A DNA stretch of 64,000 nucleotides from Microvenator marinus (GTDB lineage: Bacteria > Myxococcota_A > Bradymonadia > Bradymonadales > Bradymonadaceae): NCBI RefSeq assembly GCF_007993755.1, contig NZ_CP042467.1, forward strand, positions 5,170,001 through 5,234,000, written 5' to 3'. Each line of letters opens with the position of its first letter. The stretch's first letter is position 1. The position numbers and the translations under genes were made by a program. This document shows, one piece after another, positions 1-64,000 of the stretch. The notes beneath the pieces are model-generated. The model worked only from the letters and a program-made list of their open reading frames with translations, was not told where the DNA came from and searched no databases.

Positions 1-1928
1 TCTTGAGTGGCTCTGCTCCCGATCAGAAAAATCCCCGTTTGAGGCGCGCGGACAAGTCCACGATTCACTAACTCCGTCGAAGCCTTCATCACCCGATCGC
101 TCGGAAGTCCCGTCAACAGCGTAAGATCAGAAGGTGTTAGGGTTACGGCGGCAATGGCGAGCATCGCCAGAACTTGAGACTCGTCTGGCGTGAAATCCAC
201 GTGATCGCTCAGGTCTGCTTCAGCTTCGCCTGAAACCCGCAGGGCCTCGAGGTTCTCAGGATGCCCAAGATTAAACGCGGCACGCATCGCCCCGGCATTC
301 TGTGTGAACATCACCAGCATCAACGACCGCGTGCCGATATCTTCAACCAGATGTCTAAGGGCGTTCAACGAAACCGAGTCCACCTCTTCCAGTCTATCGA
401 TCACCACAACCAGCGGGCCGGTTTCCGTGGCATCCGAAACCACGCGCTCTACGATCTCGAGCAAATGAGCCGACTTTTCTACAGGGCTGCTCTGGCTGAT
501 TCGTCCGATCACACGAACCGAAAGATACGTCTCGATCGCCTCTTCACTAATGCCCATGTCGCGCAAGGCGAGCTCTACATTGCGCTCACCTTCCACGCCG
601 AGCAGGGTCGCCACCATGTCGCCCATCAGCCCGAACGGAACAAACCGGTCGTCCTGTGAAATCTGAGCAGAGAACGAGAGCGTATTTCCACGCCACGCCA
701 CACCCTCTTGAAGGATATCGGCCAAGAACTCTCGGCCTCGGCCAAAATCACCGTCCACCAAAACCGCTTTACCACGGCCTCCGCGAACGCTGAGGAAAAT
801 CTCCTCGAGAGCGCCAGGTAGTGCCGGTCGGCTCGGGCCACCCATGGCCTCCATAATCTTATGTGACGGGATCTCCGCGTTCGTTCGGTCGGCAGCCTCG
901 GAATCTGGATTCAGTGCCTTGATCTCGCTCAGGCTGATCTCTGGAATCCCGAATTCCATCGTCGATTCGCTCGGCTCAATCTTTTGCTCGTGCCGCTTTA
1001 ACTCTCGGATATAAAGAGAGAGCGCCCGCGCATCCGCCCTCAAATTATTGCCGAAGATAAACGCCGCCATGTCCTCATAGGCTTGGTTCGCCGTCTCCAC
1101 TCGCCCGGCAGGGTCCGGCGTCAAGAGCATTTCCAGCAGCTGCGCAATCGGTCTTGGAACGTCCACAACGGATTGAATCGATGGCACATCCGCCTCTTCA
1201 GCTTTACGCCTTGCGCTCTCGAGGTTCGCGGCATCGTACGGATGATGCCCGGCGAGCATCTCCCAGAGCAAAAGACCAAGCGAGTAGAGGTCCGCACGCT
1301 GAGAGCGCGGCGCGCCCTTCAAAACCTCGGGCGCCGCATATTTTATGCGCATCAGCCCGTCGTCGTCGTCCAAGACAGGGATGAACTCAAACGCCCGCGC
1401 CAACCCAAAATCCGTAACTTTGACTTCGCCTTCAAAAGACAACATCACGTTTCTGGGAGAGAGGTCCCCGTGGACCAGATTTAGGCTGTTGAAATTGTAG
1501 TCTTTTCGGCGATGAGCGTAGTCTAGACCCTTGGCAATCTCACTCGCGATATACATGGCTATTTCATAGGGCAGGGGCCTCACCACGCGACTCAACTCGA
1601 GCGTTCGCCGCAGATCAAAACCTCCCACGAACTCTTGCGCTACGTAGTACTGGCCGCTCGCCTCTTCGAGCCCAAGGTCAAAAACCTGAGCAACATTGGC
1701 GTGAGACAAAGTCACCGTGCGTTTGGCCTCTTCGATCACCGCCTCAACAAACGAGGGGTTCTGGGTCAGCGCTTGATTGAGCACTTTGACCACAAAAATC
1801 TTTTCGAAACCCTCAACCCCGTGGCTCTTACCCTTGTACACATCGCCCATACGGCCATGCGCCAGGCGCGCCACAAGCTCGTACTTTCCAAACGACATCG
1901 GTTGCGCAAGCCGCTCTGTTCTACCCAT
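1..1928 (-). CDS. Ser/Thr protein kinase fused to an ATPase-like module (partial, C-terminus beyond the window)
   Basis: An open reading frame runs from ATG at 1928 off the left edge (642 codons seen). The N-terminal part is a eukaryote-like protein kinase: glycine-rich loop around residues 22-31, the VVK lysine at K48, catalytic loop HGDLSPRN at 153-160, and DFG with D173. The usual HRD is HGD, so it is a non-RD kinase. After about residue 280 a second region resembles a STAND/AAA ATPase module, with a P-loop-like stretch GDFGRGRE (393-400) and a Walker-B-like VVVIDRLEEVD, but the P-loop lacks the Lys-Ser/Thr pair. No membrane segment is seen in the visible part, so it is probably a cytoplasmic signalling protein. 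It is divergent from the methyltransferase at 2010, with about 80 bp between. Substrate unknown. Confidence 0.85.
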   Translation of the reverse strand, partial: MGRTERLAQPMSFGKYELVARLAHGRMGDVYKGKSHGVEGFEKIFVVKVLNQALTQNPSFVEAVIEEAKRTVTLSHANVAQVFDLGLEEASGQYYVAQEFVGGFDLRRTLELSRVVRPLPYEIAMYIASEIAKGLDYAHRRKDYNFNSLNLVHGDLSPRNVMLSFEGEVKVTDFGLARAFEFIPVLDDDDGLMRIKYAAPEVLKGAPRSQRADLYSLGLLLWEMLAGHHPYDAANLESARRKAEEADVPSIQSVVDVPRPIAQLLEMLLTPDPAGRVETANQAYEDMAAFIFGNNLRADARALSLYIRELKRHEQKIEPSESTMEFGIPEISLSEIKALNPDSEAADRTNAEIPSHKIMEAMGGPSRPALPGALEEIFLSVRGGRGKAVLVDGDFGRGREFLADILQEGVAWRGNTLSFSAQISQDDRFVPFGLMGDMVATLLGVEGERNVELALRDMGISEEAIETYLSVRVIGRISQSSPVEKSAHLLEIVERVVSDATETGPLVVVIDRLEEVDSVSLNALRHLVEDIGTRSLMLVMFTQNAGAMRAAFNLGHPENLEALRVSGEAEADLSDHVDFTPDESQVLAMLAIAAVTLTPSDLTLLTGLPSDRVMKASTELVNRGLVRAPQTGIFLIGSRATQ

Positions 1929-2009
1929 CAAATGCCTCATCACTCTTGTCAGCAACGCAACTCTACCGCACACTCCGCCATCCAAACACTGAAAGATTCA
2001 GGAATGCCG

Positions 2010-2717
2010 ATGGATAACGAAACATATTACGACGAATTTGCAGAATGGTACGAAAAGGAACGCCATGATGGCTACCATGCCTTCATCGACAGGCTGGAAA
2101 CCAATCTGATTCTCCCGCACGCAGCCGAGAAAGATGTTCTCGAAGTAGGTTGCGGGACAGGCCTCATCCTCCAGCGCGTGGCCGCCGTGGCTCGCAGGGC
2201 TGTGGGTATGGACCTCTCTGCTGGAATGCTTGAGCACGCCGAAAAGCGTGGGCTAGAAGTGGTCAAGGCCGATGCCACTGACCTTCCGTTTGACGATGAA
2301 TCTTTTGACCTCGTCTACAGCTTCAAGGTGCTCGCACACGTCAAGGATATCGATAAGTCGCTGGCAGAAATGGCGCGTGTGACGCGTCCAGGTGGACGAC
2401 TTATCCTCGAGTTCTACAATCGACTTAGCCTGCGCTATCTAGCCAAAAGGCTCGCTGGGCCCGGAAAGATCTCGCAAAATACCGACGAGGGGGCAGTCTT
2501 TACGCGCTGGGATTCACCTTCGGACCTGATTGCTCGTCTGCCATCGAACCTCAAACTCGTTGAGCGTTACGGCGTTCGCGTGCTCACACCCGCGGCCAAG
2601 CTTCATCGGATTCCGCTCATTGCGCCGGTTCTCCAGCACGCCGAAACCAAAGCAGCACACAACGGTGTACTCAAGCACTTCGGCGGCTTCTTGGTCCTCG
2701 AACTCCAGAAGACTTGA
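2010..2717 (+). CDS. class I SAM-dependent methyltransferase
   Basis: A 235-residue protein with a Rossmann-type methyltransferase fold. It has motif I VLEVGCGTG, the acidic end of strand 2 (VGMDLS), motif II DATDLPFDDESFDLV, and the post-motif RPGGRLILEFYN. It should transfer a methyl group from S-adenosylmethionine; the acceptor cannot be told. I chose the ATG at 2010 because AGGA at 2000-2003 is well spaced from it, while the ATG at 2004 directly abuts AGGA. The frame stays open upstream to 1635, but that stretch is antisense to the kinase coding region and is not protein-like. It may be a ubiquinone/menaquinone-type or small-molecule methyltransferase. Confidence 0.85.
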   Translation: MDNETYYDEFAEWYEKERHDGYHAFIDRLETNLILPHAAEKDVLEVGCGTGLILQRVAAVARRAVGMDLSAGMLEHAEKRGLEVVKADATDLPFDDESFDLVYSFKVLAHVKDIDKSLAEMARVTRPGGRLILEFYNRLSLRYLAKRLAGPGKISQNTDEGAVFTRWDSPSDLIARLPSNLKLVERYGVRVLTPAAKLHRIPLIAPVLQHAETKAAHNGVLKHFGGFLVLELQKT

Positions 2718-2737
2718 GGCCATTCCTAGGATTACGT

Positions 2738-2766
2738 TTGGCCTAGAGGCCACGAAGGTTTACAAT
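2738..2766 (+). promoter_or_regulatory. sigma-70-type promoter with a palindrome over the -35 region
   Basis: TTGGCC (2738-2743), a 17-bp spacer and TACAAT (2761-2766, five of six consensus bases) fit a housekeeping promoter starting about 20 bp before the Clp-like ORF. A perfect palindrome TGGCCT-AG-AGGCCA (2739-2752) covers the -35 hexamer and could be an operator. Seen by eye only. Confidence 0.45.
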
Positions 2767-2793
2767 CTAGGGGTGACCCTCGAGTGATTTCAA

Positions 2794-5559
2794 ATGTCCA
2801 ACGCCGAACTCCAAATCTTTGATGCCGCGGGAAACCTTGATTTAGCAAGGTTTTCTAAGCAGGCAGTTGAACTTCTGGAGGCCGCGAAGGCGATGGTCGT
2901 CGAGATGAAACGCTCCATGTTCTTGCCGCTCGATCTCATGATCGTGCTCATTGAACACGGCGCGCACGAACTCGCCGAGTCGGTTGCTGACGGTACCGAC
3001 GGCAACGTCTTGCCCGAAGAAGTCGCGCCAAGGCTTCGAGCCCTCGCCAAAGAGATCGAGGACGAGTCCTCAGAGCATCCTGTGCAATTCGAACAGACCT
3101 CCTTTTCCCGAGGCTTCTCGAGGATTTTGGAGGAAGCGTTTGAGCGTGCGAGGCTCCGAAACAAGAAGACCGTAGACGTTGAAGATATTGCCCGTGTGGT
3201 CCTGATGCGCGCCGAGGCGACCGAGTCCGCATCGGTGCGTTGGGCCATCCGCAGGCTAGGGGAGGGCGGTGGCGACTTCCTCTTCGACCAGCGTGGCATG
3301 TTGCGAAAGGAAGTATTTCACGACTCCGCGTGGACCATGCTTCAAGGGTCCATGAAACTCGCAGCTGAGCACGGAACACCATTCCTTGGAACGCCTCACT
3401 GGGTAGCCATGGTCTGTTCGGTTCGGGGCTCTACGATTTGGCGCAGCGCAAACGCAAGAGGCCTGGAGCCGAGCCGTCTGCGCGAGGAATTGCTCCGCCT
3501 GATCGGCACCAAACCACAGGCCATTCCCGAGTTCTTGATCGGGCGCAAAACCCTGACACCTCGAATGGTCAGAATGCTCTCAAATGCTTTGCGAAAAGCT
3601 GATGGTGAGGAGGTTCTGGAGCCACATCTCGTCGAGGCTTTCCTGGAAGACGGCGGCTCTAGCCTCGAGCTCATCCAGGCGCTTGGCCTCGAGTCCGAGA
3701 TTCGACGCGCTCTTGGGGACCCTAGAGTTCTAGAAGAAGCCGTGGCTATCGAGGCGGCCATCCAACTCGGCGCCCGTCGTCATTCGACTCCCACCCTGGA
3801 TATGTTGGGTAGAGACCTCACGGCAGAAGCCCTCGAAGGTAAACTCCCGGAGATCGTGGGCCGCGAAAACGAACTACAGCGCGTGGTCAATATTCTGCTC
3901 CGAAAGGAGCAAAGGAACCCTCTCCTCACCGGTGAGGCCGGCGTCGGTAAAACCGCCCTCGCGGTGGCGCTCGCACAGCGCATCGTAAGCGGGCGAGTAC
4001 CCAAAAAACTGAAGGGTCACCGGCTGGTGGAGATCAACGGCGCTTCTCTCATGAGCGGCACCTCCTATCGGGGTGACCTTGAATCCCGAATCAAGGGACT
4101 TTTGGAAGAGGCGTCGCAGAACGTCATCCTTTTCATCGACGAGGCACATGCCGTATTTGCGCCGCGCGCAGGCTCACACGCACCCGCCGAGGTTCCGAAT
4201 CACTTCAAGAGTGCACTCGCCTCTGGGAGCATCGCCGTTGTCGGCGCCACCACCGAGGCCGAATACAGGCGATGGTTCGAACAAGACCCGGCACTAAAGC
4301 GCCGCTTCGAAAGAATCGAAGTCCCCGAGCCAAACGACGCGCTCGTGCGCTCGATTCTCGCGTCCCTTGTGGACGAGCTCGAAAAGGACTACGAAGTTAA
4401 GGTCGAAGACGAAGCCGTCGCCGCCGCCATTGAACTCTCGGTAAAATACCTTCCCGAACAACGCCTCCCCGACAAAGCAAAGAAGCTCTTGATGGACGCG
4501 TGTATCGCGCGCGCCAACACACTTGTTGAAGTTGAAGACGAAGACATCTCAGTCACCAGAGCCGACGTGGCCGTTCAAGTCTTTCTCAAGACGGGAATCC
4601 CCAAGGAACGTCTGCTAAAAGGCGAACTTTCATGGTGGGATGGCTTTGAAAATCGACTCAAAAACACAGTGGTCGGACAAGAGGCCGCTGTTCAATCGAT
4701 CGCCCGCGCATTGGTCACAGGCCGCCTCAAACGCGCACGAAACAAGCGCCCCATGGCGGTTCTTGTCTTTGTGGGACCACCCGGTGTTGGAAAAGGAACG
4801 CTCGCAAGAGCGCTTGCGGAAGAGATCTTCAACGACCAGCGCGCGCTTTTGCGCCTTGATATGACAGACTTTCAAGAGTCACACGCCATGAGCCGACTCG
4901 TTGGCTCTCCACCTGGGTATGTCGGTTACGAAGACGAAGACATGTTCGTGACACCGCTTCGTCGCCGACCGAGCAGGGTCGTTCTCCTCGAGGACTTCGA
5001 CCGGGCACATCCGAGGATTCAAGACCGGATCTTGAGAGTCATGGAAGAGGGCGAGATCGCCGATACACGTGGCTCGGTCGCAGATGCGTCCAACGCCATC
5101 TTCATCCTCACCGTCAATACCACGACCACCCGCTCGAACCATCGAATCGGTTTCGGCGAGGAAGAAGGTGGTCTCAATGGTACTTCGGTACTCGACGGCC
5201 ACGACAAAGCTTTCGCGCTGAAAATCAAAGATTATGTCGATGCAGTCATCGGGTTTAACGCGCTCGATTCGTCGGATGCACATGTTGACGAGCTCGTTCA
5301 ACGTAGGCTCGAACTCTTCCAGAGTGCGATGCAGGAAGAGTACCTGATTGAAGTTGCATTCACCGATGCACTAAGAGCTTTCCTTCTTCAAAGCGCCGCA
5401 AAACTAAACGACGCCAAATCGGTCACGAACCTCGTCGAAGATTCCCTCTTCGGACCCGTGACCGATGCACTTTTGCACGGCAATTGCGGCACTCGGGTGC
5501 TGATCGATATCGAACCCGAGTCCAATTCCGTCATCGTCTCCAAAGACAGTTCAGGTTGA
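2794..5559 (+). CDS. ClpA/ClpB-type AAA+ unfoldase with a degenerate second ATPase module
   Basis: 921 residues in the Hsp100 layout: Clp N-terminal region, AAA1, AAA2 and C-terminal region. AAA1 is intact, with Walker A GEAGVGKT at 380-387, Walker B IDE (D449, E450) and an aromatic pore loop (GTSYRGDLE). AAA2 keeps the fold landmarks, including the GYVG pore loop, but the Walker A is GPPGVGKG (661-668; Thr/Ser after Lys replaced by Gly) and the Walker B reads LLED (E733, D734) instead of LLDE. The arginine-finger NRLD and sensor-2 GAR motifs are not recognisable. An IGF tripeptide follows AAA2, as in the ClpP-binding loops of ClpA/X/C. No type VI secretion genes are nearby, so ClpV is unlikely. 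Probably handles protein unfolding, with the second ring mainly structural (inference). Confidence 0.85.
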   Translation: MSNAELQIFDAAGNLDLARFSKQAVELLEAAKAMVVEMKRSMFLPLDLMIVLIEHGAHELAESVADGTDGNVLPEEVAPRLRALAKEIEDESSEHPVQFEQTSFSRGFSRILEEAFERARLRNKKTVDVEDIARVVLMRAEATESASVRWAIRRLGEGGGDFLFDQRGMLRKEVFHDSAWTMLQGSMKLAAEHGTPFLGTPHWVAMVCSVRGSTIWRSANARGLEPSRLREELLRLIGTKPQAIPEFLIGRKTLTPRMVRMLSNALRKADGEEVLEPHLVEAFLEDGGSSLELIQALGLESEIRRALGDPRVLEEAVAIEAAIQLGARRHSTPTLDMLGRDLTAEALEGKLPEIVGRENELQRVVNILLRKEQRNPLLTGEAGVGKTALAVALAQRIVSGRVPKKLKGHRLVEINGASLMSGTSYRGDLESRIKGLLEEASQNVILFIDEAHAVFAPRAGSHAPAEVPNHFKSALASGSIAVVGATTEAEYRRWFEQDPALKRRFERIEVPEPNDALVRSILASLVDELEKDYEVKVEDEAVAAAIELSVKYLPEQRLPDKAKKLLMDACIARANTLVEVEDEDISVTRADVAVQVFLKTGIPKERLLKGELSWWDGFENRLKNTVVGQEAAVQSIARALVTGRLKRARNKRPMAVLVFVGPPGVGKGTLARALAEEIFNDQRALLRLDMTDFQESHAMSRLVGSPPGYVGYEDEDMFVTPLRRRPSRVVLLEDFDRAHPRIQDRILRVMEEGEIADTRGSVADASNAIFILTVNTTTTRSNHRIGFGEEEGGLNGTSVLDGHDKAFALKIKDYVDAVIGFNALDSSDAHVDELVQRRLELFQSAMQEEYLIEVAFTDALRAFLLQSAAKLNDAKSVTNLVEDSLFGPVTDALLHGNCGTRVLIDIEPESNSVIVSKDSSG

Positions 5560-5620
5560 TTCTGAATAGGCTTTGCTGTACTCACTGCCACCCATAAACA
5601 CGACTCACCAGAGGACCCGT

Positions 5621-5893
5621 ATGAAGGTACATGCTTGGGAATTTATGAATGCCACCGCCTCCTTGAAAAACCCCAATAAGGTTAACTTTCTCGAGGAGAG
5701 AGTCGAAGAGGGCAAGAAGGGCAAGAACACACGCCTCTACAGAGACGTCGACCTCGACATCATTGGCACACACGGCTGGGAGATGGTCGCAGTGGTACTT
5801 GTTCCCGGTGAAGAAGGCCCCAGATTGCAGTATTTTTTCAAGCGGCCGTCGAAGAACGAAACTTCGACCATCTACGAAGCGGCAGACAACTAA
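5621..5893 (+). CDS. small DUF4177-like protein
   Basis: A 90-residue cytoplasmic protein starting at ATG 5621, preceded by GAGGA at 5611-5615. The core GTHGWEMVAVVLVPG followed by a short tail with YFFKRP resembles the DUF4177 family, small alpha/beta proteins with a conserved G-W-E-[LM]-V-[AS]-V segment and a terminal FKRP-like strand. Their function is unknown. The frame stays open to 5573, but only the 5621 start has a ribosome-binding site. It lies 61 bp after the Clp-like gene in the same direction and may be cotranscribed with it. Confidence 0.65.
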   Translation: MKVHAWEFMNATASLKNPNKVNFLEERVEEGKKGKNTRLYRDVDLDIIGTHGWEMVAVVLVPGEEGPRLQYFFKRPSKNETSTIYEAADN

Positions 5894-5906
5894 GTCAGCC
5901 CGGGCG

Positions 5907-6146
5907 CTACTCGGCGCCAGTCTCCACCATCTCGGTCTCTTCATCAGCGAAGATTTCTCGGGTGCGCTCTTCGCGTCTCGAGGGAACCAAGACCTTGCGC
6001 TCTTTCGACAATTCTTCAAGTTCCAAGACTTCAGCCAATAGATTCGAGCTGCAGTTATGGCATCGAGCGTGAAGAATGGCGCGACCGCCTAGCACGAGAC
6101 GCACAGATTCTTGACCGCATTTAAAACATCTTACAGTAAAGACCAC
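5907..6146 (-). CDS. small zinc-ribbon protein
   Basis: 79 residues starting at GTG 6146, six bases after AGAGGA. Two CxxC knuckles (CFKC at 7-10 and CHNC at 29-32) suggest a single zinc-ribbon fold like those in transcription or translation accessory proteins. The rest is acidic and Arg/Glu-rich without a hydrophobic segment. It converges on the DUF4177-like gene with only 13 bp between stops. No functional partner is visible. Confidence 0.6.
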   Translation of the reverse strand: MVFTVRCFKCGQESVRLVLGGRAILHARCHNCSSNLLAEVLELEELSKERKVLVPSRREERTREIFADEETEMVETGAE

Positions 6147-6179
6147 GCATGTCCTCTTGATTACTGGGGTCGCTAAATT

Positions 6180-7154
6180 TCAATGAGGCTGAAATTCACC
6201 GTTCAGACCATAAAGATTATCGTATCGAATCCCGGATGACAAGGACTCTCTTAGTGATGCTTGAGGTTCGCTAACTTCGGGTGAGGTCGGAGCCGTGCCC
6301 GGGATATAAGGCACACGATACATGCCTTCCCATTGGTTCCATCGATAGACCTCCGGAGCGCCAGAATCGTCAGCTGCATCACGAACCAACACGAACCGAT
6401 GACGCTGCCCACGCGTAAACTCCACGCCCTTCAGAGCCTTCCAGGTCTCTCCGCTTTTCTCAGCGAGCCTCTCGCGAAACACGATAGCCACGAACTCGTC
6501 GATCACTTTCATGACCTGAACTTCGAGAACCTCGACCTCGCCTTCGATTCTCACTCCGTAGATCACGACTTCGAGTAGCCCGTCTCGTACCAACTCACTC
6601 GCAACGACCGGTACCTCAATGCCCAGGGCTTTAACTTGTGGATGGGTAGGGTCCAAATCGCTCTTAGTCTGCGCGATTCGACGCTTGGTCGAATACACGT
6701 CAAAAGCCTTGCCCGGTGAAAACACGAAGAGTTCATTTCCCTCTTCGTGATCAAAATCCCCCTCGAGCACCCATGTCTTTTCGAGATCACCCCGAATTAC
6801 GAAGTCCTTTCGAGCAGCCTTGGCCTTTTCCGCATCTTCAATCGGAATACCGCGCAGCTCCAACAAATGCGGCTCAAGGGCATCCGCCGAGGTCTCGGTC
6901 GACTCCGTTTGGATCTCGGCGGCCTCGGGCTCAGAAGCTGGTGCGTCCTTTCGCTCTTCGGCGTAGCGCGCCTCGCCCTCCATCTCGGGATAACTACCCG
7001 ATTCGTCCATCTCTTGAGGGGGCTCCGACGCTGCATGCGCATGCGACGGGTGCGAGCAATCACATACCCAAGGCTTCAGCCAACCTTTGACGGTGCTGCA
7101 CCCGGCCAATGTTAGAGTTGTGATAAGGATTAAGAGGCGAAGTTGAACCGTCAT
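6180..7154 (-). CDS. exported lipoprotein of unknown function
   Basis: 324 residues. The N-terminus is a lipoprotein signal peptide with lipobox LAGC (Cys19), so it should be anchored in the envelope. A disordered acidic Glu/Ser/Ala-rich stretch follows (about residues 40-95). The mature domain then has several beta-rich segments (WVLEGDFDHEEGNELFVF, RHRFVLVRD, PEVYRWNQWEG) without a match I recognise. It is 12 bp downstream of the RlpA-like gene and read in the same direction, so the two probably form a cell-wall or envelope operon. Confidence 0.7.
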   Translation of the reverse strand: MTVQLRLLILITTLTLAGCSTVKGWLKPWVCDCSHPSHAHAASEPPQEMDESGSYPEMEGEARYAEERKDAPASEPEAAEIQTESTETSADALEPHLLELRGIPIEDAEKAKAARKDFVIRGDLEKTWVLEGDFDHEEGNELFVFSPGKAFDVYSTKRRIAQTKSDLDPTHPQVKALGIEVPVVASELVRDGLLEVVIYGVRIEGEVEVLEVQVMKVIDEFVAIVFRERLAEKSGETWKALKGVEFTRGQRHRFVLVRDAADDSGAPEVYRWNQWEGMYRVPYIPGTAPTSPEVSEPQASLRESLSSGIRYDNLYGLNGEFQPH

Positions 7155-7166
7155 ACTGCTTTGCGA

Positions 7167-7658
7167 TCAATGGTACTTGCGTTCGATGGCGGCTACATTG
7201 ACCGGAGTTGAGCCTTTTGACCAGTATCTAAGCTCAACATTCGCCAAGCCCCGGTCGATTGTCCCAAGCTCGTTCGCTGTCGCGATCGACATATCAATGA
7301 TGCCCCGCCAATGTGCGCCAGGCTCCAACGTAGTGGTGGCAGCCCACGTACCGTCGGCTAAACGCATACCGTAGGGGCCGCGGTCATTGATTCGGCACCA
7401 AACACGACGTCGAGTGGCCTTATTGACGATCAGAACTACTGTATCAAATGCGAGGCCGCGGTGCGCACACGTGAACTTTTGAGGATTAAAGGCCTCCCCA
7501 TTCGCCGTCACGCTACCGTGCATCGAGCCGTCCCCGTACCAAGATGCCAGCCCAATCTCTTGAACGGGCGGAAGGTCGAGGCTCGGTATTTCAATGGGTT
7601 CGGCGGTTTGATAATGCGAGTACATTGCCGCCATCACCACGAGTTTCGCTAAGGTCAT
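7167..7658 (-). CDS. RlpA-like double-psi beta-barrel protein
   Basis: 163 residues. The core GLASWYGDGSMHGSVTANGE, then FTCAHRGLAFDTVVLIVN and WCRINDRGPYG, is the RlpA-type double-psi beta-barrel. In RlpA this domain is a lytic transglycosylase acting on denuded peptidoglycan. The SPOR domain of full RlpA is absent. The N-terminus has only a weak hydrophobic stretch (LAKLVVMAAM) that may be a signal peptide. The start at 7658 is supported by AGGAAG just upstream. It leads a two-gene operon with the lipoprotein at 6180-7154. Confidence 0.75.
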   Translation of the reverse strand: MTLAKLVVMAAMYSHYQTAEPIEIPSLDLPPVQEIGLASWYGDGSMHGSVTANGEAFNPQKFTCAHRGLAFDTVVLIVNKATRRRVWCRINDRGPYGMRLADGTWAATTTLEPGAHWRGIIDMSIATANELGTIDRGLANVELRYWSKGSTPVNVAAIERKYH

Positions 7659-7882
7659 CAGCTTCCTATTTCTAGTTTGTCGCCTATCCGAAGAGAGCCG
7701 ACTCGCCCTCTTTCGTGGTTTTTGACTCTGAAATCAAGACAATTCTGCAAACCAATCACTCGACCAACTCTAAGTACCCCTCCTAAGACTCACCAACTCA
7801 ATTACCGTGCAATTCGGATGCGAAAACGCACACGAACACCCCGCTTTGGCCCAAAAACTTGACCACCGTAAGAAAACTAACG

Positions 7883-7900
7883 GTCACGATTTTGTCACGA
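7883..7900. promoter_or_regulatory. tandem direct repeat with PhoB-box geometry
   Basis: GTCACGA at 7883-7889 and again at 7894-7900 are identical and separated by TTTT. This gives the 11-bp period bound by OmpR/PhoB-type winged-helix regulators (PhoB half-site CTGTCAY). Which neighbour it would control is open: 225 bp from the rlpA-like start and about 340 bp from the metalloprotease start. Confidence 0.35.
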
Positions 7901-8133
7901 AACGCGATCACTTTCGCGCCCGACCTCGATCCAAAGCATAAACGCCTCACATCTAACCACATGTAGGTTTTGTGGCTATATCAGCCGTGATCCCCGCATT
8001 CTGGATAAGACGAACCTTATCTAAATATATTCCCGCCCTTGACAAATAGGTGCCATTTCGGCTTCAAATGCGCTCCGTTTTGGTAACGACTAAACGTTGG
8101 AACGATTCTTGAAGCGTATTACCAACGCGTTAA

Positions 8134-8161
8134 GAAACGAATCGTTTCAACGAGTGAAACG
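8134..8161 (+). promoter_or_regulatory. two mutually exclusive hairpins in the metalloprotease leader
   Basis: GAAACGA-A-TCGTTTC (8134-8148) and CGTTTCA-ACGAG-TGAAACG (8143-8161) share the CGTTTC segment at 8143-8148, so only one can form at a time. In RNA this is attenuator-like; in DNA it could be overlapping operator half-sites. A related AACGATTC at 8101-8108 pairs with GAATCGTT at 8139-8146. Confidence 0.35.
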
Positions 8162-8237
8162 CAAAATTGTTAACGAGTCGCCAGTATGAACTGGCACCCA
8201 TGGTCGTCGGATAGGCCGGCGAGGTCAGGAGGAGTGA

Positions 8238-11200
8238 ATGATTAAGAATTGGAAATGGGCTTTTGGAATGGCCGCCATCTCCGCGCTTTTGGGCACCAGC
8301 TGTGCACAAGACGTCGGCGATATCGACCGTACCAACCCAGATGCCCTCGAAAAATCAACTTTCGAAGGCAATGATGAATGGTATTTCCGACAAACCGTGG
8401 TGGACACTGACTTCCAAGGCTCACTTGGTATGTTCAATGCCCTCGAGTCGAACCTCAAACGGGTTCGCTGGGTCATCACCGAAGATACACTTTACGCGAT
8501 GTCCACCGTCGAGCCTGCTGAAGGACTCACCGACGGCTTCCAAGATGACGACGAGTTGCGCGTAGGTGTGGTCGCTGCGTTCCCCATCACTTCGCACTTT
8601 GACGTCCAACGTGCGTACTCCTCATCGACCGGTGAACAGTCCAACGTGATCCAGGAAAACTCCTCGGACCGTAACTGGTACGAGCGAAAGTACATGCGCG
8701 TCGACTGGTCCAGGAACCTCGCTGACGGAATGCAAATGTTCCAGAGTCAGCTAGGTGGCATGTCTGCAGCAGCTGTCGCGATTCCTCAAGAGGACGGCTA
8801 TATCGATCCCAATCGTACGCGGATTTCAGAGAACTACATCGACACCGTAACCGCGTATTTTTACGAACCAGATATCTACGCTTGCTATTACGCATTCGGA
8901 TATGACTCGATCTTCAACTGTGAAGGTGGAGAAGTTAAGGTTCGTAACTCCTTCCTCAAGCGCGACCCCGTCGAGAAGTACGAGCCGCTACAGTACTTGG
9001 ATGAGGAGTACCTTACCGAAGATTCTGGACGTAGAATTTCGACGGTCGAGTTCTATGATCCAGCACTCGACTCGTTTGTGCCCGTTGAGTGTGATCAAGA
9101 AGTGCTTGACTATCTGCGCGACGAGAATGGATGGACAGTTACCGACGCGTGTACACCCGCCTCCTTCGAGATGTTCTCCAGATTCGGCTACTTCCGGACC
9201 GAGCGCGTGGTGTGGGACGAGGAATACGGTTCAAACTATGAATCGTCTCGACGTTACTATGCAAATCGCTGGAATATCTGGGAAACCGCTTATAACGAAG
9301 ACGGCTCTGTCAAGCCCCTCAACGAGCGTGACCCAAAGCCGATTATCTACCACCTCAACGTAGAGTACCCACAGGACTTCGAAGCCGAAGCCCAGGAAGT
9401 GGCTCGTCAGTGGGATGACGCGTTCAAAGAAGCCGTCATGGTCGCTAAGGGTATCTCCAGGGATGAACTAGAGGCTGACTTACAGGCGCGTTACGGGCAT
9501 CCTCACATGTACCGCATCGTGAACAACAGCTGCTCTGGTCCTGAGCTTGCCGCTTGGCATGCTGCAAATCCTGGCGTTGAGGCAGAGCTCTTCGCCCAGC
9601 TTGGTGCGGACATCGACTCTAGCTTCCGAGCTCTCTCGCACAACAAGAAGCACGCGTTCTGTGCTCAGCTTGAGTACAACACCGAGGGAACGGCTCACGC
9701 TTGGGACTACCAACGCGTTGGTGACCTTCGATACAGCTTCTTCAACTGGGTTGAACAGGAAGTACCTTGGCTCGGCTATGGTCCTTCCGCAAACGATCCA
9801 AAAACGGGTGAGCTGATCAGCGGTAACGCAAACTTCAACGGAACCATTATCCGCACCTACGGACCGTTGGCCGCTGACTATGTGCAGTACATCAATGGTG
9901 AGCTCGATGACTCTACCGTGGCAATCGGCGAGCACATCCGCGAAGAACTCCAAGAACGAAGTCGTCAAACTCGTGAGCAAGAGCTGAATCCCGATGGTGT
10001 TCGAGAGCTGGCGCATCGCACAGGTGCTCCCTCGGCTGCTTTCGACTACGATCCTTCAAGTTCTTTCAACTTCAATGATATTCCGGACAGCCTGAAGCGT
10101 TTTACGCCAGACAAACTCAAAAGCTTGACCGCAAACGCAGCCCGGCAGATGAGCAATGTTCGAGCGTCAGACACACGTCTTGCGGAATTCTATGACCAGC
10201 CGGAGATTCGTCACTTCATGATGAGTGATCCAATGTTCGAGGCTTTGGTTCGGTCCAAGACCGCTGCTGAAAATGGACCCGGCTACGATGAAGAAGATAT
10301 CCGTCGTTCATACGTAAACGTGGCAGCTCCTCGCCAGGCATACGACCAATATCAAAGACGTAGCGCCTACATGGCTCAGCGAAACATCTTTTCGCTCGAG
10401 TACATGGAAGACATGATGTCGAAGCTCGTCACCTACACAGGGGTCGCAGACCGTTTCCGTGGAAAATCACGCGACGAGATCGGAGACTTCTTCGTCAAGC
10501 GGATGTTTGTTGGCACGCAGCTACACGAGGTCGGACACACCGTCGGACTACGACACAACTTCATCGCCTCGATGGACGTGTTGAACTATCACGACACCTA
10601 TTGGCACATCCAAAAGGCCATTGCGGATGGAATTGTCAGCGAAAACCAACGCTGGAACATCCCAGAAGATTTGGTCGCACAAATCGACGGTGTCGATGTC
10701 TCAAACCTGGGTGACAAGGGTGTAGACATTGGCTACCTCAGTGAGGCTGAATTCAGAATCGCATCTGTCATGGATTATACTGCTGACTTTACCGGTCGCT
10801 TCGCTGGTCTTGGAAAATACGACCAAGCAGCCATCAACTTTGCGTATGGCGAAGCTGTCGAGACCTTCGCAGAAGATGTCGAGCTCAGCGGGATCATCGA
10901 TTGGGACTTGATGTTGAGCGACTATCGTGAACTGCCGCGTATCTTCGGCGGCGGGGAACAAGGCATGGGAACCCCAGACGAACAACGTAGGGGTATTGAT
11001 ATCATTCTCAACAAACGAACATACAAGCCAATCAAGCTTGCTATGGAAGAGAAGAAGCAAGGGCTAAAGTCAAATCTCAACAACTGGAAAAACGGTCAAC
11101 TCGGTCCAGCAAATCGGCCATGGGTAGACAAAGCCGTGCCTTACGAATTCTGTTCAGATGCCTGGAATGGGGCCTCCCTTGGCTGTCAGGTATTCGATTA

Positions 11201-12386
11201 CGGTGCAAATCAGAGAGAAATCGTAAATCATCAGTTCAATACTTACCGCCAGTTCCAAACATTCCGTCGATACCACCGGGGCCGAATCAATCGGCTCGGC
11301 GAGAACGTCAACGGGTACTTCAACTGGGTATATGGTATGGCAGAGATGAGCCACAACCCATTCCGATACTACTCCTTCTACCAGTGGTACAACCTCGGCT
11401 CATACACCGACGACTTGAGAGAAGCTTCGATCGATACGCTCAATTTCTTTGGCGAGATCATGGCTACTCCACAACCAGAACGATTCTGCCGGCAGCAACA
11501 CTATCTTTCCGCAAACTGGTTTGGAGATCTGTCCAACGTGTACGTGCCCACTTCTTTGAACCAGGACGACGGTCGTTGTGCAAACTACATCGACGTACCA
11601 AGAGGCTTAGGTCAAGGATATGGATATGAGTACACTCCCGACGAAGACCAACGGGTAACCCGCGTGGGGACATTCATCGATAAGTACGTTGCCTCGATTG
11701 CAATGTTTGAAATCAGCGCGAATTTCGCCCAAAGCGCGTTCATCACCGACTTCCGCGCGACCAACATCTCGTATTGGACGCTATTCCAAGACGAGCTCTA
11801 CAACTTCTTGAGAGGTGTGTTGGTGGATGATTTCAACGGATTCGCAGGCGTCTACAACCCAGTGACAGCTTCCTACGAGCCACCCATGATCGTGGACAAA
11901 GAAGTGTTTGGTAAAGGTGTGGATAGTCATCAAGCGAGTATGACCCGGGTCTACACCCCCATGTCCATCACGCACAGATTCAATCTTTTGGTAGGTGCAA
12001 TGATGTACAACAACTCATGGGAAGACAGCCGTCCAGACTTCGGTCAGTTCGCGAAAGTCTGCGTGAGCTTCAACGAATGCCAAGAATATGCTCCTGGAAC
12101 CCAGATCGAAGAGTTTATTCATCCGGTGACGAACCAGATCTATCGTGCTCCACGGACATCTGATGGCCGATCTCTGACGGCTGAATTGATTGTGAATGCT
12201 AACGCCGCCAAGGCTGAGTATCTCACCGCTAAGGGCAATTTGGATGCTGCGGTACCGAACACCTCTGACTACCAAAACAAGAGAAGGGTGATGTTGCGGC
12301 TAGCAGAGCGAATGGAAGAGATGGTCTCGAGGCTCGATATGATTCGATTTGTTTGGGACGCAATGGGGCCGAACGCTCTTAGGTAG
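8238..12386 (+). CDS. very large zinc-dependent metalloprotease lipoprotein
   Basis: 1382 residues, starting at ATG 8238 after AGGAGG. A lipoprotein signal ends at Cys22 (LLGTSC). The gluzincin/metzincin-type motif HEVGHTVGLRHN spans 763-774, giving the HExxHxxGxxH ligands His763, His767 and His773 with catalytic Glu764. The surroundings resemble the DUF5117/DUF4953 zinc-metalloprotease families, whose members are usually shorter. The long N-terminal half (about 1-650) is rich in Tyr, Asp and Glu and has no fold I can name. A downstream SVMDY fits the Met-turn of metzincins. It should act outside the cytoplasm as a protein-degrading enzyme, consistent with a predatory or scavenging lifestyle (inference). 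It stands alone, with its own long leader and terminator. Confidence 0.85.
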   Translation: MIKNWKWAFGMAAISALLGTSCAQDVGDIDRTNPDALEKSTFEGNDEWYFRQTVVDTDFQGSLGMFNALESNLKRVRWVITEDTLYAMSTVEPAEGLTDGFQDDDELRVGVVAAFPITSHFDVQRAYSSSTGEQSNVIQENSSDRNWYERKYMRVDWSRNLADGMQMFQSQLGGMSAAAVAIPQEDGYIDPNRTRISENYIDTVTAYFYEPDIYACYYAFGYDSIFNCEGGEVKVRNSFLKRDPVEKYEPLQYLDEEYLTEDSGRRISTVEFYDPALDSFVPVECDQEVLDYLRDENGWTVTDACTPASFEMFSRFGYFRTERVVWDEEYGSNYESSRRYYANRWNIWETAYNEDGSVKPLNERDPKPIIYHLNVEYPQDFEAEAQEVARQWDDAFKEAVMVAKGISRDELEADLQARYGHPHMYRIVNNSCSGPELAAWHAANPGVEAELFAQLGADIDSSFRALSHNKKHAFCAQLEYNTEGTAHAWDYQRVGDLRYSFFNWVEQEVPWLGYGPSANDPKTGELISGNANFNGTIIRTYGPLAADYVQYINGELDDSTVAIGEHIREELQERSRQTREQELNPDGVRELAHRTGAPSAAFDYDPSSSFNFNDIPDSLKRFTPDKLKSLTANAARQMSNVRASDTRLAEFYDQPEIRHFMMSDPMFEALVRSKTAAENGPGYDEEDIRRSYVNVAAPRQAYDQYQRRSAYMAQRNIFSLEYMEDMMSKLVTYTGVADRFRGKSRDEIGDFFVKRMFVGTQLHEVGHTVGLRHNFIASMDVLNYHDTYWHIQKAIADGIVSENQRWNIPEDLVAQIDGVDVSNLGDKGVDIGYLSEAEFRIASVMDYTADFTGRFAGLGKYDQAAINFAYGEAVETFAEDVELSGIIDWDLMLSDYRELPRIFGGGEQGMGTPDEQRRGIDIILNKRTYKPIKLAMEEKKQGLKSNLNNWKNGQLGPANRPWVDKAVPYEFCSDAWNGASLGCQVFDYGANQREIVNHQFNTYRQFQTFRRYHRGRINRLGENVNGYFNWVYGMAEMSHNPFRYYSFYQWYNLGSYTDDLREASIDTLNFFGEIMATPQPERFCRQQHYLSANWFGDLSNVYVPTSLNQDDGRCANYIDVPRGLGQGYGYEYTPDEDQRVTRVGTFIDKYVASIAMFEISANFAQSAFITDFRATNISYWTLFQDELYNFLRGVLVDDFNGFAGVYNPVTASYEPPMIVDKEVFGKGVDSHQASMTRVYTPMSITHRFNLLVGAMMYNNSWEDSRPDFGQFAKVCVSFNECQEYAPGTQIEEFIHPVTNQIYRAPRTSDGRSLTAELIVNANAAKAEYLTAKGNLDAAVPNTSDYQNKRRVMLRLAERMEEMVSRLDMIRFVWDAMGPNALR

Positions 12387-12411
12387 GTTTGTTATTACCT
12401 GTCTTTCGTCT

Positions 12412-12442
12412 ACGCCTCCGACACTGTCGGAGGCGTTTTTTT
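12412..12442 (+). terminator. Rho-independent terminator of the metalloprotease gene
   Basis: ACGCCTCCGACA and TGTCGGAGGCGT form a perfect stem (12412-12436) followed by a run of seven T, 25 bp after the stop codon. Confidence 0.9.
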
Positions 12443-12614
12443 GTGCCTTCTCACCGAGGCATCCCAGAGTATCTTGACGTCGCGGACACTCCTCGGCCTT
12501 ATCTCGCTGATCGTCTCTTGCGCGGGAGTCAGTCCGGATCGGATTGCAGAGGATACTTTGTCAGGCCTAATCGAATATGATTTGGCTACCGACAACGGTA
12601 AAGGAGCGTTTTTC

Positions 12615-13209
12615 ATGAGAAATTTTTCTATTTTGATGTTTTGGTGCTTCGCGACGGCTTGCGGGAATACTGATTCCGACGAAGTTTCACCAGCACCAGG
12701 GACGAACAACACCAACAACGTCACGGTTGGAACTTCAAACAACTCGACCACAGTTCAAAACAACTCCTCCAACAATGCGTCGAATGGTGTCTCAAATCAA
12801 ACTACCGCGCCGGTGATCCAAGAGCCCTAAATCACAAATTTTCGGTGGATTCGACAGGAAGGAGCTGATTGCGACATTGCCGGATGTGAAAGCGGGTTTG
12901 AAGTCGTGACTCTCGCAAGGAATATCGCAAACTTGGACGGTCGAGTAGCACCCATTCACGATGAGCAGGATTGGCTGGACTGGGAGTGCCGCACTATCCC
13001 CCGAAATTCTATCTAAAGTTGTGGAAGGCTGGGAGTGTCCTGCTGCGTCCGCCGAGGGTGACGTAGTCTATCGTATTGAGGTTCGAATCAGAGATGGTGG
13101 CTTAGAGTGGTTCAGGCCAGACGTCACAGGCTGCTACGAAGCCCAAGAAGCAGATTTAATGCAAATTGAAGCAGAACTAGAGAGACTTTCCGAAAAATAT
13201 CTGCCATAA
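12615..13209 (+). pseudogene. broken lipoprotein gene (in-frame stop plus frameshift)
   Basis: ATG 12615 follows AAGGAG and opens a lipoprotein-like signal (Cys16) and an Asn/Thr/Ser-rich linker, then meets TAA at 12828-12830. The same frame continues without Met as protein-like sequence (for example GADCDIAGCESGFEVV) to about 13016. The apparent rest of the domain then lies in another frame (12985-13209: SKVVEGWECPAASAEGD to LSEKYLP). The simplest reading is one secreted Cys-containing lipoprotein interrupted by a nonsense codon and a frameshift. Alternatively a 71-residue lipoprotein is followed by an unrelated 82-residue ORF starting at 12961. The function of the intact protein is unknown. 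Confidence 0.5.
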
Positions 13210-13235
13210 TACAAATCGACCTGGGGAAACCGACA

Positions 13236-13266
13236 GAAAGCGCGCTACTTCGGTAGACGCGCTTTC
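13236..13266. terminator. UUCG-capped hairpin, bidirectional terminator-like
   Basis: GAAAGCGCG-CTAC-TTCG-GTAG-A-CGCGCTTTC is a 13-bp stem with one bulge and a stable UUCG tetraloop on the + strand. It sits between the converging pseudogene and the gene ending at 13288. Neither side has a long T tract. Confidence 0.55.
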
Positions 13267-13287
13267 GTCGTTCTTGGCCCGCTGATA

Positions 13288-13725
13288 CTAGTCTTTGACA
13301 GGAAAACTGCCCGAGCCGTCCGAACTCTTGCGTCCCCGAGGGCTGAATGAATCGTGATGTCGCCAAGTCACGACGGTGCCGGTCATTCGCGTGGATACGT
13401 GCTTTCTGATCTTTTCCAAACGGATCACTTCGTCGTGCACTTTAACCGGAAGATCTAACCAAGTACGCTGCCTCTTAAAGGCATCCGCGAGCTCCGAGTC
13501 CACAAACATTAGCTCGTGAGGGCAATACGGAATCATCACCTCCTCGCAAAGTTGTGCAACCTTGCGAGCAGCCTTCTCCAGGATATCTTCACCGTCGCCG
13601 AGGCGCTCTCGGATGACGATCTCGGGTGTCACTACCACAAGGTCAAATCCTTTGATTTGGCCAAGGTAGCGCAAGATGCCGATCTGCCACTGAACTGGGG
13701 TACAAACATGCTTCATATACTTCAT
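13288..13725 (-). CDS. hypothetical cytoplasmic protein
   Basis: 145 residues from the ATG at 13725, chosen because GGGAGGAAAAG lies immediately upstream; the frame is open further up to 13857 but that part looks non-coding. The protein has a hydrophobic beta/alpha start (IKGFDLVVVTPEIVIRERLG), a helical middle with Cys at CEEVMIPYCPHE, and a basic, low-complexity Ser/Gly/Lys tail. No signal peptide or known motif is seen. It is an orphan between the broken lipoprotein gene and the hairpin-rich gap. Confidence 0.5.
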   Translation of the reverse strand: MKYMKHVCTPVQWQIGILRYLGQIKGFDLVVVTPEIVIRERLGDGEDILEKAARKVAQLCEEVMIPYCPHELMFVDSELADAFKRQRTWLDLPVKVHDEVIRLEKIRKHVSTRMTGTVVTWRHHDSFSPRGRKSSDGSGSFPVKD

Positions 13726-13942
13726 CTTTTCCTCCCATTCGTTGGGTGTTTGAGTTGATGTAGGTTTCGTGCCTACATAAATATTTTCGGACGATTTTCG
13801 CGAGTGTTGCAGAAAAAATGCAGCGGATTTATCCGGACGTGCCGCACACCCGCACAAACACTCGCCGAGATCCCAACAAAAGAATTCGAAAAAAGTGGTC
13901 TATTCTCTTGGGTCGAGTGGTGACAGAACAAAATCTGATCAT

Positions 13943-13971
13943 TTGAAGCAAAAGATTTACTTTCATAGAAA
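13943..13971 (+). promoter_or_regulatory. candidate sigma-70 promoter for a small RNA
   Basis: TTGAAG (13943-13948), a 17-bp spacer and TAGAAA (13966-13971), each four of six consensus bases. It lies about 105 bp before a strong terminator without an ORF between. Confidence 0.3.
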
Positions 13972-13977
13972 GTTTCA

Positions 13978-14084
13978 CTTGCAATATGTCAAAAGTTTGG
14001 CGATCATTCGGGAAGGTCGTCCCACGGAAGGGGGAACGCAGAGAAACACGTCACATGTAGCATACTTGGTGACGTGTTTTTTTT
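13978..14084 (+). ncRNA. candidate small RNA ending in an intrinsic terminator
   Basis: A predicted start near 13978 and the terminator ending at 14084 would give an RNA of about 107 nt in a stretch without a protein gene. No known RNA family was recognised. Expression is not shown by the sequence. Confidence 0.3.
14044..14084 (+). terminator. Rho-independent terminator
   Basis: AAACACGTCAC (14044-14054) pairs with GTGACGTGTTT (14069-14079). The stem is 11 bp with a 14-nt loop, and the T tract runs to 14084. Confidence 0.8.
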
Positions 14085-14094
14085 GCCCATCTGC

Positions 14095-14113
14095 GCGGCA
14101 CGATACGTGCCGC
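14095..14113 (+). terminator. short terminator-like hairpin
   Basis: GCGGCACG-ATA-CGTGCCGC is a perfect 8-bp stem followed by CTTTTC. It lies 10 bp after the previous terminator and may be a back-up. Confidence 0.4.
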
Positions 14114-14228
14114 CTTTTCAGTATTCCCTCTATGATGCGTTTTTTTACTTGCGCTGAGATATTTCTGAGGTCAACATTCTCCTCTCAGGACGCACTGGCG
14201 ACTCTGACGGCACAGCGAGGGAACGCAT

Positions 14229-14275
14229 CGAAAAGACGCGCCAATCAAAGCAGTAGGGCGCGCTTTTCGTTTCTT
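14229..14275 (+). terminator. Rho-independent terminator-like hairpin
   Basis: CGAAAAG-a-CGCGCC pairs with GGCGCG-CTTTTCG. The stem is 13 bp with one bulged A and a 14-nt loop, followed by TTTCTT. The upstream transcript is unknown. Confidence 0.55.
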
Positions 14276-14446
14276 GCACACTGCGCAGAGTGACCGTAGG
14301 CCGCCGCCAACAAGCCATCGTAACGCTACCGCACTAGTCGACCACCACACCGATCAGGCCGCCGATTTTAACCGTTAATTCCCTGAAGTCACGTCGTGCG
14401 TCGCTTACAGCGTGTGCGTGTGCGCCAATTGCGCCGTCCGCAGAGG

Positions 14447-15247
14447 TCAATCGGAAAATGGGCTTTCGATGTTCCTGACCCATTGGGGAATCCGTTGAAC
14501 CCACTTGTCATAAGCTTTGACCGGACGATCCAAGCGCACTCCGTGTTGCTGGCAGAGGTACCCGATTGGCTTCATCTTTCCGCTCGGAAGCTGTAGCTCA
14601 CTCACTGACCGATTTTCAGTGCTCTCTTCCCAATTTTCCAAGCGTTTTCTCCAAGAGCTTCTCCAACTTCGAAGACTTGGTCCCAGATTGGAAAGTCCTT
14701 GCAATGAAAAGAGGTCTGCTCCCAAGGGTATCGCCACGAAATCGGCGGCGAGTAGAGCCGAACGATTGATTGCGCCTAGATTGGGGCCAATATCCACCAA
14801 AACTACATCGGCCTCCACGTCGCTAGCTCCAGCGTCCATGATCTGCCAAAACGCGCTCAAGATCCGCATGGGTCGGTAGAGGTTGGAATCTCCCAAAGCC
14901 TTTGGCCACTCGACGGAAAGGATGTCTTCAAAACTTGAGAGGGCAACATCTCCTGGGAGAAGATAGAGCTTTTCAGTAATTCGTCGGAGCAAGGGGGGAC
15001 TGATATCACCTACCCCGGTGAGTGGCTCGACACACTTGAATACGGTGGAACCGGGCTCAGCCCGCAACCAAATCCCCTCAATCTCATCTTCGTCTAGGAA
15101 GGCCGCCGTCAAGTTAGCTTGAGGATCCAAATCCGCGATCAACACGGTCTTGCCGAGCTCGGAAAACATCCACGCCAAGTGGTAGATCAATGACGTCTTT
15201 CCCACACCTCCCTTGTTGTTGAAAAGTGTTAGTATTGGCGCCTTCAT
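14447..15247 (-). CDS. ParA/MinD-type P-loop ATPase, possibly C-terminally truncated
   Basis: 266 residues. The deviant Walker A motif KGGVGKT lies at residues 12-18. The switch-I-like DLDPQANLTAAF and Walker-B-like VVLVDIGPNLG mark the ParA/SIMIBI class, whose members use ATP-dependent dimerisation to position DNA or protein cargo. The start at 15247 has a strong GAGGAGA site, one base after the stop of the upstream broken ORF, so the two were an operon. The end (residues about 245-266) stops soon after the RLDRPVKAYDKWVQRIP segment. From memory, relatives continue for several more helices, so a truncation is possible. No ParB gene or parS-like site is visible. Confidence 0.75.
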   Translation of the reverse strand: MKAPILTLFNNKGGVGKTSLIYHLAWMFSELGKTVLIADLDPQANLTAAFLDEDEIEGIWLRAEPGSTVFKCVEPLTGVGDISPPLLRRITEKLYLLPGDVALSSFEDILSVEWPKALGDSNLYRPMRILSAFWQIMDAGASDVEADVVLVDIGPNLGAINRSALLAADFVAIPLGADLFSLQGLSNLGPSLRSWRSSWRKRLENWEESTENRSVSELQLPSGKMKPIGYLCQQHGVRLDRPVKAYDKWVQRIPQWVRNIESPFSD

Positions 15248-15248
15248 T

Positions 15249-16057
15249 CTATCTCCTCAAAGTTGCCAACACTGCACTTGGCGTGACTTCGAATTCTAGT
15301 GGAGGGTTGCCATTGTTCTCCATCGCCCTGCGAGCAATCGCAATTCCACGTCCAAAAGACTGTACAAACCCGAAAATCTTTAGAACATCGGCCAAATTCG
15401 GATTCCGATAGTCAGTTACACCCGGTTCTCCAAAATTCTGCGGAGTCACATTGCCGTACGGGCCTCCCGGGCTGTTCACTTCGATTCGGTCGTTAAACCA
15501 GTACACCCTAATGGGCGCATTTGTTCTCTCATAGGTTCGGTGCAACACGGCATTATATACAATCTGCTGCAAGGCCGCGTGTGGGTAAGGGGAAACGAAG
15601 CTGTGGGTAGGGTTCGACGTCACATCCACATTGACGCGATTGTGCGACCTCAGCTTCTCTTCCAGGTGGCGTAGCATCCCCGAAACATTTCCTTGAATCT
15701 CGGCTTCGTCTACCACTGGGTCGGCCAACTCAGTACCTTCGATGCGTAGGAATTGGATGTAGGCGCCTGGCAAGTAGTCTTGGGGCTCTTTCCGAGCGCC
15801 AACAATCCCACCACGGTAGGAGTCAATTCCGTAGGTGACGTGATCATCCGGCAAGACGCCAAGCGTTCTTCATAGGAACGTCCGTTCTCTTCGAGCACGT
15901 CAGGAGCGAATGCATTTGGTAGGTACTCGGCTTCGAAAACCACACGTGAAAGATCATCAATCGAGGCGGAGGGGACGGGGTAGAGGTCGAAGGGAGGGGC
16001 CGATTCCAAATCATTCAAGAGCGCGAGTAGCTCGTTATCACTAAGTCGTCGTAGCAT
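15249..16057 (-). pseudogene. AlbA_2/Schlafen-type ATP-binding protein gene, frameshifted and lacking its N-terminal domain
   Basis: Two overlapping frames (16057 to about 15786, and about 15781 to 15249) make one protein when a single base is added at the G run 15782-15785. LGKSP then reads directly into QDYLPGAYIQFLR. The C-terminal half is the GHKL-type HATPase_c_4 region (LQQIVYNAVLHRTYE, DRIEVNSPGGPYG, FGRGIAIARR) of RecG-like transcriptional regulators. The start LSDNELLALLNDLES is joined directly to PFDLYPVPSASIDDL. The roughly 100-residue AlbA_2 DNA-binding domain that family members usually have between these parts is missing. The gene therefore looks damaged twice. A sequencing error could explain the frameshift but not the missing domain. 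Confidence 0.7.
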
Positions 16058-16292
16058 CCGATCTCCACCAGTTGGCCATGAGTTCCTTTATGGCTCCACA
16101 CAATGTATGCTCGCCGCGCATGAGAGTCCAAGCAGCGATCACCTTCGGGGTCCTCATTCTCTATTGGTTCACATCAGTGGGCCACTATATCGGAGGTGAT
16201 CAGGCGATCTAGCTTTTGGGGTACCTAGTTTGCTAAGCTCCTCAGCATTGACTTTCACACGCAGTTCGTCACTATGCGCGCCGGTGACGAAC

Positions 16293-17096
16293 ATGACGCA
16301 ATCAGCAAACACCCCACCTGAACTACGGGTCCGACTCCAAGCCTTTGAGGGCCCGTTAGACCTACTCCTTGAGCTTATCAAGAAGCACGAGGTGGATATC
16401 TTCGACATTCCCATCTCGATGATCACCGACGAGTATCTGCGGTTCATTCAAAACGCGGAGTCCATTGATATCGAAGTCGGTGGTGAATGGCTTGAGCTCG
16501 CAGCGCTATTGATTTTCATCAAGTCCAGAATGCTCCTACCTCAACCGGAGGTCGAAGCCGATGATATGGAAGGGGAAGATCCACGCGAAGAACTCGTGCA
16601 GCGGCTCATCGAGTACCAGAAATACAAGTTGGCAGCGGCCAGCCTTGACCAGCGTCCCATGCTCGAGCGCGACGTCTTCACTCATTCAGAGAAAGGTCCG
16701 GAGTTCACGCCCATGCTTGGCCCCGCCCCGCTTCAGGAAGCGTCAGTATCCGAGCTGATGGAAGCGCTAAAGCGTCTGATCGCTCGAACCAAGTCGGATG
16801 GAAAATGGGTCTATGAGGTCAACTCTCAGAAACTCACTTTACGAAGCGTGATTCTGGATATTGCCGCGTTATTGGCCAAGAATCCAAGGCTTGAATTCGA
16901 GGCATTGTTTGAGAATAAGGTGATAGACCGAACGCGTATTATCACTACGTTCTTGGCGCTGCTCGAGATGACGCGACTCAAGATGATCAAGCTGTTCCAA
17001 TCCAAACTTCATGGCGATCAGCTCTGGGTTGAGCGTTGTGTAGTGGACATCTTAGAAGTCTCGCAGGAACTTGAGCTTAAGGAGGCCGAGGTATGA
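16293..17096 (+). CDS. scpA: chromosome segregation and condensation protein ScpA
   Basis: 267 residues. ScpA is the kleisin that bridges SMC heads in the bacterial condensin complex. The signature N-terminus FEGPLDLLLELIKKHEVDIFDIPI and the segment WLELAALLIFIKSRMLLPQ are clear. A winged-helix C-terminus (RTRIITTFLALLEMTRLKMIKLFQ) completes it. I chose ATG 16293; the frame is open to 16230 but without a ribosome site. A TTGACT at 16248-16253 may be the -35 of a promoter close to the gene. Its stop overlaps the scpB start (ATGA), as is usual for this pair. Confidence 0.93.
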   Translation: MTQSANTPPELRVRLQAFEGPLDLLLELIKKHEVDIFDIPISMITDEYLRFIQNAESIDIEVGGEWLELAALLIFIKSRMLLPQPEVEADDMEGEDPREELVQRLIEYQKYKLAAASLDQRPMLERDVFTHSEKGPEFTPMLGPAPLQEASVSELMEALKRLIARTKSDGKWVYEVNSQKLTLRSVILDIAALLAKNPRLEFEALFENKVIDRTRIITTFLALLEMTRLKMIKLFQSKLHGDQLWVERCVVDILEVSQELELKEAEV

Positions 17097-17656
17097 TTCG
17101 TGCCCAACTCGAAGCCGTTTTCTTTGCCGCTGATGAACCTTTAAGTCGCGAGAGCCTTCACAAGATTTTCGACACGGTTGACCACGAAGTCTTGGAGCGG
17201 ACTATTTCTCAGATGAAACTCGATTTCTCGGGCTCCGAGCGCGGTGTACATCTGATTGAAGTGGCCGGTGGCCTACAGTTGAGAACGAATCCGGACTTCA
17301 AAGACGTGGTTTTGCGCCTTTTTGATGCAAAACCTGTGAAACTATCACGTGCAGCACTTGAAACCCTCGCGATTGTAGCGTACCGACAGCCCGTGACTCG
17401 GGCGAGCATTGATGAGATTCGTGGCGTTGATTCTGCGGGTGTGGTCAAGAAGCTCAGTGAGTTGGAATTGATTGCCGTAGTCGGGAAAATGGACGACATC
17501 GGGCGGCCAAATCTATACGGCACCACCCCGAGATTTTTGGAGTTTTTTGGGCTCAGCGCGCTCACAGACCTTCCAACACTCGATGAATTTAACGTAGATT
17601 TTGAGATTCTTGGCGATATCTTCGGGATTGAAGAACTGGCACAAGAAGAGGAGTAG
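17093..17656 (+). CDS. scpB: chromosome segregation and condensation protein ScpB
   Basis: 187 residues. ScpB is the winged-helix dimer that binds ScpA in the SMC-ScpAB complex. The conserved core ALETLAIVAYRQPVTRASID-EIRGVDS and the later GRPNLYGTTPRFLEFFGL are present. It starts by a 4-bp overlap with scpA and is followed 5 bp later by rluB, whose ribosome site AAGAGGAG lies in its last codons. The scpA-scpB-rluB order is common in bacteria. Confidence 0.93.
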   Translation: MIRAQLEAVFFAADEPLSRESLHKIFDTVDHEVLERTISQMKLDFSGSERGVHLIEVAGGLQLRTNPDFKDVVLRLFDAKPVKLSRAALETLAIVAYRQPVTRASIDEIRGVDSAGVVKKLSELELIAVVGKMDDIGRPNLYGTTPRFLEFFGLSALTDLPTLDEFNVDFEILGDIFGIEELAQEEE

Positions 17657-17661
17657 CCCTG

Positions 17662-18549
17662 ATGGCTGAAATGCGAATTCAAAAATTCTTGTCCCAAGCC
17701 GGCGTCTCAAGCCGTCGGCACGCCGAAGAACTGATTGCGGCTGGCAAAGTAAAGGTCAACAATAAGGTGGTTACTGAGCTCGGTACCAAGATCGACCCCT
17801 CCAAAGACAAAATCGAGGTCGAGGGCCGGATTGTGGATGCCCCGGCAGACCTGGTTTACCTCCTCGTGAACAAGCCCCAGGGCTACATCACAACCTTGGA
17901 TGACCCAGAAGGCCGCCCCATCATTACAGACCTGCTGCCTGAGGGGATGCCTCGTGTTTGGCCGGTAGGCCGCCTCGACTGGGATTCGGACGGCGCCGTA
18001 CTCATGACCAATGACGGTGAGCTCACGAACCTCTTGACCCACCCGAGCCACGAAATCGAAAAGACCTATGGCGTCAAGGTCATGGCGATTGTGGAAGAAG
18101 AAGACCCGGCACTCATCAAGCTGCGTCAGGGTGTGGAGATTGAGGAAGGCATTGTCACAGCTCCGGCTGTGGTCAAGGTGGGCCGCTCAACGGAGAAAAA
18201 CACCTGGCTCGAGTTCAGAATTAAAGAAGGTCGAAACCGCCAGATCCGCAAGATGTGTGAGGCCGTTGGGTTGCGCGTAAGCCGACTTCGCCGCGTGGCG
18301 ATTGGCCCGCTGACACTTGCGGGCGTGCCATCTGGCCATTTCCGCGCGCTCGACTTCGAGGAAGTCCGCTCGCTCTACAATGCCGTTGGAGAGCGTCCGC
18401 CCGAAGCAGCCGAAGCCTCTAAACGCGCGAAGAAGCGCGAGGAGAAGTCGCGGAAGTACGGGAAGCCGAAGGCGAGAAAGGTTGGAGGACGCAGCGGAGC
18501 TACCAAGAAGGAAGCCCCTCCTGTGACCGGCCGAACCAAGAAGAAGTAA
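17662..18549 (+). CDS. rluB: 23S rRNA pseudouridine synthase, RluB/RsuA family
   Basis: 295 residues. An S4 RNA-binding domain (RIQKFLSQAGVSSRRHAEEL, about residues 4-65) is followed by the pseudouridine-synthase domain. Its catalytic motif GRLDWDSDGAVLMTNDG contains the conserved Asp, and KEGRNRQIRKM is the typical late motif. RluB isomerises one uridine of 23S rRNA (U2605 in E. coli). After residue 245 a Lys/Arg/Ala-rich tail of about 50 residues extends the protein, as often seen in this family. Distinguishing RluB from RluE/RsuA rests on the scpAB context. Confidence 0.88.
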   Translation: MAEMRIQKFLSQAGVSSRRHAEELIAAGKVKVNNKVVTELGTKIDPSKDKIEVEGRIVDAPADLVYLLVNKPQGYITTLDDPEGRPIITDLLPEGMPRVWPVGRLDWDSDGAVLMTNDGELTNLLTHPSHEIEKTYGVKVMAIVEEEDPALIKLRQGVEIEEGIVTAPAVVKVGRSTEKNTWLEFRIKEGRNRQIRKMCEAVGLRVSRLRRVAIGPLTLAGVPSGHFRALDFEEVRSLYNAVGERPPEAAEASKRAKKREEKSRKYGKPKARKVGGRSGATKKEAPPVTGRTKKK

Positions 18550-18579
18550 TCGCACAGACAAAGAAGTTAAACGCACAAA

Positions 18580-18611
18580 AAAACCCGTCAGAAGTTCTGA
18601 CGGGTTTTTTC
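18580..18611. terminator. bidirectional Rho-independent terminator
   Basis: AAACCCGTCAGAA and TTCTGACGGGTTT form a long stem with A and T runs on both sides. It ends rluB on the + strand and the initiator tRNA pair on the - strand. Confidence 0.9.
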
Positions 18612-18614
18612 TAG

Positions 18615-18688
18615 TAGCGGGGGCAGGATTCGAACCTGCGGCCTTCGGGTTATGAGCCCGACGAGCTACCTGGCTGCTCCACCCCGCA
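18615..18688 (-). tRNA. initiator tRNA-Met (CAT), copy 1
   Basis: The cloverleaf is complete on the - strand. The acceptor stem is GCGGGG/CCCCGC with an unpaired 1:72 position (T-T). The anticodon stem has three G:C pairs (GGG-CTCATAA-CCC) around CAT, and the T arm is GCAGGTTCGAATCCTGC. The missing 1:72 pair and three G:C pairs identify a formyl-methionine initiator tRNA. CCA is not encoded. Confidence 0.95.
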
Positions 18689-18731
18689 TCAAGCGGTTTT
18701 GATACCCCACGGTATCACCAAATTTTCAAAG

Positions 18732-18805
18732 TAGCGGGGGCAGGATTCGAACCTGCGGCCTTCGGGTTATGAGCCCGACGAGCTACCTGGCTGCTCCACC
18801 CCGCA
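18732..18805 (-). tRNA. initiator tRNA-Met (CAT), copy 2
   Basis: The 74 bases are identical to copy 1 as far as I can compare them. The copies are separated by 43 bp. Copy 2 is nearest the promoter, and both are probably cut from one transcript. Confidence 0.95.
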
Positions 18806-18817
18806 TCAGGGAGGCGC

Positions 18818-18846
18818 ACCTTATGCCCCCTCCTATACCTTGTCAA
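18818..18846 (-). promoter_or_regulatory. sigma-70-type promoter of the tRNA pair
   Basis: On the - strand TTGACA (18841-18846), a 17-bp spacer and TAAGGT (18818-18823) are followed by a G/C-rich stretch before tRNA copy 2. This is the usual look of a stringently controlled stable-RNA promoter. Confidence 0.6.
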
Positions 18847-18939
18847 CCACTTTATTGCGACAATGCGTGTTCCGCCTTAAATGCCCCCGCAAAGTCCCTG
18901 CGGCTTTCATAATCTAACTCAGGGAAGCCAGTTTTAAAC

Positions 18940-20355
18940 TTAGCGTTCAATTCGTTTTTTATAGTCTTGGAAGACGGCACGGCCATATTCGTTCTCGTTT
19001 TGAGAGAACCAGTCGTTTAACGCCCGCTCTGCCCATTCATAGTCCTCAACTGCAATAAAAACGTCTATTGCGAACTTGGGATACGGAATACGAGTCTGAT
19101 AGACCCAGATCTCCCTGAGTATTCCTGCTGCGCGCTCGTTTTCGCCCAAGAGAAAGGCTTCCATTGCGATGACTTGGAACGGAGTTGGGAAAGCTCGAGC
19201 ATCTGTGGCAAGCGGTCTCATAAGGCTTTCGGTCGAGCTCCACCGCTCGAGTTGTACGGTGCTCATGTATGCCAGGATAAGGACCAAGAGACTCGAGATC
19301 AGCTTCACTAGTCTGGCCCTCGTCTCGGGAACGCGTTCAATAAGACATGAAATCAAGAAAACGAGCGCGACCGATGGAATGTACGCGTACGTATCCGCCG
19401 TCAATCGAGGAAGCGGTAACAAGTTCGAATAAGGCAAGTAGGCAATTGCGGCCCAGAAGACCCCAACGAGTAGCGCCCGATGCGACTTCCACGCCCACAC
19501 TGCGGCTACAAACCAAAGAAGAGTCGCCAAGAGTCCTGCAGTGGCCCAAGCCGACCATTGGTGCGTAAACACTACGTAAATCGGCTGCAGGTCGTCAGGA
19601 AGGAAGTAGTTTCGAACCTGAATACCGATGGCGGCAAAAACGCTTACAATAGGGTCTCGAGCACTCAAGTCTTCGAGGGGAATAGCGGAGTGGAGCTTTT
19701 GAGAGAGAGCCACCCATCCAAGCGAGACAACTGAAGCGAGAGCCAAAACGAGCAATTCCCACCTCCGTATGGTTCCGTTTCTATGAAGAGACACGAGAGA
19801 TAAAATCGGAACCAAGATCACGAAAGTTGGTTTCGAGAGAAAACCAAAGACTAGACTCAAGATGAAGACACCATAAATCCAGACTCTTTTTGCGGGCAAA
19901 TACGTCCAAGTGATTGCGCAACTGAAGAGAAAAAACGCGCAGAGCAACTCCTTCAAGTTAGTTGCCCACGCAACGCTTTCGACACAAATGGGATGAAGGC
20001 TCCAAAGGGCAACTCCCAAGAGAGGAAAACTAAACCTCAGGCGCTTGGCGAGGAAGAATACAAGGACAAGATTGGCAATGTGAATAGCGGTAGAAAGAGC
20101 GTGCAATGCAAAGGCTGAAGCGCTACCGAACGTTTCAAAGGCAAGCGCTTGTATTGCAACCGGAAGCCCCAACGGGTAGCCCAAATTAGGTGTTGTGAGC
20201 CTGTCCACTAGTGAGAACTCCCACCAGTTTTGCACCATAGGGTTCAGAAAAATATGCGTTGGGTCATCCCAGATCACAAAGGGGTGAAACCATCCTTGCG
20301 AGTATACAAGAGTGTTGAGAAGCACGAGCACAATGAGAAACTGCCGTTCGGACAT
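18940..20355 (-). CDS. polytopic membrane protein, GT-C glycosyltransferase-like
   Basis: 471 residues from the ATG at 20355; the frame also opens with TTG at 20388 but the ATG has GGA upstream. About ten hydrophobic segments are seen. The first extracytoplasmic loop holds FVIWDDPTHIFLNPMV, a DD-containing motif placed as in GT-C enzymes (PMT/TMTC and ArnT-like families). The loop HPICVESVAWATNLKELL also resembles TMTC-type proteins. These move sugars from lipid carriers to acceptors outside the membrane. A short soluble C-terminus has helical, TPR-like sequence. It is divergent from pilB, so a role in pilin or surface glycosylation is possible but unproven. Confidence 0.6.
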   Translation of the reverse strand: MSERQFLIVLVLLNTLVYSQGWFHPFVIWDDPTHIFLNPMVQNWWEFSLVDRLTTPNLGYPLGLPVAIQALAFETFGSASAFALHALSTAIHIANLVLVFFLAKRLRFSFPLLGVALWSLHPICVESVAWATNLKELLCAFFLFSCAITWTYLPAKRVWIYGVFILSLVFGFLSKPTFVILVPILSLVSLHRNGTIRRWELLVLALASVVSLGWVALSQKLHSAIPLEDLSARDPIVSVFAAIGIQVRNYFLPDDLQPIYVVFTHQWSAWATAGLLATLLWFVAAVWAWKSHRALLVGVFWAAIAYLPYSNLLPLPRLTADTYAYIPSVALVFLISCLIERVPETRARLVKLISSLLVLILAYMSTVQLERWSSTESLMRPLATDARAFPTPFQVIAMEAFLLGENERAAGILREIWVYQTRIPYPKFAIDVFIAVEDYEWAERALNDWFSQNENEYGRAVFQDYKKRIER

Positions 20356-20474
20356 TTCATTTCCAAGCAAAAATGCGGTGATGTGCAAATTGACAATGAG
20401 TAGAACCCGCTGATACCTTACGCCATCAGGGAAAAACCCGAAATCAAATCATCCGAACCTGTGATGGCAAGTAT

Positions 20475-22181
20475 ATGAAACCGGATCGTCTGGGCGAACT
20501 TCTCGTTCGAGAAAAGTTAATTTCACCCCAACAGCTCAAATCTGCGCAGGACCGCTCAAGGGCGGAAGGTAGCCGCCTAGGTTACGAAATCGCGCGTATG
20601 GGACTGGTCAACGAACAAGACCTTACGAAGTTCCTCTCCAAGCAATACGGGGTTCCTTCCATTAATCTGAAGGAAATCCAGATTCCAGATGCGGTCATCA
20701 ATTTGATTCCACGCGAGGTTGCGGAACGGCATCAATGTATGCCTGTGAATCGCTCAGGGGCCACACTGGTTGTGGCTATGGCGGATCCATCTAATATCTA
20801 CGCGATCGACGACCTCAAGTTCATGACGGGCTACAATATTGAGCGCGTGGTGGCGTCTGAGACGGCGATCGCAGAGTCGATTATTCAGTACTACGGTGCC
20901 GCAGATAATCTTGACTACAACTTCGACGATATCCTCGGGGATATGGACTTAGACGATGTTGACTACGTCGAAGATGATGACGGCGGCGATGTCAACGACC
21001 TTGCAAAGGCATCGGAAGACGCTCCTGTCATCCGACTCGTAAACGTCATCCTAGTAGACGCTATCAAGCGCGGTGCCTCCGATATTCACGTCGAGCCCTA
21101 TGAGAAATCATTCCGCGTTCGATTCCGCGTGGACGGTGTGCTCGAAGAAGTTATGCGACCGCCGATGAAGCTCAGAAACGCGATCATTTCGCGTATCAAG
21201 ATCATGGCTAACCTGGACATCGCCGAGCGTCGTCTTCCTCAGGACGGTCGAATCAAGCTCAGGATGGGACGAAACCGCGAGATGGACTTTCGTGTCTCGT
21301 GTCTCCCTACCCTCTTCGGCGAGAAGATCGTTCTTCGTCTTTTGGACAAGTCGAACCTCGAGCTGGACATGACTAAGCTCGGTTTCGACCAAAAACCGCT
21401 CGACGACTTCTTGAACGCTATTCACAAGCCTTATGGCATGGTGCTCGTCACTGGCCCCACCGGTTCGGGTAAGACGACCACACTCTATTCGGCGCTCGCC
21501 GACCTCAACAAGATTACCGAGAATATCTCCACTGCCGAAGATCCCGTCGAATTCAACCTCGCCGGCATCAACCAGGTGCAGATGCACGAGTCTATTGGAC
21601 TCAACTTCGCGGCCGCACTTCGCTCGTTCCTACGCCAAGACCCAGACATCATCATGGTTGGCGAGATTCGTGACTTCGAGACCGCTGAGATCTCCATCAA
21701 AGCGGCTCTGACGGGCCACCTTGTGTTGAGCACACTGCACACCAACGACGCCCCAAGTACGGTAAGCCGCCTGCTCAACATGGGTATCGAGCCATTCCTA
21801 GTGACAGCCTCGCTCAACTTAATTCTGGCTCAGCGTCTCGCTCGGCGTGTTTGTACGGACTGCAAAACCAATTACAACGTGGCGCAGCAAGTCTTGGTGG
21901 ACCTCCAAGTCAAGCCCGACCAACTCGACCTTCCTATCTACAAAGGTGGAGGCTGCACACGTTGTGGCGACTCGGGGTACAAAGGCCGCGTGGCTCTCTA
22001 CGAGGTCATGCCTTGCGGAGAAGAGCTCAAGGAATTCATCCTTCAAGGTTATTCCACTGCGGAGCTGAAACGCGCCGCTATTGATATTGGCATGAGTTCC
22101 CTTCGTATGGCCGGAATCAAGAAGATGTTCGAGGGCGTAACAACCCCAGAAGAAGTAACGCGCGTAACTGCGCCAGACTAA
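20475..22181 (+). CDS. pilB: type IV pilus assembly ATPase PilB
   Basis: 568 residues. PilB is the hexameric motor that drives pilus extension at the inner membrane. An N-terminal MshEN-like domain (RLGELLVREKLISPQQL) precedes the GspE-type ATPase. The ATPase has Walker A GPTGSGKT at 327-334, the Asp/Walker-B region DPDIIMVGEIRDFETAEI and His-box LSTLHTNDAP. A zinc-binding tetracysteine pair (CTDC and CTRC) lies in RVCTDCKTNYN and GGCTRCGDSGYKGR. An acidic linker DDILGDMDLDDVDYVEDD (about 155-175) is longer than usual. It is the first gene of the pil run. Confidence 0.95.
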   Translation: MKPDRLGELLVREKLISPQQLKSAQDRSRAEGSRLGYEIARMGLVNEQDLTKFLSKQYGVPSINLKEIQIPDAVINLIPREVAERHQCMPVNRSGATLVVAMADPSNIYAIDDLKFMTGYNIERVVASETAIAESIIQYYGAADNLDYNFDDILGDMDLDDVDYVEDDDGGDVNDLAKASEDAPVIRLVNVILVDAIKRGASDIHVEPYEKSFRVRFRVDGVLEEVMRPPMKLRNAIISRIKIMANLDIAERRLPQDGRIKLRMGRNREMDFRVSCLPTLFGEKIVLRLLDKSNLELDMTKLGFDQKPLDDFLNAIHKPYGMVLVTGPTGSGKTTTLYSALADLNKITENISTAEDPVEFNLAGINQVQMHESIGLNFAAALRSFLRQDPDIIMVGEIRDFETAEISIKAALTGHLVLSTLHTNDAPSTVSRLLNMGIEPFLVTASLNLILAQRLARRVCTDCKTNYNVAQQVLVDLQVKPDQLDLPIYKGGGCTRCGDSGYKGRVALYEVMPCGEELKEFILQGYSTAELKRAAIDIGMSSLRMAGIKKMFEGVTTPEEVTRVTAPD

Positions 22182-22247
22182 GTTGTGCAAAAATTGGCCT
22201 AGAGACCAAAGCACGTTTATACTTACCGTTCGACGGAGTCCGTAAAA

Positions 22248-23357
22248 GTGGCGAACCTTCATCAACTTCTGAAAATCATGGTCGATCAGGGGTCATCTGA
22301 CCTCCACATTACCGTGGGTGCGCCCCCGCAATTACGTATTGACGGTGGATTGGTTCCTTTGCGCACAGCGCCTTTGACGCCCGTTGATACCCAACAGCTT
22401 TGTTATAGCGTGTTGACCGACGCGCAGAAGCAGCATTTTGAGGGCGAAAAGGAACTCGACCTTTCTTTTGGTGTGAAGGGCCTCAGCCGATTCCGCGGCA
22501 ACCTATTCATGCAGCGTGGTGCGGTCGCTGGCGTGTTCCGTCTGATTCCGTTTGAGATCAAGAGTTTCCAAGAACTGGGGCTTCCCCAGGTTGTGAGCGC
22601 GTTTGCGGATAAGCCTCGCGGACTCGTACTGGTCACCGGCCCAACGGGTTCGGGTAAGTCGACGACGCTTGCCAGTATCATCGATAAGATCAATCAAGAA
22701 AAGAGGATGCACATCCTCACCATTGAGGATCCCATCGAGTATTTGCATCCGCACAAGAACTGCCTCGTGAATCAACGTGAGATCGGTGCGGATACCAACG
22801 GCTTCAAGACGGCACTCAGGTACGTTCTGCGCCAGGATCCGGACGTTGTTCTGATCGGCGAGATGCGCGACCTCGAGACGATCGAAGCTGCGCTTACGAT
22901 TTCTGAAACGGGCCACCTTGCGTTGGCAACGCTTCACACCAACGGTTGTGTGCAGACCATCAACCGTATCGTGGACGTCTTCCCTCCGCACCAGCAGGCA
23001 CAGATTCGAGCACAGCTCTCATTCGTGCTCGAAGGGATTATCTCCCAGCAGCTCATCCCGCACGCCTCCGGGCGCGGCCGAGCGATGGTGATGGAGGTCC
23101 TCGTTCCGAATCCGGCCATTCGAAACCTGATTCGCGAGGATAAAGTCCACCAAATTTATTCACAGATGCAGGTTGGTCAGGCTCGCTCAGCGATGCAGAC
23201 CATGAACCAGTCGCTATTCAACGCGTACAAGAAGGGAGATATCACCCTTGAAGACGCAATGGCTCGAAGCAGCGACCCTGAAGAACTTAGAACCATGATT
23301 GAACAGGGTGGACAACCCAACCGCGGCGGTTCCGGCGGTCGTGTCCGATACTCCTGA
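22248..23357 (+). CDS. pilT: twitching motility ATPase PilT
   Basis: 369 residues from GTG 22248, with GGAG at 22235-22238. PilT powers pilus retraction. It has the PilT N-terminal segment VDQGSSDLHITVGAPPQLRIDG, Walker A GPTGSGKST, Walker B DPDVVLIGEMRDLETIEAAL, and the conserved C-terminal AIRNLIRE motif needed for retraction. A Gly/Arg-rich tail ends the protein. It lies between pilB and pilC. Confidence 0.95.
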   Translation: MANLHQLLKIMVDQGSSDLHITVGAPPQLRIDGGLVPLRTAPLTPVDTQQLCYSVLTDAQKQHFEGEKELDLSFGVKGLSRFRGNLFMQRGAVAGVFRLIPFEIKSFQELGLPQVVSAFADKPRGLVLVTGPTGSGKSTTLASIIDKINQEKRMHILTIEDPIEYLHPHKNCLVNQREIGADTNGFKTALRYVLRQDPDVVLIGEMRDLETIEAALTISETGHLALATLHTNGCVQTINRIVDVFPPHQQAQIRAQLSFVLEGIISQQLIPHASGRGRAMVMEVLVPNPAIRNLIREDKVHQIYSQMQVGQARSAMQTMNQSLFNAYKKGDITLEDAMARSSDPEELRTMIEQGGQPNRGGSGGRVRYS

Positions 23358-23375
23358 TAGACTGCGAGGAAAGAG

Positions 23376-24593
23376 ATGCCAGTTTTCGTCTGGGAAGGCA
23401 AAACAAGGTCGGGAGATGTCAAAAAAGGCGAAATGCGCGCCCAAAGCACTGACGAGGTAGGTCAGCGCCTTAGACAACAGGATATTTCTGTCTCCAAGAT
23501 CAAAAAGAAGGCTGACAAGGACTCGGGACTGGCAGGCATATTTGCCCCAAAGGTTCCCCTCAAGAGCCTCGTGGTCTTCACGCGTCAGTTCGCCACCATG
23601 ATCGACGCAGGTCTTCCGATCGTGCAATGTCTTGAGCTTCTGGGCGGCGCTGAGCCGCATAAGGGCTTTAAGAAGATGATTGACCAAGTGCGCTCAGACG
23701 TAGAGTCCGGTGCTACTCTGGCAGAAAGTATGCGGAAGCATCCGGGTGCCTTTGATAACCTCTATTGTGCTCTGGTGGCGGCGGGTGAAGAAGCCGGTAT
23801 CTTGGATACGGTCATGAACCGACTCGCGGTGGAGATCGAGAAGAGCCAGAAACTGCGGCGTAAAATCCGCAGCGCGTTCTCTTATCCGACCATCGTTTTG
23901 GTCATTGCCTTCGCGGTTGTGGTTCTTCTTCTTTACAAAGTCATCCCGACGTTCACCTCGATGTTCGGCGAAATGGGCGGAGGTGAGCTGCCTGGCCCTA
24001 CGCAATTCGTTGTGGACCTCTCTGAGTTTGTTCAATCGAATATTCTCTTCCTCGTTGGCGGCACCATGTTTTTTGTGGCGTTTGCGACCTGGTTCATGCG
24101 CTACCCACAAACGCGAGCAATCTTCGACCGCACAATTCTCAAGACCCCCCTCTTTGGCCCTTTGGTAAGAAAAGCTGCGGTTGCAAGGTTCACACGTACG
24201 CTTGGTACGATGGTGTCTTCCGGTGTCCCCATCGTCGACTCTTTGGACATTGTTTCTAAGACGTCTGGCAATATGACGATCGAAAAGGCAATTCTCTATG
24301 TGAAAGAGAAGATCGCTGAAGGTCAGAATATGGTGGACCCACTCACGGAAACGGCGATTTTCCCGCACATGGTCGTGCAAATGATTGGCGTGGGTGAATC
24401 AACCGGTGCCCTCGATACCATGTTGAATAAGATCGCCGATTTCTACGAAGACGAAGTTGACGTGGCCGTGGACAACCTCACATCGATGATCGAGCCATTG
24501 CTCATGGTCTTCCTTGGTATTGTGGTGGGCGGTATGCTCATTGCCATGTACCTCCCGATCTTCACAATGGCCGGTAATATCAAGGCCTCGTGA
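23376..24593 (+). CDS. pilC: type IV pilus inner-membrane platform protein PilC
   Basis: 405 residues with three hydrophobic segments (about 170-190, 215-240 and 375-400). Two GspF repeats are visible: FTRQFATMIDAGLPIVQCLELL and FTRTLGTMVSSGVPIVDSLDI. PilC links the PilB/PilT motors to the growing pilin fibre. The start at 23376 follows GAGGAAAGAG. Its stop overlaps the GTG start of pilS. Confidence 0.95.
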   Translation: MPVFVWEGKTRSGDVKKGEMRAQSTDEVGQRLRQQDISVSKIKKKADKDSGLAGIFAPKVPLKSLVVFTRQFATMIDAGLPIVQCLELLGGAEPHKGFKKMIDQVRSDVESGATLAESMRKHPGAFDNLYCALVAAGEEAGILDTVMNRLAVEIEKSQKLRRKIRSAFSYPTIVLVIAFAVVVLLLYKVIPTFTSMFGEMGGGELPGPTQFVVDLSEFVQSNILFLVGGTMFFVAFATWFMRYPQTRAIFDRTILKTPLFGPLVRKAAVARFTRTLGTMVSSGVPIVDSLDIVSKTSGNMTIEKAILYVKEKIAEGQNMVDPLTETAIFPHMVVQMIGVGESTGALDTMLNKIADFYEDEVDVAVDNLTSMIEPLLMVFLGIVVGGMLIAMYLPIFTMAGNIKAS

Positions 24594-26191
24594 CCCTCGA
24601 AACATCAGAGATCTCAGAATCGAGGCTTCAGGGCCTAATGCTCTTCAGGGTGGTCCTCGTCACCCTCTTCCTCGGTTCTGCGCTCGCTGTCGATACAACC
24701 GCGCTCGCCAACTTTGGGGATCTAAAGAACGCCACCATTGTGGGCCTGATTGTGTTCACGTACTTCGTGACGATCATCTACGCGCTCCTTCTAAAGCGTG
24801 TTTCGGCCGATCGCCTTGCGAAGGTCCAGCTGGTGGTCGACACCTTAACTACATTCGCCCTCACGCTTATCACGAGCGGCCTCGACAGCGTTTTTCTATT
24901 TCTTTTCTACATCAACATCATCAATGCAGCGGTCGTGGTTGGAAGACGCTTCGCGTTGTACTTGGCTGCAGCCACAACCCTGCTTCTGATCGGTCTTGCT
25001 GCCATTGATCTAAGATGGGTTCGCATTGAACAAATCTACCCGATTCTAAGGCCCACCGGAGCCACTTACCTCCGGTTGGGACTCAATGCGGCCGCCACCT
25101 TCGTAACAGGGCTCCTGGCTGGACAACTCGCGGATAGGCTCGGCAAGGCCACCGAGGAAATCGTCAGGCAGCAAGGCGATATTGCTCAACTCCGGGCTCT
25201 AAACTTCAACATCTTGGAGAGCTTGAGCTCGGGACTCGTTACGGTTGACGCAAAAGAGCGGATAATCTTCTTCAATCGAGCAGCTCGAGAGATCACCCAG
25301 CGTGAAGAAGACGAGGTTCTAGGACGCCCGCTAGAGGAAGTCATGCCCGCGCTCTGGCGCGCGATTCGTGATTCTTCTGGCAGACGTAGCGAAGTTTTAT
25401 TCTCAAGACCTGATGGAGTATCGCTCTATCTTGGATACACAGTCTCTGAGCTCTTTGGTGCGGGAGAGTTCGAGGGTGGGAAAATCATCATCTTTCAGGA
25501 CCTGAGCGAGATTAAGCATCTGGAAGCTCAAATGAGGCGCTCCGAGCGGTTCGCCGCAGTAGGACAACTGGCCGCGGCTATTGCCCACGAGATCCGGAAC
25601 CCCCTTGCTAGCATTAGTGGGTCTGTCGAGATGCTTCAGCATGCCTCGGCGAATCCAGACGAAGAGATACTGATGTCCATCGTGCTCAAAGAAGTGGACC
25701 GTTTAAACACCTTAATAACCAACTTCCTAGACTACGCTCGCCCCCACGACATGCGTCCGCAACCTGTGCGCTTGCTTTCAGTCCTCGAAGATATTGTGGC
25801 TCTTGTCGGGGAACGGGCCCTAGTGGATTTGAAGAAAGTCTCCGCAGACCTTGTCATCGAGGCCGATGAGCAATCGTTCCGGCAGATCATCTGGAATTTG
25901 ATCAACAACGCGATTGAGGCGGGCAACTCTAAGCCTGAGATACGGCTGCAGACTTGGAGTGACTCTAGTTTTGCCTTTCTGGCAATTGAGGACAATGGCG
26001 AAGGCGTGCCAGTAGAATTACGGGAAAAAGTCTTTGAGCCCTTTTTCACAACGAAGGAGAAGGGTACCGGCCTTGGTCTCCCCACGATATTCCGTATGAT
26101 GGAAGAACATGGTGGCAATATGACACTCATGGACGGAACCGAGTTAGGTGGAGCACGTTTTGAATTGGCTTTTCCACTGGTGAATCGATGA
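24590..26191 (+). CDS. pilS: sensor histidine kinase PilS
   Basis: 533 residues from GTG 24590, overlapping the pilC stop. The N-terminal half has about six membrane helices as in PilS. A PAS domain follows (LNFNILESLSSGLVTVDAKE). The HisKA motif AIAHEIRNPLASISGS has His333 as the likely phosphorylation site. The ATP-binding domain has the N box NLINNAIEAG, G1 EDNGEGVP and G2 KGTGLGLPT. PilS senses the pilin pool in the membrane and controls PilR. Stop and start overlap with pilR (ATGA). Confidence 0.92.
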   Translation: MTLETSEISESRLQGLMLFRVVLVTLFLGSALAVDTTALANFGDLKNATIVGLIVFTYFVTIIYALLLKRVSADRLAKVQLVVDTLTTFALTLITSGLDSVFLFLFYINIINAAVVVGRRFALYLAAATTLLLIGLAAIDLRWVRIEQIYPILRPTGATYLRLGLNAAATFVTGLLAGQLADRLGKATEEIVRQQGDIAQLRALNFNILESLSSGLVTVDAKERIIFFNRAAREITQREEDEVLGRPLEEVMPALWRAIRDSSGRRSEVLFSRPDGVSLYLGYTVSELFGAGEFEGGKIIIFQDLSEIKHLEAQMRRSERFAAVGQLAAAIAHEIRNPLASISGSVEMLQHASANPDEEILMSIVLKEVDRLNTLITNFLDYARPHDMRPQPVRLLSVLEDIVALVGERALVDLKKVSADLVIEADEQSFRQIIWNLINNAIEAGNSKPEIRLQTWSDSSFAFLAIEDNGEGVPVELREKVFEPFFTTKEKGTGLGLPTIFRMMEEHGGNMTLMDGTELGGARFELAFPLVNR

Positions 26192-27600
26192 AAGAGAACG
26201 AGTCCGAGGGTTTGCGAAGAGTTCTAGTGGTGGATGACGAAGAGAGCATGCGGCAGATGCTCTCGATCCTGCTCAAAAAGCAGGGAATCGACGTTGTGAC
26301 GGCGAGCCGGGGCCAGGAAGCCATTGATCTCTTGGAGTCGGGCGAAAGGTTTTCGGTGGTAATGACCGACCTAAGCATGCCAGGCGGCGTGGGAGGGTTG
26401 GACGTACTCCGGGCCGTCAAATCAATCGACAACGCATCACAAGTCATCATGATTACGGCGTTCGCCACACCCGAAACAGCGGTCGAAGCCATAAAAAGCG
26501 GCGCGTATGACTACCTCACCAAACCCTTCAAACTCGAGCAGGTAAAACTCGTCCTAGACCGCGCCCTCGAAAAGTACGCGCTGCTGGCGGAAAACCTCTA
26601 TCTCAAAGAGGAACAACGAAAGTTCAGGCCCAAGGGAATCATAGGTGAGTCGGAGCCGATGAAGCGCGTCATGGAGATGGTTCACCGCGTCGCGCGCACC
26701 AAGACCACTATTTTGATAACGGGCGAGTCCGGCACGGGTAAGGAGCTTGTGGCACAGGCAATACACGACGCGAGCCCGTTTAAAGGCCCTTTTGTGCCCG
26801 TCAATTGTGGCGCCATCCCCGAGACCCTCATTGAGGCGGAACTCTTTGGCTATAAAAAAGGGGCATTCACGGGCGCGAGCGCTGACCAGAAGGGCCTAGT
26901 TGAATCGGCGCGGGGAGGAACGCTTTTCCTCGACGAGATCGGCGAATTGCCTTTGAGCGCCCAGGTTCGGCTCCTAAGAGTCCTTCAAGAAAAGAAAGTC
27001 AAGCCAGTTGGGGGTGTTGAGGAAATCACCGTAGATGTTCGAGTGGTTGCAGCGACAAATCGTGATTTGAAGGAGGAAGTTGAGTGTGGGCGCTTTCGAG
27101 AAGACCTTTACTACAGACTCAATATCATTCCGATTGAACTTCCCCCTCTCCGGAAACGCGGAAAAGATGTTCAAATACTTCTACGACACTTTGTAGGAGT
27201 CTATTCGGAGGAATTGGACACCGATGTGAAGGGTATTAGTGCACCAGCACTCGCCGTTTTATTGGATTATGACTACCCTGGCAACGTGCGCGAACTACAA
27301 AACATAGTAGAGCGAGCCGTGACGTTGGAGCTCGGAACAATGATCGAATTAGGCTCGTTGCCTCCCACGCTAAGACCTAGAGTAACACGGTCCGAAGTGT
27401 TGGAGCTTCCGGTGGAAGGGATTGACCTTGATCTGGAAATGCAGCGTATTGAACAGGCCTATCTTGAGGCTGCTCTCGATCGTTGCGAAGGTGTAAAAAC
27501 GGAAGCCGCTAAGCTTTTAGGTATAAGCTTTCGTTCCTTCCGATATCGACTCAAAAAACTAGGACTCGGTGACGACGATGCGAACAACGAAGATGACTAG
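26188..27600 (+). CDS. pilR: sigma-54-dependent response regulator PilR
   Basis: 470 residues: a receiver domain (DD at 16-17, phospho-acceptor Asp61, Lys in the LTKPF segment), an AAA+ sigma-54 activator domain (Walker A GESGTGKE, the sigma-54-contacting GAFTGA loop, Walker [13 protein letters not shown]) and a Fis-type helix-turn-helix at the C-terminus ([22 protein letters not shown]). It should activate pilA transcription with sigma-54; a matching promoter lies 640 bp downstream. It is translationally coupled to pilS. Confidence 0.93.
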
Positions 27601-27670
27601 ACTTCTCCAACTCCAACTTCGGCTTACAAATTGCGTACAACAATCTAAAAGACTCTCAAAGGAGCTAGAA

Positions 27671-28144
27671 ATGAAAAACACAGTTCGTGGCGTTACCTTG
27701 GTAGAACTTATGATCGTGGTGGCGATAATCGCGATACTTGCCGCCCTCGGCAGCATGGCGTACGGGCGCTACATCAAGTCGGGAAAAATCCAACGACTTA
27801 CGGCCATTGCTCAAGACCTGTCGCAAGGGCAAGAACGGTACCGCAGTCGCAACAACACCTATTACCCGGCCACCGCAGGTCAAAAAGACTATGTCGCAGA
27901 CAAAGTCGAGTTCGAAAACCTACTCGATTTCACGATGGCAATTCCTCCCGGTGTAAACATCCAAGTGGAATCATGGCCAGCTACTGGAAACTGTACAATT
28001 TGCCAAGGAGTCGCCGGAACCGGTGGGGCAATCGGATATGCTATAGTAGTCAGCCAGGATATGAATCCTGACTCAACTGAGTTAACTACGGTGGTGCTCC
28101 ACAACCAACTGAGTACTCCAATCGTTCTTTTTGAAGGTGAGTGA
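27671..28144 (+). CDS. type IV pilin-like protein (minor or second pilin)
   Basis: 157 residues from ATG 27671 with AAGGAG upstream. The class III signal is MKNTVRG followed by [20 protein letters not shown], cleaved after Gly7 by prepilin peptidase, with Glu5 of the mature protein present. The first mature residue is Val rather than the usual Phe. The globular part is small, with one Cys pair (CTIC). It lies between pilR and pilA and may be a minor pilin, or a second major pilin produced by duplication. Confidence 0.8.
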   Translation: MKNTVRGVTLVELMIVVAIIAILAALGSMAYGRYIKSGKIQRLTAIAQDLSQGQERYRSRNNTYYPATAGQKDYVADKVEFENLLDFTMAIPPGVNIQVESWPATGNCTICQGVAGTGGAIGYAIVVSQDMNPDSTELTTVVLHNQLSTPIVLFEGE

Positions 28145-28173
28145 CAATTCTCGACACCATTTTCAACACTAGG

Positions 28174-28186
28174 GACAAGATTTGTC
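28174..28186. promoter_or_regulatory. candidate PilR upstream activating site
   Basis: GACAA-GAT-TTGTC is a perfect inverted repeat about 65 bp upstream of the sigma-54 promoter of pilA, a usual distance for an enhancer-binding protein. Its recognition by PilR is inferred from position only. Confidence 0.35.
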
Positions 28187-28237
28187 GGTGGTTGAATAGA
28201 AAACTGAGCCAAGTCCATTGAAATGGTGAACGAAGTA

Positions 28238-28255
28238 TTGGCACGCTTCCTGCTT
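28238..28255 (+). promoter_or_regulatory. sigma-54 promoter of pilA
   Basis: TTGGCACG-CTTCC-TGCTT has the invariant GG at 28240-28241 and GC at 28252-28253 with exactly 10 bases between. This matches the -24/-12 consensus TGGCACG-N4-TTGCW closely. It lies about 40 bp before the pilA start, whose ribosome site is AAAGGAG. Confidence 0.85.
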
Positions 28256-28292
28256 AACTAGTGAGACAACCAAACCCGAAAGGAGATAGAGA

Positions 28293-28952
28293 ATGAAAGT
28301 CATGAAGAAAGTAAAGAAAGGATTCACACTCGTAGAACTTATGATCGTTGTTGCGATTATTGGAATCTTGGCCGCAATCGCTATTCCGGCCTTCCTTCGG
28401 TACATCAAGAATTCGAAGGCAGCTGAGGCCGAGCAAAACATGAAGAAGATTTCGGAGGGCGCGAAAGCCTACTTCTCCTCGGAGCAGCGCTTTTCACAAG
28501 ATGCCGCCTCAGGGGGAGATCAGCCCTGGCATGTGGGCCAAGCAGCCGCCGGTACTAGCCAATTCGGGATGCCGGTGCCTTACGCGGCATCTGTATTCCC
28601 AGGTGGCGTGAGTGTCGCTTTCTGCTCGCACATTATAGGTGCCGGGGCCTGCACGACGAGCAATACCAACGTTCCAGCTGGTGGGGGGAAACTGCTGCCA
28701 GCGACTCAGCCAGTTGCAAGTTTGGAAACGGCGATGCTCAACAAACTACGTGTGACATTTACGGATCCAACCTACTTCTCATATAACTACGCAACTGGCA
28801 CAGGGACTGGTGATACCGCAACAGCAAGCATTCAGGCTCTAGCAGATTTTCGCCCGGCTGGCACAGAGTTCCATACGGCAACACAGAACATTTCGGTTCA
28901 GAATCAAGACGTCTTGATCGCACCTGCATTCATCACCAACGAATTCGAATAG
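28293..28952 (+). CDS. pilA: major type IV pilin PilA
   Basis: 219 residues. The leader [10 protein letters not shown] is cut before [24 protein letters not shown], the canonical pilin N-terminal helix with Phe1 and Glu5. The globular domain is rich in Ala, Gly, Thr and Ser and has a Cys pair (residues about 111-119). PilA is the fibre subunit exported by the PilB/PilC machine. It has its own sigma-54 promoter and a strong terminator, which fits high-level, separately controlled expression. The length is close to that of myxobacterial PilA. Confidence 0.95.
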
Positions 28953-28969
28953 TTTCGGACTTGACGGCT

Positions 28970-29004
28970 AAAAGACTCGCCTTCCGTGCGGGTCTTTTTT
29001 TTTT
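28970..29004 (+). terminator. Rho-independent terminator after pilA
   Basis: AAAAGACTCGC and GCGGGTCTTTT form the stem (one G-U pair) around CTTCCGT, followed by a run of about ten T. Confidence 0.88.
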
Positions 29005-29018
29005 GGGGCTTCAGCTCA

Positions 29019-29816
29019 ATGGTATCAATGCGCTCACTCTTTCAAGTCGCTATTTTGGTGTTAGCTTCACTGAGTCTTCTGAACAGCCAACTCGAGTTGA
29101 AAAGGGAATATTGGGAGTTAAAGCAGTCGCCTCGCACATCTTTCTTGGCGAAGCTTCCTGTTGAGTCGACCGTTCTCTTGAATTACAAAACTCTGGCCGC
29201 AGATATAGGCTGGGTGGAGGCACTAATTAAGATTGGAGAGATCCGCAGAGCAGGACTACCGACCAGCGTTGCAGCGATCCAACGTGGCCTCGAAATCACC
29301 AAACTCGATCCTAACTATTATTCAGTGTACCTTTGGATTCCAGCTGCTTATTTGAGTCGAAAGCACCTCGTGTCGGAAGAGTCCTTGAAATTGATCAGTG
29401 AATTGATGGATGTGGGTATTGACCACTTCCCAAACGATCCTGAACTGCCATTTTCAGCCGCGATGAATTATATTGGGCAGAGTGACCTCAACGATAAACC
29501 TCGCCGAGTGCGCGAGATTCGGCGTTCTCTAGAGTACCTTAACATTGCGGCTGCTCGACCGGGCGCTTGGGAGGACATGCCTGCACTGATTGGTGCGCTT
29601 GCGAAGAGACTTCGCGATTTAGAGTCCGAAACTGGAGTTGACGAATCTGTCTTCCTTGAGGAAATGATTTTTCGGTTGGGACGTGATCGAGCGCCAGATC
29701 TTTGGGAGTCTCTTCCAGCGGATGCCAAAGTTAGACTGTCGATGGTCGAACCCGTTGCGTTGGTGGAGTGTGTCGGCTACCTTTCTCGTTCCTTGTGCGA
29801 GGCGGTTCAAGATTGA
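29019..29816 (+). CDS. pilG: PilG-like membrane-anchored pilus accessory protein
   Basis: 265 residues from ATG 29019; ATG 29028 is equally possible and both lack a strong ribosome site. One N-terminal hydrophobic helix (LFQVAILVLASLSLL) anchors a helical domain with TPR-like spacing (LDPNYYSVYLWIPAAYLS). I name it by position: Myxococcus xanthus has pilG-pilH-pilI directly after pilA, and PilG there is a membrane protein needed with the PilHI ABC transporter for pilus assembly. Sequence identity was not tested. The stop overlaps the next ATG (TGATG). Confidence 0.55.
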   Translation: MVSMRSLFQVAILVLASLSLLNSQLELKREYWELKQSPRTSFLAKLPVESTVLLNYKTLAADIGWVEALIKIGEIRRAGLPTSVAAIQRGLEITKLDPNYYSVYLWIPAAYLSRKHLVSEESLKLISELMDVGIDHFPNDPELPFSAAMNYIGQSDLNDKPRRVREIRRSLEYLNIAAARPGAWEDMPALIGALAKRLRDLESETGVDESVFLEEMIFRLGRDRAPDLWESLPADAKVRLSMVEPVALVECVGYLSRSLCEAVQD

Positions 29817-30739
29817 TGAGTAGAGAAACCATTAGTATTCAAGCTGTTTCTAAAGCTTTTCGAACTGGCTTCTTGAGAACCAAGATTGATGCGGTTGCTT
29901 CGGTTTCCTTTCATGTCAATGAGGGAGAGATTTTCGGGGTTGTCGGCCCGAACGGTGCCGGAAAGACGACCACAATTAAAATGCTCACAGGGATTCTGAG
30001 GCCTGATAGGGGCAATATATCAGTGTTTGGTTGTTCGCCCAAAAATCGGCAGGCGCGCTCAATAATGGGTTATCTTCCGGAAAATCCATACTTTTACGAA
30101 CATTTGCGCGTCGAAGAGTTGTTGCGCTTCTATGGACAACTTTTTGGTATTGAACGGGATATCTTAGACCAAAGAATTCCCAAGCTTGTCCAGATTGTAG
30201 GACTCGAACATGCTCGAGATAGACGGCTGAGCAGATTTTCAAAGGGAATGCGGCAACGTGCAGGTATCGCTCAGGCATTAATTAATGATCCCAAGATTGT
30301 GGTGTTAGATGAACCCCAGACGGGCCTAGATCCCTTCGGCCGCAAAGACGTCCGCGACCTCATCTTTGAGTTAAAGAACCAAGGCAAGACCGTTATCTTC
30401 TCAAGCCATATTCTGCCCGACGTGGAGGCGGTTTGTGACCGAGTGGTGTTGATGGTGAAAGGCAAAGTCTTGGACGTCGGCACGTTAGAAGAGTTAACAG
30501 GAAGTCAGATCAAGTCATATGAAGTGATTGCGACCAACGTTTCGGTCATCCCGAAAAGTGTGGATTCTCATAGGAATCAAGGCGGAGCAACATTCATGGA
30601 TTTGGTTTCCGAAGATGCATTACAAGAGTGCCTTGCGGAGTTGACCGAATCCAAGGCTAGAGTCAATTCAGTCACATCCAGGAGGGTAGACCTTGAGGAT
30701 GTATTGATCAGGGACGTTCAGAGAGAGAGCGACCAGTGA
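29816..30739 (+). CDS. pilH: ABC transporter ATP-binding protein, PilH-like
   Basis: 307 residues from ATG 29816, overlapping the upstream stop. The ABC ATPase has Walker A GPNGAGKT, signature LSRFSKGMRQR, Walker B KIVVLDEPQTGLD and the switch His in FSSHILPDVE. It is of the ABC-2/DrrA type, working with a separate permease. After residue 220 a C-terminal region of about 85 residues is specific. In M. xanthus PilH and PilI form an ABC complex required for pilus assembly; the position after pilA-pilG argues for the same role here. Confidence 0.75.
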   Translation: MSRETISIQAVSKAFRTGFLRTKIDAVASVSFHVNEGEIFGVVGPNGAGKTTTIKMLTGILRPDRGNISVFGCSPKNRQARSIMGYLPENPYFYEHLRVEELLRFYGQLFGIERDILDQRIPKLVQIVGLEHARDRRLSRFSKGMRQRAGIAQALINDPKIVVLDEPQTGLDPFGRKDVRDLIFELKNQGKTVIFSSHILPDVEAVCDRVVLMVKGKVLDVGTLEELTGSQIKSYEVIATNVSVIPKSVDSHRNQGGATFMDLVSEDALQECLAELTESKARVNSVTSRRVDLEDVLIRDVQRESDQ

Positions 30740-31539
30740 GCCTCTCCAACCTGTTTCTTAAGCATTACTTACCGGTGTGGGCAATAGCGTTGAATTCATT
30801 TAGGGATGCGTTGCGCAACAAGGTCTTGGGTGGCCTTTTGGGACTTTCATTCATGGTTATTGGGATCGGTTCCCTAATGGGGGAAATGAGTCTCCACAAC
30901 GAGGTTCGAGTGGCTACGAACTCTGGAATCTTCTTGACCACGTTGTTTGCGGTCGTAATGGGAGTCTACGCATCAGTCACACTTTTCCACACGGAATTGG
31001 AACGCCGAACCATTTACACTTTGCTTTCCAAACCAATCGACCATTGGCACTTCCTCCTGGGTAAATTTCTTGGTGTCAGCGCCATAAGTGCCACTGTTGT
31101 AGTCGTCTTGGGAGTGACTTCAGGTTCGCTTGTCGTTTTTCAAGGCGGGTCCCTCAATTCTACGTTTCTTGCAGCCTACTTCATGGCATTTCTTCAATCG
31201 ACTGTAGTTGCTTCACTGACGATTTTGTTTGCCACTTTTTCAGGGTCTTTGGTCGCAGGAATCTCTGCGTTCACACTTTTTGTAGCTGGTAACCTGCATA
31301 CTCAAATGGAAATGGCAATCGAACATTTCCGAGAAACGACTCCATCAATTGTTCCTGTGTTGAACGCCGTCAAATTCGCGTTGCCAAACTTTGAGGCGAT
31401 GAACTTGTCGTACGAGTTGACCTACGGCACTGCAGTTCCACTCAATTATTGGGTGACGGCGTTGTGGTATGCTTCTTCGTACATTGCCTTAGTATTGATG
31501 ATTTCGATTTTTATTTTTAGCAGGAAAGATTTCCAATGA
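30736..31539 (+). CDS. pilI: ABC-2 type permease, PilI-like
   Basis: 267 residues from GTG 30736, overlapping the pilH stop by 4 bp. Six hydrophobic segments fit an ABC-2 permease. The motif ELERRTIYTLLSKPIDHWHFLLGKFLG is the typical cytoplasmic loop of this family that docks on the ATPase. It should pair with the PilH-like ATPase. It is the last gene of the pil run and converges on xerD with 65 bp between. Confidence 0.75.
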   Translation: MSLSNLFLKHYLPVWAIALNSFRDALRNKVLGGLLGLSFMVIGIGSLMGEMSLHNEVRVATNSGIFLTTLFAVVMGVYASVTLFHTELERRTIYTLLSKPIDHWHFLLGKFLGVSAISATVVVVLGVTSGSLVVFQGGSLNSTFLAAYFMAFLQSTVVASLTILFATFSGSLVAGISAFTLFVAGNLHTQMEMAIEHFRETTPSIVPVLNAVKFALPNFEAMNLSYELTYGTAVPLNYWVTALWYASSYIALVLMISIFIFSRKDFQ

Positions 31540-31604
31540 CCGCGAAAGGGTGATTAGGTCGGGGTAGACCAAGAGCGTCAACGCACAACCGAGAATTACA
31601 TACT

Positions 31605-32501
31605 TCATGCGCGCGGGTGGAAGTCCACGTGGAGCTGCTTGAGCCGAGCCTGAGCCACGTGTGTGTAAATCTGGGTGGTTCCAATATCGGCGTGCCCGAG
31701 CATCGTTTGTAGAATTCTCAAGTCCGCTCCGCGCTCCAAGAGGTGAGTCGCAAAACTATGGCGCAGCTTATGAGGAGACACATCCTTTTCGATTTCGCAC
31801 TTCTCCACGTATCCCATCAGGCGTTTCCAAAAGTTTTGACGCGTCATCGGCCCGCCTCGTCTCGTCACGAAGAGGTAGGGAGTGGAACCCGGACCGCCAC
31901 TGGAGGCGAGCAAGGTTCCCCTGGCGGTGCTCACATAGCTATCCAAGGCTTCGAGCGCCATCTGGCCCACGGGTACGATGCGTTGCTTTCCGCCTTTTCC
32001 AACAACACGAACAATCCCCGCGCGGGTGTCGAGCTCGCGCTGCTGCAGGTTCACGAGCTCGCTTACACGAAGCCCGGTGGCGTAGAGTGTCTCCAGCATC
32101 GCATGGTCGCGAAGACCTTCTGGCACGCTTCGATCCGGCGCCGCCAGCAACGACTCCACCTCGTCCAGCGTGAGAACTTCGGGGATCCGTTTGCCGTACC
32201 GCGGAGAATCCACGAGTTTTGTGGGGTCCCTCTTGATGTCCCCAGACACCCGTAGAAACTTGAACAAGCCGCGAATGGCCGAGAGTTTACGGGCGAGTGA
32301 GCGCGAAGAGATGCCTTCGTCGAGTTGCTGGGCCATGAAAGCGGTGATGTCGTCGGGCGCGATCTCCGATGGAGCCTTGTCCTGAACGCATTCCGCGAAA
32401 CTCGCGAGGTCGCGTGAATAGGCTTGCACACTGTTCTTTGCCAGGTTTCGTTCAGCGCGCAGATGAAAGATGAAATTGTCTATGGCGTCGTCAATACTCA
32501 T
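31605..32501 (-). CDS. xerD: site-specific tyrosine recombinase XerD
   Basis: 298 residues from ATG 32501; the frame is open to 32585 but that part overlaps the recG start. An N-terminal SAM-like core-binding domain (FIFHLRAERNLAKNSVQAYSRDL) is followed by the catalytic domain. Arg (ATGLRVSEL), Lys (VGKGGKQR), HxxR (HKLRHSFATHL), His (LGHADIGTTQ) and the nucleophile Tyr (IYTH) are all present. The C-terminal HPRA ending is typical for XerD rather than XerC. XerD resolves chromosome dimers at dif with XerC and FtsK. It is divergent from recG. Confidence 0.9.
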   Translation of the reverse strand: MSIDDAIDNFIFHLRAERNLAKNSVQAYSRDLASFAECVQDKAPSEIAPDDITAFMAQQLDEGISSRSLARKLSAIRGLFKFLRVSGDIKRDPTKLVDSPRYGKRIPEVLTLDEVESLLAAPDRSVPEGLRDHAMLETLYATGLRVSELVNLQQRELDTRAGIVRVVGKGGKQRIVPVGQMALEALDSYVSTARGTLLASSGGPGSTPYLFVTRRGGPMTRQNFWKRLMGYVEKCEIEKDVSPHKLRHSFATHLLERGADLRILQTMLGHADIGTTQIYTHVAQARLKQLHVDFHPRA

Positions 32502-32583
32502 GGCAGCATCTTCCCACCCAGAGCCACGAAGAGCAAATTTTGAGCCGTTTACAGGTCGGCCCTCAGCGCCTATACATGCGTTC

Positions 32584-34734
32584 ATGTCTGATGAAATTCA
32601 TACATATGGGGCGCCCGCTCGGTTCCAGCTCAAATTGGGAGAAATCGACCTCAAACTCGAGAGTATTCCCGGAGTTGGAAAAACCACCGCCAACAAGCTT
32701 CGCGAAAAAGGCATCGAGGACCTGTCTGAGCTTTTTCTGACCTTTCCGCGCAAGTACCGCAAGATTTACGAGTACGCACCAGGCTATGTGTTGGCTGAGG
32801 AACAACCAGAGTTTGTACGGTGCATTGGGGTCATTGAGCGCGTGAAAGCGCCCGCGCCACGGTCGCGTCAGCCTTTCGAGATCTACCTTCAGACACGTGG
32901 GATTACCCTCAAATTGCTCTGGTTCAACCTTAAAGGCGATTGGTTCGCAAAGAAGTTCTCCCCGGGGATGTGGCTTGATATCGAGGGTGCGATCGAGTTT
33001 GAGAAGGGACAAGGCAAAATGTTCCACCCCAATGTTGAGGTGGTCGCCGAGAATATCCCGTACGAAACGCATATTCGGGTGGAGCCGGTCTATACGGTAT
33101 ACGATGGCATCAAGGAGAGTGTGATTCCGAAGGCGATTCGCGCCTCTTGGCCCGCGCTTCAGGCCGCGATCGTGGAATCTCTGCCGGAGAAAATCGTCCG
33201 CGATTTGGATTTGATTAGCGTAGCCGAAGCTCTTGAGAAAGTTCATGTACTGAAGCCAACGACTTGGGACGCGCTCCAGCCTGCGTTGGATAAGTCCCGA
33301 GAACGTCTCGTTTTTGAGGAATTCTTTGGGCTTCAGCTCACGATGGCTCAGCAATATGTGGAGTCTCGGCGTGCTGCTTCGGCGCCGATTTTGGAGCGCC
33401 GCGCCCGAGCCGAAGAGTTTTTGAAGTCCACCGGTTTCGACTACACCTCGGACCAGACGTCGGCTTTCGAAATCTTGAGAAGAGAGCTCGCGTCGCGTGT
33501 GCCGATGCGTCGAATGGTTCAAGGCGATGTTGGCAGCGGAAAGACCGTGGTGGCGCTCTTTGCCGCGGTGATCGCTGCGGAGAACGGCGCCCAAACCGCG
33601 TTCATGGCACCAACCGACGTGCTCGCCACGCAACACTACAACCGCTCCAAGGCGTGGTTGGATACGCTCGGCGTTGAATCTGCGTTGTTGACGGGAAGCA
33701 CCGGCACTTCTGAGAGGTCAGCCCTACTAAGTCGACTAGCTGCTGGCGAGATTGACGTGCTTTTTGGCACGCACGCGTTGTTTTCCAAAGATGTGGTTTA
33801 TGCCGGTAATCAGGCGGAGCCCGCCCCGCAGGCTGGGCTTTTTGAAGCGATTCAGACCACTCGCGAACCGGCCACGGGCCTCGGACTTGTGATCGTGGAC
33901 GAACAGCATAAATTTGGTGTGGAGCAACGCGCTGAGTTGATGGCGAAAGGCAAAGATCCACACCTTTTGGCCATGACAGCCACGCCCATCCCGCGGTCGT
34001 TAGCACACGCTTATTTTGGGGATTTGGACCTCATCATCATCCGTGAAAAGCCTCCTGGCCGAGTGCCGATCAAAACGGTCATGCGCACGCGTGATACGGC
34101 TGAGAAGCTCTTCGAGTACCTGCGTGAGCGCATCGAAGAACACGGCGAACAAGCCTATTTCGTCTACCCTTTGGTGGAAGCGTCCGAGGGGCTCGCCGGG
34201 CGTATGAATGTGGTTGAAGGCGCAGAATACCTTGCGAACGGACCGCTTTCAGGAATCCCGATCGGCGTGCTTCACGGCCGGATGGCAGCGGCAGAGAAGG
34301 ATGCGGTCATGCAACGGTTCGCGAACGGCCAGCTCAAAGTCCTGTGTTCCACAACGGTAATCGAAGTGGGCGTGGACGTGGGCGCCGCAACCTTGATGGT
34401 TATCGAGAGTCCGGATTTGTTTGGTTTAAGCCAACTGCATCAGCTTCGAGGCAGGGTAGGGCGAAGCTCCGCCAGGTCGTTCTGTGTTTTGATGCTCGAC
34501 CCGTCGAGAACTAGTGAAGATGCGCACGAGCGCCTTCAGGCGTTCGTTGAAAATGAAGACGGCTTTAAGCTCTCGGAAATTGACCTGATTCAGCGCGGAC
34601 CAGGGCTTCTCTTAGGAGCTAGGCAGGCAGGCGTGGCGGAATTTAGGTTCGGGGATCTGGTGCGCGATGCCGCACTCTTAGATCAGGCTCGCGCAGCCGC
34701 TCGGCGATTGATTCTTGGGGATGCACGTGTCTGA
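32584..34734 (+). CDS. recG: ATP-dependent DNA helicase RecG
   Basis: 716 residues from ATG 32584. RecG reverses stalled forks and branch-migrates Holliday junctions. An N-terminal helix-hairpin-helix-like start (IPGVGKTTANKLREKGI) leads into the wedge/OB domain (RCIGVIERVKAPAPRSRQ). The superfamily 2 motor has motif I GDVGSGKT, motif II DEQH (VDEQHKFGVEQR), motif III TATPIPRS and motif VI QLRGRVGRS. The length is within the family range. Its 3' end overlaps the start of priA by 14 bp. Confidence 0.93.
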   Translation: MSDEIHTYGAPARFQLKLGEIDLKLESIPGVGKTTANKLREKGIEDLSELFLTFPRKYRKIYEYAPGYVLAEEQPEFVRCIGVIERVKAPAPRSRQPFEIYLQTRGITLKLLWFNLKGDWFAKKFSPGMWLDIEGAIEFEKGQGKMFHPNVEVVAENIPYETHIRVEPVYTVYDGIKESVIPKAIRASWPALQAAIVESLPEKIVRDLDLISVAEALEKVHVLKPTTWDALQPALDKSRERLVFEEFFGLQLTMAQQYVESRRAASAPILERRARAEEFLKSTGFDYTSDQTSAFEILRRELASRVPMRRMVQGDVGSGKTVVALFAAVIAAENGAQTAFMAPTDVLATQHYNRSKAWLDTLGVESALLTGSTGTSERSALLSRLAAGEIDVLFGTHALFSKDVVYAGNQAEPAPQAGLFEAIQTTREPATGLGLVIVDEQHKFGVEQRAELMAKGKDPHLLAMTATPIPRSLAHAYFGDLDLIIIREKPPGRVPIKTVMRTRDTAEKLFEYLRERIEEHGEQAYFVYPLVEASEGLAGRMNVVEGAEYLANGPLSGIPIGVLHGRMAAAEKDAVMQRFANGQLKVLCSTTVIEVGVDVGAATLMVIESPDLFGLSQLHQLRGRVGRSSARSFCVLMLDPSRTSEDAHERLQAFVENEDGFKLSEIDLIQRGPGLLLGARQAGVAEFRFGDLVRDAALLDQARAAARRLILGDARV

Positions 34735-37144
34735 AACGAAGCAGTTATGGGCTGAAGTTGCTGTGGATGTTCCGGTTTTTGCGGCGCTCTCATACGCTGT
34801 TCCGCCCGCGTTTGCCGGTATGATACGTGCCGGGCAGCTCGTGCAGGTTCCGTTTCGGAACAAGTCCAAGACCGGTCTTGTCATGCGCGTGACCGCCGAA
34901 GCGCCAGATTTTGAGGGGAAGATTCGCGATATCTTGGACATCGTGGACCGCAATCCTTTGCTTAACGAAACCGGGCTGAACTTCCTAAAATTCGTCTCCG
35001 AATACTACATGTCTCCCATGGGAGAGGTGATGCGGCTCGCCGTTCCGAGTGCGGCGCGCGTGGAAGGCATCAAGTGGTACGTGCGGACTCCCTATGACGG
35101 CGTTCTAGAGGAAGACCTAAGCGCGGCCTATGCGCTGATCGAGGATAAAATTCCGCTGCATCTGCTCCGCGAAAAGAGTGACCTGCCCTTTGCCCGCCTA
35201 TCTGAGCTAGAGAGCCTGGGAGCGGTCGACGTGGAATACGTGGACGAGTCGGCCTTAAAACCGAAGACCGAGGCGTTTTTCAAGCTAAGCGGCAAGGAGC
35301 CGGAGTCGCGCGTCGGTGCAAAGCAAGACGAGATCTTGACCCTGCTTCATGAACTCAAAGAAGCCAGCATGGAGGAGATCAAGGCGCGCGTGAACTCGCC
35401 TTACTCGAGTTTAAAGAGCCTTGAGGAGCGCGGGCTCTTGATTAGGTGGGAGGTGGAGGTTTATCGCGACCCGTTCAAGGATGCGGTGGTGGACACCGCG
35501 ATTTCGCCTTCGCTCACCGAGCAACAAAGTCGGGCTTTGAGCGCCATCAACGCGGCAAACGGTTTTGGGGCGTTCTTGCTTCACGGCGTGACCGGGTCCG
35601 GCAAGACCATGGTTTACGTGGAGGCGATTCGAGCTCTCAGGGCGGCAGGCGAGCGAGCCCTGATTCTCTTGCCCGAAATCGCGCTTACACCGCAATTTGT
35701 GGGCGTCTTCCGGAGCTTCTTCGGCGACGATATCGCCGTTTTGCATAGTGGACTTAGTCAGGCTCAAAAATTCGACCAATGGCGCCGTATCCAAAAGAGC
35801 GACGTCTCCATCGTGATTGGTGCGCGCTCCGCCGTTTTTGCCCCGATTGAGAATCTCGGCATGATCATCGTGGACGAGGAGCATGACCCGAGCTTCAAGC
35901 AAGAGGAGGGACCGCGCTACAACGCGCGTGACCTCGCGCTCATGCGCGGGAAGCTCGAAGGCGCGCGTGTGATTTTGGGGAGCGCGACACCCAGTCTGGA
36001 ATCCTTTCAGAATGCGTTAGAGGGGCGGATTACGTTGCTGAGGATGCCGATCCGCGTGCAGTCGCGGCCATTGCCGCCCGTTTCAGTGGTGGATATGCGG
36101 CGCCGTTCAGATTTGGCCTACGGCGTTTTGAGTGGCCCGCTCTTGGATTCGATGACCAAGAGCTTCATGGCTGCCAAACAGTCGATTCTCTTTCTGAATC
36201 GCCGTGGCTACTCACCATGTGTTGTGTGTTCGTCGTGCGGCTTTAAGTTCATGTGCTCACAGTGCGATGTTTCTTTGACCTATCATCGCAGGCAAGAGTC
36301 TCTCAGATGCCACCATTGCGATTTTAGCGTGCGTCTGCCCGAGACATGCCCCGAATGTACCGAAGCAACCATTGGACCCATGGGAGTGGGCACTGAAAAG
36401 TTAGAGGAGATTCTCGGCGAGCTCTTTCCGAACCGGCGGGTGGAACGATTGGATCGAGACACAGGCACAGGTGGTGGGCTGCAGAATATCTTAAAGAAGG
36501 TCAATGACGGTGAAGTGGATATCCTCGTCGGCACGCAGATGGTCACGAAGGGGCATGACTTTCCCGGCGTGACGACGGTTGGCGTGGTCTTGGCAGACAT
36601 GAGCCTGAACTTTCCCGACTTCAGGGCAGCAGAGCGAACGTTTCAGTTGCTCACTCAGGTCGCAGGCAGGGCAGGGCGTGGCGATGACCCAGGTGAGGTC
36701 GTGGTGCAGACCTATTCGCCCGAGCACTACAGCCTGGAGACGGCCGCACGGCACGACTTCGAAGGGTTTGCCGAGCGAGAGTTGGCGCTCAGAAAAGAGC
36801 TCAAATACCCGCCTTTTGCGCATATGATCGCGATCAAGTTCGAAGCGACTTTGGAAGGGGCGGTTATTCAGGCGGCGCGAGACTATGCGACCACCGCGCG
36901 TCGGATTCTTCGCAAAGAAAGTGGGCTCTCAGATGTGGTAGTGGTGGGGCCGGCGATCGCGCCCATCGAGAAATTACGCGGGCGGACGCGGTACCAGCTG
37001 CTTTTCAGGTGTTCCGACCGTTCAAAAGTGCGCCGCGTTGTGGGCTCGGTCTTGAACCATGAAAAGTACTTTGATCCCGCGGGCAAGACCGAGCATCGCA
37101 ACGTGCGTATCGTGGTGGATATCGACCCCCTGAACTTGCTTTAG
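34721..37144 (+). CDS. priA: primosomal replication-restart helicase PriA
   Basis: About 807 residues; ATG 34721 is used, although GTG 34727 has better spacing from GGGGA. The N-terminal 3'-DNA-binding domain (VDVPVFAALSYAVP) precedes a superfamily 2 motor with Walker A GVTGSGKT, DEEH (VDEEHDPSFKQEEGPRYNARD), and a zinc-binding insert with eight Cys (CVVCSSCGFKFMCSQC, CHHCDF, CPEC). Motif VI VAGRAGRG follows. PriA reloads the replicative helicase at repaired forks. Overlap with recG suggests cotranscription of two fork-repair helicases. Confidence 0.93.
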   Translation: MHVSETKQLWAEVAVDVPVFAALSYAVPPAFAGMIRAGQLVQVPFRNKSKTGLVMRVTAEAPDFEGKIRDILDIVDRNPLLNETGLNFLKFVSEYYMSPMGEVMRLAVPSAARVEGIKWYVRTPYDGVLEEDLSAAYALIEDKIPLHLLREKSDLPFARLSELESLGAVDVEYVDESALKPKTEAFFKLSGKEPESRVGAKQDEILTLLHELKEASMEEIKARVNSPYSSLKSLEERGLLIRWEVEVYRDPFKDAVVDTAISPSLTEQQSRALSAINAANGFGAFLLHGVTGSGKTMVYVEAIRALRAAGERALILLPEIALTPQFVGVFRSFFGDDIAVLHSGLSQAQKFDQWRRIQKSDVSIVIGARSAVFAPIENLGMIIVDEEHDPSFKQEEGPRYNARDLALMRGKLEGARVILGSATPSLESFQNALEGRITLLRMPIRVQSRPLPPVSVVDMRRRSDLAYGVLSGPLLDSMTKSFMAAKQSILFLNRRGYSPCVVCSSCGFKFMCSQCDVSLTYHRRQESLRCHHCDFSVRLPETCPECTEATIGPMGVGTEKLEEILGELFPNRRVERLDRDTGTGGGLQNILKKVNDGEVDILVGTQMVTKGHDFPGVTTVGVVLADMSLNFPDFRAAERTFQLLTQVAGRAGRGDDPGEVVVQTYSPEHYSLETAARHDFEGFAERELALRKELKYPPFAHMIAIKFEATLEGAVIQAARDYATTARRILRKESGLSDVVVVGPAIAPIEKLRGRTRYQLLFRCSDRSKVRRVVGSVLNHEKYFDPAGKTEHRNVRIVVDIDPLNLL

Positions 37145-37153
37145 CCAGCGCTT

Positions 37154-38344
37154 CTAGGGCTCATTCCACGCGGAAAGAGTTCGTTTGAACACCGACGTTC
37201 GCCCTAGGATCACAAGTCCATCTTCTGTGGAAATCAACGGCCCAAAATCCGCCAAGGCTCGGCTCGTATCGAGCTTTCCTTCAGCGGGCTTAAGCAAGTG
37301 AAGCTGCCCATTGAGATCCACCAGCGCGAGCCGGTCAGCCACCAATACCGGTTCGTGTCTGATCCCCGCAGGAACCTGAAACTGCCACTTCTCGATACCC
37401 GATTTCGAATCGAAGGCAGTTACCCGACCGATAGAGTTACTGACTATCACAAGTCCGTTCCAGACAAGCGGTGAGCTATTGATGGCCCCAAGTGTGGGGG
37501 CAGACCACTGCACGGTCCCCTTCGGAGTCAGCGCGTGTAAATTGCCGTCGTCCGACGCAACGAAAAAGAACCCATCCGCAAATACGACCGAGTTTCTGAG
37601 CTGGCGAGAGCCCTCCCAAGTCCAGGTTCTGGTGCCGTCTGCCATCGAGAGGGCATAGGCTCGCCCGTCGGTACTCGCAATCAAGATATCGTCCAAATGA
37701 GAGGTGATCGGAGCGACAATCGGGCCGCTCGTTCGAGCCCGCCATCGTGGCTCTAACTCGGGAACATCAAGGTTGAGTGGGATGTCTTCTTCCTTCGATT
37801 CAACTTCCTGTTCTTCTTTTGGACCGTCTTCTTTTGGGTCTTCTCCCGCGTCTGGTTCTCTCGCGTCTGGTGCTTCTTCTGGCGTGGTGGCCTCAGGAAG
37901 GGCATCAATCGCCTTCTTGAGAGCATCGCGGTCTTGAGGATCAAACGCGTAGACTGACCCTCCAAAAGTGCTGACAAGTAGCGTCTGGTGTTCGAATACT
38001 GGCTTCGAGCCTATCGGACCGTCAAGAATCGCCTTGGCGAGCGGTGTGCCGTCGTCTGAATCTAAGACCCAGAGGATGCCCTCGTCGGTGCCTACAAAGA
38101 CCAAATCTTCCTGAAACCCCGGAGCTTCGCGTAAACCACCTGGAAGGCTTGTTTTCCAAAGCTCTTCGCCACTCGCCACGTTCAGCGCGACCACATGGTC
38201 CGACGTGACGGCAAAAAGCGTGGTTTGATCGATGGAGGCCGCTCGCGTGCCTTCAATCTCATAATCCCATGCGTCATCCCCGGACTTGTCACAGGCTGCG
38301 AGGAGAGAGAACACCACCATCATGATGAAAGAAAACCGAGGCAT
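37154..38344 (-). CDS. PQQ-repeat beta-propeller lipoprotein, BamB-like
   Basis: 396 residues with a lipoprotein signal ending LLAAC (Cys18). The mature part has repeated propeller-blade motifs of the PQQ/quinoprotein type: VVALNVASGEELWKTSL, GILWVLDSDDGTPLAKAIL, GRAYALSMADGTRTWTWEG and GRVTAFDSKSGIEKWQFQV. BamB of the outer-membrane assembly complex has this fold, but other propeller lipoproteins do too. Unusual is an acidic Glu/Asp/Pro-rich insertion of about 45 residues (about 150-195) between blades. It lies 19 bp downstream of the small exported protein. Confidence 0.75.
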   Translation of the reverse strand: MPRFSFIMMVVFSLLAACDKSGDDAWDYEIEGTRAASIDQTTLFAVTSDHVVALNVASGEELWKTSLPGGLREAPGFQEDLVFVGTDEGILWVLDSDDGTPLAKAILDGPIGSKPVFEHQTLLVSTFGGSVYAFDPQDRDALKKAIDALPEATTPEEAPDAREPDAGEDPKEDGPKEEQEVESKEEDIPLNLDVPELEPRWRARTSGPIVAPITSHLDDILIASTDGRAYALSMADGTRTWTWEGSRQLRNSVVFADGFFFVASDDGNLHALTPKGTVQWSAPTLGAINSSPLVWNGLVIVSNSIGRVTAFDSKSGIEKWQFQVPAGIRHEPVLVADRLALVDLNGQLHLLKPAEGKLDTSRALADFGPLISTEDGLVILGRTSVFKRTLSAWNEP

Positions 38345-38363
38345 TTAGTTTGCTGAGAGAGGG

Positions 38364-38744
38364 TTATCGGACAGAGACTCGATACTCGGTAGCGCCGGTA
38401 GCACTCACTGCAAAATAGTACAATCCAGGGGAGAGCTTTCTAGAGATTGATGCTCGTCCGCCTTTGCTCGACTCGGTCGCGATTGATTTGCCGGTTGCCG
38501 TGCTCAGTTGGAGCTTGATTCCAGAATCGGACTTTCCACTGACGTCAATCGTGTAGTTGCCGGCTTCCTTCACGCGGAAAAATCGCCAGTCTACTGCATC
38601 CCGAGGGGGCGATAGTCGGTCGCTATCGCTTTTGCCGAGTTTCAATTCGGCTGCTTGCATACGACTCCCGTCTGGGTCGCGTGCGTTTGCTAACGCCGGG
38701 ACCGCGACCATCATCATGAGCAAGATTACAAGCGCTCGGGTCAT
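38364..38744 (-). CDS. small exported protein with a PPC-like beta domain
   Basis: 126 residues with a Sec signal peptide (cleavage after about ALA-20). The start at 38744 is supported by AGGAG. The mature domain (DWRFFRVKEAGNYTIDVSGKSD, then LSPGLYYFAVSATGATEYRVSV) resembles the bacterial pre-peptidase C-terminal (PPC) beta-sandwich, normally appended to secreted proteases. Here it stands alone. It is cotranscribed with the propeller lipoprotein; the role is unknown. Confidence 0.6.
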   Translation of the reverse strand: MTRALVILLMMMVAVPALANARDPDGSRMQAAELKLGKSDSDRLSPPRDAVDWRFFRVKEAGNYTIDVSGKSDSGIKLQLSTATGKSIATESSKGGRASISRKLSPGLYYFAVSATGATEYRVSVR

Positions 38745-38805
38745 TAGTTTCTCCTGGTCAGTCTATCTACTTAGACTGCGGTATCTGGAGAAAATTCTAC
38801 ACGAA

Positions 38806-39873
38806 TTAATCGCCCGTGTACAAGCGGACCGATCCCGCTTGTACGAGGCGCTTCACCATGCGTGGACCTTCGTAGATGAATCCGGTCCAAACCTGGCAAA
38901 GGTCTGCGCCGGCATCAAACATTGCGAGGCTGTCTTCCGGCTTAAAAATGCCGCCCACACCGATGATTGGCAGGGCCGTCATTCCTCGCAACTCCCGGAC
39001 AACCTCTCTGGAACGCTGAACCAAAGGGCGCCCTGACACACCGCCCGACCCAAGCTTGGAAGTGTCGGTCTTCAAATCGTCCCTGGAAATCGTGGTGTTT
39101 GTGGCGATCAGTCCGGCTAACTGGCAATCGCTGGCCACCTCCACAATATCTTCCAACGCGCCCCTTTCGAGGTCTGGAGCAATCTTCAATAGGAGCGGTT
39201 TTGGCGGGACCCCGAGCTTTGAGGATTGTGAATGGTTCTCTTCTTGAATCTCTCCAAGCAGCCGACTCAGCGGCTCTTTCTCCTGCAACTCTCTAAGGCC
39301 GGGAGTATTGGGCGAGCTCACGTTGACCACGAGATAGTCTGCGAAACTATGGAGGTGCCTCAGGCTAAGCACATAGTCCGAAGCCGCCTCATCCAACGGA
39401 ACCACCTTGGTCTTCCCGATGTTGATCCCCAAGATTGGCCGCGGGCCATCCCACCTCGACAACGTTTCATCCAGTCGCCTGGCCACCGATTCGGCGCCAT
39501 CATTGTTAAAGCCCATTCGATTGAGCAAGGCCTCGTCCTTCGGCAATCGAAAAAGGCGCGGCCGCGGATTGCCGGGCTGTGGAAGTCCTGTAACCGTGCC
39601 GATTTCGATGAACCCAAAACCCAAAGCCGCCAATGGCTTAAGGTACTCAGCATTCTTGTCGAAGCCAGCCGCAAGTCCCACGCGATTCGGAAAGTCCAGA
39701 CCGAAGACGTGCGCCCCAAGCTCAGGTTGCGTTGGCGCCCCCAGAAAGAGCATCTCTCGCGTGGCCTCCCACGTAGCATTAGAGCTCAACGATGCTGCCA
39801 GGGACTTCATGGCAAGCTCGTGCGCAAGCTCCGGATTGAGGAGGAAGAGTGGGGTTCTTAACCAGGAATACAT
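38806..39873 (-). CDS. pyrD: dihydroorotate dehydrogenase (quinone), class 2
   Basis: 355 residues. The enzyme oxidises dihydroorotate to orotate in pyrimidine synthesis, passing electrons from FMN to membrane quinones. The N-terminal amphipathic membrane-binding helix (WLRTPLFLLNPELAHELAMK) marks class 2. FMN-site motifs VGLAAGFDKNAEYL, GFGFIEIGTVT, NRMGFNNDGA and NVSSPNTPGLRELQ (with the class 2 catalytic Ser) are present. It starts 9 bp after spoVR in the same direction, an unusual operon partner. Confidence 0.93.
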   Translation of the reverse strand: MYSWLRTPLFLLNPELAHELAMKSLAASLSSNATWEATREMLFLGAPTQPELGAHVFGLDFPNRVGLAAGFDKNAEYLKPLAALGFGFIEIGTVTGLPQPGNPRPRLFRLPKDEALLNRMGFNNDGAESVARRLDETLSRWDGPRPILGINIGKTKVVPLDEAASDYVLSLRHLHSFADYLVVNVSSPNTPGLRELQEKEPLSRLLGEIQEENHSQSSKLGVPPKPLLLKIAPDLERGALEDIVEVASDCQLAGLIATNTTISRDDLKTDTSKLGSGGVSGRPLVQRSREVVRELRGMTALPIIGVGGIFKPEDSLAMFDAGADLCQVWTGFIYEGPRMVKRLVQAGSVRLYTGD

Positions 39874-39882
39874 AGGAAGGGC

Positions 39883-41364
39883 TTAAATGGGGTGGTACTC
39901 AATCGAGGTCTCGGTGAACTCCTTTCCATCGTAGGAGAGGAGCACGCCCTTGTCATCCGAGAGTGTCTCGATATTCACCGGCCTCTTCCACACGCGATGC
40001 AATGCCCGCAGCACGCCTCGTCCATACTGCATGTCCAGATCCACGCCCATATGCTTGTGGTGCAGGAGCAGTTCCGCACGATTCTTGAAGTTGCCGTCTT
40101 TGACGTAGATAAACGGGTTCCCAAAGTTCGTGAGTTGGTCGAGGAGCTTGTCTTTGACGTCTTGGAACTGCCGCGAATCGATCTCCCAATGGCCCGACTT
40201 TCGATTGTATCCGAACGAGTACATCTGATGCTCCGCGACGAACTCTTCGGTCAGGAATTCATCGATGAACGAGACGTCGTTGTAGAGCTTTCTTACGCGG
40301 AAAATCTGCTCCTTGCCTTGGCCGAGCTCGCGGTCCCAGCTGAGTTTCTCTTCCAGATTGTCGCAATCGTCGTACTCCTTGCCGAACTTGCCTTTATTCC
40401 ATCGGTCTTCCACGTCTCTGAAGAGCTCAAGGCCAAGCTTGTACGGGTTTAGCCGCCCAGGCGCGGTTGCGAGCACGCCCGCATTGATATCTGCAAAATC
40501 GATGATTTCCGAGAGGTCCAACACGCGGGTTGTCAGGATCTTATCGTGCCAATAACTGGCCCATCCCTCGTTCATGATCTTGGTCTGACCCTGCGGCGCG
40601 AAATAATACGCCTCTTCGCGCACGATCGAGAGAATGTCAGCCTCCCAGCTCTCAAGCGGCGCATGCTCCAAGAGGAAATGCATCACATCTTTGAGAGGCT
40701 CGGACGGAAACTGCTTCGATTTCAATTCTTCTTCAGCGAGCTTCTGTTTCTGGCGCTCGAGGTACTCTTGTGGATTGATATAATCATCCATGTAGTCTTT
40801 AGCGCGTAGCCTCGGGATCTCGCCGGAATTGGTCTGGTCCTCCAAGTCTTGACGTTTTGACTCGGGAGGGCCGTGGTAGTCGATGAGGTTCTCAAGACTC
40901 AGACACGTGTCGATGAAATCTTCTACGAGCTCAATTCCGTATCGGTCCACGTATCGCCGAACACGTGCGCCGTGATTAGCCATCTCGTCGATCATCTTTC
41001 GATTGGTCTTCGAGAAATAGTAATTATTCTTGAAGAAATCCACGTGTGCGTACACGTGAGCGATGACCGTCTTTTGGTCCACTAAGTTGTTCCCCTCCAG
41101 CAAATATGCGTATGAGGGGTCATTGTTGATGACCATTTCGTAGATCTTGGAGAGGCCGTACTCGTAGCTTTTGCTCAGCTGCTCGTACTCCATTCCAAAT
41201 CGCCAGTGCGGGTAGCGCGTCGGAAAGCCGCCAAATGCTGCGATTTCGTTCATTTGGTCGTAGTCGACCACCTCGAAGATCGTCTCGAACGGGTCGAGCC
41301 CGAACTCGATGGCTGTCTCGTAGATATGTTCTTTAATCTCCCAGAGATGGGACGGTAGTGTCAT
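39883..41364 (-). CDS. spoVR: SpoVR family protein
   Basis: 493 residues. The family signature [37 protein letters not shown]-type start is clear, as are [13 protein letters not shown] and HVDFFKNN with several conserved His. SpoVR (YcgB in E. coli) was named for a role in Bacillus spore cortex formation, but it is widespread in non-sporulators. It is commonly encoded with PrkA and the VWA protein YeaH, as here. Biochemical activity is unknown; it is predicted cytoplasmic. It is 2 bp after yeaH. Confidence 0.9.
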
Positions 41365-41366
41365 GA

Positions 41367-42479
41367 CTATAGTCCTTTTCCGAGAAAGGTTTTGATCGAG
41401 TCGAAAATGCCTTCTCGATTCTTGATTTCCGAGACGATGACATGATCTTCTTCGTCGAAATTCTCGTTCAAATCTTTGATGAATTGCCCGGAGCCATAAG
41501 GGGATTCGACCTGCCCGTAACAGAACATATTTGACCGAGGGAGCAGTCCTTCACGCAAAAGGCGCATGCACTCTCCCGTATCGTCTACGGACCAGTTGTC
41601 TCCGTCGGAGAAATGGAAGGGGTAGACGTTCCAATCCTCCACTGGATACTCGTCTTCGATGATACTCAGCGCGAGCTTGTAGGCGCTTGAGATCATAGTC
41701 CCGCCGGACTCTCGTGTATGAAAGAAGGTATCTCGATCCACTTCTTTGGCGGTTGCGTCGTGGATGATAAAACGGCTGTCGAGCCCCTTGTATTGCGAGC
41801 GCAGCCACGTATCGATCCAGAAGGACTCGATACGAACGATTTCCTTTTGCTCGTCTCCCATAGAGCCTGAGACGTCCATCATGTAGATGATGACGGCATT
41901 GGACTGCGGCAGCGACGTCTCTTTCCAAGACCGGTAGCGCTTATCATCCCGAGTCGGAACGATGAGCGGGTTGTCGGGGTCGTATTCGCCGCTCGCTACC
42001 TGACGTTTGATGGCTTCCTTGAAGGTTCGCTTGAAGTGCCTCAAGGACTCCGGACCTACTGAACGAATGCCGGAATACTTATCGCGTTGAGTCTGGAGTT
42101 TCTCGGTGCCCTTGGGCTCGATTCGCGGCAGCTCCAGCTCTTCACCCATGATTTCGGCCAGCTCGTCGAGCGTGACATCAACCTCGATGCCTTTCTCGCC
42201 TTCGCCTTCGCCTGCCTTTCCCTGACCCGGAGCTTCTTCGCCCTGGCCCAGTGATTCGCCGACTTCGCCCTCACCTTGACCCACACCGCCAGTTTGTTTT
42301 TGGCCGTAGCGAAAACGCGGAATATCGATTCGAGGGATTGGAATCTTGACCAGGTCTTTTCCTTGTTTGCCGGTCAACTCCCCTTTGGTCATATATTCGC
42401 GCAGATTACGTTTAATCTTGCCGCGAACGATCTGCTTAAACCGGCGATGGTCCTGCTTAATTTTGCTTTGATCGCCCAT
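41367..42479 (-). CDS. yeaH: YeaH/DUF444 family VWA protein
   Basis: 370 residues. A Lys/Arg-rich N-terminus and a Gly/Glu/Gln-rich flexible linker (about 65-100) precede a von Willebrand A-like domain with MIDAS motif DVSGSMG, then [31 protein letters not shown], which is diagnostic of DUF444. The protein is encoded between prkA and spoVR with 2-3 bp gaps, so translation is probably coupled. In E. coli yeaGH responds to nitrogen starvation and stationary phase. Molecular function is not known. Confidence 0.9.
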
Positions 42480-42482
42480 GAT

Positions 42483-44540
42483 TTAGCTCTGTTTGGAGTC
42501 ACCGCGCGCGAAAATACTCGCCACGAAATTGAGCACGTCGGTCGCTGATTCCTCGTTATAGCCGTAGTTCCGAATCATGCGTTGTTTGACGATATCGATC
42601 TTCTCCTGAGTCTCTTTGTCCACCACATTTGTGACGATGGTTGCGAGCTTGATGGAGTCCTTCTGGTCTTCGAATAGCTTGAGCTCAAGCGCTTTGTGTA
42701 GGCGCTCATTGGTCTTGTACGTGAACTGTTTGCCATCGATCGCGAGGGCTCCAATGGAGCGGATAATCACGCCGCGGAAGTCGTCCTTGCGCGATTCTGG
42801 GATGTCGATCTTCTCCTCGACCGAGCGCATCAATCGCTCGTCGGGCTCCTCGTACTGCCCGGTGTATTTGTTTCTGACCTTCTCTTTCTGAGTGTAGGCT
42901 TTGACGTTGTCGATATAGTTCGCGCACAACTTGGTAATAGCCTCCTCGTCGGCCGAAATCGCGCGCTGCACCTCGTTCTTCACGATATCCTCATACTCTT
43001 GCTTGACCACCGCGAGCAGCTCTCGATAGCGGTTTCGCTCTTCTTCGTTTGAGATCAACGAGTGATTCTTAAGACCACCTTCGATCTCATTGAGAACTAG
43101 GAACGGGTTGATGCTCGTGTCCGATTTGTCAGAGACCAACGCATTCGAGAGCTTGTCTTGAATGTAGCGCGGCGAGATACCGACGAGACCTTCTCGCAGC
43201 GTCTCTTTGCGCAGTTCTTTGACGTTGTCCTGAGTGAATCCCGTGAGGGACTTTCCGTCGTAAAGCTTGAGCTTTTGGAGCAGCGTCAGGTTGTGTTTCT
43301 TGGGGTCTTCCAAACGCGTCAGAACGGCCCACATTGCGGCCATCTCGATGGTATGCGGCGCGATGTGTTTGCCCCGCACAACCTCGTTGTTGAAGTCCTT
43401 TTGGTAGACCTTTACTTCTTCCTGGTACTTGGTGATGTACGGGATATCGATCTTAACCGTACGGTCACGCAAAGCCTCCATATACTCGTTTGAGAGGAGC
43501 TTTCGGTACTCGGGTTCGTTGGTGTGGCCAAGGATGACCTCGTCGATATCCGTCTGAGCGAATTTCTTCGGCTTGATCTTTCGCTCTTGAGTCGCGCCAA
43601 GGAGGTCGTAGAGGAAGGCCACGTCGAGCTTCAAAATCTCCACAAACTCGATGATTCCTCGGTTTGCCACGCAGAACTCGCCGTCGAAGTTGAACGCTCG
43701 CGGGTCCGAGTCCGAGCCGTAAATCGCGATCTTTCGGTAGTTGATATCGCCGGTAAGTTCGGTGGAATCCTGGTTCTTTTCGTCTTTCGGTTGGAACGTG
43801 CCGATACCGCGTCGGTCCTTCTCGCTGAAGATGAGGCGCCGCACTCGAACGTGCTCCATCACGCGTGCCCAATTGCCATCGTAATGCTTCATCAACTGTT
43901 CGTAGATGTAGCGGCTTGCGGGGTTGAGATCGCCTCGGATTCTGACGGAGTTATGCTCGTCCTGAAGACCGAGCTCCTTCAACGCCGATCCGCGCCACTC
44001 AGACGGAATGAGCTTGAGCGGCTCCTCGTTCATCGGGTCGGCGAGTTCGGACTGCCCACCGGTCAAGTGCTGAAGGTCCTCAGGAAGCTTCCACACAAAG
44101 GTGTAGAGCCGTCCTTCGTCGGTTTTGGTGTACTCCTCAAGCCCTTTCTTGAGCAGGCGCGCAATCGTCGATTTGGAGCTACCCACGGGGCCATGAAGCA
44201 AGATGATACGCTTCTCGGTGCCATACTCGTTCGCCGCTGCCTTGAACACGTTGACGAGCCGCATTAGCGGGATGTCGAGGCCATAAATCGCGTCATGACC
44301 GTTGTTCACGGGGTCAGAGAAGAAGTTGTAACTGATGACCTTCTTCTTATTGTCCAGATACTCTTCGGAACCGTATGAAAGAATCATATCGTAGACGCGC
44401 TGATACGCCGTTCGAACTACGCGTCGGTCCTCACGAACCAGGGCAAGGTACTCTTCAAACGAGCCCTCCCAGTGAAGCTCGCGGTATTCCTCGACGTCGT
44501 GGAGACTGCTTATCTTATGAAGAAGGCTATCTTTGCTCAT
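42483..44540 (-). CDS. prkA: PrkA family serine protein kinase
   Basis: 685 residues. The N-terminal AAA+ domain has the P-loop [18 protein letters not shown] and the signature [22 protein letters not shown]; the C-terminal part is the PrkA kinase-like domain. The family (YeaG in E. coli) phosphorylates proteins on Ser in Bacillus and acts in stress and starvation responses; some members also show AAA protease activity. It leads the prkA-yeaH-spoVR operon. The start at 44540 follows AGGAGCC. Confidence 0.92.
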
Positions 44541-44812
44541 ATTCTCTGGCTCCTGTGTTCAGGGCGATCCCTCAACCATAAAGGGCAATTGAAAAAGTCT
44601 GCGAAAATTCTAGGGAATGGTAGTACATCTGCAGCGAATTGGTAGTGGGATTTCCATTCCGTCGAGACCAACGCACTCAGGTATTGAAACAAATCCTATG
44701 GCGTCTCGAATTCCCAAGACCTACAAGGATTTTGAAGAAATTCGATTCAGAAACCAAATTTGCTCCAACTCATCATTGAATTCAAAGGTTTATCTAATCT
44801 TCAGGAGAAATC

Positions 44813-45220
44813 ATGCTCACAAAAATCGACCATATCGGCATTGCAGTTCACTCAATTGACGAAAAAATTCCGCTCTATCGAGACGTGCTTGGCCTCGAAT
44901 TCCTTGGTGAAGAGGAAGTTTCTTCGCAAAAGGTGCGGGTCGCTTTCTTCAAGATCGGCGAGTCGATGATCGAGCTTTTGGAGCCGACCGCGGATGAGAG
45001 CCCAATCGCAAAATTCCTCGCGAAGAATGGCGAAGGCATCCATCACCTTGCTGCCGGCGTGGATGATATCGATAAGGCCAGGGCACGTGCAGCTGAGGGC
45101 GGTTTGCGGCTCCTGAGCGACAAACCCTTGGACGGCGCACACGGAAAGCTGATTTCCTTCGTGCACCCGAAAGATACAGGCAGTGTGTTGTTGGAGTTTA
45201 CGCAGCGCTCAGGCGACTAG
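44813..45220 (+). CDS. mce: methylmalonyl-CoA epimerase
   Basis: 135 residues with the vicinal-oxygen-chelate fold. KIDHIGIAVHSIDEKIPLYRDVLG opens it, and metal ligands are His7, Gln (SSQKVRVAFF), His (GIHHLAAGVDDI) and Glu (GSVLLEFTQ). The enzyme interconverts the R and S forms of methylmalonyl-CoA in propionate and branched-chain degradation. The start follows AGGAGAAATC. Mutase genes are not nearby. The upstream 270 bp hold no other gene. Confidence 0.88.
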   Translation: MLTKIDHIGIAVHSIDEKIPLYRDVLGLEFLGEEEVSSQKVRVAFFKIGESMIELLEPTADESPIAKFLAKNGEGIHHLAAGVDDIDKARARAAEGGLRLLSDKPLDGAHGKLISFVHPKDTGSVLLEFTQRSGD

Positions 45221-45231
45221 GACGGGCCGGC

Positions 45232-46536
45232 CTACTTGGTGACGGTCATTTTCCCTGAGAAATCAAGCTGGCCGTCTTCCACCATGAGTCCAGCTCTCTC
45301 GAGTTTGGAGCTTGACCCGGGTAGGCTCAGAAGGTCTTTCGAGAGCGATTTCTCGAGAGCCAGTTTTCCAGACTCCACCACGTCCGAAGTCTTCCAATTT
45401 GCAACTATAAGAGCGATGCCTGGAAGTGAAGATTCAGTGATCTTGGCGTCCACGATCTTCGCGCTGACCTTATCCCCCTCTACTTCAAGAGAGCCTTTGG
45501 TCACGGCATCAGCCCAATAACATTGGCCACTTTCCTGAAGGTTCCAGAGCCGAAGGTGCATATCGAAGTTCTTGGAGGTTTCGGTTTGGGACATGCCAAA
45601 AGAGTTAACCGTGACGTGCATAGGTCCGTTCTGATTTGCCTTCCCGCCTTCGGTATACGTTCTAGAAATCTTGCCGGAGTTCAGAGCAGCTTGAATGAGC
45701 GGGGTGACCATCGCCGGGTGTACCGAAACTTGGAAATTCTTGGACTTCGGCAGCTCGAGTTTCGGAACGAGACCCGCTTCGACCGGCAGGTTTGAAGTGA
45801 AGCCCAAATAGAGCAAACCCGCATTGACATTGGTCTTGAGTGTTGCCGGGCCCGACACAAACCCCTTGATGCCGAGGTCGGGAGTCTTCACGGTAGCTAC
45901 TTTGACCTCGCCCAGTTCTTTGGACACCGCGTTTAGCAAGGTTCTGGCTAGCGGTGCTCGCACGACCTTTGCCCATGTAGGCGGAAGCTGAGAGACATCG
46001 GCATCAAGCGATGAATGGCCGAGCTGAGCGGCTTTGGCCATGTCGAGTTGAATCTCGGTTCCATCGGCGGTGGTGGGGCCAAACACGATTGGGGCGACCA
46101 ATGAAAACGTGCCTCTAAGCGGCACTCTTTGAATCGGAATGATGGGGAGTTTGATGGCTACTTTGCCGTCGAGTCTCCCGGCGAGTCGCACACAGTTTTC
46201 GCACGACTTGTCTGCATAAACTCCGAGGTCAGCTACCTGGCCTTCGGTCTTGATGCCGATGGTTTGACCGGACGGAAGTTTCAGGTCGTCGGTAACCTGA
46301 AGAGCCTTGTTCAAGTTGGCTTCTAATGCGTTGGCTACGAGCTGATTGAGGAGTTCGGTCCTCAAGAGAATTCCGAAATGAACCGGGGCATCGGCGGACG
46401 GAACATCGGCGAGGAACGTGCTCTCTTCCTTGAGTTGAGTCTCGTAATCTGAGCGCACTTGGGGACAGGTATTCGAGCATGAGCTCGCGAGCAGGGCCAC
46501 CCCCACTGCCATAAGAGCCACAATTCTACGAGTCAT
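45232..46536 (-). CDS. envelope lipoprotein of unknown function
   Basis: 434 residues with a lipoprotein signal ending LASSC (Cys20). The mature protein is rich in beta-strand-like stretches with amphipathic repeats (VAIKLPIIPIQRVPLRGTFSLVAPIVFGP, FSGKMTVTK at the end) and two Cys pairs. The overall look, long barrel-like strands with a helix near the start, recalls tubular lipid-binding (TULIP/DUF4403-like) proteins, but I cannot confirm this. It is 6 bp after the membrane protein at 46543 and forms the end of a three-gene operon. Confidence 0.6.
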   Translation of the reverse strand: MTRRIVALMAVGVALLASSCSNTCPQVRSDYETQLKEESTFLADVPSADAPVHFGILLRTELLNQLVANALEANLNKALQVTDDLKLPSGQTIGIKTEGQVADLGVYADKSCENCVRLAGRLDGKVAIKLPIIPIQRVPLRGTFSLVAPIVFGPTTADGTEIQLDMAKAAQLGHSSLDADVSQLPPTWAKVVRAPLARTLLNAVSKELGEVKVATVKTPDLGIKGFVSGPATLKTNVNAGLLYLGFTSNLPVEAGLVPKLELPKSKNFQVSVHPAMVTPLIQAALNSGKISRTYTEGGKANQNGPMHVTVNSFGMSQTETSKNFDMHLRLWNLQESGQCYWADAVTKGSLEVEGDKVSAKIVDAKITESSLPGIALIVANWKTSDVVESGKLALEKSLSKDLLSLPGSSSKLERAGLMVEDGQLDFSGKMTVTK

Positions 46537-46542
46537 AGTTCA

Positions 46543-47043
46543 TTACCTGCTTTGCTCAGCTTTCTCGGCGTGCTCAAGGTCTGCAAATTCCAACTCGACT
46601 TCGCCTTTGATCGGGTCAAAAGACCTTCTCGCGCGGCCATCAGGCAGAAATCCTCGAAACACATAAATGGTCTCACCGTTTCGGCCGACCCACGCATCAC
46701 AACTTCCTGATTCTGCTAACTCGTCCAAAATCGCCTTGCATTCCCGCACGCTCAAATCTGTGTCGACGCCGAGCTCTTCGACCGTCACCTCGCCCTGATG
46801 GGCACGGGCCACCTCGAGGACCAATCTCTCTTTAGCGTTGGCTGAGAGTTGGTTCGGGTCCGTGCGTTTGAACCCCTTGTAGGCCATAGCGACGCCCGCT
46901 ACCGAGAGCCCCAAAAAGAGCACCGCCATTGGTATCCCAATCGAATCTCCCTCAAAAAATGAGGTTACGCCGGCGGTCGCAAAGAATAGGCAGCACGCCG
47001 TCCAGAAAATCCCCACAAGGCCGAGGCACGATCGGCCGGTCAT
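46543..47043 (-). CDS. membrane protein with a winged-helix-like domain
   Basis: 166 residues from ATG 47043, which overlaps the stop of the upstream gene (ATGA); an earlier in-frame start at 47118 lies inside that gene. Two membrane helices (LGLVGIFWTACCLFFATAGV and IPMAVLFLGLSVAGVAMAY) are followed by a cytoplasmic helical segment (NAKERLVLEVARAHQGEVTVEELGVDTDLSVRECKAILDEL) that looks like a winged helix, and a short acidic tail. It may sense or regulate; no DNA-binding role is proven. Confidence 0.6.
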   Translation of the reverse strand: MTGRSCLGLVGIFWTACCLFFATAGVTSFFEGDSIGIPMAVLFLGLSVAGVAMAYKGFKRTDPNQLSANAKERLVLEVARAHQGEVTVEELGVDTDLSVRECKAILDELAESGSCDAWVGRNGETIYVFRGFLPDGRARRSFDPIKGEVELEFADLEHAEKAEQSR

Positions 47044-47462
47044 GCACCTACCTTGATGGCGAGCTCGGCGCGCGGATCGATGGTTTTGTCTACAAATGCC
47101 CGTGCGGAGAGGGACCACGAGCCACCGTCCTCAGTGAGGACAGCATCGCTCGGAATCAAGATGACAATCGGCACCACAAATTCGTGGTCGGCAGGCAGCG
47201 TAGTGGCCTGAGCGACTTCAGCGCTCTGGGCAAAATCTCGCCATTTACCCTCACGTTGAACTTGGCCTTTCAAGCTGATCAGCAAGTAGTCGATCTGTCG
47301 GTCTTTCTCTGGCGAACGAAGCTTCGCAAATGCGCGCAGCTCCTCACCGGCCTTTACGTCTTGACTGTCTGCCTCAAGGGTCAGAGTAACTTCTCCACCC
47401 ACGATCGCATTGAAGCGACCGGAGAGAAATTGCATGGTGTCACTGAGTTTGAATTTACTCAT
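47040..47462 (-). CDS. arrestin-like/Spo0M-type beta-sandwich protein
   Basis: 140 residues. The sequence VTLTLEADSQDVKAGEELRAFAKL, then IDYLLISLKGQVQREG and SLSARAFVDKTIDPRAELAIKV, follows the layout of Spo0M/arrestin-N-like proteins (a beta-sandwich with a Val-x-Gly-Glu turn and a late alpha/beta strand pair). Bacillus Spo0M affects sporulation and motility; the mechanism is unknown. No signal peptide, so cytoplasmic. First gene of the three-gene operon ending at 45232; its stop overlaps the next start. Confidence 0.5.
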   Translation of the reverse strand: MSKFKLSDTMQFLSGRFNAIVGGEVTLTLEADSQDVKAGEELRAFAKLRSPEKDRQIDYLLISLKGQVQREGKWRDFAQSAEVAQATTLPADHEFVVPIVILIPSDAVLTEDGGSWSLSARAFVDKTIDPRAELAIKVGA

Positions 47463-47525
47463 CGCTAAAAATCCATCAAAGATGGCTGCAGTATTGCGCG
47501 CCCTTCGATGTGAGTCCAGATCGAT

Positions 47526-48890
47526 TTAGGAGCTCCGTCTTCTCAGGCGTAGCAAACCAAGGAATACAAAGACGAGGAGGGCGGAACCCGAACCCTGGGT
47601 AGAGGTGCAACCACAGCCATCATCGGCGCCGTTGACTCGGTCGAGGCCTTCACCGTCCACAACCGTATAAGCATCTTGGAGAATGGCGGTATCACCGTTC
47701 GGGTTCGTCACGATCACGTCATAGGTCCCCAGGGAAAGGCCTTCGGGAACTGTAGCGCTGATGCGGCCTGGCCGCGTTTCTCGCACGCCAATCGCCTCGG
47801 TGCCAATCAGGACTTCCACGCCTGGCTCAAAGCCAGCTCCCACCAGAACGACGTCCGTGGAGGCGCCACTTGGGCCAGAATCAGGCGTGATGCTGCTGAG
47901 CGTAAAGCCGGCTTCACCATTGTTGGTGCCGTTGTTGTCTCCGTTGTTTCCATTATTGTTTCCGAGGTCAATATCCTCGCCGACTGGCATATCTGGGCCG
48001 CTATCCTCCACCACGCCCATGTCCATTTCGTCCATGTCGCTCGTGCCCATGTCATCCATACCCATGTCGCTTCCCATATCCATGCCCATATCGGGGTCGG
48101 GATTGGTGAAGTCGTCGTAGTCCACGATCAGACGAATCAACCAATCGCCCGGGGTCGCCGAGAAAGCCGGCGCGAAGTCTTCCCAAACATAGTGTCTAAA
48201 GGTCGGGCAGAAATTTGGTTCACGGCCGTAGATGAAGTTCTTAGAGTCCCCATCAACTCCATCCGTGTCCGAAACCATGATGGGAAAGTAGTCGCCTTGT
48301 CCGGTGGCTCCACATTGCTCATCTAGGGCGGTGATAGCCACACGAATACGGTTGGTGGTCACCGCAATTGGCTGAATATTAACACCCTGGTTTTGGTTGA
48401 TGGCGGCGATAGTCAAGTCTTGAAAAGAGGCATTTCCTTGAGCAGGAGAGCCTTCGATTACAAATCCTAGCGGCCCCATAGGGACCGGAACTTGCGCGAG
48501 GTCAAAGAGTTTGGTCCCTGGGTCTTTGTGACGCGGATTCGATGTTTGGAACGTCTGCAGGTCAATCACAGTGCACGTGGATTCTACGGCCGATGCACCG
48601 GGCGGCTCTTCATAAATCTCAAAGGAAAATCGGCCGCAGGCGCGCCCAGGCTCGTCAGGGTTGTCCACCATGAGTACCCGAACACCCGTGATATTGAGCG
48701 GTCGACCGCTGTTCTCCGGCATGTACTCAGCCGGGATGTCGAAGACCGCCTCGTAAGACTCCCCGGCGATCAGCTGCGCCGTGGCAGTCGGGCTGTTGAC
48801 GGATTCCCCAACATTATCATTCTTAATAATTCTTTCAGCCCATGCCGACGTGCTCAACAACACACAGACGAGCGCACATAAAAGACGCAT
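47526..48890 (-). CDS. surface protein with a TIG domain and MYXO-CTERM-like tail
   Basis: 454 residues. A Sec signal peptide (cleavage after about AWA-18) is followed by a beta-rich domain of about 230 residues. An Asp-Met repeat linker (about 262-290) and an Asn-Gly-rich linker (about 308-327) come next. Then an IPT/TIG domain (SITPDSGPSGASTDVVLVGAGFEPG to VIVTNPNGDTAILQDAYTV) is present. The end has Cys-Gly-Cys, a hydrophobic helix (ALLVFVFLGLLRL) and RRR. This is the layout of MYXO-CTERM sorting tails in Myxococcota, which attach proteins to the cell surface. Binding partner unknown. Confidence 0.75.
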   Translation of the reverse strand: MRLLCALVCVLLSTSAWAERIIKNDNVGESVNSPTATAQLIAGESYEAVFDIPAEYMPENSGRPLNITGVRVLMVDNPDEPGRACGRFSFEIYEEPPGASAVESTCTVIDLQTFQTSNPRHKDPGTKLFDLAQVPVPMGPLGFVIEGSPAQGNASFQDLTIAAINQNQGVNIQPIAVTTNRIRVAITALDEQCGATGQGDYFPIMVSDTDGVDGDSKNFIYGREPNFCPTFRHYVWEDFAPAFSATPGDWLIRLIVDYDDFTNPDPDMGMDMGSDMGMDDMGTSDMDEMDMGVVEDSGPDMPVGEDIDLGNNNGNNGDNNGTNNGEAGFTLSSITPDSGPSGASTDVVLVGAGFEPGVEVLIGTEAIGVRETRPGRISATVPEGLSLGTYDVIVTNPNGDTAILQDAYTVVDGEGLDRVNGADDGCGCTSTQGSGSALLVFVFLGLLRLRRRSS

Positions 48891-48950
48891 AACGACCTCT
48901 CGGAAATCTCATTTTTCTACAAGCTTTCCAAAGATCTTACGTGAGTTTGA

Positions 48951-49535
48951 TTATTTTCGCCAATGAAGGATGTGATTGTTTGCGGGCATCTCGTAGTCCT
49001 TCACGAACTCAAATCCATGCCCATTCGCTAATTCTACGAGGTCCTCGAAGAACTTAAGGCCCGAGAATCCTCGCTCTCGCAACGATTGGTCGAACGCCTC
49101 GTTGCTGGGCTCAAGCGCCTTTCCCCGATACTTAAAAGGGCCGTAGAGCACGAGATTGCCGCCATCCGCCAACATTGCCGAGGCATGTTCGAAGAGTTTA
49201 GGGGTGCAGGCATCCGGCGCGATATGAATCGTGTTGACGCAGAGGACGGCATCACACGTCGGCACAGGCGGTTCGGGATCGAGAAGGTTGAACTCCAGAG
49301 GCGCCTCAAGATTCTTTAGCCCTGCTTCTTCTCGCCAGGCGAGGATGCTTTCGTGGTTTTCCGGCAGGTCACAGGGCTGATAGGTCCAGCCCGGCAAACC
49401 CCGCGCAAAGTCGACCGCGTGCTGACCTGTGCCAGCTCCAATCTCAACCAATCGCCCTGACTCGCCCAAAACCCCTCGGAGAGCTTCCAAGATGAACGGC
49501 GAGTTACGAATGCAGGCCTCGGAATAACGTTTCAA
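48951..49535 (-). CDS. DUF938-type SAM-dependent methyltransferase
   Basis: 194 residues. The DUF938 pattern KRYSEACIRNSPFILEALRGVL, motif I LVEIGAGTGQHAVDFARGLP, then VLCVNTIHIAPD and LYGPFKYRGKALEPSNEAFDQSLR are diagnostic. The best start is TTG 49535, which overlaps the stop of the upstream gene by TTGA; the longer open frame to 49679 runs through that gene. Family members are cytoplasmic methyltransferases of unknown substrate. Coupling to the Cys-motif protein suggests they work together. Confidence 0.8.
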   Translation of the reverse strand: MKRYSEACIRNSPFILEALRGVLGESGRLVEIGAGTGQHAVDFARGLPGWTYQPCDLPENHESILAWREEAGLKNLEAPLEFNLLDPEPPVPTCDAVLCVNTIHIAPDACTPKLFEHASAMLADGGNLVLYGPFKYRGKALEPSNEAFDQSLRERGFSGLKFFEDLVELANGHGFEFVKDYEMPANNHILHWRK

Positions 49536-50014
49536 ACGAACTCCGTGTTTGCCGCAGCCGCAGGCTTCGCGCCCTGATGTTCCATGCCTTTTCGCCACTT
49601 GGTTTCCAACACATCGGCCCAGGCACGCATGTAGCTCACAGCATCTTCTCGAGTCCTGAAGTCCGGCGGAATGTCGCATGACTTGTAGCCCATCCTCGTC
49701 AAAACTTCGGTGTCAGAAAGCCGCTCAAGGTTTGCAATATCCACAGTGTTAAGACCTGCACTCACCATGATCTCGATGATTCGGTCTAATGGATACCCGG
49801 AGTCTGGGCAGTAGTCTCGAGCCTGCTCAGACCAGTCGCCTGCGTTAGCCAGCGCCATCTGATGAAGCTTCTTAGGCTCAATCTGAGTCAGGGTTTGTGC
49901 GAGGTGCCCGCAATTACACGAACCCATATGGTTCCAATGGAAACGAGCCCCAGACTCGATTCTATCGGCGGTGGCTCGTAGTGCGGTGATGAGAGGTAAT
50001 GAAGGTTTTGCCAT
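49532..50014 (-). CDS. conserved protein with a GSCNCGH motif
   Basis: 160 residues from ATG 50014 after AAGGAG. The segment FHWNHMGSCNCGHLAQTLTQI (about 25-46) holds a Cys-x-Cys-x-His cluster that could bind a metal. CPDSGYPLDRIIEIM and LERLSDTEVL follow. I recall similar proteins from Bacteroidota and Myxococcota, all uncharacterised, but this could not be checked. No signal peptide. The stop overlaps the start of the DUF938 methyltransferase. Confidence 0.6.
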   Translation of the reverse strand: MAKPSLPLITALRATADRIESGARFHWNHMGSCNCGHLAQTLTQIEPKKLHQMALANAGDWSEQARDYCPDSGYPLDRIIEIMVSAGLNTVDIANLERLSDTEVLTRMGYKSCDIPPDFRTREDAVSYMRAWADVLETKWRKGMEHQGAKPAAAANTEFV

Positions 50015-50099
50015 ACTGATTCTCCTTCGGGGACATCGGCCTTTTGATGAAAGGATAACGAATCAGGTGCGGCAAGTCTTCCCACAGGATTGAAAGTTC

Positions 50100-51458
50100 T
50101 TAGAAATTCGCCGAGTCCATTTGAATCTCGTAGGCGCGGGCCTTCTTCTCTTTGATGGAACGCTTGCCCTGGGTGCTCGCCGCGGGAGCCGCCTGGACGT
50201 CGGCCTCCATTTCGGCGAGTTCCTCGTTTACACGTGCGAAGTCGGCATCATCAGCGAAGTCGTATTTTGCGCCCTTTGCTGCGTTTGACTGGCGCTGAGC
50301 CCGTACGATTTCCGCCGCTTTTTGAGCTTCTCCACGCTCGTAGGCCTTCATCGCTTCTTCCATGTTTCGAGCCACCTCAGCTTGCTGCACACGCTTCATA
50401 ACGCCCGTGTCCACTTTCTGGACGAGTTCACGGTTGGTCGTCACGGATGCGCTCATCGTCTTTGAAATCGCTGATTTTTCGTCCTTTCCAACCGCCTCGA
50501 AGCTCAAGTAGGCGCTCAGGACTTTCATGCTTCCGTCGGCTGGCGTGGTGACGCTCATTCGCACCAGGAGGTCTTTGGCCTGGTTTGCATAGAATTCGGC
50601 CAAACTCACGGTAGTCTTGTTGCCCTTCGTCCGGAATGTGTATCCTTCGATTCCGAGGACCTCAACGCCGGGACCGGCGGTCAGCGTAAGAACAGCCTTG
50701 CGTGCAACCGTGCTCGAGAGTCCTTTCGCCTCTTTCTCAAAAATCTGGGCGAGGGCCTTTTCGTCCTCCACGAAGTAGTAGTTTCCAGCAGCGTTGACCG
50801 CGATTTGGGTCATCAATTCCTCGTTATAATCGAGTCCGATTCCCATGGTGGAGATTGAAATACCTTTCTCAAGAGTGCCACGAGCAAGGTTTGCGAGCCC
50901 TTCGACCGAAGTGATTCCGTTATTGGCGTGTCCGTCCGAAAGCAAGATAACTCGGTTCACGGTTTCATCAGAGCGATGCCCTGAAATCAACTGAACACCG
51001 AGTTCCAATCCGCCACTTAGATTCGTGGCTCCGCTAAGCTCAATGCGGCTAATCGCCAACTCCATGAGCTCCTTGTTTTGCGGAGTAGCGGGTTTGGACA
51101 CCATTTCCTGGCTCACGTCCGAGCCGTACGACGCAATGGCCAGGCGGTCAGTAGGTTGGAGCATGCGAACAAACTGAATAGCTGCGTTTTTAGCCTGCTC
51201 AAGTCGCCCGCCAGACATCGAAGTTGAACGGTCAATCACGAGCGCCACATTCAAGGGTGCTCGCTCAGATGTGGCCTGCGCAGGGCCTCCCGTCACTCTG
51301 ACCGTGGCGTAAACCTCTTGGGTCGTGTTCGCCGGAAGGTGAGGGTGCGAGATGCTCGTGTTGAGCTTCAGCGGGGCTTGAGGTTGCACTCGAGCGCTTG
51401 CGGTCAAGCTTGTGCTCATGAGGGCTAAGAGGGCGATGATGGTGGCGAGCGTTTTCAT
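50100..51458 (-). CDS. exported VWA-domain protein
   Basis: 452 residues from ATG 51458, chosen for the site GGAGTCTGAA just upstream. A Sec signal peptide (ALLALMSTSLTASA) leads a Vault/inter-alpha-like region and a VWA domain with the MIDAS motif DRSTSMSG plus later NLSGGLE and LLSDGHANNGI. A helical, Lys/Glu/Ala-rich C-terminal region (about 360-452) looks coiled. VWA proteins of this type bind metal-dependent ligands in the periplasm or at the surface. It is divergent from the RdgC-like gene. Confidence 0.8.
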   Translation of the reverse strand: MKTLATIIALLALMSTSLTASARVQPQAPLKLNTSISHPHLPANTTQEVYATVRVTGGPAQATSERAPLNVALVIDRSTSMSGGRLEQAKNAAIQFVRMLQPTDRLAIASYGSDVSQEMVSKPATPQNKELMELAISRIELSGATNLSGGLELGVQLISGHRSDETVNRVILLSDGHANNGITSVEGLANLARGTLEKGISISTMGIGLDYNEELMTQIAVNAAGNYYFVEDEKALAQIFEKEAKGLSSTVARKAVLTLTAGPGVEVLGIEGYTFRTKGNKTTVSLAEFYANQAKDLLVRMSVTTPADGSMKVLSAYLSFEAVGKDEKSAISKTMSASVTTNRELVQKVDTGVMKRVQQAEVARNMEEAMKAYERGEAQKAAEIVRAQRQSNAAKGAKYDFADDADFARVNEELAEMEADVQAAPAASTQGKRSIKEKKARAYEIQMDSANF

Positions 51459-51603
51459 TTCAGACTCCGTTTCGTTGGTTTGCTCGTGTTTCAACGCAAC
51501 CCCTCGCGAATGGATCTAAAGAAATGTGCGCAATCAAAGATCTCGTGTTATCACCCAAATTGTCAGCGGCATGAGAGCCGCATTCTATGCGCAAGGAAGC
51601 GAA

Positions 51604-52239
51604 ATGGGTGCATTTCAAGGTAATCTCACTTACAAGTTGTTTTTTGTGGAAGGCGAGCTCCCGGATGATTGGAAGGACCGCTATCTGCAGTCGATTCGAA
51701 AGTTCTCTTTTGAAGAGTTGACGCCCGATTCTGAAGAAGAAGAAGCCATGGGGTGGGTGAGCGTGTTACGGCCGCTTCAAACCGATTTTGTGCTTAACAA
51801 CGTAGTCTATGACGACTTCCTCTGCCTCGGGCTGCGAAAGGACCGCTACACCTTGCCGTCCGACCTCTTGAAGGCTCATCTCGAAGAGCTCCAGCGCGAG
51901 TTCATGCGTAAGAACGAGAAGCAACGCCTCTCAAAATTCGAGCGAGAGGACTTGAAGACCATCGTTAAGCGAAGGCTCAAAGAACAGACGCTGCCGAAGA
52001 TGAAGGTCACCGACATGGTCTGGCAACTCTCGGCCAAACGCGTGCGATACTGGAGCCAGTCGGCCTCACAGGTCGAAGTCTTCCAAGAGTTTTTCGAGGA
52101 CACTTTCGGCCTTAACCTGCTTCCCGCAAGCCCGTATATCTACGCGCTCCAAAACGATTTGGATGACGACGAGCTCACGAACTTGGCTACGGTCGAGCCC
52201 GCGAATCTCGTGACTGGAAGCCCGACCATCGACTACTAA
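51604..52239 (+). CDS. RdgC-like protein, short form
   Basis: 211 residues from ATG 51604 with AAGGAAG upstream. LTYKLFFVEGELPD, then MGWVSVLRPLQTDF, LCLGLRKDRYTLPSDLLKAHLEELQREF, and SAKRVRYWSQSASQVEVFQEFFEDTFGLNLLP follow the RdgC plan. RdgC is a ring-shaped DNA-binding protein that limits RecA action. Typical RdgC has about 300 residues, so the C-terminal third is missing. The gene downstream may supply it. No membrane part. Confidence 0.65.
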   Translation: MGAFQGNLTYKLFFVEGELPDDWKDRYLQSIRKFSFEELTPDSEEEEAMGWVSVLRPLQTDFVLNNVVYDDFLCLGLRKDRYTLPSDLLKAHLEELQREFMRKNEKQRLSKFEREDLKTIVKRRLKEQTLPKMKVTDMVWQLSAKRVRYWSQSASQVEVFQEFFEDTFGLNLLPASPYIYALQNDLDDDELTNLATVEPANLVTGSPTIDY

Positions 52240-52272
52240 GAACTAAGGCTGGAGCCTAACGGAGTAACGCAA

Positions 52273-52821
52273 ATGGATTTGCTAGATATGATCAATAGCC
52301 GACGCTTTCTCGGCTCGGAATTTTTGATGTGGCTTTGGTTCAAGGTCGATTGTCTCGATGGACTCATGGAGGTCAAAGACCACGGGCAGGTCGAGGTTGT
52401 TTTTGATGACGCTCTGACGCTCGAGGCCTATATGGCCGAGACCGAGCGCCAGGATTTCAAAGGCGGAGCACCGGCCTACACCGAAGAGGCGAAGACCGGG
52501 CTCAGGCACGGCAAACGCGCCTCAAAAGCGAAGTTGCGCGTGATCAAAGAAGCGCGCGAATGGACCTTTACCCTCAAGGCTGAAAACCTCGAGATCGCGA
52601 GCGCCAAACTTCCGGCCGTTTTGAGCCGAGAGGATGACGAGAGATTCTATGAGCGTATGTACCTGCTCGAAGAGCTCGAAGGTATCATGGAGCGACTCTT
52701 CGAAGAATTCCTGAGATTGCGCCTGCAACCGGTCTGGGATGAGAAGATGTTGCCAGGCATTCAGGCATGGATTCAGTCCAAGGAGCTAGCAAAGCCCGGC
52801 GACTATCCCGACCTCGGTTGA
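52273..52821 (+). CDS. companion protein of the RdgC-like gene
   Basis: 182 residues; ATG 52273 follows GGAGTAACGCAA. It opens with MINSRRFLGSEFLMWLWFKVD, a phrase I associate with the C-terminal part or partner of RdgC-type proteins in delta-class bacteria. The rest is acidic and helical (REDDERFYERMYLLEELEGIMERLFEEFLRLRL) with no known catalytic motif. 33 bp after the RdgC-like gene and 6 bp before uppP, so cotranscribed. Likely a DNA-recombination accessory (inference). Confidence 0.5.
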   Translation: MDLLDMINSRRFLGSEFLMWLWFKVDCLDGLMEVKDHGQVEVVFDDALTLEAYMAETERQDFKGGAPAYTEEAKTGLRHGKRASKAKLRVIKEAREWTFTLKAENLEIASAKLPAVLSREDDERFYERMYLLEELEGIMERLFEEFLRLRLQPVWDEKMLPGIQAWIQSKELAKPGDYPDLG

Positions 52822-52827
52822 TAGGTC

Positions 52828-53691
52828 ATGAATCTCCTCGAGTCGATAGTCCTTGGGATGGTGCAGGGAGCCACTGAGTTCCTGCCCGTAAGCTCATCCG
52901 GGCATCTGGTCATCGGCCAATATTTTCTGGGCGTCAAAGAACCCGGCCTGCTTTTCGATATCATCCTGCATGTCGGAACTCTTTTGGCCGTCGTCTTCTA
53001 CTACCGCCGAGACGTGTATCTCCTTGTCCGCGATACCCTCTGGGGGCTTCGTACGTTGTTCGAAACGCGGTCGCTCAAGAAGGCCCTAGAGCGCACAGGC
53101 ACTCGAATTGCCGCATTTATCGTGCTTGCCACCATCCCTACTGGCTTGATGGGCGTGGGCATCGGCAAGATCCTCGAACCCGACGACGGCTCCGTGATTG
53201 TGACGCCGGCGTTTGTGTTCGGAATGCTCATCTTCAATGGCATCATTCTCTTCTCGAACCGATTCGTCAAAGACGCTCCGATGGACGTGGACGATTGGAA
53301 CTTGACCTGGAAAAAGGCCCTCATCGTAGGTGTTACGCAGGGATTCGCCGTGTTGCCGGGGATTTCTCGGTCTGGCACGACCATCACCACCGCTCTCTAC
53401 CTCGGCGTCTCGCGCCCAGAAGCCGCTCGATTCTCGTTCCTCCTTTCAATCCCTGCAATTCTTGGCGCCGTCGTCTTGAAATTTGATCCCAGCGTATTTT
53501 CTGGGGAAGACGGCGACTCAGCCATCCTCATCTACACGGCTGGGGCATTGGTGGCTGGCGTGGTCGGGTACCTTTGTCTCAAGCTACTCGTGTCGCTTCT
53601 GCAGAAGGCCCGATTCTTCCATTTTGCGTGGTATTCGTGGGCCGTTGGGGTCCTTGGCCTACTCTACCTCGTGCTTCACTCGCCCGTCTGA
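52828..53691 (+). CDS. uppP: undecaprenyl-diphosphate phosphatase
   Basis: 287 residues with about eight membrane helices. [14 protein letters not shown] and [10 protein letters not shown] are the two catalytic UppP/BacA motifs (Glu, Ser and Arg residues). The enzyme dephosphorylates undecaprenyl diphosphate so that the lipid carrier of peptidoglycan and O-antigen synthesis is recycled. Starts 6 bp after the RdgC companion. Its last 16 bp overlap the 3' end of the ABC exporter gene on the other strand. Confidence 0.93.
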
Positions 53692-55430
53692 ACGCGCCAG
53701 AGACGCGCATAAGTCCCATTCAAATCCACTAACTCCTCGTGCGTGCCATGTTCGGTAATCTTGCCGTGCTCCATCACGATGATGGAGTCAGCACGTCGAA
53801 CTGTAGACAAGCGGTGGGCCACGATGAGCGTGGTGCGCTCCTTAGAAATCTTTTCCAACGAACGCTGAATCGCAGCCTCGGTCTCGTTATCAACGGCCGA
53901 TGTCGCCTCGTCCAAAATAAGGATGGGTGGGTTTTTGAGGAGGGCTCGAGCAATCGAGATTCGCTGTCGCTGCCCGCCAGACAGCGTCTCACCGCGCTCA
54001 CCCACGATGGTTTTGAGGCCGAGAGGAAGCTTTTCCACAAACTCCATCGCTTCGGCCTGACGGGCGACTTCCTCAATCTCCTTCAGCGTAGCGTCTTCCG
54101 AGCCATAACGAATATTCTCCTCGACCGTGCCGTGGAAGAGAAAGACATGCTGCGAGACGAGGCCAATGGCGCGTCTTAGGGCATCGAGCTCGAGCTCCTC
54201 TATGGGCGTTCCATCTACGAGGATTTTCCCCGCCCGCGGGTCGTAGAATCTGAGGAGTAGATTGATGAGCGTGGTCTTTCCAGACCCCGTCGCGCCAACG
54301 ACTCCGAGCGTGGCTCCCGCTGGAATCTTAAGGTCGAAGCCATTCAGAAGGTTTTCGCGGTTGGGGTAGCCAAAATCAACGCCCTGAAACTCGATTTCGC
54401 CGTGGATCGCCTCCGGCCTAAGCCCTCCGCTTTGAATCTCAATCGGCGTCTCGAGAAGGTCCAGGATGCGTTGCGTAGAGGCCATGGCGCGCTGATATGT
54501 GTCGAAGGTCCGTCCGAGCCGCGTCAAGGGCCAGAGAAGCCGCTGAGTGAGGAAAACCATCACGCTGTACGTACCCACAGCGAGTTTCTCATCGAGAACG
54601 AGCACGCCGCCGTAAACGAGGGTCGCGACGAATCCGACGACAATCGCCATTCGGATAAGCGGAGAGAATGCCGACGCGAGCTTGATGGCGTCCCGATTAG
54701 CGTCCTCGTAGGCGCGGCTCTCGGCCTCAATACGTTTGGATTCGTAGGCCTCGGTCGCAAAGCTCTTGATGGTGGCGATGCCGCTCAGATTATTGGAGAG
54801 CTGCGAGTTCAACGATGCAACACGTTCGCGAACCCTTGCGTATTTCGGAGCCAAAAGACGCTGAAACTTAAACGATCCCCAGAGCACGATTGGGATCGGA
54901 AGCATGGCCATCCACGCCACGCCTGGCGCCATGACAAAAAACGCTCCACAAATCACGATGGCCGTTGTCGCCACCTGAAGCAGGTCGTTTGCCCCTTCGT
55001 CTAGAAAACGTTCGAGCTGGTTTACATCGTCGTTCAGAATGGCCATCAGCGAGCCCGTGCTCTTCTCATGAAAGAATTTGAGCTCGAGGTCTTGGATATG
55101 CTCGTAGGCTTTCTGCCTCAAGTCGTGCTGAATGGTCTGGGCGAGGTTACGCCAAAGTCTGGCCGCCGCGTATTCGAACGCCGATTCTAAGGCCCAGATC
55201 ACCACGGTAACTGCCGCCAGAACCACGAGCTGGTCGAAGGCGTCGGTGACGCCAAAGCTCGCGATGAGCGAGTCTTCGCGCTCGACCACGGTATCCACCG
55301 CGGCGCCGATTAGGGCAGGGGGCGCAAGGTCGAAAATCTTGTTCAATACCGACGACGCGCCAGCCAACCACACGCGCTTGCGGTGTTGCCTTGCGACGGT
55401 CAGTAGTCGCTTTAAAGGATGCTCTTTCAC
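53676..55430 (-). CDS. ABC exporter (fused membrane and ATPase domains)
   Basis: 584 residues. The N-terminal transmembrane domain (about 20-310, six helices) is followed by an ABC ATPase with Walker A GATGSGKT, signature LSGGQRQR, Walker [13 protein letters not shown] and switch His [12 protein letters not shown]. It works as a homo- or heterodimer exporting lipids, peptides or drugs (MsbA/LmrA-like). The substrate is not evident. Followed upstream by the SAM-hydrolase gene (6-bp gap), so likely cotranscribed. Confidence 0.9.
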
Positions 55431-55436
55431 GGCGGC

Positions 55437-56231
55437 TTAGATGCGTTCGGTTTCGATATGAAGCATATTTCGCTGCTTGAGGTCTAATTGCTCAGCAGCG
55501 CTGCCGTTTCGGATGCCGATTTCGAGGAAATCCGTAGAGTTGAAGTAAGCGACCGGGTCATTCTTGGCCACGTGGGCAAAGGACTCCGCGAACTGAGCGC
55601 GATGCTCCTTGATTCGAGCGAATACCGGACGCCTTTGCGCGGCCTCCATGACGTCTCGAGAGAGGTTGGTCACCACGTTTCCGAAATGGTCCACGTGCAC
55701 GATTCTGCACTCGATTCCGCTCTCTTTGATGAGCGGGCCAATCTCAGGAAGGCGCACCAAACTCTCGATCTCAATCTCATAGCCAAGCTCCTCGAAAGCC
55801 ACGCCACGAGCCAGATGGCCAGCAACCGGAGAGAAGATATCGCGTCCATGGAAGGTCTTTGACACGCGTGGCAGATGGAAGTCTGAATTGCTCAGTTCCA
55901 CAGCTTTCAACGGCGGGGTCAGGTCATACGCCATGTTGAAGAGCCCGTTGTCTGGCCCGATATACGTGAGTTGGCCGGCCTGCACCGCAATGGCGCGCCT
56001 AGAAGTTCCCACACCTGGGTCCACCACACCGAGCACAATCGAGTTTTCAGGAAGATACGCCACTGCGCTCGCCACTAGATAGGCCCCCGACATGACGTTA
56101 TGCGCCGGGACCTCGTGACATAGGTCGATGAGCTGAGCATCAGGGCTTAAGCCCTTGATCACCGACTTCATGATGCCCACGTAGGCGTCTCGGTAACCAA
56201 AATCCGAAATCATTGCGATAGTGCGGCTCAT
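55437..56231 (-). CDS. SAM hydroxide adenosyltransferase (DUF62 family)
   Basis: 264 residues. The family motifs MISDFGYRDAYVGIMK, VVDPGVGTSRRAIAV, YIGPDNGLF and TFHGRDIFSPVAGHLA are all present. These enzymes hydrolyse S-adenosylmethionine to adenosine and methionine; relatives are the fluorinase and chlorinase. Halide-specific loops cannot be judged by eye, but the general motif set fits the common hydrolase. Cytoplasmic. It is the first gene of a pair with the ABC exporter. Confidence 0.88.
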   Translation of the reverse strand: MSRTIAMISDFGYRDAYVGIMKSVIKGLSPDAQLIDLCHEVPAHNVMSGAYLVASAVAYLPENSIVLGVVDPGVGTSRRAIAVQAGQLTYIGPDNGLFNMAYDLTPPLKAVELSNSDFHLPRVSKTFHGRDIFSPVAGHLARGVAFEELGYEIEIESLVRLPEIGPLIKESGIECRIVHVDHFGNVVTNLSRDVMEAAQRRPVFARIKEHRAQFAESFAHVAKNDPVAYFNSTDFLEIGIRNGSAAEQLDLKQRNMLHIETERI

Positions 56232-56305
56232 TTATTCCTCAGGTGCCGAAGTCGCAATCTTTTACCACCTTGCGAGCTCCCCTGCGATAACGATTCAGAG
56301 GAAAT

Positions 56306-57457
56306 TTAGAGCCAACCTAACTTTTTGAACGCTACGATAAAGCCCAGCGCGACTATCGCCATCAGGCCGAGTGCTCCCAGATAACCGAAGGTCCAAGTCA
56401 GCTCGGGCATATTGTAGGGCGAGCCGCTAAAGTTCATGCCGTAAACGCCGGCGATAAAGCTCAAGGGCAGGAAAATCGTGGAGATAATCGCCAGGACTTT
56501 CATCACCTCGTTGAGTTTTTGGCTCAACCCCGAGAGGTACAAATCCATGGTGGCTGCGGAGAGCTCGCGGTAATTCTCAGTCAGATCCACAAGCTGAATC
56601 GTGTGGTCGTAACAGTCTCGAAGATAGACTTGAGTGTCTTTGGAGATGATCGTGTCGGGGCGCATAAGCGCTGAGATCGCCTCACGCTGTGGCCATAGGG
56701 CGCGGCGCAACGTGAAGAGCTCGCGGCGTATGGCGTGCACGCGTTCCATGGCGTCTTTGGAGGGGCGATCGAGCACCTCGAGCTCGAGTTCTTCGAGGGA
56801 GTCCCCTAGTTTCTCTAAGAGCGGGAAGTACGCGTCCACCATAGCGTCGATGATGGTGTAGGCTAGATAGTCTGCCTTTTGTTTGCGAATTCGTCCTCGG
56901 CCCAGTCGAAGCCTCTCACGTACCACTTCGAGGCAGTCTCCTGGTTTTTCCTGAAAGGTGATGAGCGAGTTCTCGAAGATCAGAAGCGAGACTTGTTCCA
57001 TTTGGAAACCGTCTCCATCTGGGCTGACCATGCGGGCCACATAGTAGAGATAATTATCGAACTCTTCGAGTTTGGCCCGCTGATGCGTGTGCGCGATATC
57101 TTCGAGGACGAGTGGGTGAACGCCGAATATCTCCCCGAGTTTGCGGATGACTTCTTCGCTTCCCACGCCGTCCACATCCAGCCAGTGGATGGGCCATTGC
57201 TCCATGAGGGCCGGAAGCTCGTCGAGCGTGGTGAGTTCTGCCTCAAAACACTCGTCAGGCGTGATTCCCACAAAGTTGAGTTTTGGCTGTCTCGCATCCG
57301 GATAGATCTGGATGGTGCCGGGGGCGGCGCCAGCCGGGTTTCTCCTTGGCCGGCGCTCTACGAGGCCTAGAGCGCCTTTCGCAAGCTTGACGTATTTTTT
57401 ATAAGAGTAAATGCGGGCTCCGTGTAGACGCTTATTGCGCCATCTTGACCAGTTCAT
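56306..57457 (-). CDS. corA: CorA-type magnesium/cobalt transporter
   Basis: 383 residues from ATG 57457, overlapping phhA by 26 bp; the frame is open to 57550 but inside phhA, and no better start is seen. A long cytoplasmic N-domain with an alpha/beta start is followed by the coiled stalk (KLGDSLEELELEVLDRPSK) and two membrane helices. The first ends in the selectivity motif YGMNF (GMN), and a loop follows before the second helix. CorA forms pentameric channels for Mg2+. Same direction as phhA and glpD. Confidence 0.9.
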   Translation of the reverse strand: MNWSRWRNKRLHGARIYSYKKYVKLAKGALGLVERRPRRNPAGAAPGTIQIYPDARQPKLNFVGITPDECFEAELTTLDELPALMEQWPIHWLDVDGVGSEEVIRKLGEIFGVHPLVLEDIAHTHQRAKLEEFDNYLYYVARMVSPDGDGFQMEQVSLLIFENSLITFQEKPGDCLEVVRERLRLGRGRIRKQKADYLAYTIIDAMVDAYFPLLEKLGDSLEELELEVLDRPSKDAMERVHAIRRELFTLRRALWPQREAISALMRPDTIISKDTQVYLRDCYDHTIQLVDLTENYRELSAATMDLYLSGLSQKLNEVMKVLAIISTIFLPLSFIAGVYGMNFSGSPYNMPELTWTFGYLGALGLMAIVALGFIVAFKKLGWL

Positions 57458-58289
57458 AGGCAAGGTCGGCCACCTGCTCGTAAGACTCAGCCACAAAGAA
57501 GATTTCTTGCGGTGCGTCGTAGTCGATGGAGAGCTGACGAATCGCCTCAATGCTGAAAGGCTTTTTCTCGATCTGAGGGTCGATGGACCGCAGCAAATCT
57601 TGCACGCCGCCGTTATTGCCCGCGCCGAAGATCTTCAGCTCGCCGTCTTCCAGGATCAGACCGTATTCCACCGTGTACCAATAGAAGAGGCCGATCAGGT
57701 CCAGCATCTCCATGTTGTTGGACTCCACGGCAGCCTTCGCCGCGTTGCCGATCTCAATCGAGAGGTCCACAAAAGGCTGGTGCATGAACATGGCCGCGTG
57801 ACCACGCAACTCATGCAGAATGTCGGGCTCGGGCGTGAAGAACGGGTACGAAGGGTGCCGGATATAAGGCGTGCTTCGCATCACCTTATTGCAGAGCATC
57901 GTCAAGAATTCGCCCTTATCCAAAAGACCACCAACCGGGGCGAGCATGAAGCCGGTTTCGGCCTCCATCTTGGCCGAGACGTCATCGAGCTGCGGAACCT
58001 CATCGATTGGAAGTCCAAGTTTCTCGCGGCCCTCAAGGTAGGCTTCGCACGAGTACCTGTCTTGAAGACGCATCAAGATCTCCGAGACCAATCGCCAGGT
58101 CTCATGCTCGTTCTTATTGTACTCGTACTTGGGAATGTACGGCCAAGACTCTTGAGATTGAGCCGTAAGCGCCTCGACACGAGCCCGATAGGCCGCATCA
58201 TGAGCGCCCGGATAAGCCGTTTGGACAATGCTTCCATACTCATTCGAAGCAAAAGGAATTTCTTTCAAAAAGTCACGATTCCGACGCAT
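57432..58289 (-). CDS. phhA: phenylalanine-4-monooxygenase, biopterin-dependent
   Basis: 285 residues from ATG 58289, chosen for the strong site GGAGGTAGGT; the frame stays open to 58349. The iron ligands lie in EPDILHELRGH (two His) and the Glu of FYWYTVEYGL. This is the aromatic amino acid hydroxylase family, converting Phe to Tyr with tetrahydropterin and oxygen. The region after the ligand motif (AAMFMHQPFVDLSIEIGNAAKAA) differs from Pseudomonas-type PhhA, so substrate preference is less certain. No pterin dehydratase gene is adjacent. Confidence 0.85.
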   Translation of the reverse strand: MRRNRDFLKEIPFASNEYGSIVQTAYPGAHDAAYRARVEALTAQSQESWPYIPKYEYNKNEHETWRLVSEILMRLQDRYSCEAYLEGREKLGLPIDEVPQLDDVSAKMEAETGFMLAPVGGLLDKGEFLTMLCNKVMRSTPYIRHPSYPFFTPEPDILHELRGHAAMFMHQPFVDLSIEIGNAAKAAVESNNMEMLDLIGLFYWYTVEYGLILEDGELKIFGAGNNGGVQDLLRSIDPQIEKKPFSIEAIRQLSIDYDAPQEIFFVAESYEQVADLAYELVKMAQ

Positions 58290-58332
58290 ACCTACCTCCG
58301 TTCCAGTCGTCTGGAACATAGCGCACCGTCGG

Positions 58333-59997
58333 CTAAAGGCAAGCGTCAAGCCACGCTCGAGACAAACTCACATCGTGTTGATACTGGGCGACATTGCGCT
58401 CGATATCTTCGGGGCTCCAGCCGAGCAAACCGCCCATATGCGCTGCAACTTTTGGCGCGTCGCCAATTCCCTGGTCCTTTGCGCGGTAGAAAATCTGAGT
58501 GCGTTGGATCAACATATCGGTCAGGGTCGCCGCGAGCTCGTGGTTCACGGCGTAGTCGATCTGCGCATAAACTTCAGGTCGTCCTTGTACCATCGGCTTC
58601 GCAAGCTCAGGCTTGTCGGCCACTAGTGCCGCGACGTCCAACGCCCTCATTCCATAAGTATTGGCGAGGAGCCGCGCGCTCTCAGCCGAGAGGTGTCCGC
58701 CTGACTTCTCGAGGACCTGAGTGGTTACACTTTGGTGGTCATCGTCCTCGGGCCAGCCGACCGCGCCAGGCAAAGGCTCAGTATCTGTATGAGCCGCTTT
58801 GAGTTTTTCCTTCAACTTGCCGCTCATTCTGAGCATCTTGACTGCCGTATCCACAACTTCAGCGGACATGCGTCGGTAGGTCGTGAGCTTGCCGCCGGCG
58901 ATGGTGATCAGCCCTTGCTCCGAGATCAGAATCTCGTGTTCGCGAGAAACAGCGCTTTCCGAAACTCCACCTTGCCGAATCAGCGGTCGCAAGCCCGCCC
59001 AAGTGGAGATCACGTCGTCGCGCGAAATCTGGTGCTCGGGGAAGTAGTGATTCGACGCGTCGATCAGATAGTCCACGTCCTCAAGGGTTGCGTAGACGTC
59101 GCCAGGATCGCCTTCGTAGTCTGTATCTGTGGTCCCGATATACGTTTGCTCACCCCAGGGAATGGCGAAGAGCACGCGTTTATCTTCAGGGTGGAAGCAG
59201 ACGACCGCGTTGTTCACGGGGAGCCGGCTCGAATCGACGACGATATGAACGCCTTTGGTTGGACGAAGAACTTCGCTCGGTTTGGTCGAGGCCATACTCA
59301 AGAGGTGGTCTGTCCACGGACCAGTAGCGTTGATCGTGACCGATGCCCGAATCTCTTTGGTCGCGCCGGTAAACTGGTCTCGCACACGGGCACCTTCAAT
59401 CTTCCCAGATTCACCAAAGATAAACTCCTCACACCGCGCCCATGTCGCAACGATCGCTCCGTGTTCTACCGCATCGAGCGCCGACTCAAGCGTCAGGCGC
59501 GCGTCATCCGTGGAGCAATCGTAGTAAAGCGGGGCGCCTTGAAGCTCTTCGTTTCGAAGCGCGGGCTCCTCCTTTTTGACGTCAGCTCGCTTCAAGAGGC
59601 GGTGGCGTTTCGGCGTGCGGAAAAGGCTCAAACCCTCATAGATCCACATACCCGCATTGATCGTGTGAATGCCGCGCCTCGAGCCTTTGTAAACGGGGAA
59701 AAGAAAGCCGAGCGGGTTGACCAGGTGAGGCGCAATATCAAGTAGAATGCGGCGCTCAGAGACCGACTCAAACACGAGCGCAAACTCGAGCTGCTCAAGG
59801 TATCTCAGCCCGCCGTGCACAAGTTTCGACGACCTCGACGAGGTCCCGTAGGCGAGGTCCTTTTGCTCGACGACGCACACCTTTAAGCCGCGCCGGCTCG
59901 CGTCTCGCGCGATTCCTGCGCCGTTGATTCCACCACCAATGATCAAGACATCAACATCTTCACCAAGCTTTTCCCACATCTCTTTACGTGTTGGCAT
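58333..59997 (-). CDS. glpD: aerobic glycerol-3-phosphate dehydrogenase
   Basis: 554 residues from ATG 59997 (GGAG upstream); the frame is open to 60381, but that stretch runs into the divergent yqjG promoter and coding region. An FAD dinucleotide fold (VDVLIIGGGINGAGIARDASRRGLKVCVVEQ) is followed by SSKLVHGGLRYLEQLEF, the substrate-site signature of GlpD. The C-terminal domain is the usual alpha-helical GlpD extension. It passes electrons from glycerol-3-phosphate to quinones at the membrane. No glpK or glpF is near. 43 bp before phhA. Confidence 0.92.
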   Translation of the reverse strand: MPTRKEMWEKLGEDVDVLIIGGGINGAGIARDASRRGLKVCVVEQKDLAYGTSSRSSKLVHGGLRYLEQLEFALVFESVSERRILLDIAPHLVNPLGFLFPVYKGSRRGIHTINAGMWIYEGLSLFRTPKRHRLLKRADVKKEEPALRNEELQGAPLYYDCSTDDARLTLESALDAVEHGAIVATWARCEEFIFGESGKIEGARVRDQFTGATKEIRASVTINATGPWTDHLLSMASTKPSEVLRPTKGVHIVVDSSRLPVNNAVVCFHPEDKRVLFAIPWGEQTYIGTTDTDYEGDPGDVYATLEDVDYLIDASNHYFPEHQISRDDVISTWAGLRPLIRQGGVSESAVSREHEILISEQGLITIAGGKLTTYRRMSAEVVDTAVKMLRMSGKLKEKLKAAHTDTEPLPGAVGWPEDDDHQSVTTQVLEKSGGHLSAESARLLANTYGMRALDVAALVADKPELAKPMVQGRPEVYAQIDYAVNHELAATLTDMLIQRTQIFYRAKDQGIGDAPKVAAHMGGLLGWSPEDIERNVAQYQHDVSLSRAWLDACL

Positions 59998-60171
59998 TCT
60001 GCGCTCCATCAACTGCTCGTGGAGTCGATAACCTTGATGATGCGTTGCGTCAATCAAGCTCCACATGACTCCGATGAGATGCAAGCTCTCCGGTTTCGGA
60101 ATCAAATCGCGTCTACGTGGCATCCTAAGGGCGACAAATGAGTATTTTCGAAACAAAGACAAGGATTTGAA

Positions 60172-61125
60172 ATGGGATACATGCACGAAGGACAATGGCG
60201 GACGGATTGGTACGAGCCCGACGAAGAAGGTCGGTTCAAGCGGCCCGAGACCCAGTTTCGAGGGCGTATCGGGGACGATCGGTTCCCGGCAGCCGAAGGC
60301 CGCTACCACCTCTACGTTTCCTACGCCTGTCCTTGGGCCCACCGTACGCTGATCGCGCGGGCCCTCAAGGGCCTCCATCACGCCATCGATGTCTCAGTGG
60401 TTCATTATTTTATGGGCGATGACGGCTGGACCTTCGACAAGACCGACGGCACCCAGGGCGATATCCTCTTCGGAAGCCAATTCCTTCGCGATGTCTACAA
60501 GCGGGCGGATTCCGACTACACGGGTCGAGTCACCGTCCCGGTGCTTTACGACACCATGGAAAAGACGATCGTGAACAACGAGTCGCGCGAGATCCTACGG
60601 ATGTTCTCAAAGAATTTTGAGGAACAAGCGATCCGCGAAATTGACCTCGCGCCTGACGACCTCATCCCTAGCATTGATGAGGCGATCACCGCGATCTATG
60701 AGCCCATCAACAATGGGGTGTATCGGGCTGGTTTTGCTACCACTCAAAAGGCCTACGAAGAGGCAGTTCACGAGGTCTTCAAGGCGCTAGACCACTGGGA
60801 TGAAGTGCTCGGCAAACAACCGTGGCTCTGTGGGGATAAATTCACCGAAGCGGACATCTGCATGTTCACAACTCTCGTGCGATTTGATCCGGTCTATCAG
60901 TACCATTTCAAATGCAATATCAAAGCCTTGAACGATTACCAGAACCTATGGCCCTATGTGCGGCGCATCTATCAAAACCCGCTCATCAAGCAGACGGTGA
61001 ACTTCAAACATATCAAGCACCACTACTTCGAGTCCCACCCGATGATTAACCCCACTCGCATTGTCCCAGTCGGGCCCAATCTGAATTGGGACGAGCCCGT
61101 GGATGGAAGCGCGTCAATCGGGTGA
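60172..61125 (+). CDS. yqjG: glutathionyl-hydroquinone reductase
   Basis: 317 residues. The N-terminal thioredoxin-like domain has the Cys motif YACPWAHRTLI, and the C-terminal helical domain is that of the Xi/omega glutathione-S-transferase class. SESREI-like substrate contact VNNESREILRMF follows. The enzyme removes glutathione from glutathionyl-hydroquinones. ATG 60172 follows AAGGATTTGA. Divergent from glpD; its 3' end overlaps the ribonuclease gene by 12 bp. Confidence 0.9.
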   Translation: MGYMHEGQWRTDWYEPDEEGRFKRPETQFRGRIGDDRFPAAEGRYHLYVSYACPWAHRTLIARALKGLHHAIDVSVVHYFMGDDGWTFDKTDGTQGDILFGSQFLRDVYKRADSDYTGRVTVPVLYDTMEKTIVNNESREILRMFSKNFEEQAIREIDLAPDDLIPSIDEAITAIYEPINNGVYRAGFATTQKAYEEAVHEVFKALDHWDEVLGKQPWLCGDKFTEADICMFTTLVRFDPVYQYHFKCNIKALNDYQNLWPYVRRIYQNPLIKQTVNFKHIKHHYFESHPMINPTRIVPVGPNLNWDEPVDGSASIG

Positions 61126-62706
61126 AACTGGGACCAAGACGACTCGCCGTTTGTTCTGATCCCAGGCCTGAGTCCTGAGTTTTACCTCTTGGCCGAGCCG
61201 GAACCTGAAACTCGGCGAGCTCAAGGCCACGTCTGATGCCTCAAATGGCTCACCGAGATACTCTTCGAGGCATTCCGTATAGACCTTGACCTCCATCGGA
61301 AGGCCGTCGAGGAGTACGTACATTCGCGTGGAACGGATGGCTACGATCGTTCCTACGCGCATAGGTCTCTGCTGCAGGTCGAGCTCCAAATCTCCCAAAA
61401 GTTCTTGCTGAATCGCAAAGAGCGTGGACTCTTTATCCACCGTCTTTTGGCGCGTGTTCCCCTCATGCGCCGCCTGAATCACAAGTTCGCGCAACGCTTC
61501 GTCCGCAAGATTGTCTTCGGCACGCTCCATGCCGAGCCCTTCGAGTAATTCTTTGTGTGTAAAAATGCCGACTATCTCGCGCATGGGGGCCGTGAAGCGC
61601 GCGTAATGATCGACGCCCAGCGCAAAATGTGGCCCAGCATGCGGCGAAAAATGCGATGAACGATTTGCTGCGCGAACCTGACGTTCGATCGCGGCTCGCA
61701 GCCGCGCATACTCAGGCTCACCCGGAAGTCTCGCGAGGAATTCGGAGAGAGATTCAGATTTCTGCCACGTCCATGAATCGTCCAAATGATGTGCATCCGC
61801 CAACTCGCGAAGTGTCTTTCTCAGATTCCTCAGTCGCTCAGAGATCGGCGGGAGATGCACCCTAAACACTGACTGGATGGAGTTTGTAGGCCCAGCCTTT
61901 TCATGAAGAAGTCGCGCACCTTCCATATTAGTCAGCAGGCTTATCTGTTCGTTGTAGCGCTCAACGTCATTTCGCTGCCTGGCGACCATGAGCATTTTCT
62001 GACCGCTCGGATCGACGCTTAGATTCAGATCAAAACGGTCGAACTCGAGAGCGTCTCGGTCCCGAGCCGCTTCAATTCTGGCCAGGGCCACGGCCTTGAG
62101 CTCCCTCAAAGAGTCCGCCCATGGCTCCGAATCCCACGCGTGGCCGTCGTCTTGGTCCAGGAAGCGTTGAACCCCGTCGTACGATAGCTTCGCCTTCGAG
62201 TGGATTCTCGCCCGTTTAACCTCAACACTTCCCACGTGACCTGTGTCATCCACATCGATCTCAAAGACCAACGCACGGCGATCGACCTTTGGATTCAGCG
62301 AAATCAAGCCTTCGGAGAGCTCAAAAGGCAGCATCGGAATCACACGATCAGGTAGATAGAGGCTGGTGCCTCTCCGCAGTGCCTCTTCCCAGATGGCGGT
62401 GCCTGGCCGCACGTAGAACGACGCGTCTGCCAACGCGTAGAACACGCGCCAGCCGTTGACCAGACGTTCTACAAAGAGCGCTTGGTCGAGGTCGCGCGTG
62501 TCCTCGTTGTCGATCGTCACGAAGGCCATCTCCCTCATGTCTCCGAGCGTTGGGTCGTCGATTCCATGGTGACTCAGAAGGTGCTGCACTTCTGCCATCA
62601 CCTCGGGAGTGAAATCTGTGTAAGGCACACTCCTCGCTACGAGGGCGTCGATAGATTCGCGAGCATTTTCATTCATAAGCACCGTGATAGCCGATTTGAC
62701 GATCAT
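61114..62706 (-). CDS. RNB-domain ribonuclease (RNase R/II family, minimal form)
   Basis: 530 residues from ATG 62706; a GTG at 62727 in the same frame is an alternative, and neither has a strong ribosome site. The RNB catalytic signature FVTIDNEDTRDLDQALFVERL holds the metal-binding Asp residues, and SSHFSPHAGPHFALGVDHYARFTAPMRE is the second RNB block. A C-terminal S1-like beta domain follows (MRVGTIVAIRSTRMYVLLDGLPMEV). The N-terminal cold-shock domains of RNase R (about 800 residues) are missing, so this is a compact RNB enzyme. It should degrade RNA 3' to 5'. Confidence 0.85.
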   Translation of the reverse strand: MIVKSAITVLMNENARESIDALVARSVPYTDFTPEVMAEVQHLLSHHGIDDPTLGDMREMAFVTIDNEDTRDLDQALFVERLVNGWRVFYALADASFYVRPGTAIWEEALRRGTSLYLPDRVIPMLPFELSEGLISLNPKVDRRALVFEIDVDDTGHVGSVEVKRARIHSKAKLSYDGVQRFLDQDDGHAWDSEPWADSLRELKAVALARIEAARDRDALEFDRFDLNLSVDPSGQKMLMVARQRNDVERYNEQISLLTNMEGARLLHEKAGPTNSIQSVFRVHLPPISERLRNLRKTLRELADAHHLDDSWTWQKSESLSEFLARLPGEPEYARLRAAIERQVRAANRSSHFSPHAGPHFALGVDHYARFTAPMREIVGIFTHKELLEGLGMERAEDNLADEALRELVIQAAHEGNTRQKTVDKESTLFAIQQELLGDLELDLQQRPMRVGTIVAIRSTRMYVLLDGLPMEVKVYTECLEEYLGEPFEASDVALSSPSFRFRLGQEVKLRTQAWDQNKRRVVLVPVSPD

Positions 62707-62767
62707 GGTCGATTCAAGAGAGATCACTCGGTATGATGTTTTGCGAAGACTTCAAAAAGTGAACGTT

Positions 62768-64000
62768 ATGCGATTGTTTATTTGGCTGATTTTGCTGGTT
62801 TTTAGCGGATGTTCGTTTGAGCCGCTTGGAGGCGTGTTGTGCGATTCCGAGGGCCAGCGCGATGGCGCGCGCATCTGCAAAGACGGCGTGTGGACGCCGG
62901 TAGACCCCACCACACCCATAGAGGATGCGGGGGATGACTTTTCCCTCGACCAAGATGGTCCAGACCTTGGTTTTGACCAGGGAGATTCGTCAGAAGGCGA
63001 TATGCCCGAATCGGATATGGCCGATTTGCCAGATATGGTCGCGCCAAACGATATGTCGGACATGGAAGACATGACGGACATGGAGGATATGCCGGATAGC
63101 TGTGTTCCGTTCTCGCCCCAGACCCTTTGCCAGTCGCAGGGCCTCAATTGCGGAGACACTCAACTCGTCAACAACTGTGGCGACACGGTTCCGGTGAATT
63201 GCGGGGATTGTGCCGCTCCACTCGAGTGTGGAGCTGGCGGAACCCCAAATGTGTGCGCCTGTGTAGGGGCCAGCGACACCGAGCTCTGTGACGAAGCAGC
63301 GGCCGAATGTGGCTCGATTACGGTGCTCGACGATACTTGCGGAGAAACCCGTCAGGTCAATTGTGGAGATTGCGCTGGCCTTGAGACGTGCGGCGGAGGC
63401 GGGACCCCGAACTCGTGTGGCTGCACGGAAGAACCCGCAGACTTTTGCCAGCGGCTAGGTAAGAATTGCGGCAACGTCACCGATTTTGACGCATGTGGCA
63501 TCATCAGAACTTACGATTGTGGCGTGTGCCTCGGCCAAGAGTCGTGCGGTGCTGAAACGCCAAATGTCTGTGCTTGCGATGCCGAAATCATCTGTGAGGC
63601 CTCCGGGGCTCAATGCGGGACTGTGAGCGCCACCGGGTGTTCCAACTTCAACACGGTCAATTGTGGCTCCTGCACAGGCGGCACCTGTAACAACCAACAA
63701 TGCCTTTGTCCTTCGGGATTCGAGGCGAGCGGGGGAGAGTGTCAGGATATCGATGAATGTACGCTGGGAACGAACACATGCGACGCCAACGCGATCTGCA
63801 CCAACACGCCGGGTTCGTTTGAATGCGCATGTGCGCCAGGTTTTGCGGGCGACGGCATCAATTGCGAGCGGGTCTTCCCGACCGTGATAGGCACCTGGGA
63901 CGGCGTCTCAAATGATGAGCAGGTGAGGGTAGAAAATGTGGGCTCCAATACCTCGGGCGACGCATATTTTGTGGTGATCTCATTGGACACATTGACCCGA
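62768..64000 (+). CDS. Cys-rich EGF-containing lipoprotein (partial, 3' end beyond the window)
   Basis: 411 residues are visible from ATG 62768 and the frame runs off the right edge. A lipoprotein signal ends FSGC (Cys15). A linker with Asp-Met repeats (about 80-112) follows. Four roughly 45-residue Cys-rich repeats come next (about 112-315), each with the pattern NCG...CG...NCGxC...CG...TPNxCxC. A calcium-binding EGF module follows (DIDECTLGTNTC to DGINCE). Such surface lipoproteins are typical in Bradymonadales/Myxococcota and are thought to mediate adhesion. Function of this one is unknown. Confidence 0.8.
   Translation, partial: MRLFIWLILLVFSGCSFEPLGGVLCDSEGQRDGARICKDGVWTPVDPTTPIEDAGDDFSLDQDGPDLGFDQGDSSEGDMPESDMADLPDMVAPNDMSDMEDMTDMEDMPDSCVPFSPQTLCQSQGLNCGDTQLVNNCGDTVPVNCGDCAAPLECGAGGTPNVCACVGASDTELCDEAAAECGSITVLDDTCGETRQVNCGDCAGLETCGGGGTPNSCGCTEEPADFCQRLGKNCGNVTDFDACGIIRTYDCGVCLGQESCGAETPNVCACDAEIICEASGAQCGTVSATGCSNFNTVNCGSCTGGTCNNQQCLCPSGFEASGGECQDIDECTLGTNTCDANAICTNTPGSFECACAPGFAGDGINCERVFPTVIGTWDGVSNDEQVRVENVGSNTSGDAYFVVISLDTLTR

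Follow-up and report, generated by a model that had tools for sequence, protein, structure and literature searches.

The gene at positions 2794 to 5559 (+ strand) of the window, the whole 64,000-nucleotide stretch of Microvenator marinus DNA that was analyzed, encodes a two-ring Hsp100/Clp protein with a ClpA/ClpC-type core and no middle domain. Its first ATPase module (AAA1) is complete. Its second (AAA2) has a degenerate catalytic site. Judged from its sequence, AAA2 is a maintained pseudo-ATPase and not a product of decay, kept for something besides standard catalysis. We consider it fairly likely that AAA1 is the sole motor and that AAA2 is a passive, probably ATP-binding, substrate-gripping ring that may dock ClpP. 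The gene and its features are as follows.

2794..5559, + strand, Hsp100/Clp-like unfoldase coding sequence, 921 amino acids (open reading frame; Pfam, NCBIfam, and PDB-sequence matches; orthologues 44-69% identical)
2815..3273, + strand, N1 domain, residues 8-160, probable first Clp N-domain, starts FDAAGNL (helix order and spacing as in N2 in the model)
3280..3729, + strand, N2 domain, residues 163-312, Clp N-domain, starts FDQRGML (fold and profile match)
3790..4608, + strand, AAA1 module, residues 333-605, catalytically complete
3931..3954, + strand, AAA1 Walker A GEAGVGKT (K386 and T387 in 25/25 orthologues)
4057..4074, + strand, AAA1 pore loop GTSYRG (Y425 in 25/25)
4132..4149, + strand, AAA1 Walker B FIDEAH (D449 and E450 in 25/25)
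4294..4314, + strand, AAA1 arginine finger LKRRFER (R503 and R504 in 25/25)
4645..5508, + strand, AAA2 module, residues 618-905, catalytic site degenerate, fold kept
4774..4800, + strand, AAA2 Walker A GPPGVGKGT, K667 kept and T/S replaced by G668 (K in 25/25, T/S in 12/25, T669 in 16/25)
4915..4929, + strand, AAA2 pore loop GYVGY, residues 708-712, invariant (YVG in 25/25)
4990..4995, + strand, AAA2 Walker B (VVLLED), acidic pair swapped from D-E to E733-D734 (D at 733 in 5/25, E at 734 in 1/25)
5116..5118, + strand, AAA2 sensor-1 N775, kept here (only 6/25 orthologues)
5146..5154, + strand, IGF tripeptide, residues 785-787, at the ClpP-docking-loop position (G and F in 25/25, I in 24/25)
5233..5235, + strand, AAA2 arginine-finger position, NRLD replaced by DYVD, R by Y814 (R in 5/25 orthologues and 16/16 controls)
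5416..5418, + strand, AAA2 sensor-2 position, GAR replaced by DAK, R by K875 (R in 15/25 orthologues and 16/16 controls)

The protein matched the Pfam families AAA (residues 377 to 508) and AAA_2 (residues 652 to 783), which is the module order of a classic-clade AAA1 and an HCLR-clade AAA2. The Pfam search gave no Clp_N match. The top-ranking NCBIfam models were ClpA, ClpV, and ClpB, all far under their cutoffs. The scores were 441 bits for ClpA (TIGR02639; curated cutoff, 993), 437 bits for ClpV (TIGR03345; cutoff, 885), and 433 bits for ClpB (TIGR03346; cutoff, 1,232). The nearest PDB sequences were ClpC, ClpB, and ClpA. The AlphaFold2 model was of moderate confidence (mean pLDDT, 77; pTM, 0.45), with pLDDT below 50 in the AAA2 pore loop and the IGF loop. 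Its predicted AAA1-AAA2 core matched ClpA of ClpAP with a Z score of 33.6 (5.0 Å over 537 residues), and in a structure search its AAA2 matched the C-terminal AAA+ domain of ClpB with a Z score of ~25. The secondary structure of the model contained no long inserted coiled coil of the kind that an M-domain would form at residues 516 to 605 in the AAA1 small domain.

The N-terminal 312 residues were also modeled alone, with a pLDDT of 89. N2 matched the ClpB N-domain (VIA-align Z score, 16.2; 2.8 Å over 128 residues) and ClpC N-domains (Z score, 15). Its sequence profile matched ClpC N-domains at an E value of 1e-6. N1 has the helix order of N2 at an offset of ~150 residues, and the FDxxGxL start is common to both. 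The profile match between N1 and N2 was weak, and N1 matched the Hsp104 N-domain at an E value of 0.69. N1 is probably a second Clp N-domain, giving tandem N-domains; this assignment comes from the helix order in the model, as the structure search was dominated by N2.

AAA1 is fully canonical (GEAGVGKT, FIDEAH, RRF, and LPDKA), as the initial annotation had stated for its Walker motifs. Ten of its positions are invariant in all 25 orthologues, among them the Walker A K/T, the Walker B D/E, sensor 1, two arginine fingers, the pore tyrosine, and the PDKA lysine.

The region from 4774 to 5440 encodes residues 661 to 882. It was aligned with ClpC (PDB sequences), 16 ordinary Hsp100s, and eight paralogues from the same genome, and the changes lie in unambiguous, nearly ungapped columns. 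The initial annotation had described an AAA2 with a Walker A ending in GKG, a swapped Walker B pair, no NRLD or GAR phrase, and a remaining GYVG pore loop and IGF tripeptide. The alignment bears out each of these. Seven catalytic residues were scored (Walker A K and T/S, Walker B D and E, sensor-1 N, the arginine finger, and sensor-2 R), and the window protein contains 2/7. The eight other Hsp100 genes of the genome all encode a catalytically complete AAA2, so the degeneration is specific to the gene at 2794 to 5559. Displacement of the catalytic residues, also considered in the initial annotation, was ruled out by the alignment for Walker A and B. The arginine finger has a possible displaced substitute, a K or R that precedes the lost R by two residues in 16/25 orthologues. 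Ordinary ClpA-type proteins also carry an R at this place.

GKGT is the normal, working P-loop of adenylate kinases. GKGT alone does not disable the AAA2 Walker A. AAA2 probably still binds nucleotide, because this P-loop is normal in adenylate kinases, T669 is present in 16/25 orthologues, and K667 is invariant. We infer that AAA2 is inert, and it may hydrolyze ATP slowly.

The gene is present in 28 genomes, all from three families (f1, f2, and f4) of the class Bradymonadia of the Myxococcota. The named carriers include Lujinxingia vulgaris, Lujinxingiaceae, and Bradymonadaceae. Bradymonadia are known for predation (PMC7460792, PMC11509652). The gene is absent from four other families of the class and from one well-assembled close relative (G003). 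No orthologue was found outside the class among 282 genomes of the phylum at an E value of 1e-150. The sole other genome-contig match was an Oscillochloris protein with 36% identity and an intact AAA2; the scan outside the phylum used patterns typical of the protein's own family, which distant kin could escape. In a tree built from AAA1 only, the 25 orthologues formed one clade apart from the 16 ordinary Hsp100s, with support of 100/100.

The AAA2 catalytic residues were counted in these 25 orthologues, with the 16 ordinary Hsp100s as controls. The controls contained each of the seven residues in 16/16 sequences. AAA2 was degenerate in 25/25 orthologues (at most 4/7 residues, with at least 3 missing) versus 0/16 controls, a difference that is not chance. 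The orthologues are related, some nearly identical, and the counts are not independent events. No orthologue had an intact AAA2, the best of the 25 having 4/7 residues. The initial annotation had read the protein as one active and one inert ring. This reading is supported, and both refuting conditions set in that annotation failed to refute it. The exact changes that it described are not fixed across the family; the constant feature is a loss of at least 3/7 residues. GKG is present in 6/25 orthologues and the E-D swap in 15/25, and one orthologue alone (L044) keeps D-E. D734 is present in 22/25. The minimum number of changes on the tree was 4 for T/S, 4 for Walker B D, 2 for Walker B E, 7 for sensor-1 N, 3 for the arginine finger, and 5 for sensor 2. 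The Walker B E was probably lost early, because few changes are needed on the tree, and the other residues probably eroded or flickered in individual lineages. The arginine finger was possibly also lost early.

The dN/dS ratio between close relatives was 0.03 to 0.08 for the AAA2 large domain, 0.04 to 0.12 for AAA1, and up to 0.2 for the AAA2 small domain. The large domain of AAA2 is thus under purifying selection as strong as that on AAA1, which argues that AAA2 is maintained. A local mutation or pseudogene was ruled out by the presence of the gene in 28 genomes, the open frames, and the low dN/dS.

No conserved operon partner was found class-wide among the carriers. Family f1 has a conserved neighborhood with a Ser/Thr kinase, a methyltransferase that precedes the Hsp100 gene, the Hsp100 gene, a lipoprotein-like ORF, a DPBB/RlpA-like protein, and a 1,382-amino-acid met-zincin-domain protein. 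The window ORFs listed for it are 3-1748 (-), 1863-2717 (+), 6180-7658 (-), and 8238-12386 (+). A small ORF (5573-5893, +) lies immediately after the Hsp100 gene, has relatives in a few f1 genomes, and belongs to no Pfam family. In family f2, a related membrane protein of ~420 amino acids closely follows the orthologue (L045:2777-4051, L046:8357-9592, L047:6079-7356, and L048:9981-11225). It contains a rhomboid domain in L047. In 3/4 of these loci, the gene before the orthologue encodes a large protein that matched no Pfam family. A search of a defense-system library with the Hsp100 protein gave generic AAA matches only.

Four Hsp100 paralogues have the mirror-image pattern (L134:1449-4826, L130:1326-4625, L129:1586-4135, and L131:1648-3954; at ~1.96, 3.39, and 1.66 Mb of the protein's own genome). 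In these four, AAA1 no longer has Walker B or the arginine finger. Their AAA2 is catalytically intact and keeps GF, without a GYVG pore loop. Two of them (1,126 and 1,100 amino acids) are adjacent, behind a sigma-54 response regulator. The pattern was also seen in nine sequences from related genomes.

The protein resembles ClpA and ClpC in its N-domain, AAA1, AAA2, pore loops in both rings, and IGF/IGL/VGF loop, and these gave its best sequence and fold matches. It differs from them in its degenerate AAA2 and probable extra N-domain, since both of their AAA modules are complete. ClpI of the Actinomycetota (PMC10149685) is likewise a phylogenetically distinct, extra two-ring Clp class in one group with an altered N-terminal region. 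In ClpI, however, the ATPase modules are intact, an M-domain is present, and LGF is missing from some members, whereas the protein described here has no M-domain and its IGF motif has GF in 25/25 orthologues. The plant SMXL/SMAX1/D53 proteins are atypical and Hsp100 derived, with Clp N-domains (PMC9133912), and SMAX1 matched in both sequence and N-domain fold. They are signaling regulators with an M-domain and an EAR motif. NSF/Sec18 and Pex1/Pex6 also have an inactive ring. NSF/Sec18 is from another family, a classic AAA protein for eukaryotic SNAREs with no ClpP loop. Pex1/Pex6 has tandem N-domains, as the protein described here probably does, and shares degenerate Walker motifs, which in Pex1/Pex6 bind ATP without hydrolyzing it (PMC10518020), but it is a hetero-hexamer and its inert ring is D1, not D2.

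In the mechanism that we propose, AAA1, whose ATPase is complete and whose pore-loop tyrosine is conserved, would be the only motor. AAA2 would fold, assemble as a ring of the predicted hexamer, and probably bind nucleotide through its invariant Walker A lysine, and it would turn over no ATP at a useful rate. This passive ring would hold the threaded chain by its GYVG loop and present its IGF loop to ClpP. AAA1 would then drive the substrate through the lower ring to the protease; without ClpP, the result would be chaperone action. The two N-domains on top would probably select substrates. A machine driven by AAA1 has a precedent in Chlamydia ClpC, in which an E-to-A change in NBD2 left ~70% of the ATPase and unaltered chaperone activity (PMC10128030). 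An inert ring has precedents in the D2 of NSF/Sec18, which is catalytically inactive, stays ATP bound, and holds the hexamer together (PMC12440825), and in the D1 of Pex6, whose degenerate Walker A allows ATP binding but no hydrolysis (PMC10518020). Other findings count against our reading. The D2 ring of Escherichia coli ClpA is the principal motor and D1 is auxiliary (PMC9663308), and NBD2 of Bacillus subtilis ClpC gives ~85% of the ATPase, as cited in PMC10128030. An unfoldase driven by AAA1 only would therefore be weak on stable substrates. D734 might serve as a slow base. No gene partner is common to all carriers.

The loop at residues 785 to 787 is of the IGF/IGL/LGF type, and a recognizable ClpP is encoded in all but one of the carrier genomes tested. 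The protein's own genome contains two full-length ClpP genes (G000:C1, 2280351-2280896 and 2536600-2537142). Most f1 genomes contain two, and one or none was found in f4 carriers. AAA2 may dock ClpP, a suggestion that comes only from the GF of the IGF loop, present in every orthologue. This motif does not prove docking, because it is also kept in the four paralogues whose AAA2 has no pore loop. The same observation favors a ClpP-independent remodeler or scaffold, in which AAA1 would act on a dedicated partner brought by the N-domains, AAA2 would hold the hexamer as in NSF, and IGF would be structural or a relic. The N-terminal half, longer than that of ClpA or ClpC and probably with tandem N-domains, would suit such a role, and NSF likewise has one active and one inert ring, with its YVG pore loop in the active ring. 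In the protein described here, however, it is the passive ring whose aromatic pore loop is invariant, a feature of no use to a mere collar, and this ring also has a ClpP-type loop whose IGF is invariant within a stretch (residues ~776 to 800) otherwise variable in length and sequence. We regard the scaffold as rather unlikely.

An atypical yet active AAA2, perhaps slow and acting as a timer or ratchet with a GKGT or GKAT P-loop, swapped acids, and a displaced K/R, is unlikely. It would fit K667, T669, D734, and sensor-2 R (25/25, 16/25, 22/25, and 15/25), the K/R upstream of the lost finger, and the one member with D-E. A conserved alternative site should be uniform, however, and different lineages lost different residues: the Walker B pairs of family f4 include K-D, Q-S, and D-G, and 19/25 orthologues have no sensor-1 N. 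The protein could instead be a regulatory, partly inactive subunit that joins an ordinary Clp ATPase of its cell in hetero-hexamers. The eight other Hsp100s, which include an ordinary ClpA and a ClpC-like protein, would offer partners, and Pex1/Pex6 is a known AAA+ hetero-hexamer. Identity to the nearest paralogues is only ~33%, and neighboring subunits could not supply the missing cis residues, which makes this very improbable.

The preferred reading remains an AAA1 motor with a passive AAA2. A literature search found no description of a bacterial Hsp100 family whose second module is naturally degenerate. Hsp100 side classes are already known (ClpI and SMXL), and a class-wide bacterial Hsp100 with a degenerate second module appears new within the literature searched. 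We suggest tentatively that it forms a bacterial Clp protease whose ClpP-side ring is a permanently non-hydrolyzing gripping adaptor, with all force from AAA1, fixed across three families of one class. With D2 catalysis discarded and the pore and protease loops kept, grip and docking would be separated from force generation without mutagenesis. The family directly poses the question of whether a Clp protease can work on D1 alone, between a ClpA led by D2 and a Chlamydia ClpC dominated by its first domain.
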